Positions 1 through 42,815 of a stretch of 42,815 nucleotides of DNA are shown in pieces. The translations under genes and the position numbers were made by a program. This stretch comes from an uncultured Spirochaetia bacterium (GTDB lineage Bacteria; Spirochaetota; Spirochaetia; JABEVK01). The DNA lies in NCBI GenBank assembly GCA_937960645.1, contig CALGPJ010000020.1, positions 1 through 42,815 of the forward strand. The letters run 5' to 3'. The notes under the pieces were generated by a model. It did no database searches. It saw only the letters and a list, made by a program, of their open reading frames with translations, and was not told the origin of the DNA. The stretch's first letter is position 1; the number at the start of each line of letters is the position of its first letter.

Positions 1-340
1 AAAGGGTGGCGGTGTACGTGGCGTGGCACAACCTGAACAAGCCCGTGCGGGTGCGGGACAAGAAGTTGAAGCGGGTCACGCACGCCCAGCTGGCGGGGCT
101 GAGTAAGAGCTGGGTAGAACAGGAGTGGCAGCGGCTGGGCAGGGAGCGGGTGTTCCCGAAGCGGGAGCCTTTGAGGGAGTTTCACCGGAGGGTGTGGAAC
201 CGCGAGGATGTGCTGTTACGAAAAGATGGCAGCGATGTGTTTGGCCCCGCCGAGCCGCTGTGGCGGATGCGGGCGTAAAAAAAGACGGGAGGGCCAACCG
301 CGATGGGGCACAGGCTTCGAGGGTGCAATTGCCGCGGCAC
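1..340 (+). mobile_element. 3' end of an insertion sequence, cut by the window edge
   Basis: This segment holds the C-terminal part of a probable transposase (stop at 278) followed 42 nt later by a terminal repeat at 321-340. The reverse complement of that repeat begins GTGCCGCGGCAATTGCAC. The same sequence with one mismatch (17 of 18) occurs at 42641-42658, just upstream of an ORF start. The two therefore look like the right and left ends of two copies of one IS family in the same orientation. The outer boundary is taken at base 340. A target duplication cannot be tested because each copy is incomplete. Family not assigned. Confidence 0.6.
3..278 (+). CDS. Probable transposase, C-terminal fragment (5' end outside window)
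   Basis: The frame is open from the first bases of the window to a TAA at 276-278, so the N-terminus lies outside. The visible ~91 residues are rich in Arg, Lys and Trp and begin with a Tyr-x-Ala-Trp-His-Asn-x-x-(Lys)-Pro stretch. This resembles the 'YxxxHNxxRPH' segment after the last catalytic acid in many DDE transposases and integrases. No catalytic acid is inside the fragment, so the assignment rests on that stretch and on the terminal repeat at 321-340. An internal GTG at 6 is not a likely true start because the frame continues upstream. Confidence 0.5.
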   Translation, partial: RVAVYVAWHNLNKPVRVRDKKLKRVTHAQLAGLSKSWVEQEWQRLGRERVFPKREPLREFHRRVWNREDVLLRKDGSDVFGPAEPLWRMRA

Positions 341-352
341 AATACAAGATGT

Positions 353-381
353 TTGAAAATTGAACAAAAGGTGGGTAGATT
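353..381 (+). promoter_or_regulatory. Sigma-70-type promoter of the beta-barrel gene pair
   Basis: TTGAAA (353-358), a 17-nt spacer and TAGATT (376-381) give a good sigma-70 promoter match. It lies 32 nt upstream of the first outer-membrane gene, just outside the IS end. Confidence 0.5.
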
Positions 382-413
382 CTAACTGGAAATAAATTCT
401 AAAGGAGATGAAC

Positions 414-1751
414 ATGTTTGGCAAACGAGCTTTCCTGCTTCTGGTTCTCATAGGGTCAGCGGGGTTTACCTGGGCCCAGGATGAGAGCGCTCAAGCCAAC
501 TTCGGTTTCGGACTCGGTTTGGGAACCGAAGTCATCGATGGCAAAACGTGGCAAAACCTCAGTTTTGTCCCGGATCTCGCATTTGGTGAGTTCGGCATCG
601 GTCTGGACCTGAGAATCAACTTCCAGTTTTACGATGAACCGGGAAGCCCCTTTGGCTTCTACCCTCGGGTAGAGGATTGGAAGGCCAACAGCGCGGACTT
701 TGTGGATTGGGCCCAACTCTACCTGAGTAAGATCGCCTATATCCGCTGGGGTCTCAAGGGCAAGCCCCTGTACATCAAGCTGGGAATGATCCAGGATGGA
801 ACCCTGGGGAACGGGTTCTTGATGGCCAACTACAACAACACCATCCTCCGCCCCGAAAAGAAAATCACCGGTCTTGCCTTCGATGTGGATGGGTCTTTGT
901 TCGGTTTTCCGCTCATCGGTATCGAAACCTTCAGCGGCAACCTGATCCAACCCGATGTCCTCGGCGCCCGCCTCTATTTCCGGCCCCTGGTGTGGTCGGG
1001 AATTCCTATCCTGGACGCCGCGCAAATCGGTGGGACCTATGTCACCGACCTCGATCCCTGGCGCCACTCGCAGGCTCCCAACCCGGGAAATGTCGAACGG
1101 GTTCAAGCGGTCAACGTCGACGTCCGAGTACCTGTAGTCAATCTGGAAAATGTGTTCTCCCTGGCACTTTTCGGGGATGCCAGCTGGCTCAATACTCAAT
1201 CGTATTGGAGAAGCGGCCAGATGATAGGATTCGGCGGCGCCCTGTTTAATCTAGTAACCTACGGTGCGCAGGTTCGGTTCCTGGGCCAGGACTTCCTGCC
1301 CGTCTACTTTGACCGTGGCTACGACATCAAGCGTGACCAAAACTACATGCTCCTTCAGGGCGCTGGCAATATTTCTCCCTATACCGGTTGGCTTGCCAGC
1401 CTGGGTTTCAACCTCCTGGAAGAAAAGTTGGTTTTCTATTCCTCGTTGGAGGGCCCCCTGGGAGAACCCAAGGCTGGATCTGGAAGCCTTGCGGCCCTCT
1501 ATCCCAAGCTCCGCTCCTTGTTGCGATTCAACGCTCCGGAACTGGTTCCAGTCAGCCTGGAGGCCTATTACGACAAGGATAACATCAACAGCTTGCAAAG
1601 CCTGTTCAGCGGGGAGGATGCCCTGGTGGGCGCTCGAATCGGTTACAAGACCGGACCTGCCATCATCTACCTCGTCTACAATGCCCGTTACCTTCCCGTC
1701 ACCGATACCTGGGAAGTCACTTCCAAGCTCGAAACCGTCGTGAAGTTTTAG
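414..1751 (+). CDS. Putative outer-membrane beta-barrel protein
   Basis: A secreted protein of about 445 residues with a clear Sec signal peptide (charged start, hydrophobic core, cleavage after Thr-Trp-Ala-Gln). It has many alternating hydrophobic and aromatic strands and ends in Val-Lys-Phe; a terminal Phe is typical of BAM-inserted barrels. The start is placed at the second ATG (414): AAAGGAG at 401-407 is 6 nt from it but directly abuts the ATG at 408. Residues from about 50 to 195 align by eye with the barrel part of the next gene (for example Tyr-Ile-Lys-Leu-Gly and a later Leu-Gly-Ala-Arg-x-x-Phe), so the two are tandem paralogues. The stop overlaps the Shine-Dalgarno of the next gene, so they form one operon. 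Substrate and family are unknown. Confidence 0.75.
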   Translation: MFGKRAFLLLVLIGSAGFTWAQDESAQANFGFGLGLGTEVIDGKTWQNLSFVPDLAFGEFGIGLDLRINFQFYDEPGSPFGFYPRVEDWKANSADFVDWAQLYLSKIAYIRWGLKGKPLYIKLGMIQDGTLGNGFLMANYNNTILRPEKKITGLAFDVDGSLFGFPLIGIETFSGNLIQPDVLGARLYFRPLVWSGIPILDAAQIGGTYVTDLDPWRHSQAPNPGNVERVQAVNVDVRVPVVNLENVFSLALFGDASWLNTQSYWRSGQMIGFGGALFNLVTYGAQVRFLGQDFLPVYFDRGYDIKRDQNYMLLQGAGNISPYTGWLASLGFNLLEEKLVFYSSLEGPLGEPKAGSGSLAALYPKLRSLLRFNAPELVPVSLEAYYDKDNINSLQSLFSGEDALVGARIGYKTGPAIIYLVYNARYLPVTDTWEVTSKLETVVKF

Positions 1752-1760
1752 GAGGATCTT

Positions 1761-3998
1761 ATGAGAAAGACGCGTTTTATTGCCCTGATGGGCTTGATCT
1801 TTCTGGCCCTCTCGTTGGGTGCCCAGAACACTCCCCAAATGATCCTGGCCTTTGCCCAGGACGAATCCCAGGTGGTGTTAACACTGCCCGGCAACCGAAC
1901 CACACCGGCGACTTTAGGTATGGCCATCCCGGTCGGCACCAGAATCCAGACCAACGGGTCCGCTGTGGAACTTCAACTGAAACCGAATGGGACCATCATC
2001 CGCTTGAACGCCAACACGACCTTCGTCATCGAGGATCTTCAGGGTGTCGGCGGTGGGACCAGCAACAATTTTGCCCTGGTGGGTGGACGACTGCGCACCG
2101 TAGCGGCCCGGGTTTCCAGCCAACCGCAACAGTATTCAATCCGGACTCCCTCGGCAGTCGGGGGCGTACGTGGGACGGATTTTGCCATGTTCGTTGGACT
2201 GGGCCAGGATGGGCAAAACACGGACTGGCTTTGTGTCCAGGAGGGAGAGGTGAGTTACACCAACCTCGTCAACGGCCAAACCCTCGCCGTCAAGGCCGGA
2301 CAATTCGCGAATGCTCTGGCTCAGGTATTCCAGGTGCAAACCTTGCCACCGGAGCAGCTCAAGGCGATCTTCGACACGGTTCCGTTCCAAAAGTTGAATC
2401 CGTCCGAGGTTCCCGGTCAAACCCCGGCACAACAGGCGCAACAAACCGAGCCGGCACAACAGCCCGCCAGCCCGCCACCGGCTCCAATGCCCAGCGAACC
2501 TGCACCCGCCGCTGAAGTAGCCGCGGAGGAAGAGGGCCCCGGAAGTGACGAAGAAGATCCTCTCTACAAGCTGATCAGTGAAATCCTCAACCTCGAGCTG
2601 GGAGCCGTCACCATTGGAGAGACGACTTACAGCAAGGCCATCCTCCAACCCAACATCGATCTGGGGACTTTCAAGATGGGCCTGTACCTCCCCATCATTT
2701 ATACCAAAGATCTCTTCAATCCCAACGACTGGTACCGCCCAGCCGGCAACTACGAGTGGAGCTTCGGTACGGACGCATCGTTCGGCGAAGATTGGCTGGC
2801 ACGGATTGCCGACTTTGGGACCGATGTGGCCCTGAAGATCAAGTATCTCGAAATTAACCGCCCCGGCAGGGATCCCTGGTACCTCAAAGTCGGAAGTCTC
2901 AACTCCATGACCCTGGGCCTGGGAACCCTGATGCGAGGGTTTGCCAACGATCAGGACTTCCCTGCCGTTCGCAGAATCGGTTTCAATGCTGGCGTGGACC
3001 TCGGAGGTTTTGTCCTCGAGACGGTTTTCGACGACCTTGCCAAGCCTCAGGTGATGGGCGGACGCATCGGTTTCAAACCCATCGGTAAAGATGTCCCCCT
3101 CTTTGGAAGCTTTCAGATTGGATTGCAGGGGATCACGGATATTCGTCCCGCTGCCGACGCCCCCGATATCGGAGCGACCGGAGACCCGCTGTTCATCGGC
3201 ATGGCGGCTGATGTGACACTGCTCAAGTTGGACCTGGGGATCCTGAGTGCCCTGCTGTATGCCGACATCGGCTCCTTCGTTCCTTACTACCGGAACACGA
3301 CGACGACTTACCCCAACCTGCCCCAGGGTTTTGCAACCATGGCCTTCTTCGATGGCAACCAGCTCAAAAACTTCGGCTGGTCGACGGGAGTATTCGGAAA
3401 CATCGCCATTGTCGATTACCGGCTGGACTTCCGATTCAGCAAGGGACTCTACCGCCCGCAGGTGTTCTCGGCCACCTATCCCAGAACCCGCATCGAATAC
3501 CTCGAGCAGATCAATCAATACATCGACAACGCCTACGCTGGCAACGCCAACCCCATCGATGATCAGGTCAACACGGGCATCTATGGCTCAGCCTTCGCCA
3601 ACATACTGGACCGGGCCAAGCTCGGGTTGAGTTACCTTTGGCCCTGGTATTTCGAAGACGGCAAGCTTCTCTACGGAGAGAACGATCTCCTGGTGGTCAA
3701 GTTTGAGCTCAAGAAAAACACCATTCCGGTAGTCAACGTTTGGGGAAGCGTCAGCTACGAACGAACCAAGTTCGCTCACACCTTGATGGGCTGGATCGGC
3801 AACGGTGTTCACCTCTTCGATGCCAACACCATCGTCAAGGGCGAATTCTTCTATCCTTTGGCAAAAGGTCTCAATCTGGTTACACTCGTGAGTACGGCCG
3901 TCGTCACCGACTCCAATGGTGATGTGGTCTACACGGCAGATGGAGTCACACCGAAAATTCAACCCAACATCACCCTTGAAATCAGGGTCAACTTCTGA
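1761..3998 (+). CDS. FecR-domain protein fused to an outer-membrane beta-barrel
   Basis: A 745-residue secreted protein. Residues 1-21 form a signal peptide. Residues ~55-185 are a FecR domain, with the pattern Gly-x-x-Ile-x-Thr-x-x-x-(Ala/Ser)-x-Val-x-Leu and later Ile-Arg-Thr-Pro-x-Ala-Val-x-Gly-Val-Arg-Gly-Thr-Asp-Phe. Residues ~217-262 are a Pro/Gln/Glu-rich linker. The rest, from about 295, is a predicted beta-barrel paralogous to the preceding protein, ending in Val-Asn-Phe. FecR domains act as periplasmic ligand or signal domains in iron-uptake regulators and also occur in spirochaetal surface proteins. Here no anti-sigma transmembrane layout is seen, so an envelope structural or sensing role is inferred. 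AGGAGG precedes the ATG by 5 nt. Cotranscribed with the gene before it. Confidence 0.8.
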   Translation: MRKTRFIALMGLIFLALSLGAQNTPQMILAFAQDESQVVLTLPGNRTTPATLGMAIPVGTRIQTNGSAVELQLKPNGTIIRLNANTTFVIEDLQGVGGGTSNNFALVGGRLRTVAARVSSQPQQYSIRTPSAVGGVRGTDFAMFVGLGQDGQNTDWLCVQEGEVSYTNLVNGQTLAVKAGQFANALAQVFQVQTLPPEQLKAIFDTVPFQKLNPSEVPGQTPAQQAQQTEPAQQPASPPPAPMPSEPAPAAEVAAEEEGPGSDEEDPLYKLISEILNLELGAVTIGETTYSKAILQPNIDLGTFKMGLYLPIIYTKDLFNPNDWYRPAGNYEWSFGTDASFGEDWLARIADFGTDVALKIKYLEINRPGRDPWYLKVGSLNSMTLGLGTLMRGFANDQDFPAVRRIGFNAGVDLGGFVLETVFDDLAKPQVMGGRIGFKPIGKDVPLFGSFQIGLQGITDIRPAADAPDIGATGDPLFIGMAADVTLLKLDLGILSALLYADIGSFVPYYRNTTTTYPNLPQGFATMAFFDGNQLKNFGWSTGVFGNIAIVDYRLDFRFSKGLYRPQVFSATYPRTRIEYLEQINQYIDNAYAGNANPIDDQVNTGIYGSAFANILDRAKLGLSYLWPWYFEDGKLLYGENDLLVVKFELKKNTIPVVNVWGSVSYERTKFAHTLMGWIGNGVHLFDANTIVKGEFFYPLAKGLNLVTLVSTAVVTDSNGDVVYTADGVTPKIQPNITLEIRVNF

Positions 3999-5694
3999 AT
4001 CATATCCCCGGAGGATTCACCTCCTCCGGGAAGATGTGGCACGTAAGATTGCGGCCGGCGAGGTCATCGACCGGCCGTATTCCGTTGTCCGAGAACTCCT
4101 GGACAACGCCCTCGATGCCTCGGCCACCCAGGTCTATGTCGAATGGAATAACGGCGGGATCGACCTCGTACGCGTGATCGACGACGGTACGGGCATACAT
4201 CCCAACGATCTTCCCCTGGCCGTACTTCCCCATGCCACCTCGAAGATCGCCAGCGAACGCGATTTGAACAATTTACGAAGCCTGGGTTTCCGTGGCGAGG
4301 CCCTGGCCAGCATTGCGGCCGTCTCCCGGTTGGAAATTCATTCAGCCACGGAAAACGAAGGCGGAAGCCTCTTGACGGTAAGGTTTGGCGCACCGCCGAG
4401 CCTATCCTCCCAGGCTCGATCGCGGGGAACATCGGTCAGTGTTCAAGATATTTTTCTCAATCTCCCGGCTCGGCGCAAGTTTCTGCGCAGCGGACGCTCG
4501 GAGGGACTGGCCTGCCGAAAAACCCTCGAAGAGAAGGTCCTCGCCTTTCCCGAGGTGATGTTCAGCCTTATCGTGGACGAACAATTTGTGGCAACCTACC
4601 CCGCCGCGAGTCTGATGGAAAGGGTGAAGTCGCTGAGCGATCCTGCCCTGGCGCCCCAGCTGCGTCTCACCGAGGGAGGCAACGACTGGATTCAGCTCAA
4701 GGCTATTTATGCCCCTCCCGAATTTTTCCGCAGGGATCGCACCGGCATCTACCTTTTTGTCAACAGAAGGCGCATTAACGATTTCGGTTTGATGCAGGCC
4801 GTCCAATATGCCTTTGGCGACTTCCTACCCGGCGGCAGCTTTCCGTATTGTTACCTGTTCCTGGAAATCGACCCTCAGGAGGTGGATTTCAATATCCATC
4901 CGGCCAAGCGAGAAATCAGAGTCCGTCAGGCGGCGGCTCTGCACCAGTTCCTAACCCGACACTTGAGGTCAGAACTCAAGCCCTTGTATGGGGTGCAACC
5001 CCAGGGATATTTTTCGAACAAAGAGCCGCCACCTACCCTGGTCGAGACACTGGATGTGAGCCGTCAGGGGTTTTCCTATTCACGCCCCCTTGTCCTTCCC
5101 AACTGGGCCAAGGAGCTCCCACCGCAAGACCGGCAGCCTCTCCTCGAGGATCCCCCCTCGTGGCGCTACCTGGGCCAGGTTCTGAAACTCTACCTCCTGG
5201 TGGAGCGCCAGGGGAAACTGATCATCGTCGATCAGCACGCAGCACACGAAAAAATCAATTTCGACATCTTGCGCTCTCGCAAAGGTGAAAAACAACGCCT
5301 CCTGGTCCCCCTGGAAGTCAACCTCGATCCGCAAATGGTCGATTTTTGGAAGGACCGTTTGGCGATCCTCGAGAGTCTGGGCTTTCAGGCCGAGTTAGAG
5401 AAAGAAACTCTTATCGTTCGTGAAGTCCCGGCCCTGGGCGATGGTTTCGAATCGGAAATTATCGCCTACCTGAATGAGCCGCTGGGGACGGAACGCGATC
5501 TCGAAAACGCGTTTTATGCGCGCATGGCCTGTCGGAGCAGCATCATGGCAAACGAGGAACTGGACGATGCGGCAGCACGGCATTTGTTGATGCAGGTATT
5601 CCGCCTTGAGGAACCTCGGTGTCCCCATGGACGCCCACTCTGGATCGAGGTCTCCGAAGAGGAACTGGCGCGCCTCTTCGGAAGGACTCATTGA
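3976..5694 (+). CDS. mutL: DNA mismatch repair protein MutL, endonuclease type
   Basis: The GHKL ATPase domain shows all MutL motifs: Ala-Gly-Glu-Val-Ile with Glu-Leu-Leu-Asp-Asn-Ala, Asp-Asp-Gly-Thr-Gly-Ile, Gly-Phe-Arg-Gly-Glu-Ala-Leu and the Gly-Thr-x-Val-x-Val / Asn-Leu-Pro-Ala-Arg segment. The C-terminal domain carries Asp-Gln-His-Ala-Ala-His-Glu, Ala-Cys-Arg-Ser-Ser and Cys-Pro-His-Gly-Arg-Pro, the metal-binding nickase motifs of MutL from bacteria lacking MutH. The last acid of the DQHA(X2)E(X4)E motif is Asp instead of Glu. Total length, about 570 residues, is normal. The start is unclear: no ATG gives a family-typical N-terminus. TTG 3976 (overlapping the upstream gene by 23 nt) is chosen; ATT 4015 would give the usual length, and GTG 4036 would cut into the first conserved helix. 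The stop abuts that of convergent potD. Confidence 0.93.
   Translation: MKSGSTSESYPRRIHLLREDVARKIAAGEVIDRPYSVVRELLDNALDASATQVYVEWNNGGIDLVRVIDDGTGIHPNDLPLAVLPHATSKIASERDLNNLRSLGFRGEALASIAAVSRLEIHSATENEGGSLLTVRFGAPPSLSSQARSRGTSVSVQDIFLNLPARRKFLRSGRSEGLACRKTLEEKVLAFPEVMFSLIVDEQFVATYPAASLMERVKSLSDPALAPQLRLTEGGNDWIQLKAIYAPPEFFRRDRTGIYLFVNRRRINDFGLMQAVQYAFGDFLPGGSFPYCYLFLEIDPQEVDFNIHPAKREIRVRQAAALHQFLTRHLRSELKPLYGVQPQGYFSNKEPPPTLVETLDVSRQGFSYSRPLVLPNWAKELPPQDRQPLLEDPPSWRYLGQVLKLYLLVERQGKLIIVDQHAAHEKINFDILRSRKGEKQRLLVPLEVNLDPQMVDFWKDRLAILESLGFQAELEKETLIVREVPALGDGFESEIIAYLNEPLGTERDLENAFYARMACRSSIMANEELDDAAARHLLMQVFRLEEPRCPHGRPLWIEVSEEELARLFGRTH
4007..4030 (+). promoter_or_regulatory. Hairpin over the mutL translation-initiation region
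   Basis: CCCGGAGG (4007-4014) and CCTCCGGG (4023-4030) form a perfect 8-bp stem with an 8-nt loop. The stem contains the only GGAGG near the start of mutL and lies 8 nt after the stop of the preceding gene. No T-run follows, so it is not an intrinsic terminator. It could hide the ribosome site unless ribosomes finishing the upstream gene open it. Confidence 0.45.
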
Positions 5695-6738
5695 TCAGTT
5701 GCCGCTCCGCAGTTGTTGCCAGATACGGTTGAATTTCTCCAGGTTTTCGCCCAAGTCGAGGTAAAGGACGGAATTCTCCAGATCCTTGATGGTGTAGTTC
5801 GCTTTGTATTCTGCATCGACGGCCAGGATCTTGTCGGCCTCGGTATTGATGCTGGGGTAGCCCAGAGCCTTGCAGATGCGCGCGTAGATGTCAGGTCGAT
5901 GAATGAAGTTGATGAACTTGTGGGCATTGACCTTGTTGGGCGCCCCTTTGAGAACCACAAAGCTGTCCAAATACATCGGTGAGCCTTCCTTCGGGATAAA
6001 GAACTCGGTGTTCGCCAGCCGAACGGGATCCAGCTCGGTCAGAACATTCTCCGCGTAGGAATGCACCACCCAAAATTCTCCACTGGCGTAGCCCTTACCC
6101 TGGCTTTCGCTGTCAAAACGTAAAATGTTCTCCTTCCACTTCAAGAGAACCTGGAGGGCCTGGTTGAGTTCCTCGTCCTTGACGCTGTTGGGAGAATACC
6201 CCAGGTACATCAGAGCCGATCCGATGACCTGGCGGGGATCGTCCAGAAGGGTTGCCTTCCCTTTGATAAGGGGGTTTTCAAAAACCTTCCAGCTTTTCTC
6301 ATAAGACGGGAGCCTGTTCTTGTCTACAGCAACTCCCGCCACGCCGATCATGTAAGGGACGGTAAACTTGAATCCCGGATCGTAGTTGTTCTTGTCCTTG
6401 ATGATTTGGCTGATGAGCTGAAAATTCGGAATCAATTCATAGTTAATTGGTGCCAGCATGCCCTGGGCGATCAGAATTTCCGCATAGTCCTGGGTCGGCA
6501 CGACGATATCGTAACCCGTCCCACCAGAAATGATTTTTGCATACATTTCTTCGTTGCTGGTGTATTGATCGTAGACGACCTTGATGTTGAACTCCTTTTC
6601 GAAGTCCATCACCACGTCTTCGGGAATGTAGTAGGTCCAGTTGTAAACATTCAACTGGTTGGTTTCCTTCCACCCATCATCCTGGGCTCCACAGCTCAAA
6701 AGAAGTACCAGTAAAAACCCAAACAATTTTTTAGCCAT
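5695..6738 (-). CDS. potD: Spermidine/putrescine-binding lipoprotein PotD
   Basis: Periplasmic substrate-binding component of a polyamine ABC importer, 347 residues. The N-terminus is a lipoprotein signal with Leu-Leu-Leu-Ser-Cys (Cys16), a relaxed lipobox of the kind seen in spirochaetes. The mature start, Asn-Val-Tyr-Asn-Trp-Thr-Tyr-Tyr-Ile-Pro-Glu, and the following Phe-Glu-Lys-Glu-Phe-Asn-Ile-Lys-Val-Val-Tyr-Asp are hallmark PotD/PotF sequences. Fourth gene of potABCD, 16 nt after potC. Its stop directly abuts the mutL stop on the other strand, leaving no room for a terminator. The exact polyamine cannot be told from the sequence. Confidence 0.93.
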   Translation of the reverse strand: MAKKLFGFLLVLLLSCGAQDDGWKETNQLNVYNWTYYIPEDVVMDFEKEFNIKVVYDQYTSNEEMYAKIISGGTGYDIVVPTQDYAEILIAQGMLAPINYELIPNFQLISQIIKDKNNYDPGFKFTVPYMIGVAGVAVDKNRLPSYEKSWKVFENPLIKGKATLLDDPRQVIGSALMYLGYSPNSVKDEELNQALQVLLKWKENILRFDSESQGKGYASGEFWVVHSYAENVLTELDPVRLANTEFFIPKEGSPMYLDSFVVLKGAPNKVNAHKFINFIHRPDIYARICKALGYPSINTEADKILAVDAEYKANYTIKDLENSVLYLDLGENLEKFNRIWQQLRSGN

Positions 6739-6754
6739 TTTTCCTCCTTGGCGT

Positions 6755-7531
6755 TTATGCCTTAATTAGGTATTTCAACAGACGCTGGGCCGAAACGGCC
6801 AGGGCCACCGTCACCAGGATCAGCAAAACGGAGAAAGCGTTGATGGTGGGAGTGACCCCAAAACGAATAGCCGAAAAGATGTAAAGGGGCAAGGTGCTCG
6901 ACCCTGGACCCGACACGAACAAGGTCACCACGAAATCCTCGAGACTAAGGGTGAAGGCTGTCAAAAAACCGGAAAGTATGCCGGGCATCGAAATCGGGAT
7001 GATGACGCGTACCAGGGTTTGAAACTCGGTGGCCCCCAGATCGCGGGACGCCTCGATGATCGAAAAATCGAACTCTGAAAGTCGGGCCATCACCATCAGA
7101 AGAACGAAGGGCAGAGTGAACGTTGTGTGTGCGATAATCACCGATACCATCCCCAACGGCAGCCCGATCATGTTGAAAAAAACCAGAATGCTGACACCTA
7201 AAACAATTTCGGGCAGCACCAGGGGAAGAAAGCTGAGACTGGTGGTGTAGGGCTTGTATGAAAAGCGGTACCAGTTGATTCCAATGGCACCGAGGCTCCC
7301 GATCACCGTCGACACGAGACTGGAAACCACCGCCACAATCACACTGTTCCAGACCGCCTGCCAAAGTTGGCCGGATTCCGTGAAGAGTTTTTCGTACCAA
7401 ACCAGAGAGAAACCTGTCCAGGTAAATGAGCGCCCAGCGTTGAAACTATACAGAAGGAGTACCAAAAGAGGAAGCATCAGGAAGATCGCGGTTATCCAAA
7501 AAACCATTCGGGAAACATGCGGCTTATTCAC
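6755..7531 (-). CDS. potC: Polyamine ABC transporter permease PotC
   Basis: Inner-membrane permease, 258 residues, with about six hydrophobic segments. It carries the ABC-permease EAA loop (Glu-Ala-Ser-Arg-Asp-Leu-Gly-Ala-Thr-x-x-Gln-Thr-Leu, then Ile-x-x-Pro-x-x-x-Pro-Gly) that docks on the ATPase. The second-permease position and the Ser-Leu-Glu-Asp-Phe-Val-Val-Thr motif near the end fit PotC. The start overlaps the end of potB by 8 nt, so translation is coupled. Confidence 0.92.
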   Translation of the reverse strand: MNKPHVSRMVFWITAIFLMLPLLVLLLYSFNAGRSFTWTGFSLVWYEKLFTESGQLWQAVWNSVIVAVVSSLVSTVIGSLGAIGINWYRFSYKPYTTSLSFLPLVLPEIVLGVSILVFFNMIGLPLGMVSVIIAHTTFTLPFVLLMVMARLSEFDFSIIEASRDLGATEFQTLVRVIIPISMPGILSGFLTAFTLSLEDFVVTLFVSGPGSSTLPLYIFSAIRFGVTPTINAFSVLLILVTVALAVSAQRLLKYLIKA

Positions 7532-8387
7532 CGTTGAGTACCCTCTTGTTCGCCTCCGCCGATCGCCGTTGGACGTAAAGATAAATCAAAAGGACTACAG
7601 CGGTGAGAACGGTGATCAACACCGAGATAGCGCTGGCCTTGGGGTAATCCCGATTGCGCAACAACTCGTAGGCAATCACGTTGCCCAGCATCCAGGTGTT
7701 CTTGTCTCCCACCAGCTGCGGAACCGCATAGGCGCCGAATGTCGGTATCAGAGTGAAGAGCACGGCCGTAACGATACCCGGGCGAATCGCGGGCAGGAGC
7801 ACCCGTAGCAAGCTCTGCCGATGGGTGGCGCCCAGGTCCCTGGCGGCTTCGAGCAGGCTAAAATCGAACTTCTCGATGGTGCTGTAGAGCGGGAGTATGG
7901 CATAAGGGAGGTAGCTATAAACGAACACGACGATGACGGCCACGGGGTTATAGAGAAATTGAATCCCCTCCGATGTCAGACCCAGAAATTTCAGAACATC
8001 GTTGAGGAAGCCTTCCGTTCCAAGGATGGCCATCCAGGCAAAAATTCGGATCAGGAAGTTGATCCAAAAGGGAACGATGATCAACAGGAGCAGGACGGTG
8101 GCATTTTTACTTCGTGCCATGTAATAGGCAGAGGGCAGGGCCACGAGGATGGTCAAAAAGGTCGACACCACCGAAATCCACAGGGTGGTCAGGAAGACCT
8201 GGATAAAGGCGGGATCCGCCATATTGACGTAGGCGTTCACGGAAAAATTGAAGTGCCGAACTCCTCCGTAGACATCCCGGCTCATCAGCGAATAATAAAC
8301 GATGATTCCCAGGGGAATGAGAAAGAAAAAGCTGAGCCAAAACGTGAGGGGGCCGCTGTAAAAGACTCCCCAGCGCTGTTTGGTCAT
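7524..8387 (-). CDS. potB: Polyamine ABC transporter permease PotB
   Basis: Inner-membrane permease of 287 residues with about six transmembrane segments and an EAA loop (Glu-Ala-Ala-Arg-Asp-Leu-Gly-Ala-Thr, then Leu-Pro-Ala-Ile-Arg-Pro-Gly). The segment Asn-Phe-Leu-Ile-Arg followed by Ala-Trp is typical of PotB. Its ATG overlaps the potA stop as ATGA (8384-8387). Together with potC it forms the channel for polyamines delivered by PotD. Confidence 0.92.
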   Translation of the reverse strand: MTKQRWGVFYSGPLTFWLSFFFLIPLGIIVYYSLMSRDVYGGVRHFNFSVNAYVNMADPAFIQVFLTTLWISVVSTFLTILVALPSAYYMARSKNATVLLLLIIVPFWINFLIRIFAWMAILGTEGFLNDVLKFLGLTSEGIQFLYNPVAVIVVFVYSYLPYAILPLYSTIEKFDFSLLEAARDLGATHRQSLLRVLLPAIRPGIVTAVLFTLIPTFGAYAVPQLVGDKNTWMLGNVIAYELLRNRDYPKASAISVLITVLTAVVLLIYLYVQRRSAEANKRVLNGE

Positions 8388-9493
8388 GCCCTCACCCGCT
8401 CGACGATGTAGCCGTCATCGGCATCCCAGGCCACATAGACCTCGTCATCCCATTTTATGAGAGGACCCATGTCCATGTAGTTGACGTGTTGTTTGAACAC
8501 TTTGAATTTCAAACCGCTGTCGATGTTGACGTAAAACTTGCTCTGGTGGCCAAAATAAATCCGTTCGTGAACCTTCCCATGAAAAACGTTGTCGTCTTTC
8601 TGTTCGTGTGAGGGACGTTCTTTGCTGATGCGGATTTTTTCCGGCCTGATGGAATGAACTACCCTCTCTCCCACCTGCCAATTCCCCTCGGCCGTCACCT
8701 CGACAATGCCCAACCCCTGGGTATCGATGTAAATGACATCCCCCTCAACCTTGGTGATGGTCCCTTCGAGGGTGTTTGTCTCTCCGATGAATTCCGCGAC
8801 GAAGGTGGTTGCGGGTGCCTCGTAGATCTCGTGCGGGGCTCCAACCTGAAGGACTTCCCCCTTGTTCATGACAGCAACCCGGTCAGAAACCCCGAGTGCT
8901 TCGGCTTGATCGTGGGTAACGTAAATGAAGGTGATGCCCACGGCGTCGTGCAACTCGTCAAGATCGACCAGCAGCTGCTGACGTAGCTTGGCGTCCAGAG
9001 CGCTCAAGGGTTCATCCAGAAGCAGAACATTTGGTCGATTGATCAGGGCCCGAGCGATGGCGACACGTTGCCGTTGCCCACCGGAAAGCTGCTGAGGCTT
9101 TTTGTTGACATGCTCCTTGAGGTGAACCAGGTCGAGCATCTCCCAGACCCGTGCATCGAGTTCCTTCGCAGAAGTTTTTCGCAGGCGCAGGGGAAACGCG
9201 ATATTCTCGTAAACACTAAGGTGGGGAAAGAGCGCATAGTTCTGAAAAACGGTATTGATCGGCCTCTTATTGGGTGGCAGGGGAAGGATGTCGGACGAGT
9301 CCAGCATGACGACGCCAGAGTCGGGATTCTCGAATCCCGCCAAAATCCTCAGGAGGGTGGTTTTACCACAGCCGCTGGGCCCCAGTAATGAAAAAAACTC
9401 ACCCTTGTTGATTTGAAGGGATACCCCCTTGAGGGCTTTGAAATCGCCAAAACTCTTGATGACCCCCTGAACGGTGACGTCGCTCCCTATCAC
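8384..9493 (-). CDS. potA: Polyamine ABC transporter ATPase PotA
   Basis: ATP-binding subunit of the polyamine importer, ~369 residues. Walker A is Gly-Pro-Ser-Gly-Cys-Gly-Lys-Thr-Thr, followed by a Q-loop, signature Leu-Ser-Gly-Gly-Gln-Arg-Gln-Arg-Val-Ala and Walker B Leu-Leu-Leu-Asp-Glu-Pro with Ser-Ala-Leu-Asp. A C-terminal TOBE-like regulatory domain follows from about residue 280. The open frame reaches a TTG at 9529, but a promoter (TTGACA 9541-9546, 17 nt, GATATT 9518-9523) would start transcription near 9511, downstream of that TTG. GTG 9493 (or 9502), preceded by a G-rich Shine-Dalgarno-like run, is therefore preferred. First gene of potABCD. Confidence 0.9.
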   Translation of the reverse strand: MIGSDVTVQGVIKSFGDFKALKGVSLQINKGEFFSLLGPSGCGKTTLLRILAGFENPDSGVVMLDSSDILPLPPNKRPINTVFQNYALFPHLSVYENIAFPLRLRKTSAKELDARVWEMLDLVHLKEHVNKKPQQLSGGQRQRVAIARALINRPNVLLLDEPLSALDAKLRQQLLVDLDELHDAVGITFIYVTHDQAEALGVSDRVAVMNKGEVLQVGAPHEIYEAPATTFVAEFIGETNTLEGTITKVEGDVIYIDTQGLGIVEVTAEGNWQVGERVVHSIRPEKIRISKERPSHEQKDDNVFHGKVHERIYFGHQSKFYVNIDSGLKFKVFKQHVNYMDMGPLIKWDDEVYVAWDADDGYIVERVRA

Positions 9494-9517
9494 CCGAACC
9501 ACCCCCTGCTGGGTGGG

Positions 9518-9546
9518 AATATCGGTCAAATATCGGTTTTTGTCAA
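9518..9546 (-). promoter_or_regulatory. Promoter of the potABCD operon
   Basis: On the minus strand: TTGACA (9546-9541), 17-nt spacer, GATATT (9523-9518). The perfect -35 box sits in the 45-nt gap after the transglutaminase-like gene and gives the polyamine operon its own start. Confidence 0.55.
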
Positions 9547-9574
9547 TGCTTTGAGGTCACTATTTATGAAAGTT

Positions 9575-10699
9575 TTAAGGCTCTTTTTTTAGATCGATAC
9601 CCAGCCATTTCCGGGGATCGGCCATTTCGGAATCGATCATGCCCAACTCGACATTTGCGGTTAGCTCCGCCACCAACCACTGGCGTCCCTCAAAGGCAAA
9701 ACGGGCCCCATTTCCGGAAAGATCGACAGCCGCCAAAGCATGGCCGTAAACCTGGCTCACCATAAGGATGCCTTCGATACCCCAATGATCGAGAACCGCC
9801 AGATATACCAGGGCCAGGCTGTCGCAATCTCCGCTTCGTTGGGTGAGCACGGTCCCGGAGGCATCGATGTCCGAGGCATCGGACCGCCTTTGATAAGTGA
9901 AGCCTTGCAGATCTTTCAGCAAGGCTCGGGGCCATTCGGTTCGAGGAAGACGGCGCGACTCGTAAAGCCGAGCTAATTGCCGTGCAAACAGCTCGAGGTG
10001 GGCCCGTGTCTCACGATAAATCATCCGATAAAACCGTGACCATGCCCTGGCGATTCGATCGGGCTGACGGGCCGGAAAACGGGATAGAACTACGGCCTCC
10101 CGATCGATGACCGCCTGTTCGGCCTGGGTCCAGTTCGAGCCCAAAACTGCCGACAAGGCCATTCCCGACCACTGGATGCCAAGACCCGCTTCTCCCCGGG
10201 GAAAACGGAACTGACTCACGGGCCCAGGCAAAAATCGCTCGGCGGTATTCGGGGCAAAACTATCGATGAAACTGAGGAGTTTGTACTTATCCTGATCGAA
10301 TCGGGATTGCGGTGTCAGGGCCGCGAGGCGGATCACCGAAGATTCCCGAGCTATCCAGAAGGCATAACCGAGAAAGCGCCCATCGTCCGCCTCGAGAGAA
10401 AGCTCAGCTGTCGCCGCAGGTCGATCGTTGTACCGGAACCGCTGGACGGCACTCGCCGGCAATCCCCATTCGGCAAGATGGGCAGCCACCAACCGTTCGA
10501 TCTCACCGCCTGGGTAAACCCTGAGCTGGTAAACGCCGTGATCGTCGCGGAGAGTGAGTTTTTCCCCGGCGTTCTGGATGTCTTCGAATATCAAATCGTC
10601 CGGAATATCCAGGTAAAAGTCCCAAGCCTCGGCGTGGATGACTTCGGCGTGGGCGAGGACCGTGAAACACAGCAAAAACACGGAAAGGACGTTCTTCAT
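9575..10699 (-). CDS. Secreted transglutaminase-like cysteine protease family protein
   Basis: A 374-residue exported protein with a Sec signal peptide (hydrophobic core, cut near Ala-His-Ala). The C-terminal third has a transglutaminase-like core: Ser-Gly-Asp-Cys-Asp-Ser-Leu-Ala (Cys292), Tyr-Gly-His-Ala (His320) and an acid about 25 residues later (probably Glu345), matching the Cys-His-Asp/Glu order of the family. The N-terminal two thirds are not recognised. Transglutaminase-like periplasmic proteins act as proteases or cross-linkers; the substrate here is unknown. The start is the ATG before the signal peptide; a longer frame to 10801 runs through the upstream terminator and is rejected. 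There is no Shine-Dalgarno, but TAATAT lies 5 nt before the ATG, suggesting a leaderless mRNA. Confidence 0.75.
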   Translation of the reverse strand: MKNVLSVFLLCFTVLAHAEVIHAEAWDFYLDIPDDLIFEDIQNAGEKLTLRDDHGVYQLRVYPGGEIERLVAAHLAEWGLPASAVQRFRYNDRPAATAELSLEADDGRFLGYAFWIARESSVIRLAALTPQSRFDQDKYKLLSFIDSFAPNTAERFLPGPVSQFRFPRGEAGLGIQWSGMALSAVLGSNWTQAEQAVIDREAVVLSRFPARQPDRIARAWSRFYRMIYRETRAHLELFARQLARLYESRRLPRTEWPRALLKDLQGFTYQRRSDASDIDASGTVLTQRSGDCDSLALVYLAVLDHWGIEGILMVSQVYGHALAAVDLSGNGARFAFEGRQWLVAELTANVELGMIDSEMADPRKWLGIDLKKEP

Positions 10700-10730
10700 C
10701 GTAGATATTATCGACCGAAAGATGCGCCGC

Positions 10731-10766
10731 CTTGTGCCGCAGTAAAAACTTGTGCCGCGGTAAAAA
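10731..10766. repeat. Two tandem 18-bp repeats resembling the IS end
   Basis: CTTGTGCCGCAGTAAAAA (10731-10748) is followed directly by CTTGTGCCGCGGTAAAAA (10749-10766), with one difference. The second copy shares TTGTGCCGCGG-AA with the outer end of the IS and its flank (13 of 14 bases). It lies between the terminator of the GH13 gene and the next gene. Confidence 0.6.
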
Positions 10767-10788
10767 AAGGCCGCCCTTTCGGGCGGCC
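10762..10788 (-). terminator. Intrinsic terminator of the GH13 gene
   Basis: GGCCGCCC (10769-10776), loop TTTC, GGGCGGCC (10781-10788). Read on the minus strand, the GC-rich 8-bp stem is followed by seven T (complement of 10762-10768). It lies 21 nt after the stop of the debranching-enzyme gene. Confidence 0.9.
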
Positions 10789-10809
10789 CTTGGTGAAACA
10801 TTCCCAGGA

Positions 10810-13800
10810 TTAGCGCTTGCTGATCGCCACGTTGTCGACGTAAACGTATTCGTCCGTCGCGTTCATGTAACTCAGGAAACGGATTTTCATGGTGCTACTC
10901 TGGTAGCTGGTGATGTTGTAGCTTACATTCGTCCAGTCCTGGGTTCCCCCCAAGGTGGCTACCGTATACCAGGCGCCATTGTAAAGAACCTGAACCCTGA
11001 GGTATTCGCCAGAGTCCAGTCCGACGGTCTTGTACTTGAATGCCAGGGTGACCTCGGTACCCCGCTTGTCGGTGCTGTTGCGCATCGTCAGGTAGCTGAC
11101 ACTGCTCGTCGCGCGAGCCGCGGCGCTACCCGAAGCCTGGTACCACTTGTAGGTCGTGGTTCCACCCGTGATGTCCCAGTTGGTGCTGATGCTGTCCATC
11201 GTGTCGTAGAAGTTTCCGTTGTAGGTGGGATAGACCGTCACGGTCTGGCCACCCGTACCAACGAAGTTCGCGCCGTCGCTCCAGCGATTGTCGTTGATGA
11301 GCGCCTTGAACTCGAAGCTGGCTCCGTTGGCGATGGCGGTGGTGCTCCACACCCAGACATTGCCGCTGGTCCAGGTCATGGCCTGACCGGCCGTCCAGCT
11401 GAGGGGGGAGAGGCTTCCCCGTACCGTCATGGAATTGCCGTATCCGACGTCATAGACCACACGGATCGTCGTCGTCACCGAACTGCTCTGGGTGGTGGCG
11501 CTGGCCGTGTTGCTCTGGGCCGAGGTACCGCCGGCGTTGCTGGCGGCCACGCGGTAGTAATAGGTGGTACCGGCACTCAGACCCGTATTACTGTAGCTGG
11601 TGCTGGAAGTCGTTCCGATGCTGGTGTAGGTTCCCCCAGAGCTTGTCGCACGATACACGGTGTAGCTGGTCGCTCCGGAGCTGGCGTTCCAACTTAGGTT
11701 GATCTGACTCGAAGAAACGGCGGTGGCGGTGAGACCGGTGGGTGCTGCCGGCGGCGGCGTGTTGGCCACGGCCTTGAAGACCGAGATGGACCACGGATTT
11801 TGACCGTAACTGCCCGACAAGGTCCAGGCGTCGGCGTCGGTCCAGAAGTTGTCGTTGCTCTCTGCCCAGGAGCTGGTGTCGATGATGCGCTTCCAAACCT
11901 TGCCGCTGTCGGCAGCGGGCGCAGTGAAGGAAACGTTCGCGGTCCACATGTTGACGAACAAAAGGTAATCGGTGTCGCCGACCGCCGATCCATCGATGTG
12001 GATCCTCACCGCCCGGTCACTGGTGGCGTTAAAGCCGCCCGAGCCGTCTGCCTTGGCAAAGTAAATGGGCATGCTGTAGTTGGCTTGACGCAGGGCCACG
12101 GAGTTCTTGCGAAGGTTCATGACGAAGGTGGCGAATTGGAAAATATTGTTTTTGCCATCCGCGCGGGCATCGGTACCTAGGTTGTTGTGGTAGGTCTCCC
12201 CCGCGATCCCCGTGCTGACCGTTTGGGGCGAATCGGTGTTGATCATGTAGTAATTGTTCCACGTTGCGGGAGAATCGATGTTATACGGGTTGTTGTTCCC
12301 GTTCTGGGTACGTCCGAACTCATCGCCCCAAACCACCATCGGCACACCACGGCTGAAGAACTGGTAGACCCAGAAGTTGCGCAGCCTCTGACGCCGCAGG
12401 GACTGGTTGCCGTTGCTTCCCCAGCTGTCGTTGTTGTCGTTACCGCCGTCGGAGGGGCCGAAGGGCCAGAGGCGGCTGGTGTTGGTCTTGCTGTTGTAGC
12501 TTACCAGGTCCGCCAGGGTGAAGCCGTCGTGGGCCACAATGAAGTTGACGCTCTTGTGCGGTCCGCCCTGATCGTTGAAGAAGTTGTAGTCGCCGTAGAA
12601 GGCGTCAGCGTAGGTGACTCCCCCGCCCCCTGAGGTGTCTCCCTTGAGGAAGCGGCGAACGGCGTCGCGATAGCGGCCGTTCCACTCGCCCCACTTGTTG
12701 GGGAACTGACCAACCTGATAGCCGCCCGGCCACTGGGTGTCCCAGGCCTCGGCGATCATCTCCACGTTGTAGGTATTCGTGAGGTTGGCGATGTCCAGAA
12801 GAAGTTGGGCGTTGGGGTTGAAATAGTAATTCGGTTTGTTATCCCGACCCAAAACAGGCGCCAGGTCAAACCGGAAACCATCCACCCCCATCTTGGTGAT
12901 CCAGTAAGTTAGACTATTCAGAATGTGTTGGCGAACGATGGCGTTACTGGAATCGAAGTTGTTGCCACACCCAGTGGACTCCCAGTACTTGCTCTTGTCG
13001 GTGCTCACCAAAGCGTAATATTCGGCGTTGTCAAGACCACGGAAACCAGTGAGCTCGGCGACCTTGCCCGTAGCCTCCCAGATACCGCCCTCGCCCGTGT
13101 GGTTGTACACCACATCCATGTAAATTTCCATGCCGTTGTCGTGGAAGGCCTTGACCATCTCTTTGAATTCTTTGGTCGGACCCCCGGGGCTCTTGTCGTA
13201 GGCATAGCGGCGGTCCGGGGCAAAGAAGCTATAGGTCATGTACCCCCAATAGTTGCCGCCGGCTGCGTTCGAGGGGTTGTTGTCGTTGTCGGTTTCATGA
13301 ATGGGAAGGAGTTCGATGGTATTGACACCGAGGGCCTTGAAATAGGGGATGAGGTAGGTCAGCCCCTTGTAGGTCCCCCGATAGGATGCAAGAACGTTTT
13401 GAACCGCCGAAAAACCCGGGAAACCCGAGAGAATGGTCTGCAAACTCGAGGCGCTGGGGTGCATCGTCATTCCGCGGACATGAGCCTCGTAGATGATTGC
13501 ATCTTTCTGGGCGATGTTGGGCTTGGTTCCCGTGCTTGTGTTATCCACGAAGGCATAGCTCTTGGGGGCCCATTTCCCTGTGTCGACGTTGCGGCGGTTG
13601 ATGGCGACGTTACCGGTAATAGGTCCCGAGTACGTGTGTCCTGCCCCGACATCGGTTCCGCCCGTTCCAAACATCCCGGCGTTTTCACCCGCCGCGGTGA
13701 GGGCGGGATTATCCTTGTCGTGCGTCATTTCCAGGCCGTAAGGATCGTAGAGGACCTTGTTGGGGTTGAAGCGGTTGCCGTTGGCATCGACATCCGTGAT

Positions 13801-14292
13801 GAACCCGGCGCTGCTGTTGCCGCGCTGCCAGGAGGTGCTGAAGGGCCAGTTGGGTCCCCAGGCCCGGAAAGCATAAATAATTTTTCCGGGTACCGCCGAA
13901 AGTTTGGCGCGCCAGATGTTGTCGGTCCCTTTGACCATCCAATAATCGTAGACGGCATTCGTTCCCGTAGCGGAGGTGTAGATTTCCAGGAGCACCTTGG
14001 TGGCGTTTTTGGAGTACACACCGATTTCCAAATCACTGCCCTCGCCGCTCACGTACCGGGCTCCTTGGGGCCAGGTTCCACTCCCCCAGGTACTCATCGA
14101 CACCGGACTGAACGATCCACTCGCCGGATACCGTTGTCCGAGCACCGTGCTCGATGCGGGCGGGTAGACGATGCGTGACGATTCGACCTCGGCCGCAAAA
14201 TTTTGTTCCTGGAGCTGGGTCGCCGGATTCTGGCAGGACCAGAATAACAGGGCGGCAGCTACCATCAGGACAAATCCTGAAAACCTTTTCAT
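10810..14292 (-). CDS. Secreted multidomain GH13 isoamylase/glycogen-debranching-type lipoprotein
   Basis: A 1160-residue surface or periplasmic alpha-glucan hydrolase. Lipoprotein signal ends at Cys20. Residues ~75-150 look like a CBM48-type N-terminal module. The GH13 barrel (~260-780) has all four regions: Asp-Val-Val-Tyr-Asn-His (393-398), Gly-Phe-Arg-Phe-Asp (nucleophile Asp476), Ile-Ala-Glu-Ala-Trp (acid/base Glu515) and Val-Ala-His-Asp-Gly (Asp589). The last, with Phe-Thr-Leu-x-Asp-Leu-Val-Ser-Tyr-Asn, is the form found in isoamylase/GlgX enzymes that cut alpha-1,6 branches. A fibronectin type III domain (~850-940), a starch-binding-like beta module (~945-1035) and a C-terminal jelly-roll-like module follow. 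Strong Shine-Dalgarno TAAGGAGGG before the ATG. Single-gene unit with its own promoter, operator and terminator. Branch specificity is inferred. Confidence 0.88.
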   Translation of the reverse strand: MKRFSGFVLMVAAALLFWSCQNPATQLQEQNFAAEVESSRIVYPPASSTVLGQRYPASGSFSPVSMSTWGSGTWPQGARYVSGEGSDLEIGVYSKNATKVLLEIYTSATGTNAVYDYWMVKGTDNIWRAKLSAVPGKIIYAFRAWGPNWPFSTSWQRGNSSAGFITDVDANGNRFNPNKVLYDPYGLEMTHDKDNPALTAAGENAGMFGTGGTDVGAGHTYSGPITGNVAINRRNVDTGKWAPKSYAFVDNTSTGTKPNIAQKDAIIYEAHVRGMTMHPSASSLQTILSGFPGFSAVQNVLASYRGTYKGLTYLIPYFKALGVNTIELLPIHETDNDNNPSNAAGGNYWGYMTYSFFAPDRRYAYDKSPGGPTKEFKEMVKAFHDNGMEIYMDVVYNHTGEGGIWEATGKVAELTGFRGLDNAEYYALVSTDKSKYWESTGCGNNFDSSNAIVRQHILNSLTYWITKMGVDGFRFDLAPVLGRDNKPNYYFNPNAQLLLDIANLTNTYNVEMIAEAWDTQWPGGYQVGQFPNKWGEWNGRYRDAVRRFLKGDTSGGGGVTYADAFYGDYNFFNDQGGPHKSVNFIVAHDGFTLADLVSYNSKTNTSRLWPFGPSDGGNDNNDSWGSNGNQSLRRQRLRNFWVYQFFSRGVPMVVWGDEFGRTQNGNNNPYNIDSPATWNNYYMINTDSPQTVSTGIAGETYHNNLGTDARADGKNNIFQFATFVMNLRKNSVALRQANYSMPIYFAKADGSGGFNATSDRAVRIHIDGSAVGDTDYLLFVNMWTANVSFTAPAADSGKVWKRIIDTSSWAESNDNFWTDADAWTLSGSYGQNPWSISVFKAVANTPPPAAPTGLTATAVSSSQINLSWNASSGATSYTVYRATSSGGTYTSIGTTSSTSYSNTGLSAGTTYYYRVAASNAGGTSAQSNTASATTQSSSVTTTIRVVYDVGYGNSMTVRGSLSPLSWTAGQAMTWTSGNVWVWSTTAIANGASFEFKALINDNRWSDGANFVGTGGQTVTVYPTYNGNFYDTMDSISTNWDITGGTTTYKWYQASGSAAARATSSVSYLTMRNSTDKRGTEVTLAFKYKTVGLDSGEYLRVQVLYNGAWYTVATLGGTQDWTNVSYNITSYQSSTMKIRFLSYMNATDEYVYVDNVAISKR

Positions 14293-14312
14293 AAAATTCC
14301 CTCCTTACCTAT

Positions 14313-14324
14313 GGAAACGTTTAC
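14313..14324. promoter_or_regulatory. LacI-family-type operator
   Basis: GGAAACGTTTAC is a near-palindrome around a central CG, with AAACGTTT as a perfect core. This is the form bound by LacI-family sugar repressors such as MalR or CcpA. It sits just downstream of the predicted transcription start of the GH13 gene, where a bound repressor would block it. Confidence 0.6.
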
Positions 14325-14335
14325 TACCATTCTTT

Positions 14336-14364
14336 ATTTTAGAACCAGGATTTTTATTTGTAAA
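14336..14364 (-). promoter_or_regulatory. Promoter of the GH13 gene
   Basis: On the minus strand: TTTACA (14364-14359), 17-nt spacer, TAAAAT (14341-14336). Both hexamers differ from consensus at one base. Transcription would start near 14329, leaving a leader of about 37 nt with the operator and Shine-Dalgarno. Confidence 0.75.
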
Positions 14365-14386
14365 GGGTTATTTTGAATTTTTTTTT

Positions 14387-14398
14387 CGAATCGATTCG
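14387..14398. repeat. 12-bp perfect palindrome in the GH13-nrdB intergenic region
   Basis: CGAATCGATTCG is its own reverse complement. It lies next to a T-run between the divergent promoters of the GH13 gene and nrdB. It may be a regulator site; no known consensus was matched. Confidence 0.35.
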
Positions 14399-14472
14399 TG
14401 ACCGCTGCCCATCCCCGAATAGCCCCCAATAGACGAACCGAGTTCGATTCCGCCGGTGTTTCTTCTGACTCA

Positions 14473-14488
14473 ACCCTGTATTTAGTGT
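14473..14488. promoter_or_regulatory. Candidate NrdR box 1
   Basis: ACCCTGTATTTAGTGT matches the NrdR consensus ACACWATATATWGTGT at 13 of 16 positions. It lies just upstream of the nrdB -35 hexamer. Confidence 0.5.
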
Positions 14489-14496
14489 TTAACCCC

Positions 14497-14525
14497 TTGC
14501 CTAAACCCGTACATCACGCTATATT
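14497..14525 (+). promoter_or_regulatory. Promoter of nrdB
   Basis: TTGCCT (14497-14502), 17-nt spacer, TATATT (14520-14525). The leader would be about 9 nt and contains GGAGG. Confidence 0.65.
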
Positions 14526-14532
14526 AAGCGTG
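14515..14532. promoter_or_regulatory. Candidate NrdR box 2 over the -10 region
   Basis: CACGCTATATTAAGCGTG has perfect 6-bp inverted arms. Its inner 16 bases match the NrdR consensus at 12 of 16 positions. It covers the nrdB -10 hexamer, and its centre is 43 bp from that of box 1, about four helical turns, so two NrdR units could sit on one face. Confidence 0.5.
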
Positions 14533-14540
14533 GAGGATGT

Positions 14541-15533
14541 ATGAGTATCATCAACAACAACAAAACCGACCCCAATAAAATCTTGCCGATGACCTACCTT
14601 TGGGCCCGACAGCATTATAAGGATGGGGTTGCCAACAACTGGACCCCCGAAGAAATCCCCATGCAGGACGATATCGAGCAATGGAAAAACCCCAGGGCCC
14701 TTAGCCCTCAAGAGCGCAAGCTCATCTTGTGGAACCTCGGCTTCTTCTCGACGGCTGAAAGCCTGACCGCAAACAACATCGTCCTAGCCGTTTATAACCA
14801 CGTCACCAATCCTGAATGCCGGCAATACCTCCTGCGCCAGGCCTACGAGGAGGCCATCCACACCGACACCTTCATCTATTGTTGCGACAGCCTTGGCCTC
14901 GATCCCGAGGAAATCTACACCATGTACCTGAACATCCCGAGTATCAAGGATAAGGACGAATTTGTCGTCGAACTCACCAAAAGTGTCTTCGAACCCGGCT
15001 TCAATACCATCGGCAACCACAACATCCAGAAGTTTGTCCACGACCTGGTAGGCTACTACGTCATCATGGAGGGCATTTTTTTCTATGCCGGTTTTGCGAT
15101 GATGCTCGCCCTCAAACGACAACGCAAAATGACGGGAATCGGCCAGCAATTCGAATACATCATGCGCGACGAAAGCCTTCACCTCGCGTTCGGAGCCGAC
15201 CTGATCAATACCATCGTCGCCGAAAACCCCGTGATCTGGACGCCGGATTTCAAGGCCGACCTGGTGGACCTGATCAAAAAGGCCGTCCACCTCGAAAAAG
15301 CCTACGCCTACGACGCCTGTCCGGAGGGCATTCTCGGCATCAACCCGCGTCAGTTTGCCGATTACGTGGAATACATCGCGGACCGAAGACTGGAGCGTAT
15401 TGGCCTGCCCAAGGTTTACGAAACCGAAAACCCCTTCCCCTGGATGAGCACGGCCATCGACCTGCCCAAGGAAAAAAACTTTTTTGAAACGAGGGTCACT
15501 GAATACCAGGTTGGTGGTCTCAGCTGGGACTAG
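14541..15533 (+). CDS. nrdB: Class Ic ribonucleotide reductase small subunit (Phe in place of radical Tyr)
   Basis: R2 subunit of a class I ribonucleotide reductase, 330 residues; it supplies the oxidant that starts nucleotide reduction in the large subunit, which is not in this window. Metal ligands are Glu73, Glu104, His107, Glu177, Glu211 and His214. The position four after His107, which is the radical Tyr in class Ia/Ib, is Phe111. Glu replaces Asp as the first ligand. All these positions equal the Chlamydia trachomatis R2 residues (Glu89, Glu120, His123, Phe127, Glu193, Glu227, His230) minus 16, and Tyr113, Tyr206 and Tyr322 match its Tyr129, Tyr222 and Tyr338. A Mn/Fe cofactor is therefore inferred. 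Strong GGAGG before the ATG; own promoter with NrdR-like boxes; terminator at 15573-15594. Confidence 0.93.
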   Translation: MSIINNNKTDPNKILPMTYLWARQHYKDGVANNWTPEEIPMQDDIEQWKNPRALSPQERKLILWNLGFFSTAESLTANNIVLAVYNHVTNPECRQYLLRQAYEEAIHTDTFIYCCDSLGLDPEEIYTMYLNIPSIKDKDEFVVELTKSVFEPGFNTIGNHNIQKFVHDLVGYYVIMEGIFFYAGFAMMLALKRQRKMTGIGQQFEYIMRDESLHLAFGADLINTIVAENPVIWTPDFKADLVDLIKKAVHLEKAYAYDACPEGILGINPRQFADYVEYIADRRLERIGLPKVYETENPFPWMSTAIDLPKEKNFFETRVTEYQVGGLSWD

Positions 15534-15572
15534 AGTAATCCCCATGCTGGGAGGGGGAGAAATCCATCCGGG

Positions 15573-15594
15573 GGCCGGTTCGCCGGCCTCTTTT
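15573..15594 (+). terminator. Intrinsic terminator of nrdB
   Basis: GGCCGG (15573-15578), TTCG loop, CCGGCC (15583-15588), then TCTTTT. The stem starts about 40 nt after the nrdB stop. Confidence 0.8.
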
Positions 15595-15612
15595 CGAACC
15601 CTCCCAGTTTTC

Positions 15613-15641
15613 TTGACAACACCGTTTCCTGGGTTTAGCCT
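15613..15641 (+). promoter_or_regulatory. Promoter of the PilZ-like gene
   Basis: TTGACA (15613-15618), 17-nt spacer, TAGCCT (15636-15641). The -10 is weak. The ATG at 15652 is only 10 nt further on, so any leader is about 3-4 nt and has no Shine-Dalgarno. Confidence 0.45.
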
Positions 15642-15651
15642 TAAAGAATCG

Positions 15652-16050
15652 ATGGACGACCTGAGAATTTTCGAACGGCACGCGGTGGATATCCCGGTTT
15701 TTTACGAATTTGTCAGCTTTCGGGAGGACCGCCTGGACGAACTTCAACACCCCAACCAGACTCGCGCAGTCAATTTGAGTCTTGCTGGGGTGGGAGTCAC
15801 CGGCTTCCCCAATCTCGATCCTCACAACATCCAAAAACTTCTCAAGGGTGAAAAAAAGGTACGAATCGGGCTGCAACTCTACCCCGACATGCCGCCTGTC
15901 ATCGTTTTTGCGCGCATGGTTTGGAACGAAGCCTCGCCAAACCAGAAATATCCCACCTCGAGCGGTTGTGCGTTCATCGACATCAATTCGGAAAGCTACT
16001 ACCTCATCAAGGAGTTTTTAGCTTCCCTCCCCAGTCCACAGAACGCTTAA
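15652..16050 (+). CDS. PilZ-like domain protein
   Basis: A 132-residue cytoplasmic protein. An N-terminal Glu-Arg-His-x-x-Asp-Ile-Pro-Val-x-Tyr-Glu-Phe segment and an Asn-Leu-Ser-x-x-Gly motif, followed by beta-rich sequence and Gly-Cys-Ala-Phe-Ile-Asp-Ile, resemble PilZ domains, which bind cyclic-di-GMP. The second Arg of the usual RxxxR box is missing (Arg-His-Ala-Val-Asp), so c-di-GMP binding is uncertain. An HD-GYP phosphodiesterase at 37342-38781 shows that c-di-GMP signalling is plausible. The start is the ATG just before the domain; the frame continues upstream through the promoter and the nrdB terminator, which is unlikely to be coding. The 3' end overlaps convergent pepT by 33 bp. 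Confidence 0.6.
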   Translation: MDDLRIFERHAVDIPVFYEFVSFREDRLDELQHPNQTRAVNLSLAGVGVTGFPNLDPHNIQKLLKGEKKVRIGLQLYPDMPPVIVFARMVWNEASPNQKYPTSSGCAFIDINSESYYLIKEFLASLPSPQNA

Positions 16051-17253
16051 TTCCTGAAGCACCTGCACCGCCTTGACCATCGCGCCCAAGGGCACCCATT
16101 CCCGTCGACTGTGAAAATTCGTTCCACCGGCGAATAAGTTGGGGCAGAGAAGTCCCTGTTCGGAAAGGCGCGCTCCATCGGTGCCGCCACGGATGGGTGT
16201 CCGCAGCGGCTCTACCCCGGCTCGTTTCAATGCCAGGGTCAGTTTCTCCAGAAATTCAGGATCCTGCCTCAGGAAGTCCCTCATGTTGGAATACTGTTTT
16301 TTCGCGTCCAGAGAAATTTTGCCTCCAGGAAAAACACACTCCACCGTTTTGGCCGCCTGACGTACCAGCTCGAGGCGCCGCTGGCATTCATCCTCGGAAA
16401 AATCCCTGATGTAAATACTCAAACGAGCTTCTTCGATGCTTCCCTGAATGGAATTGGCCCAGAGGCAGCCATAACGCCCGTCCGTGGCCTCGGGGCTCTC
16501 GCTTCGGGGTAGGAGGCTCACCAGGGTGGCGGCCATGCTCACCGCGTTGACCAACTTACCGCGGGCATCCCCAGGGTGATGGCTTTTGCCCTCAAGCAGG
16601 GCCTGGACATGATAGGCATGATAACACTCGTCTTCGAGCTCTCCCAGCCGGCCCCCATCCACGGTCAGGCCGCGCCGAGCCTTTAACTTATCAAACGGGA
16701 AGTTTTCGACACCGCGGCCAATCTCCTCATCCGTCGTGAACACAAACTCCAGATCGGGATGGAGGGCAGCGGGATTTTGGCTGAGCCATTGGGCATAACT
16801 CATGAGAATGGCTACCCCGGCCTTGTCGTCGGCGCCCAGGAGTGTGGTTCCGTCGCTGCTGATCACGGTATCCCCCACACATGCTGCCAGGTAATCGTCC
16901 TCGGCGGGGTCCAACTTCAGCCCCCCTTCGAGCTCGATGATTTGTCCGGCGTAATTTCTGTGAACCTTCGGTTTCACGCCCCTCCCCGGGGCATCGGGGC
17001 TGGTATCGACGTGGGCCAGCAGGGCCAGTGGACCGCGCGGCCCCGCAGAGCCTGCTTTTCGCGCGAGAAGGTAACCCGAGGGAAGCAGCTCGGTGGAAAA
17101 ACCATCCATGCCTTCCAGTTCGCCGCGAAGGATTTTCAATAGCTCGAACTGCCCCGCCGAGGAAGGCTTGTCAGCCGATTGGGGGTCGGCCGTGGTGTCG
17201 GTTTGCACATAGCGCAGAAAACGCTCCAGCAGGTCTTGTTGCCAGTCGGCCAT
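16018..17253 (-). CDS. pepT: Tripeptide aminopeptidase, M20B family (PepT)
   Basis: Cytoplasmic zinc aminopeptidase that removes the N-terminal residue of tripeptides; 411 residues, the usual PepT length. Two-metal site motifs are visible: Leu-Ala-His-Val-Asp-Thr-Ser, Gly-Ala-Asp-Asp-Lys-Ala-Gly, Thr-Thr-Asp-Glu-Glu-Ile-Gly-Arg-Gly, a Thr-Val-Asp-Gly-Gly and the C-terminal Gly-Gly-Thr-Asn-Phe-His-Ser. No Shine-Dalgarno precedes the ATG; a promoter ends 6 nt before it (17260-17288), so the mRNA is probably leaderless although perR lies only 38 nt upstream. The 3' end overlaps the PilZ-like gene on the other strand. Confidence 0.93.
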   Translation of the reverse strand: MADWQQDLLERFLRYVQTDTTADPQSADKPSSAGQFELLKILRGELEGMDGFSTELLPSGYLLARKAGSAGPRGPLALLAHVDTSPDAPGRGVKPKVHRNYAGQIIELEGGLKLDPAEDDYLAACVGDTVISSDGTTLLGADDKAGVAILMSYAQWLSQNPAALHPDLEFVFTTDEEIGRGVENFPFDKLKARRGLTVDGGRLGELEDECYHAYHVQALLEGKSHHPGDARGKLVNAVSMAATLVSLLPRSESPEATDGRYGCLWANSIQGSIEEARLSIYIRDFSEDECQRRLELVRQAAKTVECVFPGGKISLDAKKQYSNMRDFLRQDPEFLEKLTLALKRAGVEPLRTPIRGGTDGARLSEQGLLCPNLFAGGTNFHSRREWVPLGAMVKAVQVLQELSVLWTGEGS

Positions 17254-17259
17254 GCGCTC

Positions 17260-17288
17260 AATTTACCGTGGACGGCGCTCCATGGCAA
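17260..17288 (-). promoter_or_regulatory. Leaderless-type promoter of pepT
   Basis: On the minus strand: TTGCCA (17288-17283), 17 nt, TAAATT (17265-17260), then 6 nt and the ATG. The transcript would begin at or next to the start codon. Confidence 0.6.
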
Positions 17289-17291
17289 GGT

Positions 17292-17702
17292 TCATTTTTT
17301 GTCCCGGCAAGACGGACATATTCCTTTGAAAACAATCTGCGTTTCTTTCACGATAAAGCCGTCCATGTCCATACACGCCTGGGGAGTTCCCATGGGAACA
17401 TCGTAAATGGTTCCGCATTTATGGCAGACGAAGTGGGCGTGCGGTTCGTAGGGATAATCGTAGCGAGCCTCGTCACCTTCCACCTTGAGTTCGGTGATCA
17501 GCCCCTTTTCGACAAAAAGATTGAGCGTGTTGTAAACCGTAGCCAGACTGAGGCTGGGGATTTGCGGGTGAAGCTCGTTGTAGATTTGCGCCACAGAGGG
17601 GTGTGTTCGCGTTTGGCGCATGAAATCGAAGATCCTTACCCGTTGGTAAGACGCCTTGATTCCGTGTTCACGCAGGAATTGGTCCAGGGTTTGAAACGAC
17701 AT
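17292..17702 (-). CDS. perR: Peroxide-responsive Fur-family repressor PerR
   Basis: A 136-residue Fur-family regulator with an N-terminal winged helix and a C-terminal dimer domain. Structural zinc cysteines are Cys93-x-x-Cys96 and Cys129-x-x-Cys132. The regulatory metal ligands line up with Bacillus subtilis PerR at a constant offset of -3: His34, Asp82, His88, His90 and Asp101 for His37, Asp85, His91, His93 and Asp104. Asp rather than Glu at the last position marks PerR over Fur, so it probably senses peroxide through iron-catalysed histidine oxidation. AGGAGATG is 8 nt before the ATG, and a near-consensus promoter lies upstream. The promoter is AT-rich over its -10 and may be self-regulated; no clear full Per box is seen. 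Confidence 0.85.
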   Translation of the reverse strand: MSFQTLDQFLREHGIKASYQRVRIFDFMRQTRTHPSVAQIYNELHPQIPSLSLATVYNTLNLFVEKGLITELKVEGDEARYDYPYEPHAHFVCHKCGTIYDVPMGTPQACMDMDGFIVKETQIVFKGICPSCRDKK

Positions 17703-17725
17703 AGTTTTTCATCTCCTACAGTTTA

Positions 17726-17754
17726 ATAATATCTACTTTTTGTGACTTTGTCAA
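17726..17754 (-). promoter_or_regulatory. Promoter of perR
   Basis: On the minus strand: TTGACA (17754-17749), 17 nt, TATTAT (17731-17726). This is one of the closest matches to consensus in the window. Confidence 0.75.
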
Positions 17755-17756
17755 CA

Positions 17757-18731
17757 TTAAATAGAGAAAACGAACATAAAATCTTGATCTGTCCGGGAAT
17801 TGACTAATCGATCACGATTTTTGTCCAACCAGACCGTTCCGGCAAGCATGGAAAGGAAATACTTCTTGAGGATTTGGATGTTGCGGCCCTGAGGATAGGC
17901 CTCTAAGAACAACTCCAGGAGTCGCCGAGCCGCCGACAACTTAAAGGTTTCCCGGTCGCGGTCGGGATCGGTGGACCAAAACCAGGGGCGGGACACCACC
18001 GCTCGGGCAGCCATCAGTCCGTCACATCCCGAATCACGCCACCGTTTTTTTCCCTCGTCCACAGAGGCCAGATCCCCGTTGCCGACAATCAGGGTGGTGA
18101 GTCCCAGGCGATTGCGACTTTCGACGACGCGTCGGATCTCTTCCCAATCCGCCTGACCGCCGTAGAGCTGCAAGGCTGTTCGTGCATGCACGGTCAGCAC
18201 ATCGGGCTTCAAATTCAACAAAAACTCCAACCAGTCCTCGGTTTGGGGACGGTCCCAACCCAACCGTGTTTTAATAGACAGGGGCACCCCCTCGGCCGCC
18301 TCGCGGACAGCCGCCACGATCTCTCGCGCCCGCTCGGGGGTGCGGATGAGTCCGCTGCCGGCCCCGGAGCTTCGCACATGGCGGGCGGGACAGCCCATGT
18401 TGATGTCGATCCCGGCCCAACCCTCGCGGCTGAGACGCCGTGCTACCCGGTAAAACGCCTCCGGACGAGTGCCGTAGATTTGAGCGACGAGCGGAACCCC
18501 CGGTGTTGGCGGTGTTTGGCGGAGGCGGCGCACCGAGTCCAGAGGTTGGCGTTCGGATACCTGCTCCACACGAATGAACTCGGTGAAAAACACATGCGGG
18601 GGCCCCAGCTCCCAGACCAGGCGGCGAAAAACCGAATCGGTGATCTCTTCCATGGGGCCCAGAATCCAAAACGGCCTGGGGAGACGGTGCCAAAAGGAAG
18701 GCATTTCCCTCATGAGTCGGAAGTCGGCCAA
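17757..18731 (-). CDS. tRNA-dihydrouridine synthase
   Basis: An FMN enzyme that reduces uridines in tRNA; 324 residues. Gly-Pro-Met-Glu-x-Ile-Thr-Asp binds FMN near the start. Asn-Met-Gly-Cys-Pro-Ala contains the catalytic Cys114. Ser-Ile-Lys-Thr-Arg-Leu-Gly-Trp, Thr-Val-His-Ala-Arg-Thr and Val-Gly-Asn-Gly-Asp are the remaining Dus motifs. Which of DusA, DusB or DusC it matches is not clear, though DusB-like proteins are the usual single bacterial form. The start overlaps the end of hemW by 22 nt, so the two form an operon. Met7 or Met10 are alternative starts. Confidence 0.9.
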   Translation of the reverse strand: MADFRLMREMPSFWHRLPRPFWILGPMEEITDSVFRRLVWELGPPHVFFTEFIRVEQVSERQPLDSVRRLRQTPPTPGVPLVAQIYGTRPEAFYRVARRLSREGWAGIDINMGCPARHVRSSGAGSGLIRTPERAREIVAAVREAAEGVPLSIKTRLGWDRPQTEDWLEFLLNLKPDVLTVHARTALQLYGGQADWEEIRRVVESRNRLGLTTLIVGNGDLASVDEGKKRWRDSGCDGLMAARAVVSRPWFWSTDPDRDRETFKLSAARRLLELFLEAYPQGRNIQILKKYFLSMLAGTVWLDKNRDRLVNSRTDQDFMFVFSI

Positions 18732-19981
18732 CGGGGCGGCGGCCCCTCGACGATTTCGGGAACCCTCCGGAATAAATCAAGTCCGAGAACGAGGAGTCGG
18801 TCCAAAACGAAACGTCCCCGTCGGTTCAGTCGCAGCCGGGTCTCGCTGAAACAGAGATAACCGCGGCGATCCAACTCTTCCAGCCAGGGAGCCAAAACCT
18901 TTTTCGTATCGACCTGAAACACCTCGTCGAGGTGTCGGTAAGCGATCCCCTTGCTCAGCCGCAGGCTCGTGATGAGGTAATCCAGGAAAAAATTGCCCCG
19001 GTCGATCCACTCGGTTTCTCCGGTCTGAAAAAAATCCTCGCGTTCCGGCCCGTAACTCGACAATTGAGGGTTTTTACGGCGGTGCGGCCAAACCTGACCG
19101 CCATGCCAGGCCGGCAGGGTACCCGAGGCACCGGGCCCCAAACCCAGCCAGGGACGCATCTCCCAGTAACGGATGTTGTGGCGCGACTCGGCCCCCGGCC
19201 TGGCATAATTGCTGATTTCGTAATTTTTCCAGCCATGGTCCTCGAGCCAGCTATCGGCATATTCCCAAAGGTCCTCGGCAAGATCCTGATCCGGCGATGT
19301 CAGTTTGCCGCGAGCCAGGGCCGTATGCAGGGCAGTTCCCGGTTCGATGCTCAGGCCATAGGCGGAAACATGATCGGGATCCCAGTGCAGGAGGCGCTCC
19401 AGATCCTCGCGCAAGTCCTGCAGGTTTTGTCCGGGGATTCCCAGAATGAGGTCGACATTCAGCAGAGGGCGGTGTTTCCACGGGAACTCCCGGATATTTT
19501 TGAGGGCTGTCTCCACAACGGTCGCACTCACTGGCCGCCGCAAAACCTGCAAAAGACGATCCTGGAATGTTTGGACCCCGAGACTGAGACGGGTCACACC
19601 GCTGCCCTCCAGGGAGGACAAAAATCGTGGCGTCACATCCTCAGGGTTGGCTTCGATTGCCACCTCCTCGGGAGGCATGCTTTCCCACCCCCATGTCGCG
19701 GCGATCCGGGCCATCATCGATTGAAGCGCATCCGGCGAAAAGTTTGACGGCGTGCCGCCTCCCAAATAGAAAGTCTTGACCCGGGGTGGAGCCCCATAAC
19801 GGGAATAAGCCTGGGCATATTGCTGACTCTCGCTAACGATCATGTCACTCAAAAGGTTCATCGCATCCGCTGATGGGATTTTTTCGGTGTAAAAATGACA
19901 GTAACCACACTTTCTGCGGCAAAACGGCCAATGAACATAAATACCGATATCGGTAACAGGGGCCAAAAATTCGGATTTCAT
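18710..19981 (-). CDS. hemW: Radical SAM protein HemW (coproporphyrinogen oxidase-like)
   Basis: A 423-residue radical SAM enzyme of the HemN/HemW family. The cluster motif is Cys21-x3-Cys25-x2-Cys28 (Cys-Arg-Arg-Lys-Cys-Gly-Tyr-Cys), followed by Leu-Gly-Gly-Gly-Thr-Pro-Ser, Glu-Ala-Asn-Pro-Glu-Asp, Leu-Gly-Val-Gln-Thr-Phe-Gln and a C-terminal HemN domain. The short N-terminus lacks the extra residues HemN needs for substrate, so HemW, a haem-binding or haem-delivery protein, is preferred. Overlaps the dus gene by 22 nt. No Shine-Dalgarno is seen; TATATT lies 7 nt before the ATG in a very AT-rich stretch. Confidence 0.88.
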   Translation of the reverse strand: MKSEFLAPVTDIGIYVHWPFCRRKCGYCHFYTEKIPSADAMNLLSDMIVSESQQYAQAYSRYGAPPRVKTFYLGGGTPSNFSPDALQSMMARIAATWGWESMPPEEVAIEANPEDVTPRFLSSLEGSGVTRLSLGVQTFQDRLLQVLRRPVSATVVETALKNIREFPWKHRPLLNVDLILGIPGQNLQDLREDLERLLHWDPDHVSAYGLSIEPGTALHTALARGKLTSPDQDLAEDLWEYADSWLEDHGWKNYEISNYARPGAESRHNIRYWEMRPWLGLGPGASGTLPAWHGGQVWPHRRKNPQLSSYGPEREDFFQTGETEWIDRGNFFLDYLITSLRLSKGIAYRHLDEVFQVDTKKVLAPWLEELDRRGYLCFSETRLRLNRRGRFVLDRLLVLGLDLFRRVPEIVEGPPPRWPTSDS

Positions 19982-20057
19982 TCATGAAAATATAATAAAA
20001 TTGAGCGTTGACTGAAAAACTCGGCAAATGGCGGTATGTTTTTGTTAGGAGTACCGA

Positions 20058-20543
20058 ATGTCCGAGAAAACCATCATCCATTTGGCCAGCGTCCTTTGGG
20101 ACGAGGAGCAAGAAAATCCTTTTCTTGTTCTCGAAGACTCTGAGGGAAAAGGCTTTGCCTTCCCCGTGGGCGTCGGTGATGCGATGCGTGTGATTCCCGG
20201 TCTGCGGGGTGATTGGCCAAATCATACCAGCTCGGAAACCTCCCTTGCCCAACTCCTGCAGCAGCTCAAGGCACGCGCCGTAGAATTGAACATTTACGCC
20301 GCCACCCAGAGCTCCCTTTACACGTGTCTCGTTTACCGGCATGGCCTTTCGACCCATCGCCTTGACCTTTCGGTAGGCGATGCCATCTGTTTCAGCCTGC
20401 GCTATAACTGTCCGCTCACTCTGGCAACCGCTCTCTGGAAGGCTCTGACCGGCCCCTCCCCCCATCATCAAGCCGAAAGCAGAAAAGACTCCCAGTTCTA
20501 CATCATTCCGCATCCCACCCACACGATGGAAAAGGCCGTCTAG
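20058..20543 (+). CDS. Bifunctional-nuclease (DUF151/BFN) domain protein, divergent
   Basis: A 161-residue cytoplasmic protein. It follows the DUF151 pattern: an early Phe-x-Phe-Pro-Val-x-Val-Gly-x-x-x-Ala segment, then His-x-Ser-Ser-x-x-Ser-Leu-Ala-x-Leu-Leu, a variable beta region, and near the end Ser-Val-Gly-Asp-Ala-Ile-x-Phe-Ser-Leu-Arg-Tyr-x-x-Pro-Leu. The last segment corresponds to the usual 'RPSDAIALALR..API'. Some family members have DNase and RNase activity; activity here is not assured because the Arg of that motif is absent. Good Shine-Dalgarno (TTAGGAG) before the ATG. pyrG follows after 39 nt and may be cotranscribed. Confidence 0.65.
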   Translation: MSEKTIIHLASVLWDEEQENPFLVLEDSEGKGFAFPVGVGDAMRVIPGLRGDWPNHTSSETSLAQLLQQLKARAVELNIYAATQSSLYTCLVYRHGLSTHRLDLSVGDAICFSLRYNCPLTLATALWKALTGPSPHHQAESRKDSQFYIIPHPTHTMEKAV

Positions 20544-20582
20544 AGGTTGACCTGCCTTCGTCTCTAAGCTAAGTTGGGGTTC

Positions 20583-22187
20583 ATGAGCAAGCTCGTGTTC
20601 GTCACCGGGGGGGTGTGCTCCAGCCTGGGCAAGGGAATCGCGGCCGCCAGCATCGGCGCCCTTCTGGAGGCCAGGGGCTGGCGAGTGTCCATGATCAAAA
20701 TCGATCCCTACCTCAACGTCGATGCGGGGACGATGAGTCCCTACCAGCACGGCGAGGTGTTCGTTACCGATGATGGGGCCGAGACCGACCTCGACCTCGG
20801 CAATTACTCCCGATTCACTAACTCGCCCCTGAGCCGTGCAAACAGTATCACCACCGGCCAAATCTATCAAACCGTCATCTCCAAAGAAAGGGAGGGCCGG
20901 TATTTAGGACGTACCGTACAGGTCATCCCGCACATCACCGACGAAATCAAGAGCCAGATTCTTCGCATCGCCCAAAACGATCATACCGACATCACCATCG
21001 TCGAAATCGGTGGGACCGTCGGCGACATCGAATCGGTGCCTTTTCTGGAGGCTCAGCGGCAGCTCATTTTGGAACTGGGCAGGGAAAACTGCCTCAGCGT
21101 CCATTTGACCCTGGTTCCCATGGTCGGCGGAGGAGAACTCAAAACCAAGCCTACCCAGCACTCGGTGAAAGAACTTCTGGAGCTGGGAATTCAACCGGAT
21201 ATTTTGCTATGTCGAACCAAGATCGAACTGGATGAGTCCCTGCGCCGAAAAATATCCAACTTCACCAACGTTCCCTTCAACAGTGTGCTCTCCGCCATCG
21301 ACGTCCCCCTGTCCATTTATGAAATACCGGTGATCTACCATCGTCAGGGCCTGGACCTCATCGTCCTGAACAAACTTGCCCTGCCGGTCCGGGACGCCGA
21401 CATGGAAGCCTGGAACAGGGTGGTCGATTCTCTTTATCACCCTCAGAAGACGATCACCATCGTCATGGTCGGCAAATACGTGGAGCTTCAGGACACCTAC
21501 AAGTCCATCGACGAGGCCCTGGTTCATGGTGGGATCGCCAACGGATTCAAGCTCGACATCGTCAAGATCGACGCGGAAAAACTGGAAAAGGAGGCTGACC
21601 CCGAGTCGTTGCTCGGCCAGGCCGATGGAATCCTCATTCCCGGTGGTTTCGGGCAACGCGGTATCGAAGGAATGGTCGTCGCCGCTCGATACGCCCGAAC
21701 CCATAAAATCCCTTATCTGGGAATTTGTCTGGGGATGCAGGTCATGGTGATCGAGTACGCCCGAAACGTGGTGGGTCTTGCCAACGCCAACAGCACCGAG
21801 TTCGACCCATCCACCGAAAATCCCGTGATCAGCTTGCTCGCCGACCAAATCGATGTGAAAAACTACGGCGGCACCATGCGTCTGGGGAAAAGTCCCTCTG
21901 AAATCATCCGCCAGGACAGTAACATTTACCGGGCTTACAATCAGAACACTATCCTGGAGAGGCACCGCCATCGTTATGAAGTGTCGAACCGCTACCGTCA
22001 GAAACTCTCTGAATGGGGCCTGGTGATTTCGGCTCTCACCCCCGATCACAGTCTGGTCGAGGCCTGCGAGTGGTCAGACCACCCCTGGTCCGTCGGGGTC
22101 CAATTTCACCCCGAATTTCAGTCCAAGCCCCTGAGTCCGCATCCCCTCTTTCGTGCCTTTACCCAAGCAGCCTCGGAAAGACAATGA
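20583..22187 (+). CDS. pyrG: CTP synthase
   Basis: Makes CTP from UTP, ATP and glutamine; 534 residues, the normal length. The N-terminal synthetase domain opens with Phe-Val-Thr-Gly-Gly-Val-x-Ser-x-Leu-Gly-Lys-Gly-Ile and has Lys-Ile-Asp-Pro-Tyr-Leu-Asn and [14 protein letters not shown]. The C-terminal class I amidotransferase domain has Gly-Ile-Cys-Leu-Gly-Met-Gln (nucleophile Cys) and a final Phe-His-Pro-Glu-Phe (His/Glu of the triad). ATG 20583 gives the standard N-terminus; a TTG 9 nt upstream is less likely. The stop overlaps the next start as ATGA, so pyrG leads into the lpt genes. Confidence 0.97.
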
Positions 22188-22735
22188 AGGCTCTGGCACT
22201 CATTTTCATCGGACTTTTTCTCGCTTGCAGCATCGATTATGGCGATCCGCTGGTAGAAAGTTTCCGCGACATTCCCAACGCCCTATTGGAGGGGTTCGAG
22301 CAGGTTTCCGTGCGCGCCAACAGCCCGTCTTTTCGCCTCAGGGCCGAACTCATCGAGAGTTACAATGCCAAAGGTATCGATATCCTGCGGGAAGTTGAAA
22401 TCAACGAGTACGATGAAAGGGGGGAGGTCTTGACCTCGGGAAGGGCCGCCTCCGCGACTGTCAACCAACAGTCCCGCGATGGATCCTTTCGGGAAATCAC
22501 CGTTTATTCCCGGAGGCAGAGAGCGGAAATCACCGCCAACGACCTCGAATGGAAAGACAACCTACGGCAACTTCGTTCCAGTCCGCAGGGGCTGGTAACC
22601 CTGCGCCGGGAAGATGGTATATCCCTCGAGGGTCGCGGCTTTTTTGCAGACTTCAAAAAGTCCATCCTGAGCTTCGAGGCAGAGGTCAAAGGAATCTATG
22701 ATGAAAAGGCAAAAAATGAGCCGCGTTCACCCTAG
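22184..22735 (+). CDS. lptC: LptC-like lipopolysaccharide export lipoprotein
   Basis: A 183-residue protein with a lipoprotein signal (Leu-Phe-Leu-Ala-Cys, Cys15). It then has a beta-rich region typical of the OstA/LptC fold: Glu-Ile-Asn-Glu-Tyr-Asp-Glu-Arg-Gly-Glu, repeated 'x-A-E-I-T-A-N-D-L-E-W'-like strands and Gly-x-Gly-Phe. LptC normally bridges the LptBFG extractor and the LptA bridge and is held by a transmembrane helix; here a lipid anchor is predicted instead. Identification relies on position directly before lptA and lptB and on the strand pattern. The ATG overlaps the pyrG stop (ATGA), and the 3' end overlaps lptA. Confidence 0.75.
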   Translation: MKALALIFIGLFLACSIDYGDPLVESFRDIPNALLEGFEQVSVRANSPSFRLRAELIESYNAKGIDILREVEINEYDERGEVLTSGRAASATVNQQSRDGSFREITVYSRRQRAEITANDLEWKDNLRQLRSSPQGLVTLRREDGISLEGRGFFADFKKSILSFEAEVKGIYDEKAKNEPRSP

Positions 22736-23441
22736 CGTTTTTCCGCTGCTGTTTCTCGTCATTCTCCCCGAACTTCATGCGCAGCGCTTCAGTTTTTCCG
22801 CACAAACCATGACGGCCAACACCGCCGCGAATCGGGAGACCACTCTCCTGCGGGGACGCGCTCGAGTGACTTCCGATCAAACCACCATCAATGCCGAAGA
22901 GATCGAATTGTACGGACCCGAATTTCGATTTGCCCATGCACGGGGTAGCGTCGAGGTCCTTGACCTGGGGCGGGGAATTCGCCTCAGGGCGGAAGATGTC
23001 TTCTTCGATCGAAAACAAAAAATCAGTCGAGTCAATGGCTCGGCCTACCTGGAGGATCAAAAAAACGAGATTGTCGTTCGCGGGGGATTCCTGGAAAACC
23101 GCGAAAGCGAAGACGTGGTTCTCATTCAAATCGGCGTGAGAATCCTCAAAAAGGACCTCATCGCTCGCAGCGACATGGCCCGATACGATCGTAAAAACCA
23201 ACTTCTCGAGCTCACTGGCTTGCCCGTAGTCATTTACAAAGGGGATGAATTTCGCGCCCGTCGTATCACCATCAACATCGAAACCAACGAAATCACCCTC
23301 GATGGCCAGGTCAGTGGTACCTACGTGCCCAAGGATTCGCCCGTTCAAGAGCAAATCCCCCCCGTGCCATCCGCCAACACCGAAGCCTCAACCACCCCAG
23401 AGACCCCGGCGAGCAAAGAGGACGAACGTGTCGATAAATGA
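22701..23441 (+). CDS. lptA: LptA/OstA-like periplasmic LPS bridge protein
   Basis: A ~246-residue secreted protein. The signal peptide ends near Leu-His-Ala-Gln. Several OstA-type repeats follow: Thr-Leu-Leu-Arg-Gly-Arg-Ala-Arg-Val, Ile-Asn-Ala-Glu-Glu-Ile-Glu-Leu-Tyr-Gly, Ala-Arg-Gly-Ser-Val, and Ile-Ala-Arg-Ser-Asp-Met-Ala-Arg-Tyr-Asp. These build the beta-taco that passes LPS across the periplasm. The tail (last ~45 residues) is Pro/Thr/Glu-rich and probably disordered. AAAGGA is 7 nt before the ATG at 22701 and 4 nt before an adjacent ATG at 22698. It overlaps lptC by 35 nt and lptB by 14 nt. Confidence 0.82.
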   Translation: MKRQKMSRVHPSVFPLLFLVILPELHAQRFSFSAQTMTANTAANRETTLLRGRARVTSDQTTINAEEIELYGPEFRFAHARGSVEVLDLGRGIRLRAEDVFFDRKQKISRVNGSAYLEDQKNEIVVRGGFLENRESEDVVLIQIGVRILKKDLIARSDMARYDRKNQLLELTGLPVVIYKGDEFRARRITINIETNEITLDGQVSGTYVPKDSPVQEQIPPVPSANTEASTTPETPASKEDERVDK

Positions 23442-24174
23442 CCCGGGCGCCTTTCACCTGAGGGTCGAGGGACTGCGCAAGGTTTTTGGCAAGAAGGTTG
23501 CCGTCAAGAAGGTTTCGTTTGGCATGAATCCCGGTGAAATCGTGGGCTTGCTGGGTCCCAACGGCGCAGGAAAAACGACCATCTTTTACATGATTGCCGG
23601 CTTCCTGGTTCCCAACGAGGGAGATATCTATCTAAGGGAGCGCCGAATCACCGACCTGCCCATGTTTCAACGGTCCCACCTCGGGATCAGTTACTTACCC
23701 CAGGAAACCTCGGTTTTTCGAAAACTGACCGTCGAAGAAAACATCCTCGCGGTTTTGGAATACCGTAAAGAGGTCCCCCCCTCGCAATATTCCGAACGAG
23801 TCAATCATTTGCTAACCGAGCTGGGGATTAACGGTGTTCGGCATCAAAAAGCCTTTACCCTTTCCGGGGGGGAGCGTCGCCGAACCGAGATCGCTCGCGC
23901 CCTGGCGATGGAGCCCTCCTTTTTACTGCTCGACGAACCCTTTGCCGGCATCGACCCCATCGCCGTCTTCGAGATCAAGAGCATCGTCTCCCAGCTCGTC
24001 AAACGCGGTATTGGGGTACTGATCACGGACCACAACGTGCGAGACACCCTGGACATCACCCATCGATCTTACATTATCAATCACGGAGAAATCCTGGCCC
24101 ACGGTTCCAAGGACGAATTGATTTCCAACGAGCTAGCCAAAAAGGTTTACCTCGGAGAAAACTTCAGAATGTGA
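23428..24174 (+). CDS. lptB: LPS export ABC transporter ATPase LptB
   Basis: A 248-residue ABC ATPase with Walker A Gly-Pro-Asn-Gly-Ala-Gly-Lys-Thr-Thr, the LptB-typical Tyr-Leu-Pro-Gln-Glu-x-Ser-Val-Phe-Arg-x-Leu-Thr Q-loop, signature Leu-Ser-Gly-Gly-Glu-Arg-Arg-Arg and Walker B Leu-Leu-Leu-Asp-Glu-Pro-Phe-Ala-Gly-Ile-Asp-Pro. The switch His is in Thr-Asp-His-Asn-Val-Arg. GTG 23428 follows GAGG closely and gives the usual length; the frame further upstream overlaps lptA in another frame and is rejected. LptF and LptG are not in the window. The 3' end overlaps a convergent gene by 11 bp. Confidence 0.93.
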   Translation: MSINDPGAFHLRVEGLRKVFGKKVAVKKVSFGMNPGEIVGLLGPNGAGKTTIFYMIAGFLVPNEGDIYLRERRITDLPMFQRSHLGISYLPQETSVFRKLTVEENILAVLEYRKEVPPSQYSERVNHLLTELGINGVRHQKAFTLSGGERRRTEIARALAMEPSFLLLDEPFAGIDPIAVFEIKSIVSQLVKRGIGVLITDHNVRDTLDITHRSYIINHGEILAHGSKDELISNELAKKVYLGENFRM

Positions 24175-24607
24175 TCGGTCGAATTTGATTTCCCAGGAAC
24201 GTTGCGGCCTTTCGGGAATTGGACCAACCGGTATGGCGGGCGAGAATCAACACCTTTTGCCCGGGGACGATGACCCCGTCTCCCCGTGACAGGCCCACCC
24301 GAACCGGGAAAATCTCCTGGAAGTCCGCGCCCACAAACGTGATGAGACCCCGCCAGGAACTGATGGTTTCTGTTTCTTCCCATCGGGCAGAGAGAAGGAT
24401 GACCTCGACCGAGTAATTTTCTGGAGTAGGGTTCACGACTCTGTACCCCTCGATCTGACCGCTGAGAAGGGCCCAGCGACCTGCAGGAGTGTCCGGAGTG
24501 AATCGGGTGAGATCCCAATTCAGGTCCAGGGGTGCCTGGGAATATAAACTAACTCCATAAAATACAAAAAATCCCACAAAAAACACGGTTGAAGCCTTGA
24601 TTTTCAT
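24164..24607 (-). CDS. Small secreted protein of unknown function
   Basis: A 147-residue protein with a signal peptide (Phe-Phe-Val-Gly-Phe-Phe-Val-Phe-Tyr-Gly-Val core, cleavage near Tyr-Ser-Gln-Ala). The mature part is beta-rich, with Gly-Tyr-Arg-Val-Val-Asn-Pro-Thr-Pro and a series of hydrophobic strands, ending in Ile-Thr-Phe. No family is recognised. The start is the ATG at 24607: a promoter with TAATAT ends 7 nt before it and there is no Shine-Dalgarno, so the mRNA is probably leaderless. An upstream ATG at 24643 would lie inside the promoter. The 3' end overlaps lptB by 11 bp. Confidence 0.65.
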   Translation of the reverse strand: MKIKASTVFFVGFFVFYGVSLYSQAPLDLNWDLTRFTPDTPAGRWALLSGQIEGYRVVNPTPENYSVEVILLSARWEETETISSWRGLITFVGADFQEIFPVRVGLSRGDGVIVPGQKVLILARHTGWSNSRKAATFLGNQIRPITF

Positions 24608-24614
24608 ATAAGAT

Positions 24615-24643
24615 ATATTAAAGTTAGGGTAGAGCCAGGTCAA
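24615..24643 (-). promoter_or_regulatory. Leaderless-type promoter of the small secreted protein gene
   Basis: On the minus strand: TTGACC (24643-24638), 17 nt, TAATAT (24620-24615), then 7 nt and the ATG at 24607. Both hexamers are close to consensus. Confidence 0.65.
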
Positions 24644-24662
24644 CAGAAAAATCCTGGATTCC

Positions 24663-24677
24663 GTAAGTTTGACTTAC
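24663..24677. promoter_or_regulatory. Inverted repeat over the -35 of the STAS operon
   Basis: GTAAGT-TTG-ACTTAC has perfect 6-bp arms. It covers the -35 hexamer TTGACT of the STAS-gene promoter and is a candidate operator for an unknown regulator. Confidence 0.4.
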
Positions 24678-24697
24678 AATGATAAATATGGTAAAGA
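24669..24697 (+). promoter_or_regulatory. Promoter of the STAS-YbjN-PspA operon
   Basis: TTGACT (24669-24674), 17 nt, TAAAGA (24692-24697). The -10 is moderate. The ATG is 16 nt further on, with GAGGG between. Confidence 0.45.
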
Positions 24698-24713
24698 TAC
24701 TTGAGGGTATTCA

Positions 24714-25274
24714 ATGAGCAATAACGACATCGTACCGGGCTTTGACGACGAAAAAGATGATAGCCTCAAAATCCGGCTTCAGCGTGTCGATCAAATCGAA
24801 AACGCCATTATTCTGCATCTCACGGGGTACATCGATACCTACAATTCCGCCTATTTTCAGCGCCGCGTGCTCAAGGTCATCGACAGTGGATTCATCAATA
24901 TCATTTTCCATTGTAGTGGACTGAATTACGTCTCTTCGACCGGAATTGGATCGTTTACAGCCTTCCTCAAAACTCTTAAGGCCAAAAACGGAGAGATCGT
25001 TCTTCTGGAGATCCAGCCACGCGTTTTCGAGGTCTTTCAGCTTCTCGGTTTCAGTCAATTCTTCAATATCAAGGACAACCTCGCAGACGCCGTGAAGTTC
25101 CTTCAAAAGGGAGGCGGCGGGCACTCGCTGGAAAGTTCCGGGGTCTTCCCGAAAACCTTCAATTGTCCTATCTGCTCTACCAAGCTCAAGGCAGCCAAGC
25201 CAGGACGATTCCGATGTTCTGAATGTAAAACGATTCTGGCTATCGATAACAATGGTCAGGTCTTTTTAGGCTAA
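24714..25274 (+). CDS. STAS-domain protein with a C-terminal zinc ribbon
   Basis: A 186-residue cytoplasmic protein. Residues ~18-130 form a STAS domain of the anti-sigma-antagonist type: Ile-x-Leu-x-Gly-Tyr-Ile-Asp-Thr-Tyr, Phe-His-Cys-Ser-Gly-Leu-Asn-Tyr-Val-Ser-Ser-Thr-Gly-Ile-Gly-Ser. Ser75 corresponds to the phosphorylated Ser of SpoIIAA; the preceding Asp is Ser here. Residues 151-171 form a zinc ribbon (Cys-Pro-Ile-Cys ... Cys-Ser-Glu-Cys), an unusual addition to a STAS domain. A phospho-switch partner kinase or phosphatase is not in the window. GAGGG is 6 nt before the ATG. First gene of a unit with the YbjN-like gene and pspA. Confidence 0.85.
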   Translation: MSNNDIVPGFDDEKDDSLKIRLQRVDQIENAIILHLTGYIDTYNSAYFQRRVLKVIDSGFINIIFHCSGLNYVSSTGIGSFTAFLKTLKAKNGEIVLLEIQPRVFEVFQLLGFSQFFNIKDNLADAVKFLQKGGGGHSLESSGVFPKTFNCPICSTKLKAAKPGRFRCSECKTILAIDNNGQVFLG

Positions 25275-25290
25275 AATAAAAGGAGGAGAG

Positions 25291-25680
25291 ATGAAAGCGA
25301 GGTTAGAGGTTACCGACCTCTTCATTGAATGGGGCGTGGGATTTGAAGAGGTGGGCCCTCGGACCTACCTCGTCAACGAACCAAAGAGAGGCTGGTACAA
25401 TTTGGTAGTATCAGTTGCCGATGAAATTGTCATCGTGAGACTGGACGTCATGGATCTACCCAGCGATCCCGCCAAAAAAGCGGCACTGCTCGAGGAGGTT
25501 CTCAAAAAAAATGCCGATGGCCTGATGTTCGGCGCCTACGCCATCGCCAACGACAGGTTGTTCCTGCTCAACACGTTGTTGCAGGCGACCATGGACCCGG
25601 AGGAATTGCAATCTACCCTGGACGCCCTGAGTCTGGCCCTGGTGGAGCATTTCCCCACGCTTTCCAAGTACAAAAATTAA
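25291..25680 (+). CDS. YbjN / type III chaperone-like protein
   Basis: A 129-residue cytoplasmic protein. The alternating helix-strand pattern fits the YbjN/CesT-like fold: an amphipathic start helix, Tyr-Asn-Leu-Val-Val-Ser-Val, Val-Ile-Val-Arg-Leu-Asp-Val-Met, a Leu-Leu-Glu-Glu-Val-Leu-Lys-Lys-Asn helix, Tyr-Ala-Ile-Ala-x-Asp-Arg-Leu-Phe-Leu-Leu and a last long helix. The fold is a chaperone or adaptor fold; the partner is unknown, but PspA is encoded 12 nt downstream and is an obvious candidate. Strong AAGGAGGAGAG before the ATG. The assignment is by fold pattern only. Confidence 0.55.
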   Translation: MKARLEVTDLFIEWGVGFEEVGPRTYLVNEPKRGWYNLVVSVADEIVIVRLDVMDLPSDPAKKAALLEEVLKKNADGLMFGAYAIANDRLFLLNTLLQATMDPEELQSTLDALSLALVEHFPTLSKYKN

Positions 25681-25692
25681 GGAGGTGATCTC

Positions 25693-26376
25693 GTGGGCAT
25701 TTTTGAAAACCTAGGCCGACTTTTCAAGGCCAACATCAACGACCTGATTGCCAAGGCGGAAAATCCCGAGAAAATTCTCAACCAAGTCTTGCTTGAAATG
25801 AACGAGCAGCTGGTCGAGGCCAAAAAAGCGGTGGCAGTCGCTCTAGCCGATGAAAAAAAGCTCGAAAGAACCATGAACGAAAACATGGCTCAGGCCAAGG
25901 AGTGGGAAAACCGTGCGATTCTGGCTCTGAAATCCGGAAGGGAAGACCTTGCCAAGGAAGCTCTTCTCAAAAAGCAAACTTTCGAAAAAGACGCCCATTC
26001 TTACAAGCAGCAATACGACGCGCAACATGAAAACGTTGAAAAGCTTAAGTCCATGCTGCGTCAACTCCAGGACAAAATCGAAGAGGCCGAGCGAAAGAAA
26101 AACCTGCTCATCGCCCGCCAAAAACGCGCCGAAGCTCAACAACAAATTTCCAAAACCATGGGAAAATTGGGCAATTCCAGCGCCTTTGCCGCTTTTGAAC
26201 GGATGGAAAAAAAGGTCGATCAGATCGAAGCTATGGCAGACGCCCAGGCCGATCTCGACAATTTAGGCGGAGCCGGCTCCCTGGAAGACGAGTTCAAAAA
26301 ACTCGAATCCGGCGGAGCGAGTGCCGACCTGCTGCTCGAGGAATTGAAACAGAAATTGAACCAGGGCGGATCTTGA
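25693..26376 (+). CDS. pspA: PspA/IM30 (ESCRT-III-like) membrane-stress protein
   Basis: A 227-residue, almost wholly helical protein. It starts Gly-Ile-Phe-x-x-Leu-x-Arg-Leu-Phe-Lys-Ala-Asn-Ile-Asn-Asp-Leu, the amphipathic membrane-binding helix of PspA, followed by Ala-Glu-Asn-Pro-Glu-Lys-Ile-Leu-Asn-Gln and long Lys/Glu/Ala-rich coiled coils to about residue 170. The tail is Gly/Leu-rich. PspA polymers stabilise damaged inner membranes. The start is GTG, preceded by a Shine-Dalgarno (GGAGGTGAT) fully complementary to the 16S tail, which implies high expression. No PspF or PspBC gene is nearby. A strong terminator follows. Confidence 0.92.
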   Translation: MGIFENLGRLFKANINDLIAKAENPEKILNQVLLEMNEQLVEAKKAVAVALADEKKLERTMNENMAQAKEWENRAILALKSGREDLAKEALLKKQTFEKDAHSYKQQYDAQHENVEKLKSMLRQLQDKIEEAERKKNLLIARQKRAEAQQQISKTMGKLGNSSAFAAFERMEKKVDQIEAMADAQADLDNLGGAGSLEDEFKKLESGGASADLLLEELKQKLNQGGS

Positions 26377-26396
26377 TCCTTCATGAAATTTCTACA

Positions 26397-26421
26397 GGGG
26401 GGCATGTCCCCCCTTTTTTTT
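26397..26421 (+). terminator. Intrinsic terminator after pspA, abutting the next gene
   Basis: GGGGGG (26397-26402), loop CATGT, CCCCCC (26408-26413), then eight T (26414-26421). The next gene begins within 5-17 nt and has no clear promoter of its own, so partial read-through would have to supply it. Confidence 0.85.
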
Positions 26422-26437
26422 GAGGATGCTTGAATCG

Positions 26438-27373
26438 ATGACCCGAAACCCGTTGCGGGACGCCTTGCTGGGCCTCTTCATGCTTGCTATAGGAGCGATC
26501 CTGAGCGGGATTCTGTTATGGTCCTTCGCCCTCCTGGGAAAAAACTTCTTTCCGGGTGTCCTCACCTTTGCCTTGCAGAGTGTTTCTGTCATCACCCTGG
26601 CATCTTTTTTTATCGGACTGATCTTTCTCACGGCGTTCAATCCGGACCTGTACCAAAGTTTTCTCGCCGAAATGGTCTTGTTCGTCGCTCTTGCCCTGGG
26701 TGTTCTTTTGAGTTCTCCTTTTCTCGGGCAGTACACGACGGACATCCTATCCTTTCCCGTTCCAACTACAGGCCGATTCACCGAGACTGTGGAGGGCAGT
26801 TTGTTTTGGGAAAATAGCGGCGGTGCCATCCTCCACTCCCGAACCACCGACCAAATCCTTGTTTTCGACCGCGCCGATTTCGATGCCGCTCACCAACGGT
26901 TTCTCACCTCCCCTCAAACCCCCGATGCCGACCTGCGCTGGATTGGTCACAGTGACAAGTACTTCCTTCCCCCGGGTTCCCTGAGCGACTTTATCGACGA
27001 TTTACAAGTGATTGCCAATGTGCTGGAAAAGAATCTTGACAGCCCGAATAACCTGCCCAATCTAGCGGTATTTCTTTTGGGATTTTTCTCCCTCATTGCC
27101 ATGTGCCGATCTCTTGCCCTCCTCCACTTTCCGCGTATCATTACCACTATTGCCGCCATCATCTTTTTGCGTCTGGGAATTGCTCTGATCCGGTTCGCAT
27201 GGTTCGAGGCCCCGCAAATTCTTGCGAATTGGCAAACAGAGCTCGATCCGGGATTTACCTGGCTGTATACCGGTTGGATGCCGGCCGGCCTGGGTTTCTG
27301 TCTTCTATTTTTGAGCATTTATCAGCAGAGTATCTCTTCGGGCGGGGATGAGGCCGATGGCGCCGCAGTTTAA
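26438..27373 (+). CDS. Multi-pass membrane protein of unknown function
   Basis: A protein of about 311 residues with about six transmembrane segments: three near the start (a long first one, then two more by residue ~95), a soluble region of ~110 residues, then three more toward the C-terminus. No known family is recognised. The start is ambiguous: ATG 26438 has GAGG 12 nt upstream; ATG 26426 directly follows the same GAGG and the terminator T-run. The gene lies between the pspA terminator and another membrane-protein gene that it overlaps by 17-26 nt, suggesting the two proteins work together in the envelope. Confidence 0.65.
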   Translation: MTRNPLRDALLGLFMLAIGAILSGILLWSFALLGKNFFPGVLTFALQSVSVITLASFFIGLIFLTAFNPDLYQSFLAEMVLFVALALGVLLSSPFLGQYTTDILSFPVPTTGRFTETVEGSLFWENSGGAILHSRTTDQILVFDRADFDAAHQRFLTSPQTPDADLRWIGHSDKYFLPPGSLSDFIDDLQVIANVLEKNLDSPNNLPNLAVFLLGFFSLIAMCRSLALLHFPRIITTIAAIIFLRLGIALIRFAWFEAPQILANWQTELDPGFTWLYTGWMPAGLGFCLLFLSIYQQSISSGGDEADGAAV

Positions 27374-29093
27374 GTCATCTCCGCTGACCGCGGCAATCGG
27401 AGTATCTCTCGGACTCCTCCTGGTCTTTTCCTTGATCGTCAGCCTGTGGGATTTCGACAGCATCGAGAGCGTTTTACTCATTACCTTAAGTCGATTCTTG
27501 CACTTCCTCCCTCTTGCCCTGCTCGGAGCGCTGTTGTTCGATCTCTTCTTTCTTTCAATACCCTCGACCATGAATTGGGGAAACTTCTACTTTCCAGTAC
27601 TTGTTCTCACCTTGCTGCAAACCCTGAGCGTGCACCTGGTCGAACCCGCCGTCAACTCAGCGATCAAGAACCACCAGGAACAAAAAATCCTCTACCAGCG
27701 TGTGGAGCGATACCTGGAAAGGCTGGAAACCGAGCTTGCCAATACCCGAAACGAACCACAAAACAGGGTCGACGAAAGCATTTTGAGCATCTATCGAGTT
27801 AGTTTGAATCGACGTCTCAAAATCCTCCGTCAATTGGAGGGACTCTATAATTTTCTTTTTGTCATTGACCCCAATCAGCCCCTGGTTCAGGACCGTAAAG
27901 AAGCCATTCGGCTGCAACGGGAAGAGGTGGAGCGCAACCTGGTGCGGTTGCCTTTTATCGAGTCTACCCGACGTCTGAATTGGAACGACTTTGCCAACCT
28001 GACCTCGGAATCCGCCTTGATTCTCGCCCAGGAGCTTTACAATCGTAAGCAATGGCCGGAATGCTACCAGATTGCCACACTCGCCTCAATTCTAGGAGAT
28101 ACCTCGCGGGCCTCAGAGCGCCTGCGCCTCGCTTCCCGAGAAGAACTTCTGAAGCTTCCCATCACCGACGGAAACTTCTTTGCGAGAAAAAAAAGGGCGA
28201 TCGAGCTCTACACCAGCGGCCTGATCGAGTCCAGTTATTATAGCCTTATTCAGTTGGAGCGCGAACACTTTTACGATGAGGAGGTGCTCACCTACCTCAA
28301 TCTCGCCCGAACGGCGATGCTGAAAAACACGGTTTTCATCGAGGACGCCCGCCTGAGCCTCGAGGTCCCTCTCTACCGAAATTTGGTCATCGTTCAACAA
28401 TCGCTCGAAATCCCGACGGCTCAGGAGTTCATCTTTATCGATTGGGTCTCCCCCTCTTCCTATGGATATCTCTTGCAACGACCCCGGATCATCCGACGGT
28501 ACGCCGACGGAACCTGGAAGTCATTCGCGGCCGAAATGGCCCGTTACCTGGTCAGCCCTGAAACGAACACGCCCACCATCGAGTTCGATTTCCGGTTCGA
28601 AACTCTGAACCAGGGGCAAAAACTTTCCTCGGGTTTTGATTTCACGCGCCTGAGGCTGGCACACCCCCTGGAGCTCCGATTGAGCCAGTCCCTGGTCGCT
28701 TTCCAACCTGAAAACCTTGGCCTGCATCAGCTTTGGGCCAGCTCTTCGGGCATCGACGTGTCTTTTCGCTATCAGTCCCTGAGCGAGATTCTGATGCGAA
28801 TTCTCAGCAGTCCGATTTTTCTTGTAAGTCTTTTTGCACTGAGCGCCTTTGCCCTGAGTTTCAGAAAACGAAAGCACTATCATTTCTCGGACCAGGTCAT
28901 CGCAATGGTCTTTCTCGTTCCAGGGCTTTATGTCCTGTTCGAAAACTTTCACTGGGCCCTGAGAATCACCCTGGCCTCACTCATCGCCGTCTCCGGGTGG
29001 ATGATTTCCCTGATCCTGGCCGGTCTGGCGATCATCGCGGTTCTGGTTGTCAGTCTCCTGTTCCTGCAGAGGCTGGGCCGGACTCAGTCCTGA
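27357..29093 (+). CDS. Large membrane protein with a long soluble central region, unknown function
   Basis: About 578 residues. Three N-terminal hydrophobic segments (~10-32, 36-60, 68-92) precede a soluble region of ~400 residues, mostly helical at first (Arg/Glu/Leu-rich, possible coiled coil and repeat-like helices) and beta-rich later. Three C-terminal transmembrane segments follow (~495-515, 525-545, 548-575). No family is recognised; the helical middle hints at protein-protein contacts. ATG 27357 has GGGG 9 nt upstream and is preferred to ATG 27348. It overlaps the previous membrane-protein gene and overlaps convergent murA by 10 bp at its 3' end. Confidence 0.65.
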
Positions 29094-30367
29094 ATCTTTT
29101 CGATTCGGGCACCGAGATTTTGAAGCCTTGGAACCAGGTTTTCGTAGCCGCGTTCGATCTGGTAAATATTGTGGATCGTGCTCTTTCCTTCGGCGGCCAA
29201 ACCTGCGAGCACCATGGCCATCCCGGCCCTCACATCCGGGGACACGAGTTCCGCGCCCCGAAGTCGGGTTGGCCCGGAAACCACGGCCCGGTGGGGATCG
29301 CAGAGAATGATCCCCGCCCCCATGCTGATGAGCTTATCGACGAAAAACATTCGGCTCTCGAACATCTTTTCGTGTATCAGCACCGTCCCCACGCACTGAG
29401 TTGCGGTAACCACCATGATGCTCGTCAAATCCGCGGGAAAGCCCGGCCACGGGGCATCGTCGATTTTCGGAATGGCTCCGCCGAAGTCCGCTTGAATTCT
29501 GAGGCTTTGGTTGGGATGAATGTGAATATCGTCCCCATCGGTTTCCCATTCGACACCTAATTTCGCAAAACCCATTTTAATCATGCGCAGATTTTTGACA
29601 CCGGCGTTTTGAATGAGGAGATCCCCACGGGTGACGGCTGCGAGGCCGATGAAGGACCCGACTTCCATGAAATCCGGACCGATGCGGTATTCCGTCCCGT
29701 GTAATTTTTTGACACCCTGAATCCTCAGGATGTTGGACCCGATGCCTTCGATCCGCGCGCCCATGGAATTGAGCATATGGCAAAGATCCTGGACATGGGG
29801 CTCACAAGCCGCATTTTGAATGATGGTCTCGCCCGAAGCCAGAACGCTGGCCATCACGGCGTTTTCCGTAGCGGTGACACTGGCCTCGTCCAAAAAGAGG
29901 TCCGAACCCGCAAGCGGTTTCTCGAGAAAGATGCGAAATCGGTCGTTCGCTTCGATCCTGGCTCCCAGGCCAATCAAGGCGAGAAAATGAGTATCGAGCC
30001 GCCTTCGGCCGATGACGTCACCCCCCGGGGGCGGCAGCTCCACTTCACCGACCCGGGCCAGAAGCGGACCCGCGAAGAGGATGGAGGCCCGAATACGTTT
30101 TGCCAGGTCAGCCGGTACCTGGCCGCTTTTTATATTGGCAGCGGTGATGATTACGGTACCCGGTTGCGGGCGCTCCACTACCGCCCCGAGCGTGGAAAGG
30201 ATTTTCAGGAGGACATCGACATCCTCGATCGCCGGAATGTTTTGCAATATGATTTTTTGATCCGTCAGCAGACTGGCAGCGATGCAGGGCAAAGCGGCAT
30301 TTTTGTTGCCCCCCGCCTTGATGGTGCCCCGAAGGGCAACTCCCCCCTCGATAACATACTTTTGCAT
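29084..30367 (-). CDS. murA: UDP-GlcNAc enolpyruvyl transferase MurA with Asp in place of the reactive Cys
   Basis: First committed step of peptidoglycan synthesis: moves enolpyruvate from PEP to UDP-GlcNAc. 427 residues, usual length. Motifs: Gly-Gly-Asn-Lys-Asn-Ala-Ala-Leu-Pro (Lys22) at the start, [13 protein letters not shown], and the active loop Pro-Gly-Gly-Asp-Val-Ile-Gly-Arg-Arg. In most bacteria this loop is Gly-Gly-Cys-x-Ile-Gly; here Asp117 replaces the Cys that fosfomycin alkylates, as in Mycobacterium and Chlamydia, so natural fosfomycin resistance is expected. No Shine-Dalgarno; a promoter ends 6 nt before the ATG. Divergent from the aspartokinase-like gene; overlaps a convergent membrane-protein gene by 10 bp. 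Confidence 0.95.
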
Positions 30368-30373
30368 GGCCGC

Positions 30374-30402
30374 ATGCTAGCTTTAGCCTCGAGTTTAGTC
30401 AA
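30374..30402 (-). promoter_or_regulatory. Leaderless-type promoter of murA
   Basis: On the minus strand: TTGACT (30402-30397), 17 nt, TAGCAT (30379-30374), then 6 nt and the ATG. The mRNA would start at the initiation codon. Confidence 0.6.
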
Positions 30403-30415
30403 CAGAATCCGCCAG

Positions 30416-30444
30416 TAGAAACGATGAAGAAAAATTTGTATAAA
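30416..30444 (+). promoter_or_regulatory. Leaderless-type promoter of the aspartokinase-like gene and thrC
   Basis: TAGAAA (30416-30421), 17 nt, TATAAA (30439-30444), then 7 nt and the ATG at 30452. There is no Shine-Dalgarno. Divergent from the murA promoter. Confidence 0.6.
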
Positions 30445-30451
30445 AGAATAC

Positions 30452-31834
30452 ATGGTTGTCCATCGACTGAGCTCCCAACTCCTTGAAAACGCGGAAGGTT
30501 TTCAGAAAATTGCCCGAATTCTTTCCAAGGAATCCGAGCTGCGGCGTCTGGCCGTCGTTCTTTCTCCCGTCCACGGGATCGATTCCTTGATCCGAACGCT
30601 CATCGCTGAGGCGGTCCATCGGGATGTCAGAGACAGGGTTCGGGAACTGATAGAAATCCACCTCGATGTGATGGAAGACCTCCATTTGAACACAGCCTCC
30701 CTGCGACAATCCTTGAACGAATTGGCGGCGCAGATCAACGATCTCTTTCTCGGTATATCGTTGACCCGGTATTGCACCGATCGAACCGCAGAACTTCTCC
30801 TGGACCTCGCCATTCAGGCAGCCGGCCTCATTCTCAAAGAATTGTTGATCGAGCACGGTGTATCCTCGGTGAGTTTGACAGATCGATCGCTCAGCCTCAT
30901 CTATGCAAAACCCTCTCGGCCTTTCCCGATCGTCGACTGGGAGCTTACGGGAAAAGCCATCCGGGACTGGGCGGCAGAACAACAAGGCATCGTCCTCCTC
31001 GGCGGCCTGTTGGTGGCAACGCCATCCGGTCAAAAAGTTAACTTCGGTAGAAACAGCGGCGATTACATCGCCAGCCTGATCGCCTCGGTTTTACGTGCCC
31101 CGTCCCTGACCGTTTGGATGAACCAGGACGGTCTACCCGTTGCACCGGCTGCCTACATCGGAAATCCGAAAAGAATCCGCCAGATGAGCTATGAGGAATG
31201 CATGGAAATGGCCTATTTTGGCTCGGACTTCCTCCACCCCTACACCCTCCTTCCCTTGATCGAGCCCAACATTCCGCTGCACATCAGGTCCATCGAGACT
31301 CCCGATACCACCGCAACTCTCATCGAGTCCCAGGGTTCCCGATATTTACACAACATCACAGGATTGACGTCTATCGAAAAGATCTCCATCCTCAACATCG
31401 AGGGAGGCGGGATGATCGGTATTCCGGGATTTGCCGCCAGACTTTTTGCAGCTCTCTCACAGTCCCAGATAAATGTCATCATGATCAGCCAGGCCAGTTC
31501 GGAACACAGCATCTGTTTGGCCATCCGGGAAGAAGAGACTGGAAGAGCCGTTCAGGCCATCGAAAGGGAATTGGAACAGGAACGGCAGTCCGGACAAATC
31601 GGACCGATCGACATACTTCAACCCTGCTCCATCGTTGCCATCATCGGCGATGGCATGAAAGGAATGAAAGGTTTGAGCGGGCGAATCTTCGGTGCTTTGG
31701 GAAGGGCCGGAGTGAACGTTTTGGCGATTGCCCAGGGAAGCAGCGAACGCAACATCAGCTTCGCCATCGCGGCCAGGGAGACTGTCCTGGCCATCGAGAG
31801 CCTTTATCACGAATTTTTTGGAGATCCTGAATGA
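30452..31834 (+). CDS. Aspartokinase-like protein with degraded kinase motifs and two ACT domains
   Basis: A 460-residue protein that aligns along its length with the aspartate kinase half of ThrA. The catalytic motifs are lost. Lys-Phe-Gly-Gly-Thr-Ser-Val is His-Arg-Leu-Ser-Ser-Gln-Leu (4-10). The Arg-Gly-Glu-Lys-Met-Ser substrate motif is Leu-Asp-Leu-Ala-Ile-Gln (~117-122). Gly-Arg-Asn-Gly-Ser-Asp-Tyr is Gly-Arg-Asn-Ser-Gly-Asp-Tyr (199-205). Trp-Thr-Asp-Val-Asp-Gly is Trp-Met-Asn-Gln-Asp-Gly (222-227). In contrast both ACT domains (~310-375 and ~393-455) are well kept, including Gly-Asp-Gly-Met-Lys and Ala-Gln-Gly-Ser-Ser-Glu-Arg-Asn-Ile-Ser. It is probably not a kinase but an amino-acid-sensing partner, perhaps of threonine synthase, which starts at its stop codon (ATGA overlap). 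Confidence 0.8.
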   Translation: MVVHRLSSQLLENAEGFQKIARILSKESELRRLAVVLSPVHGIDSLIRTLIAEAVHRDVRDRVRELIEIHLDVMEDLHLNTASLRQSLNELAAQINDLFLGISLTRYCTDRTAELLLDLAIQAAGLILKELLIEHGVSSVSLTDRSLSLIYAKPSRPFPIVDWELTGKAIRDWAAEQQGIVLLGGLLVATPSGQKVNFGRNSGDYIASLIASVLRAPSLTVWMNQDGLPVAPAAYIGNPKRIRQMSYEECMEMAYFGSDFLHPYTLLPLIEPNIPLHIRSIETPDTTATLIESQGSRYLHNITGLTSIEKISILNIEGGGMIGIPGFAARLFAALSQSQINVIMISQASSEHSICLAIREEETGRAVQAIERELEQERQSGQIGPIDILQPCSIVAIIGDGMKGMKGLSGRIFGALGRAGVNVLAIAQGSSERNISFAIAARETVLAIESLYHEFFGDPE

Positions 31835-33138
31835 AGACAGCCTCGACCCGATCTTTCGATCAAGCCGTCTTTTTTCGCGACGCCCTCTTTCAGGGCCTTG
31901 CCCCCGACGGCGGACTCTACGTCCCTGTTCAAAGCTTCGATCTGAGGGAGCTTTACCTGAGCCTGGACCCGAAATTGCCCTTTGCAAAGTTGAGCGCAAG
32001 GGTCCTCAGCCCCCTGCTTTCTGATGAAATGAGCGAGACAGCCATTCAAACAATTTGTGAAGGAGCGTTTTTTTTCTCCCCCGCTTTGAAACGCCTCGAG
32101 AAAAACCTCTACGTCCTGGAGCTTTACCATGGGCCCTCGGCAGCCTTCAAGGATTTTGGAGCGAGCTTTTTGGCAACCGCAATGTCCTGGTTCTTGAAAA
32201 ATGAAAATAAGCGATCGATTATCCTGACGGCGACCAGTGGTGACACGGGCAGTGCCGTCGCTCAGGCATTTTACGAAAAACCCAACATCGATGTGGTCAT
32301 CCTTTATCCCGAGGGGCGCGTCAGCCCCCTGCAGGAAAAGCAACTGACCACATTGGGCAAAAACATTCATGCCCTCGAAATACGGGGAAGCTTCGACGAT
32401 TGTCAGCGGCTGGTCAAGGAGGCTTTTCTCAGCGAACGGCTGGCCCACCTCCCTTTGACCAGTGCCAACTCCATCAATCTGGGAAGGCTCTTACCCCAAA
32501 GTCTTTATTACATCTGGGCCTTTATCCAGCTGCGGGAAAGTCTGACCGACGATTTGATTTTTTCTGTCCCCAGCGGAAACTTTGGAAACCTGACAGCAGG
32601 AGTTTACGCCTGGAAGTGGGGTCTGCCGGTTCACCGCTTCATTGCGGCGACCAACCTCAACGACGTCGTCCCCGAGTACCTCAGGACCAAAAGGTACCTG
32701 CCCAGGCCGTCGATTGCCACCTATTCCAATGCGATGGATGTCGGCAACCCCTCTAACTTCGAGAGGTTGGAGCAAATCTTCCAAAAAAGCCCCGACCTGA
32801 TGTCCAGCCTGATTTCGGCCTTTTCGGTCAACGACTCCGATACCCTGCAAACGATGAAAGAAACCTGGGAGGGGTACGGTTATGACATCTGCCCACACAC
32901 GGCTGTGGGCCTCAAAGCCTGCCAGGACTTCAAGAAAAATTGGAACGACGAGGACGGAACCTATGTGGTGCTGGCGACGGCCCACCCCGCCAAATTCCTG
33001 GAAGTGGCGGAAAAAGCAACTGGCCGCCAACCCGAGCTTCCCGAATCCCTCCAGAGCTGCCTTTCCCGGCCGAAACAGAGTACCCTTCTGACGCCCGATT
33101 TGGAGGCACTCACGGGTTTCCTGTTGAATCTGGGCTGA
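31831..33138 (+). CDS. thrC: Threonine synthase
   Basis: PLP enzyme converting O-phosphohomoserine to threonine; 435 residues. The start has Phe-x-x-Ala-Leu-x-x-Gly-Leu-Ala-Pro-Asp-Gly-Gly-Leu-Tyr-Val-Pro, standard for the family. The PLP lysine is in Gly-Pro-Ser-Ala-Ala-Phe-Lys-Asp-Phe-Gly. Ala-Thr-Ser-Gly-Asp-Thr-Gly-Ser-Ala and Pro-Ser-Gly-Asn-Phe-Gly-Asn bind the cofactor phosphate and ring. All key motifs are intact, unlike the kinase-like gene before it, to which it is coupled by an ATGA overlap. The 3' end overlaps the convergent dehydrogenase gene by 29 bp. Confidence 0.95.
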   Translation: MKTASTRSFDQAVFFRDALFQGLAPDGGLYVPVQSFDLRELYLSLDPKLPFAKLSARVLSPLLSDEMSETAIQTICEGAFFFSPALKRLEKNLYVLELYHGPSAAFKDFGASFLATAMSWFLKNENKRSIILTATSGDTGSAVAQAFYEKPNIDVVILYPEGRVSPLQEKQLTTLGKNIHALEIRGSFDDCQRLVKEAFLSERLAHLPLTSANSINLGRLLPQSLYYIWAFIQLRESLTDDLIFSVPSGNFGNLTAGVYAWKWGLPVHRFIAATNLNDVVPEYLRTKRYLPRPSIATYSNAMDVGNPSNFERLEQIFQKSPDLMSSLISAFSVNDSDTLQTMKETWEGYGYDICPHTAVGLKACQDFKKNWNDEDGTYVVLATAHPAKFLEVAEKATGRQPELPESLQSCLSRPKQSTLLTPDLEALTGFLLNLG

Positions 33139-34150
33139 AGGGGGCCACCTCGTCCCAGGTCAACCCCAATTTTCCGCACCAATCCCGGAGCTTGTTTTCC
33201 AATTCCTCGGGCATGTTCCAGCCGATCTCGGCCACCTGGGATTGAAACCGCAAAGAGCGATCACCTGGCAGCCTTGCGCGGGCATCACGTGCTTCGATGA
33301 TTTCCCGCAGATGCCGCACCCGGGATTTTAGATCCTCGGCACCGGACGGTATGCCGATCACCAGGACGGTTTGACTGTGAACACCGATACCACCCGACAG
33401 AGGGACAGCTTCCGCACCCCACTCCCCCCCATTGAGTCCCGCGGTCAAAAATTCATGGAGGAGGGCCAATCCAAAGCCCTTGTGATCTCCTATGGGGCGA
33501 CCCGCCCCGCCCTGGAGTATCTCTTTTGCGGTGTTCGCCGGCCGGCCGTTCGCATCGAATCCCCAATACGGGGGGACAGGTCGATCCCCCAGGGCTGCCA
33601 GCGTCCCCAGGCTGGCGTAGGCCATGCACGCATCGAAGAGCACCAGGCCGGTATCTGCGGGACATCCGTAGCTTATCGGATTGTTGCCGATGACCATGGC
33701 CGAGCCTTCGGGAGAGGTCATGCTGGCATCGGTGTTGCTCCAAACCAGACCGAGGAATCCAGCCTCGGCGACAATCTCCGAGTACGGAAGACCCGCCAGA
33801 AAGTGGTTGGAATGGCGAATACTGCAGAGTCCCAGCCCCTGTTGGGCGGCGAGTTCGAGGGCCCGTAAGGTGATGAAATAACAATTCGATTCACCCAGGC
33901 CGTTGGCTCCATCGTAAATTTCCAGCGCACCAGCGGAATGTAGCAAGCGGATCTCGGCCCTGCCATCGATTCGTCCCCCGACCAAATGATTCAATCGCGA
34001 AGGCAGGTAAGTGAGGTCGTGGTGGCCGATCCCCTTGGTGGTGGCCCGACGAAACACCTGCGCAGCTCGGTGGGCGTTCTCTCTCGAGGCCCCCGCCGCA
34101 ACTAGCAACCTTTGGGCAAGCGCCTCGATTTGATGCGGGAAAAGTGTCAC
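33110..34150 (-). CDS. Type-2 malate/L-lactate dehydrogenase family oxidoreductase
   Basis: A 346-residue NAD(P)-dependent dehydrogenase of the Ldh_2 family. Family marks are the N-terminal helical segment with Gly-Ile-Gly-His-His-Asp-Leu, Tyr-Asp-Gly-x-Asn-Gly-Leu-Gly, Arg-His-Ser-Asn-His-Phe (catalytic His), Ile-Gly-Asn-Asn-Pro-Ile-Ser-Tyr-Gly-Cys-Pro, and Asp-His-Lys-Gly-Phe-Gly-Leu-Ala. The substrate (malate, lactate, ureidoglycolate or another 2-hydroxy acid) cannot be told. GTG 34150 is chosen: it follows a strong Shine-Dalgarno and overlaps the stop of the upstream hydrolase gene as GTGA. A TTG/ATG further upstream would lie inside that gene. The 3' end overlaps thrC by 29 bp. Confidence 0.85.
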   Translation of the reverse strand: MTLFPHQIEALAQRLLVAAGASRENAHRAAQVFRRATTKGIGHHDLTYLPSRLNHLVGGRIDGRAEIRLLHSAGALEIYDGANGLGESNCYFITLRALELAAQQGLGLCSIRHSNHFLAGLPYSEIVAEAGFLGLVWSNTDASMTSPEGSAMVIGNNPISYGCPADTGLVLFDACMAYASLGTLAALGDRPVPPYWGFDANGRPANTAKEILQGGAGRPIGDHKGFGLALLHEFLTAGLNGGEWGAEAVPLSGGIGVHSQTVLVIGIPSGAEDLKSRVRHLREIIEARDARARLPGDRSLRFQSQVAEIGWNMPEELENKLRDWCGKLGLTWDEVAPFSPDSTGNP

Positions 34151-34989
34151 TTTCCCACCCCCTGATCCTGGGTATAGCACCACGATGCGTTTTTGGGCAA
34201 AACCCAAAGCCGTGTTCGGCCGCTGGGCGTCTTCGGAGAGGCGTTTTGAACGACGAGGGCGGGAATCGAGGCCCAGGGGCTTTGTTGGAGCACGGCAGTC
34301 ACCTCGGCCAGGACCCTCTCCGGTGTGTTGTTGTTCGAGGATAAATGCACCAAAACAATTTCCTTAATTCTGTTGGGAAACCTCGATAGCTTGGCCAAAA
34401 AGCGGCCGGCCTCCAGGTTGGAAAGGTGGTACTGCGCGACCCGTTGCTTAAGAAAGATAGGATAACTACCGGCCCAGAGCATGTCGCCGCTGAAGTTCGA
34501 TTCGAGGACAAGGACATCGGAGTGCCGGGCTAACTCGATCATGGTATCATCCCAATTCCCGGTGTCGGTGATGATGGTGACGGTTGCGGATTTTCCTTTG
34601 ATGCTGTAACCCGCCGAAACTCTCACGTCGTGCAGGGTGTTGAACCCAAAGATCTGAAACCCAGCGATCCTCGTCTCCTGAAACAAACTCATTTCCTTCA
34701 GGGCTTCCTTTTCGGGCGCCTGGGACGATTCGAACCCCATGCCACGAGGAATGAAAACCGGCAGAGAAAACTTGCGCGACAGGGCGCAGACGCCGCGGGT
34801 ATGGTCCTGGTGATCGTGGGTCATCAAAATCGCGCGCAGGAGACGGGGGTCCTGATGGATGCCATTCATTCTTCTTAGGGTTTCTTTGAGGGAAAAACCG
34901 TTATCGATCATCACGGATCGGTCAAATTCCTGAAGTACGTAGGAATTTGCACTGCTGCCGGTACCTAAAATCCCCAACTTGAAACTCAT
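34147..34989 (-). CDS. Metallo-beta-lactamase-fold hydrolase, WalJ/YycJ-like
   Basis: A 280-residue cytoplasmic hydrolase. It opens Leu-Gly-Ile-Leu-Gly-Thr-Gly-Ser-Ser-Ala-Asn-Ser-Tyr, the WalJ/YycJ start. The metal motif is Met-Thr-His-Asp-His-Gln-Asp-His, followed by Ile-Thr-Asp-Thr-Gly, Val-Leu-Glu-Ser-Asn-Phe and Tyr-His-Leu-Ser-Asn. YycJ-type enzymes are linked to DNA replication-repair coupling as 5'-exonucleases; the role here is by family. Coupled to the downstream dehydrogenase gene by a 4-nt overlap. Divergent from the lipoprotein gene at 35067 across a 77-nt gap containing an inverted repeat. Confidence 0.85.
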   Translation of the reverse strand: MSFKLGILGTGSSANSYVLQEFDRSVMIDNGFSLKETLRRMNGIHQDPRLLRAILMTHDHQDHTRGVCALSRKFSLPVFIPRGMGFESSQAPEKEALKEMSLFQETRIAGFQIFGFNTLHDVRVSAGYSIKGKSATVTIITDTGNWDDTMIELARHSDVLVLESNFSGDMLWAGSYPIFLKQRVAQYHLSNLEAGRFLAKLSRFPNRIKEIVLVHLSSNNNTPERVLAEVTAVLQQSPWASIPALVVQNASPKTPSGRTRLWVLPKNASWCYTQDQGVGK

Positions 34990-35029
34990 TTTGCTGGCCT
35001 ACCCACTGGAAAAAACTTGATAATGGTTT

Positions 35030-35047
35030 ACAATGATATCACATTGT
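35030..35047. promoter_or_regulatory. Inverted repeat between divergent genes
   Basis: ACAATG-ATATCA-CATTGT has perfect 6-bp arms around a 6-nt centre. It lies in the 77-nt gap between the WalJ-like gene and the lipoprotein gene and could be an operator for either. Confidence 0.4.
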
Positions 35048-35066
35048 TGAAAAGGGAGTTGACCCG

Positions 35067-35618
35067 ATGAAACAGCCTTACGCAATCGTTATCCTGATCA
35101 GCCTTCTCGGCTGCCCCGCTGAACAGCCAGCCCCGCCGCCGCCGGCGCTCCCGTCGGGCAATACCGACGTGATGACCATGTTGGGTATCCAGAGCCTTGA
35201 AGAACTCCAGAACAATTTTCGTGAGGAAGAGTCCCGAGACGACAACGGACGGTTGACAGAAAAACGCTGGTACGACGCGACGGACGCCCTCCGTCTCCGA
35301 AAGATCTACGTTTACGACGAAAACGGCCGGGAAATCGAAAACCAGTTCTTCGACGGTAACGGCGAGAGGCTGTACACGTTCCGAATGCTCTACGACGAGC
35401 AGGGAAACCGAGTCGGCGAAAATCTCTACAACGATAAAGATGAATTGATCAGTACCTTCAAGTATGATATTCCCATCCCGGCAGAAGGGACCGTGGCTGC
35501 CCCTCCGGCCAGTCAGAATCTCGATCCGACCCTGCCTGCCAATAATCGTCCAGCATCGACGCGGGAAGAGTCCACTGCGGTCAGCGTGCCATCGGGTGCA
35601 TCGACAGTGGTCAAATGA
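35067..35618 (+). CDS. Lipoprotein with YD-type sequence repeats
   Basis: A 183-residue lipoprotein (Leu-Leu-Gly-Cys, Cys16) starting with a Pro-rich stretch. The middle has short repeats of the form Lys/Arg-x-Tyr-Asp-x-x-x-(x)-Arg/Leu and Tyr-Asp-Glu-x-Gly-Asn/Arg (about residues 60-135), similar to toxin or antigen-type 'YD' repeats, which bind ligands or partners. The tail is Ala/Pro/Ser/Thr-rich and likely disordered. Function unknown. GGGAG precedes the ATG by 9 nt. The next gene, an exported M15 peptidase, begins 12 nt after the stop in the same reading frame. Confidence 0.65.
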   Translation: MKQPYAIVILISLLGCPAEQPAPPPPALPSGNTDVMTMLGIQSLEELQNNFREEESRDDNGRLTEKRWYDATDALRLRKIYVYDENGREIENQFFDGNGERLYTFRMLYDEQGNRVGENLYNDKDELISTFKYDIPIPAEGTVAAPPASQNLDPTLPANNRPASTREESTAVSVPSGASTVVK

Positions 35619-35630
35619 CTGCAACATAAC

Positions 35631-36470
35631 TTGGTCCTGAGAATCTCGATCATTGCGGTGGGTCTGGGGCTTCTCTCCATCACCTCAACGACTCTCCCCC
35701 AGCAACGGGAGGTCGGTGTACTGGGCAGTCCTGTTTTATCGCCCTCGGGGCTCATCCCCTGGGAAATTGAACGCCTGAAAACAGCCTACCCGGGCTTCAT
35801 CAGGGACATCGACGAACGATACATTTACTGGTTTAACGGTGTACCCACCGATTGGCGCGAAGCAGGCGAGCTACTTTTGCGACATCTCACCACCCCTCCC
35901 AGCTACGCGCAGATCATGAGGAGCCACCCAACCCGGCACTTTTCCCGGGAGTTGGTTGCAGCGGTTTTTCAAAACGACGAAGGCCGTCAAGCCTTTCACG
36001 ATATTCTCAAAAAAGTTTATGGAGAAACGCCGCATCAGGTGGAGCGTAACTTGCGAGTTGTCCGCTTCATGCCGCGAACGCTGAATCTTCGGCTACGCTT
36101 CAACACCCGCAACGGAGCTGCCGACGCCCTGGAAGCCGTTGGCCGCGAATTGGACCGCCTGCCGGCCTCTTACCATCGCTACCTTTCCCGATCCACCAGC
36201 TACATCAACCGAAACATCAGAGGATCCCGGATTACCAGCCTCCATTCTCTGGGTATTGCCATCGATATCAATCCGCGTTACGGCGACTATTGGCGATGGG
36301 CGGTCCAGGCAACGGGCGAATTGACCCAAATCCCGCGCAACCGTATTCCCCTGGAAATCATCGAAATTTTCGAAAAACATGGATTTTTGTGGGGAGGCCG
36401 ATGGTATTTTTACGACACCATTCATTTCGAATACCGGCCGGAGCTGTTTTTGGATCGCCCGACCCCTTAA
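35631..36470 (+). CDS. Exported M15-family D-Ala-D-Ala-type peptidase
   Basis: A 279-residue exported zinc peptidase. Metal motifs of the VanY-like M15 fold are present: Ser-Leu-His-Ser-Leu-Gly-Ile-Ala-Ile-Asp (His and Asp ligands) and near the end Tyr-Asp-Thr-Ile-His-Phe-Glu-Tyr-Arg-Pro-Glu (third His). Arg-Phe-x-Pro-Arg and Ser-x-Ser-Tyr-Ile-Asn-Arg-Asn lie between. The family trims peptidoglycan stem peptides. The start is a TTG giving a good signal peptide; there is no Shine-Dalgarno, so translation is probably coupled to the lipoprotein gene ending 12 nt upstream. The stop overlaps convergent era by 4 bp. Confidence 0.78.
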   Translation: MVLRISIIAVGLGLLSITSTTLPQQREVGVLGSPVLSPSGLIPWEIERLKTAYPGFIRDIDERYIYWFNGVPTDWREAGELLLRHLTTPPSYAQIMRSHPTRHFSRELVAAVFQNDEGRQAFHDILKKVYGETPHQVERNLRVVRFMPRTLNLRLRFNTRNGAADALEAVGRELDRLPASYHRYLSRSTSYINRNIRGSRITSLHSLGIAIDINPRYGDYWRWAVQATGELTQIPRNRIPLEIIEIFEKHGFLWGGRWYFYDTIHFEYRPELFLDRPTP

Positions 36471-37345
36471 TCCCTCGATTCCGGAAATAGCCTGGAGAGA
36501 ATCCGGGCATCGGTTTTCCAATTTTGGGACACTCGGACACGAAGGTCCAAATACACCTTGCGCTCGAAAACCTGTTCCAGCTCAGACTGGCTGGCCATCC
36601 GGATTTCTTTGATTTGGGCCCCGGCACGCCCTACCACGATGCCTACCTGACTCTCGCGCTCCACCATGATGAACGCGCGTATCCAGAGGAGTTCTCCGTT
36701 TTGACGGTTTTCCAGGTCGGAAATTTGCACATATAAGGAATGAGGAATCTCCTCCCGAAGTCGAAGGATGGCCTGCTCCCTGATGATTTCAGCGATTCGA
36801 AATTCGGGGTCCTGGTCGGTATAGTACTCCGGCGGATACCAAAAGGGAGCCTCGGGAGCGAGTTTCGCCACGGTTTCCCACAGCTCCTCCAAGCCTTGAC
36901 CCGTCAACGCAGACACTAAAAGTCGAGGTACCCTGCCCAGAGCGTCCAAAAAGTTATCCCAATCGACTTGTGAAGGTAAATCGCCTTTGTTCAAAATCAC
37001 TATGGACGGTTTTCCGGACTTCAAGACGAGATCGCGTACCTGCTTCTCCTCTTCGCCGGGGGGCCTGGTTCGATCGAGAACGTAAAACAGCACATCGGCA
37101 TCGTTGAGAGCCCTGGCTGCCTCGGAACGAAGATAGAGATTTAAGGTACTCTGGCTGAGATAGAGCCCGGGCGTGTCCAAAAAGACCAGCTGCAGGTCAC
37201 TTCGTGTCGCGATACCTCGAACACAACGCCGAGTGGTTTGAGGAGTGGGGCTGACGATACTCACCTTGTGACCGCAAAGGCTGTTCACCAGGGTCGATTT
37301 TCCGGCGCTCGGACGCCCGATGATCGCCACCAGAGCTGCCTTCAA
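36467..37345 (-). CDS. era: GTPase Era (ribosome biogenesis)
   Basis: A 292-residue Ras-like GTPase with a C-terminal KH RNA-binding domain; it binds 16S rRNA and aids 30S maturation. Motifs: G1 Gly-Arg-Pro-Ser-Ala-Gly-Lys-Ser-Thr, G2 Pro-Gln-Thr-Thr-Arg, G3 Asp-Thr-Pro-Gly, G4 Asn-Lys-Gly-Asp, G5 Ser-Ala-Leu-Thr. The KH domain has Val-Gly-Arg-Ala-Gly-Ala-Gln-Ile-Lys-Glu-Ile. The start is TTG overlapping the stop of the HD-GYP gene (TTGA), with no clear Shine-Dalgarno; translation is coupled. The usual Gly at G1 position 2 from the end (NxGKST) is Ala here. Confidence 0.94.
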   Translation of the reverse strand: MKAALVAIIGRPSAGKSTLVNSLCGHKVSIVSPTPQTTRRCVRGIATRSDLQLVFLDTPGLYLSQSTLNLYLRSEAARALNDADVLFYVLDRTRPPGEEEKQVRDLVLKSGKPSIVILNKGDLPSQVDWDNFLDALGRVPRLLVSALTGQGLEELWETVAKLAPEAPFWYPPEYYTDQDPEFRIAEIIREQAILRLREEIPHSLYVQISDLENRQNGELLWIRAFIMVERESQVGIVVGRAGAQIKEIRMASQSELEQVFERKVYLDLRVRVSQNWKTDARILSRLFPESRD

Positions 37346-38781
37346 GAATCGTTATCCGCGTATTTGTTCTTGATTTCCAAAATCTTGTCTTCCAGCTCGA
37401 CAAAAATATCGGTCAGAACCGGATCGAACTGGGTGCCCCGATTCCGTTTGATTTCCACCATGGCTTCCCCGTGGGACCATGCCGGCTTGTAAGGGCGACG
37501 GCTCGTCAGGGCATCGTAAACATCTGCCAGGGCCTCGATGCGCGCGCTCAGCGGAATTTTATCCCCCTTGAGACCATGGGGATAACCGCCGCCATCCCAA
37601 CGCTCGTGGTGGTGCAAGGCTATATGCGTAGCCATAGAAAGGTAACTTTGCTCACCCAGCTCTTTATCGGCCTGACTGAGAATCTGCCACCCCCAGATGG
37701 TATGGCGGCGCATGATTTCCCATTCTTCGACGTTCAATCCCCCGCGCTTACGCAGGATGCTGTCCGGAACGGCCACCTTGCCGATGTCATGAAGCATGCT
37801 GGAAAGCCGGATATCCTCCACGTAGCTCTCGCTGATGTGAAAATTGAAGGGCTGACGCCGATAGACCTCCTCGGCCAGGAGGGCCGAGTACTCGCAGATT
37901 CGATAGAGGTGATTCCCGGTTTCCTGGTCGCGATATTCGGCCAATCGAGCCAGGGCCCGGATGCTGGTGGTTTGAATCTTTTGAAGGGCCAGGGCGCCGT
38001 TGATCAGTTGATTGTTGAGCAGATGCTGGATTTCGAGCTCTTCTTTGATAGTGTCCGCCGAGCTCAGGAACTCCGTGACGTCGAAGAGGACTCCGTGGAT
38101 GGTGCCGTTTTTGTAAACACAGTGGTCCTTGACCGTGAGGAGCCGGCCATTCCGATGCCGAATTTTGAGCTCAAAACTGTTGGTGTATCCTCGATCCTTG
38201 AGCAGCGAGATTTGTTGAAGGCGGGCGGAACTCGAGATCACATCTTTCCAGCTCTTGGCCAGCTCCGGAAAACTGCGGTAGCCCAGCATTTGAACCAGGG
38301 TGGTGTTGCAGCTCAAAAGGATGTCGGATTCGTTGGTGATGTACATCGGCAAGCCCAACTGATCGGGAAGCAGGGGAAAGGTATCGTTGGCAGGACTAAA
38401 ACCGTTGCGCGGGCAAAGGTCGCGCAGCTTGTTTAATATCAGGAAGATCATCCAACCGAAGTTGTTCAGAAAGGCGGATGGATCGGGATGTTGGATGACG
38501 ACGAAGCCTAAATCGTGCACAGGTTTGTTGCACGGGTAGATGACCGCACTGCTGTCCAGACCCGGTAAATGACGAAAAGGATCGGGAACATCTCTTCCAT
38601 CAAAAATCACCAGGGGAACCAGTATGTTGGGATTGCCCTCGTGGAATTGGACGAAGCCGACCTCGGGCAGGGTGGAAAGATACGACCGCGCAAGGGCAAA
38701 CTGGGCTTCCCGGATAGGTTCCTGATCCAACTTGCTGAAAAGGTTTACCAAACCGGTCTGGTTGATACTCAGTGTCTCCAC
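37342..38781 (-). CDS. PAS-HD-GYP cyclic-di-GMP phosphodiesterase-type protein
   Basis: A 479-residue cytoplasmic signalling protein. Residues ~1-140 look like a GAF-like or novel sensor region. ~150-250 is a PAS domain (Tyr-Ile-Thr-Asn-Glu-Ser-Asp-Ile-Leu ... Phe-Glu-Leu-Lys-Ile-Arg-His-Arg-Asn-Gly). ~270-465 is an HD-GYP domain with His-Asp-Ile-Gly-Lys, His-His-His-Glu-Arg-Trp-Asp-Gly-Gly-Gly-Tyr-Pro and Ala-Asp-Val-Tyr-Asp-Ala-Leu. Such proteins break down cyclic-di-GMP, linking to the PilZ-like gene at 15652. The start is GTG with AAGGAG 9 nt upstream. First gene of a unit with era; its promoter overlaps that of divergent clpP. Confidence 0.9.
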   Translation of the reverse strand: METLSINQTGLVNLFSKLDQEPIREAQFALARSYLSTLPEVGFVQFHEGNPNILVPLVIFDGRDVPDPFRHLPGLDSSAVIYPCNKPVHDLGFVVIQHPDPSAFLNNFGWMIFLILNKLRDLCPRNGFSPANDTFPLLPDQLGLPMYITNESDILLSCNTTLVQMLGYRSFPELAKSWKDVISSSARLQQISLLKDRGYTNSFELKIRHRNGRLLTVKDHCVYKNGTIHGVLFDVTEFLSSADTIKEELEIQHLLNNQLINGALALQKIQTTSIRALARLAEYRDQETGNHLYRICEYSALLAEEVYRRQPFNFHISESYVEDIRLSSMLHDIGKVAVPDSILRKRGGLNVEEWEIMRRHTIWGWQILSQADKELGEQSYLSMATHIALHHHERWDGGGYPHGLKGDKIPLSARIEALADVYDALTSRRPYKPAWSHGEAMVEIKRNRGTQFDPVLTDIFVELEDKILEIKNKYADNDS

Positions 38782-38794
38782 CCCGCCTTGCTCC

Positions 38795-38823
38795 TTGTTT
38801 CCCGAGTTATTCTTGATTATACT
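38795..38823 (+). promoter_or_regulatory. Promoter of the clpP-purC unit
   Basis: TTGTTT (38795-38800), 17 nt, TATACT (38818-38823). Its -10 shares bases with the -10 of the divergent HD-GYP promoter. Confidence 0.5.
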
Positions 38824-38845
38824 ACCAGTGTCCCTTCCTTGTAAA
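38816..38845 (-). promoter_or_regulatory. Promoter of the HD-GYP-era unit
   Basis: On the minus strand: TTTACA (38845-38840), 18 nt, TATAAT (38821-38816). The perfect -10 overlaps the -10 of the clpP promoter on the other strand, so the two starts should compete. Confidence 0.65.
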
Positions 38846-38881
38846 CAGGATTGTAATAATTTTTACTTATCAGAGGTTCTC

Positions 38882-39487
38882 ATGCCCACAAGTCCCACAA
38901 AAGATGCCCCGGAAAAAAAGAAAAAAGCGAGTTCACAGGACCAAAATCAGGACGAAAATCGTTTTTTGAAAACTCGTACCATCCTTTTGAGCGGGGAAAT
39001 CAACAAAGGTCTGGTCAAGCGAGTCATCACACAACTCCTGATCCTGGAACAGGAAAGTTCCCAGCCCATCAAACTTTTTATCGACAGCCCTGGTGGTGAT
39101 GTCGATGCCGGTTATGCCCTGTTCGATATGATCCGGTTCATCCTGGCACCTGTGTACACCATCGGCATGGGCCTGGTGGCGAGCGCGGGCGCCCTCATCC
39201 TTTTGGGCGCACCCAGGGAAAGGCGTTTAGGGCTTCCCAACTCGCATTATCTCATTCACCAGCCCCTGTCCGGTATCCGCGGTGTCGCGACAGAAATCGA
39301 AATCCATGCCAAGGAACTGGAAAAGCTGCGACTTAAGATCAACCAACTCATCTCCCTGGAAACCGGCCAGCCTATCGAGCGGGTGGAAAAAGACACCGAC
39401 CGTGATTTCTGGATGAACGCCGAGGAGGCAACGGAATACGGATTGATCAGCAGGGTCGTTTCCACCCGAAAAGAACTCACGATCTGA
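38882..39487 (+). CDS. clpP: ClpP-family serine protease
   Basis: A 201-residue ClpP-type subunit. The triad is present: Ser101 in Gly-Leu-Val-Ala-Ser-Ala-Gly-Ala, His126 in Leu-Ile-His-Gln-Pro and Asp175 in Asp-Thr-Asp-Arg-Asp-Phe-Trp-Met. Ser-Pro-Gly-Gly-Asp-Val is the oxyanion-loop motif. The N-terminus differs from housekeeping ClpP: a Lys-rich, charged leader of ~28 residues precedes Thr-Arg-Thr-Ile-Leu-Leu-Ser-Gly-Glu-Ile. This, and the absence of clpX next door, suggest a second ClpP paralogue. ATG 38882 has AGAGG 6 nt upstream. purC follows after 3 nt. Confidence 0.88.
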   Translation: MPTSPTKDAPEKKKKASSQDQNQDENRFLKTRTILLSGEINKGLVKRVITQLLILEQESSQPIKLFIDSPGGDVDAGYALFDMIRFILAPVYTIGMGLVASAGALILLGAPRERRLGLPNSHYLIHQPLSGIRGVATEIEIHAKELEKLRLKINQLISLETGQPIERVEKDTDRDFWMNAEEATEYGLISRVVSTRKELTI

Positions 39488-39490
39488 TTC

Positions 39491-40420
39491 ATGTCGGTAT
39501 TTGAGGGCTTCGATCCCCTGCGACTTCCCCAGGGCCCTGGTTTTTACCGTGGCAAGGTGAGGGATATCCTCGATTACGGCTCGTATTTAGCCATCACCAC
39601 GACGGATCGCATCAGCGCCTTCGACCGCGTGTTAGGCCTCGTCCCGGAAAAGGGCGAAATCCTCCACCATCTTAGTCTATTTTGGTTCTACCACACCCAG
39701 GATATTTTGCCTAACGCTCTGGTGGGAAGCCTTGGCCCCAGAACGGCACTCATGAAGAAGGCCGCGCCGCTTAGGGTGGAAATCATTGTCCGCGGCTACC
39801 TGACGGGGAGCGTCCTTCGGGACTACCCCACAGCACAAAAGATTTGGGAGCTACCCCCAGGACTCAGCCCTCATCAAAAACTGCCCAGGCCCTGGGTCAC
39901 ACCGACGACAAAATCCGAGCACGGCCACGATGAGCCGATCAGTAGGGAAGCCATCATTCGCCAAAACCTGGTGTCCGAACAGATATGGGCCGAGGTCGAA
40001 CACAAGGCCATCGAGCTTTACTCCAGGGGCGCACAGTTATTGGAAACGCGCGGCTTGATTTTGGTTGATACCAAATACGAAATGGGCCTCATCGACGGTC
40101 AACTCGTTCTGATCGACGAGCTGCACACACCCGATTCCAGCCGTTTTTGGTACCGCGACAGCTACGAGAAGTCCCTCAGCCTGAAAGCTCAACCTCGTCA
40201 GTTGGACAAGGAGGTCTTCCGCACCTGGCTCCTGGAAAGGGGCTGGAAGGGAGAGGGAGAGCCGCCGCAAGTTCCTGCCGAAGTGTGGCGCCAGGTCCGA
40301 GAACGGTATCTGGAGGCGTTTACAGCCGCTACGGGTTACGAATTTCACCCATCGAATTGGACCAACGACGATTACTACCGGGAGGTCTTGCTCTGGAGTC
40401 CCCAACGTTGCGGTGCATAA
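39491..40420 (+). CDS. purC: SAICAR synthetase (PurC)
   Basis: Purine synthesis step joining aspartate to CAIR; 309 residues, the long (fungal/PurC2-like) form. Motifs: Arg-Gly-Lys-Val-Arg-Asp at the start, Thr-Asp-Arg-Ile-Ser-Ala-Phe-Asp-Arg-Val-Leu, Val-Arg-Gly-Tyr-Leu-Thr-Gly-Ser, Lys-Ser-Glu-His-Gly-His-Asp-Glu-Pro-Ile, Val-Asp-Thr-Lys-Tyr-Glu and Asp-Glu-Leu-His-Thr-Pro-Asp-Ser-Ser-Arg. All active-site stretches are intact. No Shine-Dalgarno; the ATG lies 3 nt after the clpP stop, so translation is probably coupled. Followed by a terminator shared with rpsU. Confidence 0.96.
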   Translation: MSVFEGFDPLRLPQGPGFYRGKVRDILDYGSYLAITTTDRISAFDRVLGLVPEKGEILHHLSLFWFYHTQDILPNALVGSLGPRTALMKKAAPLRVEIIVRGYLTGSVLRDYPTAQKIWELPPGLSPHQKLPRPWVTPTTKSEHGHDEPISREAIIRQNLVSEQIWAEVEHKAIELYSRGAQLLETRGLILVDTKYEMGLIDGQLVLIDELHTPDSSRFWYRDSYEKSLSLKAQPRQLDKEVFRTWLLERGWKGEGEPPQVPAEVWRQVRERYLEAFTAATGYEFHPSNWTNDDYYREVLLWSPQRCGA

Positions 40421-40505
40421 GGCTACGTCTCCCAACGAGAGAGGCAAGTAATCACATTTGGTGACGAGCTCTTCGCCAGTCTATTCACCGCTAAAAATAA
40501 ATGAA

Positions 40506-40525
40506 AAGCGCCGATGACGGCGCTT
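40506..40525. terminator. Bidirectional terminator between purC and rpsU
   Basis: AAGCGCCG (40506-40513), loop ATGA, CGGCGCTT (40518-40525): perfect 8-bp stem. A T-run follows on the plus strand (for purC) and TTTCATTT on the minus strand (for rpsU). It is the only convergent junction in the window with such a structure. Confidence 0.85.
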
Positions 40526-40538
40526 GATTTTTTAGGAA

Positions 40539-40748
40539 CTAACCGCGGTAAGTTTGGTGCATCTTACGGAGCTTCTTTTGAAGCTTGCGTTCGATGGATT
40601 TTTTCTTTCGATTGCGGATTTCAGAAGGCTTTTCATAAAACTCGCGCTTTTTGAACTCGCGAATGATGCCTTCTTTTTCAACCATACGCTTGAAGCGCTT
40701 GAGGGCTTTGTCGAGACTTTCAGAATCGTCTACATAAACGAAAGCGAT
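40539..40748 (-). CDS. rpsU: 30S ribosomal protein S21, apparent AUC start
   Basis: A 69-residue basic ribosomal protein too short for simple ORF lists. It reads [20 protein letters not shown], then [17 protein letters not shown] and an Arg/Lys-rich helical tail, the S21 pattern. No ATG, GTG or TTG occurs in frame between the upstream stop (10 codons before) and the S21 sequence. An ATC codon at 40748-40746 is exactly 7 nt after GGAGG in a GGAGGTGAT Shine-Dalgarno fully complementary to the 16S tail, so initiation at AUC is the best reading. Own promoter upstream. Confidence 0.9.
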
Positions 40749-40778
40749 GCTATCACCTCCTCGTGGTATTTCTAGCTA

Positions 40779-40807
40779 AACTTAGCCTAATCAGGGATGC
40801 CTGTCAA
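40779..40807 (-). promoter_or_regulatory. Promoter of rpsU
   Basis: On the minus strand: TTGACA (40807-40802), 17 nt, TAAGTT (40784-40779). The leader is about 25 nt and ends in the perfect Shine-Dalgarno. Confidence 0.55.
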
Positions 40808-40823
40808 GAAACACCCCCCACCC

Positions 40824-40852
40824 TTGACCCCGAACCATCGAGCCTGTAAAAA
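40824..40852 (+). promoter_or_regulatory. Leaderless-type promoter of the rRNA methyltransferase gene
   Basis: TTGACC (40824-40829), 17 nt, TAAAAA (40847-40852), then 5 nt and GTG at 40858. No Shine-Dalgarno is present. Confidence 0.6.
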
Positions 40853-40857
40853 ATATT

Positions 40858-41640
40858 GTGGCTACCCTCAAGGGCTCCCAGGGCTTCGAACGACATTACG
40901 CGGCCATCTACGGGGAGCGATGGACTCGTCTCAAGGCTGCCCTGTTGAACCCCCGCCAGGGAGTCCCCTTTCAGCAAGGATTGACAGCGCCTTACTACCT
41001 GGATCCCGCCAGTATTCTCTGTGCTCAGACCCTACCTGTCAAGGAAAACGCCGTTTTAGGAGATTTTTGTGCGGCTCCGGGCGGTAAAACCTTGGTTTTG
41101 GCAAGTCGACTTCCGCCGGGGGCCACCCTTATCGCTAATGAGAAAAGCGCAACACGACGTACGCGTTTGGTGAACGTTTTGAACCGGCACCTGCCTGAAG
41201 AACTTCGAAGGCGTGTCATGGTCCGAGGTTGGGATGCGGCGCTTTTTGGGAGATCTCAGCCATTATCCTTTGATGGCATTCTCCTGGACGTACCCTGCAG
41301 TTCGGAACGGCATCTTTTGGAGCAACCTCAATACTTACAGAAATGGGGGCCCGGCCGAGGAAAACACCTGGCCATTCAGGCCTTGGCCCTGGCCGCGAGC
41401 GCGCTGGATAGTTTGAAGCCCGGCGGTTACCTCCTATACAGCACCTGTTCTCTGAACCCTGAGGAAAACGACGGAGTTTGGGAAAAATTACTCAAAAAAA
41501 GAACCTGTTGGGAAAAAATCGAATTAAAAGACTTGCCCGGTGAAACAACGCGGTGGGGTAAAATCATTTTACCCGATCAACATGGAGGCATGGGCCCGCT
41601 TTTTTTTACCCTGTTACGTAAAAACCTGCCAGATCTTTGA
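40858..41640 (+). CDS. RNA (cytosine-5) methyltransferase, NOP2/Sun (RsmB/RsmF) family
   Basis: A 260-residue SAM-dependent RNA methyltransferase core. Motif I is Phe-Cys-Ala-Ala-Pro-Gly-Gly-Lys-Thr. Motif IV is Leu-Asp-Val-Pro-Cys-Ser-Ser-Glu-Arg-His. Motif VI is Tyr-Ser-Thr-Cys-Ser-Leu-Asn-Pro-Glu-Glu-Asn-Asp with the nucleophilic Cys. It lacks the N-terminal NusB-like domain of RsmB and the C-terminal extension of RsmF, and its short form recalls NSUN4-type enzymes, so the target base in rRNA is not assigned. The start is GTG, 5 nt after a -10 hexamer. The 3' end overlaps the convergent sigma-factor gene by 35 bp. Confidence 0.85.
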   Translation: MATLKGSQGFERHYAAIYGERWTRLKAALLNPRQGVPFQQGLTAPYYLDPASILCAQTLPVKENAVLGDFCAAPGGKTLVLASRLPPGATLIANEKSATRRTRLVNVLNRHLPEELRRRVMVRGWDAALFGRSQPLSFDGILLDVPCSSERHLLEQPQYLQKWGPGRGKHLAIQALALAASALDSLKPGGYLLYSTCSLNPEENDGVWEKLLKKRTCWEKIELKDLPGETTRWGKIILPDQHGGMGPLFFTLLRKNLPDL

Positions 41641-42592
41641 TTACATGAAGGGATCGGAGCTTGGAAATAGCTTTTTCCTGAATTTGACGAACCCTTTCCC
41701 GAGTAATCCCCATCACTTTTCCGGTCTCTTCCAGGGTATGCGGCTTCTTACCATTTAATCCGTATCGCAACTCGATAATACGCCTCTCCCGACGGCTCAA
41801 ATGTACCAGGATTTGGTGGGCAAGACCCGTCATGGTGGACAGCATGGCCCAATCCTGCGGTTCCAAATGGTGATCATCCTTGATCATGTCCGCCAAACTC
41901 GTCATCCCCTCTTCATCTACCAGATTATCCAGACTCGCGGTTTCCTGGCTCAGACGGTCGTAATCTTCCACCCGGGCTACTGGTATATTGCAAAAATTGG
42001 CAAGCTCCTCGTTGGACGGTTCCCGTCCCAATTCCAGGGCGAGTTGTTTCCTATAGTAAAATATTTTTTTCATGGTGTTGAGCATGTGGATAGGAATGCG
42101 GATCGAACGTCCCTTGTCAGCGAGGCTTTTGAGGATGGCTTGGCGAATCCACCATGTTCCGTAGGTACTGAAGCGATATCCTCTCTCCCCATCGAAACGA
42201 TCCACCGCCTCGATCAATCCAATGTTGCCCTCGTCAATCAAATCCAGGAGGGACAATCCTCGGTTCTGATACCTTTTGGCAATGGAAACGACGAGACGAA
42301 GGTTGGCATTGATCAGCCTCGTCTTGCAGGCATTGAGTTCCTTTCTGGCCTCCATGATTTTCTGCTCGAGGGCAGGATCCTCAGTGAGCATTTCCCGTTC
42401 CTTGAGGAGGTTTTCGAGACGTAATCGTGCCTGGTTCAAGGCCAGACCCAAGGCCGCTTCCTCGACCGCGTTCAAGAGGGGAAACTTGGATATTTGAATC
42501 AGATAATGTGCGAGAGGATCTTCTTCGATGCTCTCCTTGACCAAGCCGTGGATTTTTGCCGTAAGTCGGGGCGAATATTTGTCCTTTCTCAT
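41606..42592 (-). CDS. Group 2 sigma-70 factor (RpoS/RpoD-like)
   Basis: A 328-residue sigma factor lacking region 1.1, hence group 2. Region 1.2 is at ~24-52 (Asp-Pro-Leu-Ala-His-Tyr-Leu). After an insert of ~35 residues, region 2 (~90-170) has Ala-Asn-Leu-Arg-Leu-Val-Val-Ser-Ile-Ala, Asp-Leu-Ile-Asp-Glu-Gly-Asn-Ile-Gly-Leu and Phe-Ser-Thr-Tyr-Gly-Thr-Trp-Trp-Ile-Arg-Gln-Ala-Ile, which melts and reads the -10. Region 4 (~262-312) has Gly-Ile-Thr-Arg-Glu-Arg-Val-Arg-Gln-Ile-Gln for the -35. RpoS cannot be told from other group 2 factors. TATAAT lies 6 nt before the ATG with no Shine-Dalgarno. Confidence 0.92.
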   Translation of the reverse strand: MRKDKYSPRLTAKIHGLVKESIEEDPLAHYLIQISKFPLLNAVEEAALGLALNQARLRLENLLKEREMLTEDPALEQKIMEARKELNACKTRLINANLRLVVSIAKRYQNRGLSLLDLIDEGNIGLIEAVDRFDGERGYRFSTYGTWWIRQAILKSLADKGRSIRIPIHMLNTMKKIFYYRKQLALELGREPSNEELANFCNIPVARVEDYDRLSQETASLDNLVDEEGMTSLADMIKDDHHLEPQDWAMLSTMTGLAHQILVHLSRRERRIIELRYGLNGKKPHTLEETGKVMGITRERVRQIQEKAISKLRSLHVIKDLAGFYVTG

Positions 42593-42598
42593 GCGAGA

Positions 42599-42604
42599 AT
42601 TATA
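42599..42604 (-). promoter_or_regulatory. Consensus -10 of the sigma-factor gene, leaderless spacing
   Basis: TATAAT on the minus strand (42604-42599), 6 nt before the ATG. No good -35 is seen at 16-18 nt. Transcription would start at the initiation codon. Confidence 0.5.
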
Positions 42605-42640
42605 CCATCAAATATTCAATCTTGGTTAAAATTTTTAGTA

Positions 42641-42815
42641 GTGCCGCGGCAACTGCACTTTTTTCGAGCACTTTTCCCGCCCCTCTCTAGCATTTTTCCG
42701 CTTTTTTGACCCCATCCTCGATTTTTGCCCCAAAAACACGTCCAAAACCCTCATTTTTTCGCTTATCAGGATGGAGGTGTTTCCCATGTCCTTCCTACCC
42801 CTGTTCTGTCCCAAC
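42641..42815 (+). mobile_element. 5' end of an insertion sequence, cut by the window edge
   Basis: GTGCCGCGGCAACTGCAC at 42641-42658 matches the inverted end of the left-hand IS (17 of 18). About 130 nt later a short ORF begins. The two elements point the same way, so recombination between them would delete or loop out the whole window. The host-side boundary is taken at 42641, 48 nt upstream of the sigma-factor start codon. Confidence 0.6.
42786..42815 (+). CDS. Start of a probable transposase (3' end outside window)
   Basis: ATG 42786 is preceded by GGAGGTG at 6 nt spacing and encodes Met-Ser-Phe-Leu-Pro-Leu-Phe-Cys-Pro-Asn before the window ends. Phe-Cys-Pro-Asn resembles the first half of the zinc-binding N-terminus of IS1- or IS1595-like transposases. 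Only ten codons are visible, so the call leans on the IS end at 42641. Confidence 0.4.
   Translation, partial: MSFLPLFCPN

Follow-up and report, generated by a model that had tools for sequence, protein, structure and literature searches.

Directly upstream of the threonine synthase gene in the window (the whole stretch of DNA analysed, 42,815 nt) lies a gene whose product resembles an aspartokinase from end to end, and the question that it raises is whether this protein is still an enzyme or has become something else. The gene occupies 30452..31834 on the + strand (460 aa, ATG start, stop codon within these coordinates) and its stop overlaps the start of thrC by 4 bp (ATGA); thrC itself (31831..33138, + strand) encodes 435 aa and scores 293.1 bits against TIGR00260 (cut-off 167.1). 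Both flanking genes are on the opposite strand, an EPSP_synthase-family (murA-like) gene upstream, recognized by a profile match, and a putative dehydrogenase-like ORF downstream, named by inspection. No riboswitch or other known RNA was found within the window. The NCBIfam model of ThrA, aspartokinase I-homoserine dehydrogenase I (NF006959), matches residues 1-457 with 356.9 bits (E 2e-106), which agrees with an earlier note on this DNA that the protein follows the kinase part of ThrA over its full length; the score lies below the cut-off of 726 bits, as expected, because the homoserine dehydrogenase (HSD) half is absent. An AA_kinase match (79.5 bits) marks the kinase domain, residues 1-300 (30452..31351, + strand), and two stretches of ACT_9 (146.5 bits) mark two ACT domains in residues 301-458 (31352..31825, + strand). 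The protein thus shares with ThrA homology to its first 461 residues, the ACT motifs and the thrC neighbourhood, whereas ThrA has a fused HSD and catalytic kinase residues, both of which are missing here. Descent from a ThrA-type protein is supported by the end-to-end similarity and by the fold. The general aspartokinase model TIGR00657 also scores above its cut-off (217.3 versus 208.7 bits), and an automatic name based on it would mislead on activity.

Alignment to intact orthologues from the class Spirochaetia revealed that seven of the nine catalytic positions checked, whose functional roles are established for the aspartokinase family, are lost in the window protein: five by the substitutions K5R, G7S, G8S, T44D and E121I, together with the leading Asp of TDVDG and the Pro of DPR. 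The former phosphate loop KFGGSS (residues 5-10; 30464..30481, + strand) now reads RLSSQL, with MKVMKFGGSS replaced by MVVHRLSSQL and SAMKGIT by SPVHGID. The substrate-Glu motif SFGER (residues 118-122; 30803..30817, + strand) has become DLAIQ, TGFIA has become GGLLV, and the nucleotide region TDVDG...ADPR (residues 223-234; 31118..31153, + strand) now reads MNQDG...APAA (WTDVDG to WMNQDG, SADPR to VAPAA). The KFGG(S/T)S loop, the aspartate-binding Thr and Glu, and the WTDVDG and DPR motifs of an active aspartate kinase are therefore all absent. The earlier note had listed the phosphate loop, the Glu motif and TDVDG as altered, which holds for the window protein, but the erosion is not complete: Arg200, Asn201 and Asp204 are retained in the former GRNGSDY motif, now GRNSGDY (residues 199-205; 31046..31066, + strand; LGRNGSD to FGRNSGD), and the related protein described below keeps TDxDG. 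A K[FYIL]GG[ST] loop is absent from every frame of the whole window, which excludes catalytic residues supplied at shifted positions, a possibility that had been raised for checking, as well as an N-terminal frameshift. An assembly artefact is excluded by an independently assembled second species, which carries a related dead version. Judged from its residues, the kinase domain is very probably catalytically dead.

The genus comparison rests on two species, the window genome (G000) and G001, since a search for further members in the named genome collection returned only the same G001 contig. The G001 protein (locus L008/L151) is 46% identical to the window protein, the frame is intact in both species, and G001 has the same 4-bp overlap with thrC (138-1517/1514-2824 in L151) and a similar downstream gene. 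Five of the nine positions are lost in it (both Gly, Thr, Glu and Arg), of which both loop glycines, Thr and Glu are lost in the two species alike; its motifs read MVVHKISSSLL (loop KISSSL), SFGSR and LGINGSD, and TDTDG and the Pro of the DPR motif are retained. The thrC-linked genes of G002-G006, from the two other genera of the family, have intact KFGGSSV or KYGGSSV loops. The G001 contig is also deposited as DYOB01000069.1 (L044), titled Borreliella garinii isolate SulCav, which appears to be a mislabelling; at 3.4 Mb and with genes for amino-acid synthesis, the G001 genome is unlike that of Borreliella.

To place the genus in its class, about 150 orthologues were fetched and scored at the nine positions; 146 genomes with sufficiently full sequence were counted, contig-end truncations (L208/L274, L218, L263, L266) being excluded. 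With at least three lost positions taken as dead, 33 of the 146 genomes carry a dead kinase domain, a count that is no unbiased frequency because the set was picked by best matches and then by fused families. Most dead proteins have lost five to eight positions. Stand-alone dead copies occur in the window's genus, in families f37 and f14 and in one genus of f20, dead copies fused to HSD in six families (f3, f4, f9, f17, f22 and f25), and the remaining families are intact, whether stand-alone or fused. A tree of the ACT region (155 columns) requires five changes, four of them forced by well-supported branches, and an AU test on it rejects a common origin of the dead proteins in one clade (p-AU 0.0011); a wider quick tree requires six, with two truncated rows counted as intact. 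Short sequences and some long rows leave the precise count of losses uncertain. In the ACT tree the genus does not stand beside its own family's intact genes, and grouping them is not rejected (AU p=0.21). Since the same loss occurred several times in close and distant relatives, the product is most likely a regulator and not an enzyme. The losses also call for a correction of annotation: the dead fused proteins L271 (f22) and L252 (f9) reach 879.6 and 820.3 bits against the NF006959 cut-off of 726, so that the automatic name 'bifunctional aspartate kinase/homoserine dehydrogenase I' would be wrong on the kinase, and metabolic models relying on such names include a nonexistent aspartokinase.

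The window genome (99% complete) holds a second, intact aspartokinase, as the earlier note had suggested looking for. This 446-aa LysC-type protein (L001) has all motifs intact and an ACT motif of the lysine type; its gene adjoins an asd-like gene on a contig other than that of the pseudo-aspartokinase, and the two proteins share 26% identity and belong to different subfamilies. With an intact LysC in the same genome, loss of the ThrA-type kinase activity is tolerable. A second aspartokinase was recovered in 33 of the 35 dead or presumed-dead carriers searched, with loop and Glu motifs intact wherever the sequence covers them; in G045 and G366, both fragmented assemblies, only the fused protein was recovered. 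The intact second enzymes of f37 and of the fused carriers (L341-L370) mostly belong to another subfamily, with APGKKIT and FSRGGSDI motifs and an unusual first ACT region, and PRK09034 was over its cut-off in two that were tested.

In contrast to the kinase domain, the ACT domains are preserved, as had been noted from the sequence at the outset. The motifs ISQASSEHSI (residues 345-354; 31484..31513, + strand), with Gln347, and IAQGSSERNIS (residues 426-436; 31727..31759, + strand), with Gln428, are perfect and of the threonine-enzyme type (ISQ.SSE, IAQGSSE), and both glutamines are present in all dead (33/33) and all intact (113/113) proteins. In plant aspartokinase-HSD, the two corresponding glutamines (Gln443 and Gln524) reportedly contact threonine. 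An AlphaFold2 model of the window protein (34 sequences; pLDDT 85.7, pTM 0.83) has as its best PDB matches the threonine-sensitive aspartokinase of Methanocaldococcus jannaschii (3c1m, 3c1n; TM 0.86), including the threonine complex, and the regulatory domain of Escherichia coli ThrA (6mx1) matches the ACT part with a TM of 0.94 of the target at 1.5 Å. The M. jannaschii protein has the same two motifs; it is an active kinase with loop and pocket intact, whereas in the window protein these are destroyed. Motif and structural homology make the window protein a likely threonine sensor. Of the two ligands first proposed, threonine or lysine, threonine agrees with the motifs and with the nearest solved relative, while the lysine-type motif, as found in the genome's own LysC, differs.

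Altogether, we put the probability that the gene encodes a threonine-sensing regulatory pseudoenzyme at roughly 60%. The pseudo-enzyme reading, already proposed from the sequence, has gained from the loss throughout the genus, the repeated independent losses elsewhere, the ACT sites kept in all dead proteins and the intact aspartokinase in the same genome. Binding of threonine to the two ACT sites would cause a conformational change in the pseudo-aspartokinase, which, as a separate subunit, would repress a partner in the aspartate/threonine pathway, and the kinase fold may persist as a scaffold for dimerization and transmission. Much of this is known in parts, namely ThrA, ACT regulation, regulatory aspartokinase subunits and, in N-acetylglutamate synthase, a kinase domain that serves only as a sensor (PMC7878489); the same paper cites published work in which the ancestral kinase activity of the ArgA domain was restored. 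ArgA likewise uses a domain of the amino acid kinase superfamily as an amino-acid (arginine) sensor, but there the kinase domain itself binds arginine and is fused to its acetyltransferase partner, whereas in the window protein sensing would fall to the ACT domains. In the literature searched, which left most subscription journals outside, we found no account of a whole dead aspartokinase serving as a separate threonine sensor that arose repeatedly in one class. A textbook enzyme domain would thus have dropped its activity several times and kept its allosteric sensor, which offers a natural series for the study of allosteric domains outliving the catalysis they evolved to control.

Which partner such a sensor would act on is less clear. 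The earlier note had pointed to ThrC or a true aspartokinase; HSD has better comparative support than either, and we tentatively regard it as the likeliest candidate, because the HSD of the genus has no recognizable ACT domain and HSD is the fusion partner of such dead kinase-ACT modules elsewhere. No Pfam ACT match was obtained in the HSDs of G000 and G001 (L037, L156), even at E=1, whereas the G002 HSD matches, and the C-terminal region of HSD in the window's genus is without a recognizable ACT signature, unlike in sister genera. In fused carriers, HSD would be the natural target of the dead module, with phosphorylation left to the other aspartokinase; in the window's genus, with HSD separate and ACT-less, threonine sensing for the HSD step would most obviously fall to the pseudo-aspartokinase. 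More guarded still is the speculation that the spirochaete ThrA kinase domain repeatedly became a non-catalytic, threonine-sensing subunit controlling HSD. It would act in cis in the fused proteins, and in trans in the window's genus, in which sensing and catalysis would have passed to separate single-purpose proteins. The conserved gene neighbour of the pseudo-aspartokinase is thrC, not hom. A rule by which pseudo-aspartokinases pair with ACT-less HSDs fails, as ACT-bearing HSDs coexist with stand-alone pseudo-aspartokinases in f37, G077 and G019; the argument for HSD is therefore limited to the window's genus, and LysC and ThrC stay candidates. In the sister genus, the genomes G006 and G004 (L157, L158) have ACT-less HSDs with a truncated C terminus, the G004 protein being a second copy beside an ACT-bearing one.

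LysC is the first of these. Aspartokinases oligomerize through their ACT domains, and in Corynebacterium glutamicum, Thermus and Mycobacterium tuberculosis the regulatory subunits consist of the ACT part only and are produced by internal initiation in the same gene. These beta subunits (2dtj, 2dt9, 3s1t) resemble the window protein in being non-catalytic ACT polypeptides that sense threonine for an aspartokinase; unlike them, the window protein includes a whole dead kinase domain and is encoded by a separate gene. By analogy with the catalytic/regulatory pairs of C. glutamicum, the pseudo-aspartokinase might form a mixed oligomer with LysC and add threonine inhibition to a lysine-sensitive enzyme. 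The known mode of oligomerization would allow it, LysC, with its lysine-type motifs, is the only catalytically intact aspartokinase of the genome, and a second aspartokinase accompanies nearly all dead proteins. We nevertheless consider this arrangement unlikely, given the low identity between the two proteins, their different subfamilies and the location of lysC with asd on another contig; moreover, the second aspartokinase of fused carriers is of the PRK09034 type, so that a constant partner family is absent.

That the pseudo-aspartokinase, translationally coupled to thrC, binds ThrC and adjusts it to the threonine level is more doubtful again. The overlapping gene pair common to both genus members would suit such a role, and thrC also adjoins further dead copies, both stand-alone ones and several that are fused, but intact enzymes of the class have the same neighbourhood, so the linkage is ancestral and uninformative on the dead protein specifically.

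The divergence of the two halves bears on whether the gene is simply decaying. The window protein shares a mean identity of 26% with intact orthologues in the kinase half and 48% in the ACT half, and within the genus pair the values are 38% and 63% (z=-4.1), or 37% and 64% in another alignment. Among intact pairs, kinase identity tracks ACT identity (slope 0.76, residual sd 4.3), whereas in dead pairs the kinase half lies a mean of 21 points under the expectation from the ACT half, with 96% of pairs below -2 sd. By simple Nei-Gojobori counts on few pairs, omega is 0.10-0.21 in the kinase half and 0.03-0.08 in the ACT half of dead pairs with measurable dS, and 0.02-0.11 and 0.02-0.04, respectively, in intact pairs; dS is saturated in the window's genus pair, and these figures are taken from other, comparable pairs. 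Relaxed but not neutral, the dead kinase half is thus probably retained as a scaffold. The comparison of dN/dS bears out a more relaxed kinase half, but the earlier claim that purifying selection acts on the sensor half alone has to be given up, as constraint is not confined to the ACT half. A decaying gene, in which the kinase is superfluous and the ACT half merely not lost yet, is suggested by the other intact aspartokinase, which makes kinase activity redundant; it is very improbable, however: omega stays under 1 in comparable pairs of dead proteins, the frame is open in both species at 46% identity and saturated dS, the ACT half is conserved about like ThrC (63-64% versus 66% between the genus members) and other lineages have repeatedly arrived at the same state.

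Equally improbable is a changed kinase with its pocket rebuilt for another substrate such as homoserine, for although a recognized thrB is missing in G000 and Arg200, Asn201 and Asp204 persist, the phosphate-binding glycines and lysine are lost, and genomes with an intact aspartokinase also have no recognized thrB, so that this gap is class-wide and unrelated to the dead kinase. The homoserine kinase model TIGR00191 was over its cut-off in only one of 41 class genomes (G000-G040), and TIGR02535 and TIGR00938 had no match in G000-G004; replacement of homoserine kinase was rejected on these grounds. The class may use an unrecognized homoserine kinase, for which a candidate is the GHMP kinase L038 of the window genome (about 390 aa; G000:C6:153705), which has counterparts in many relatives.
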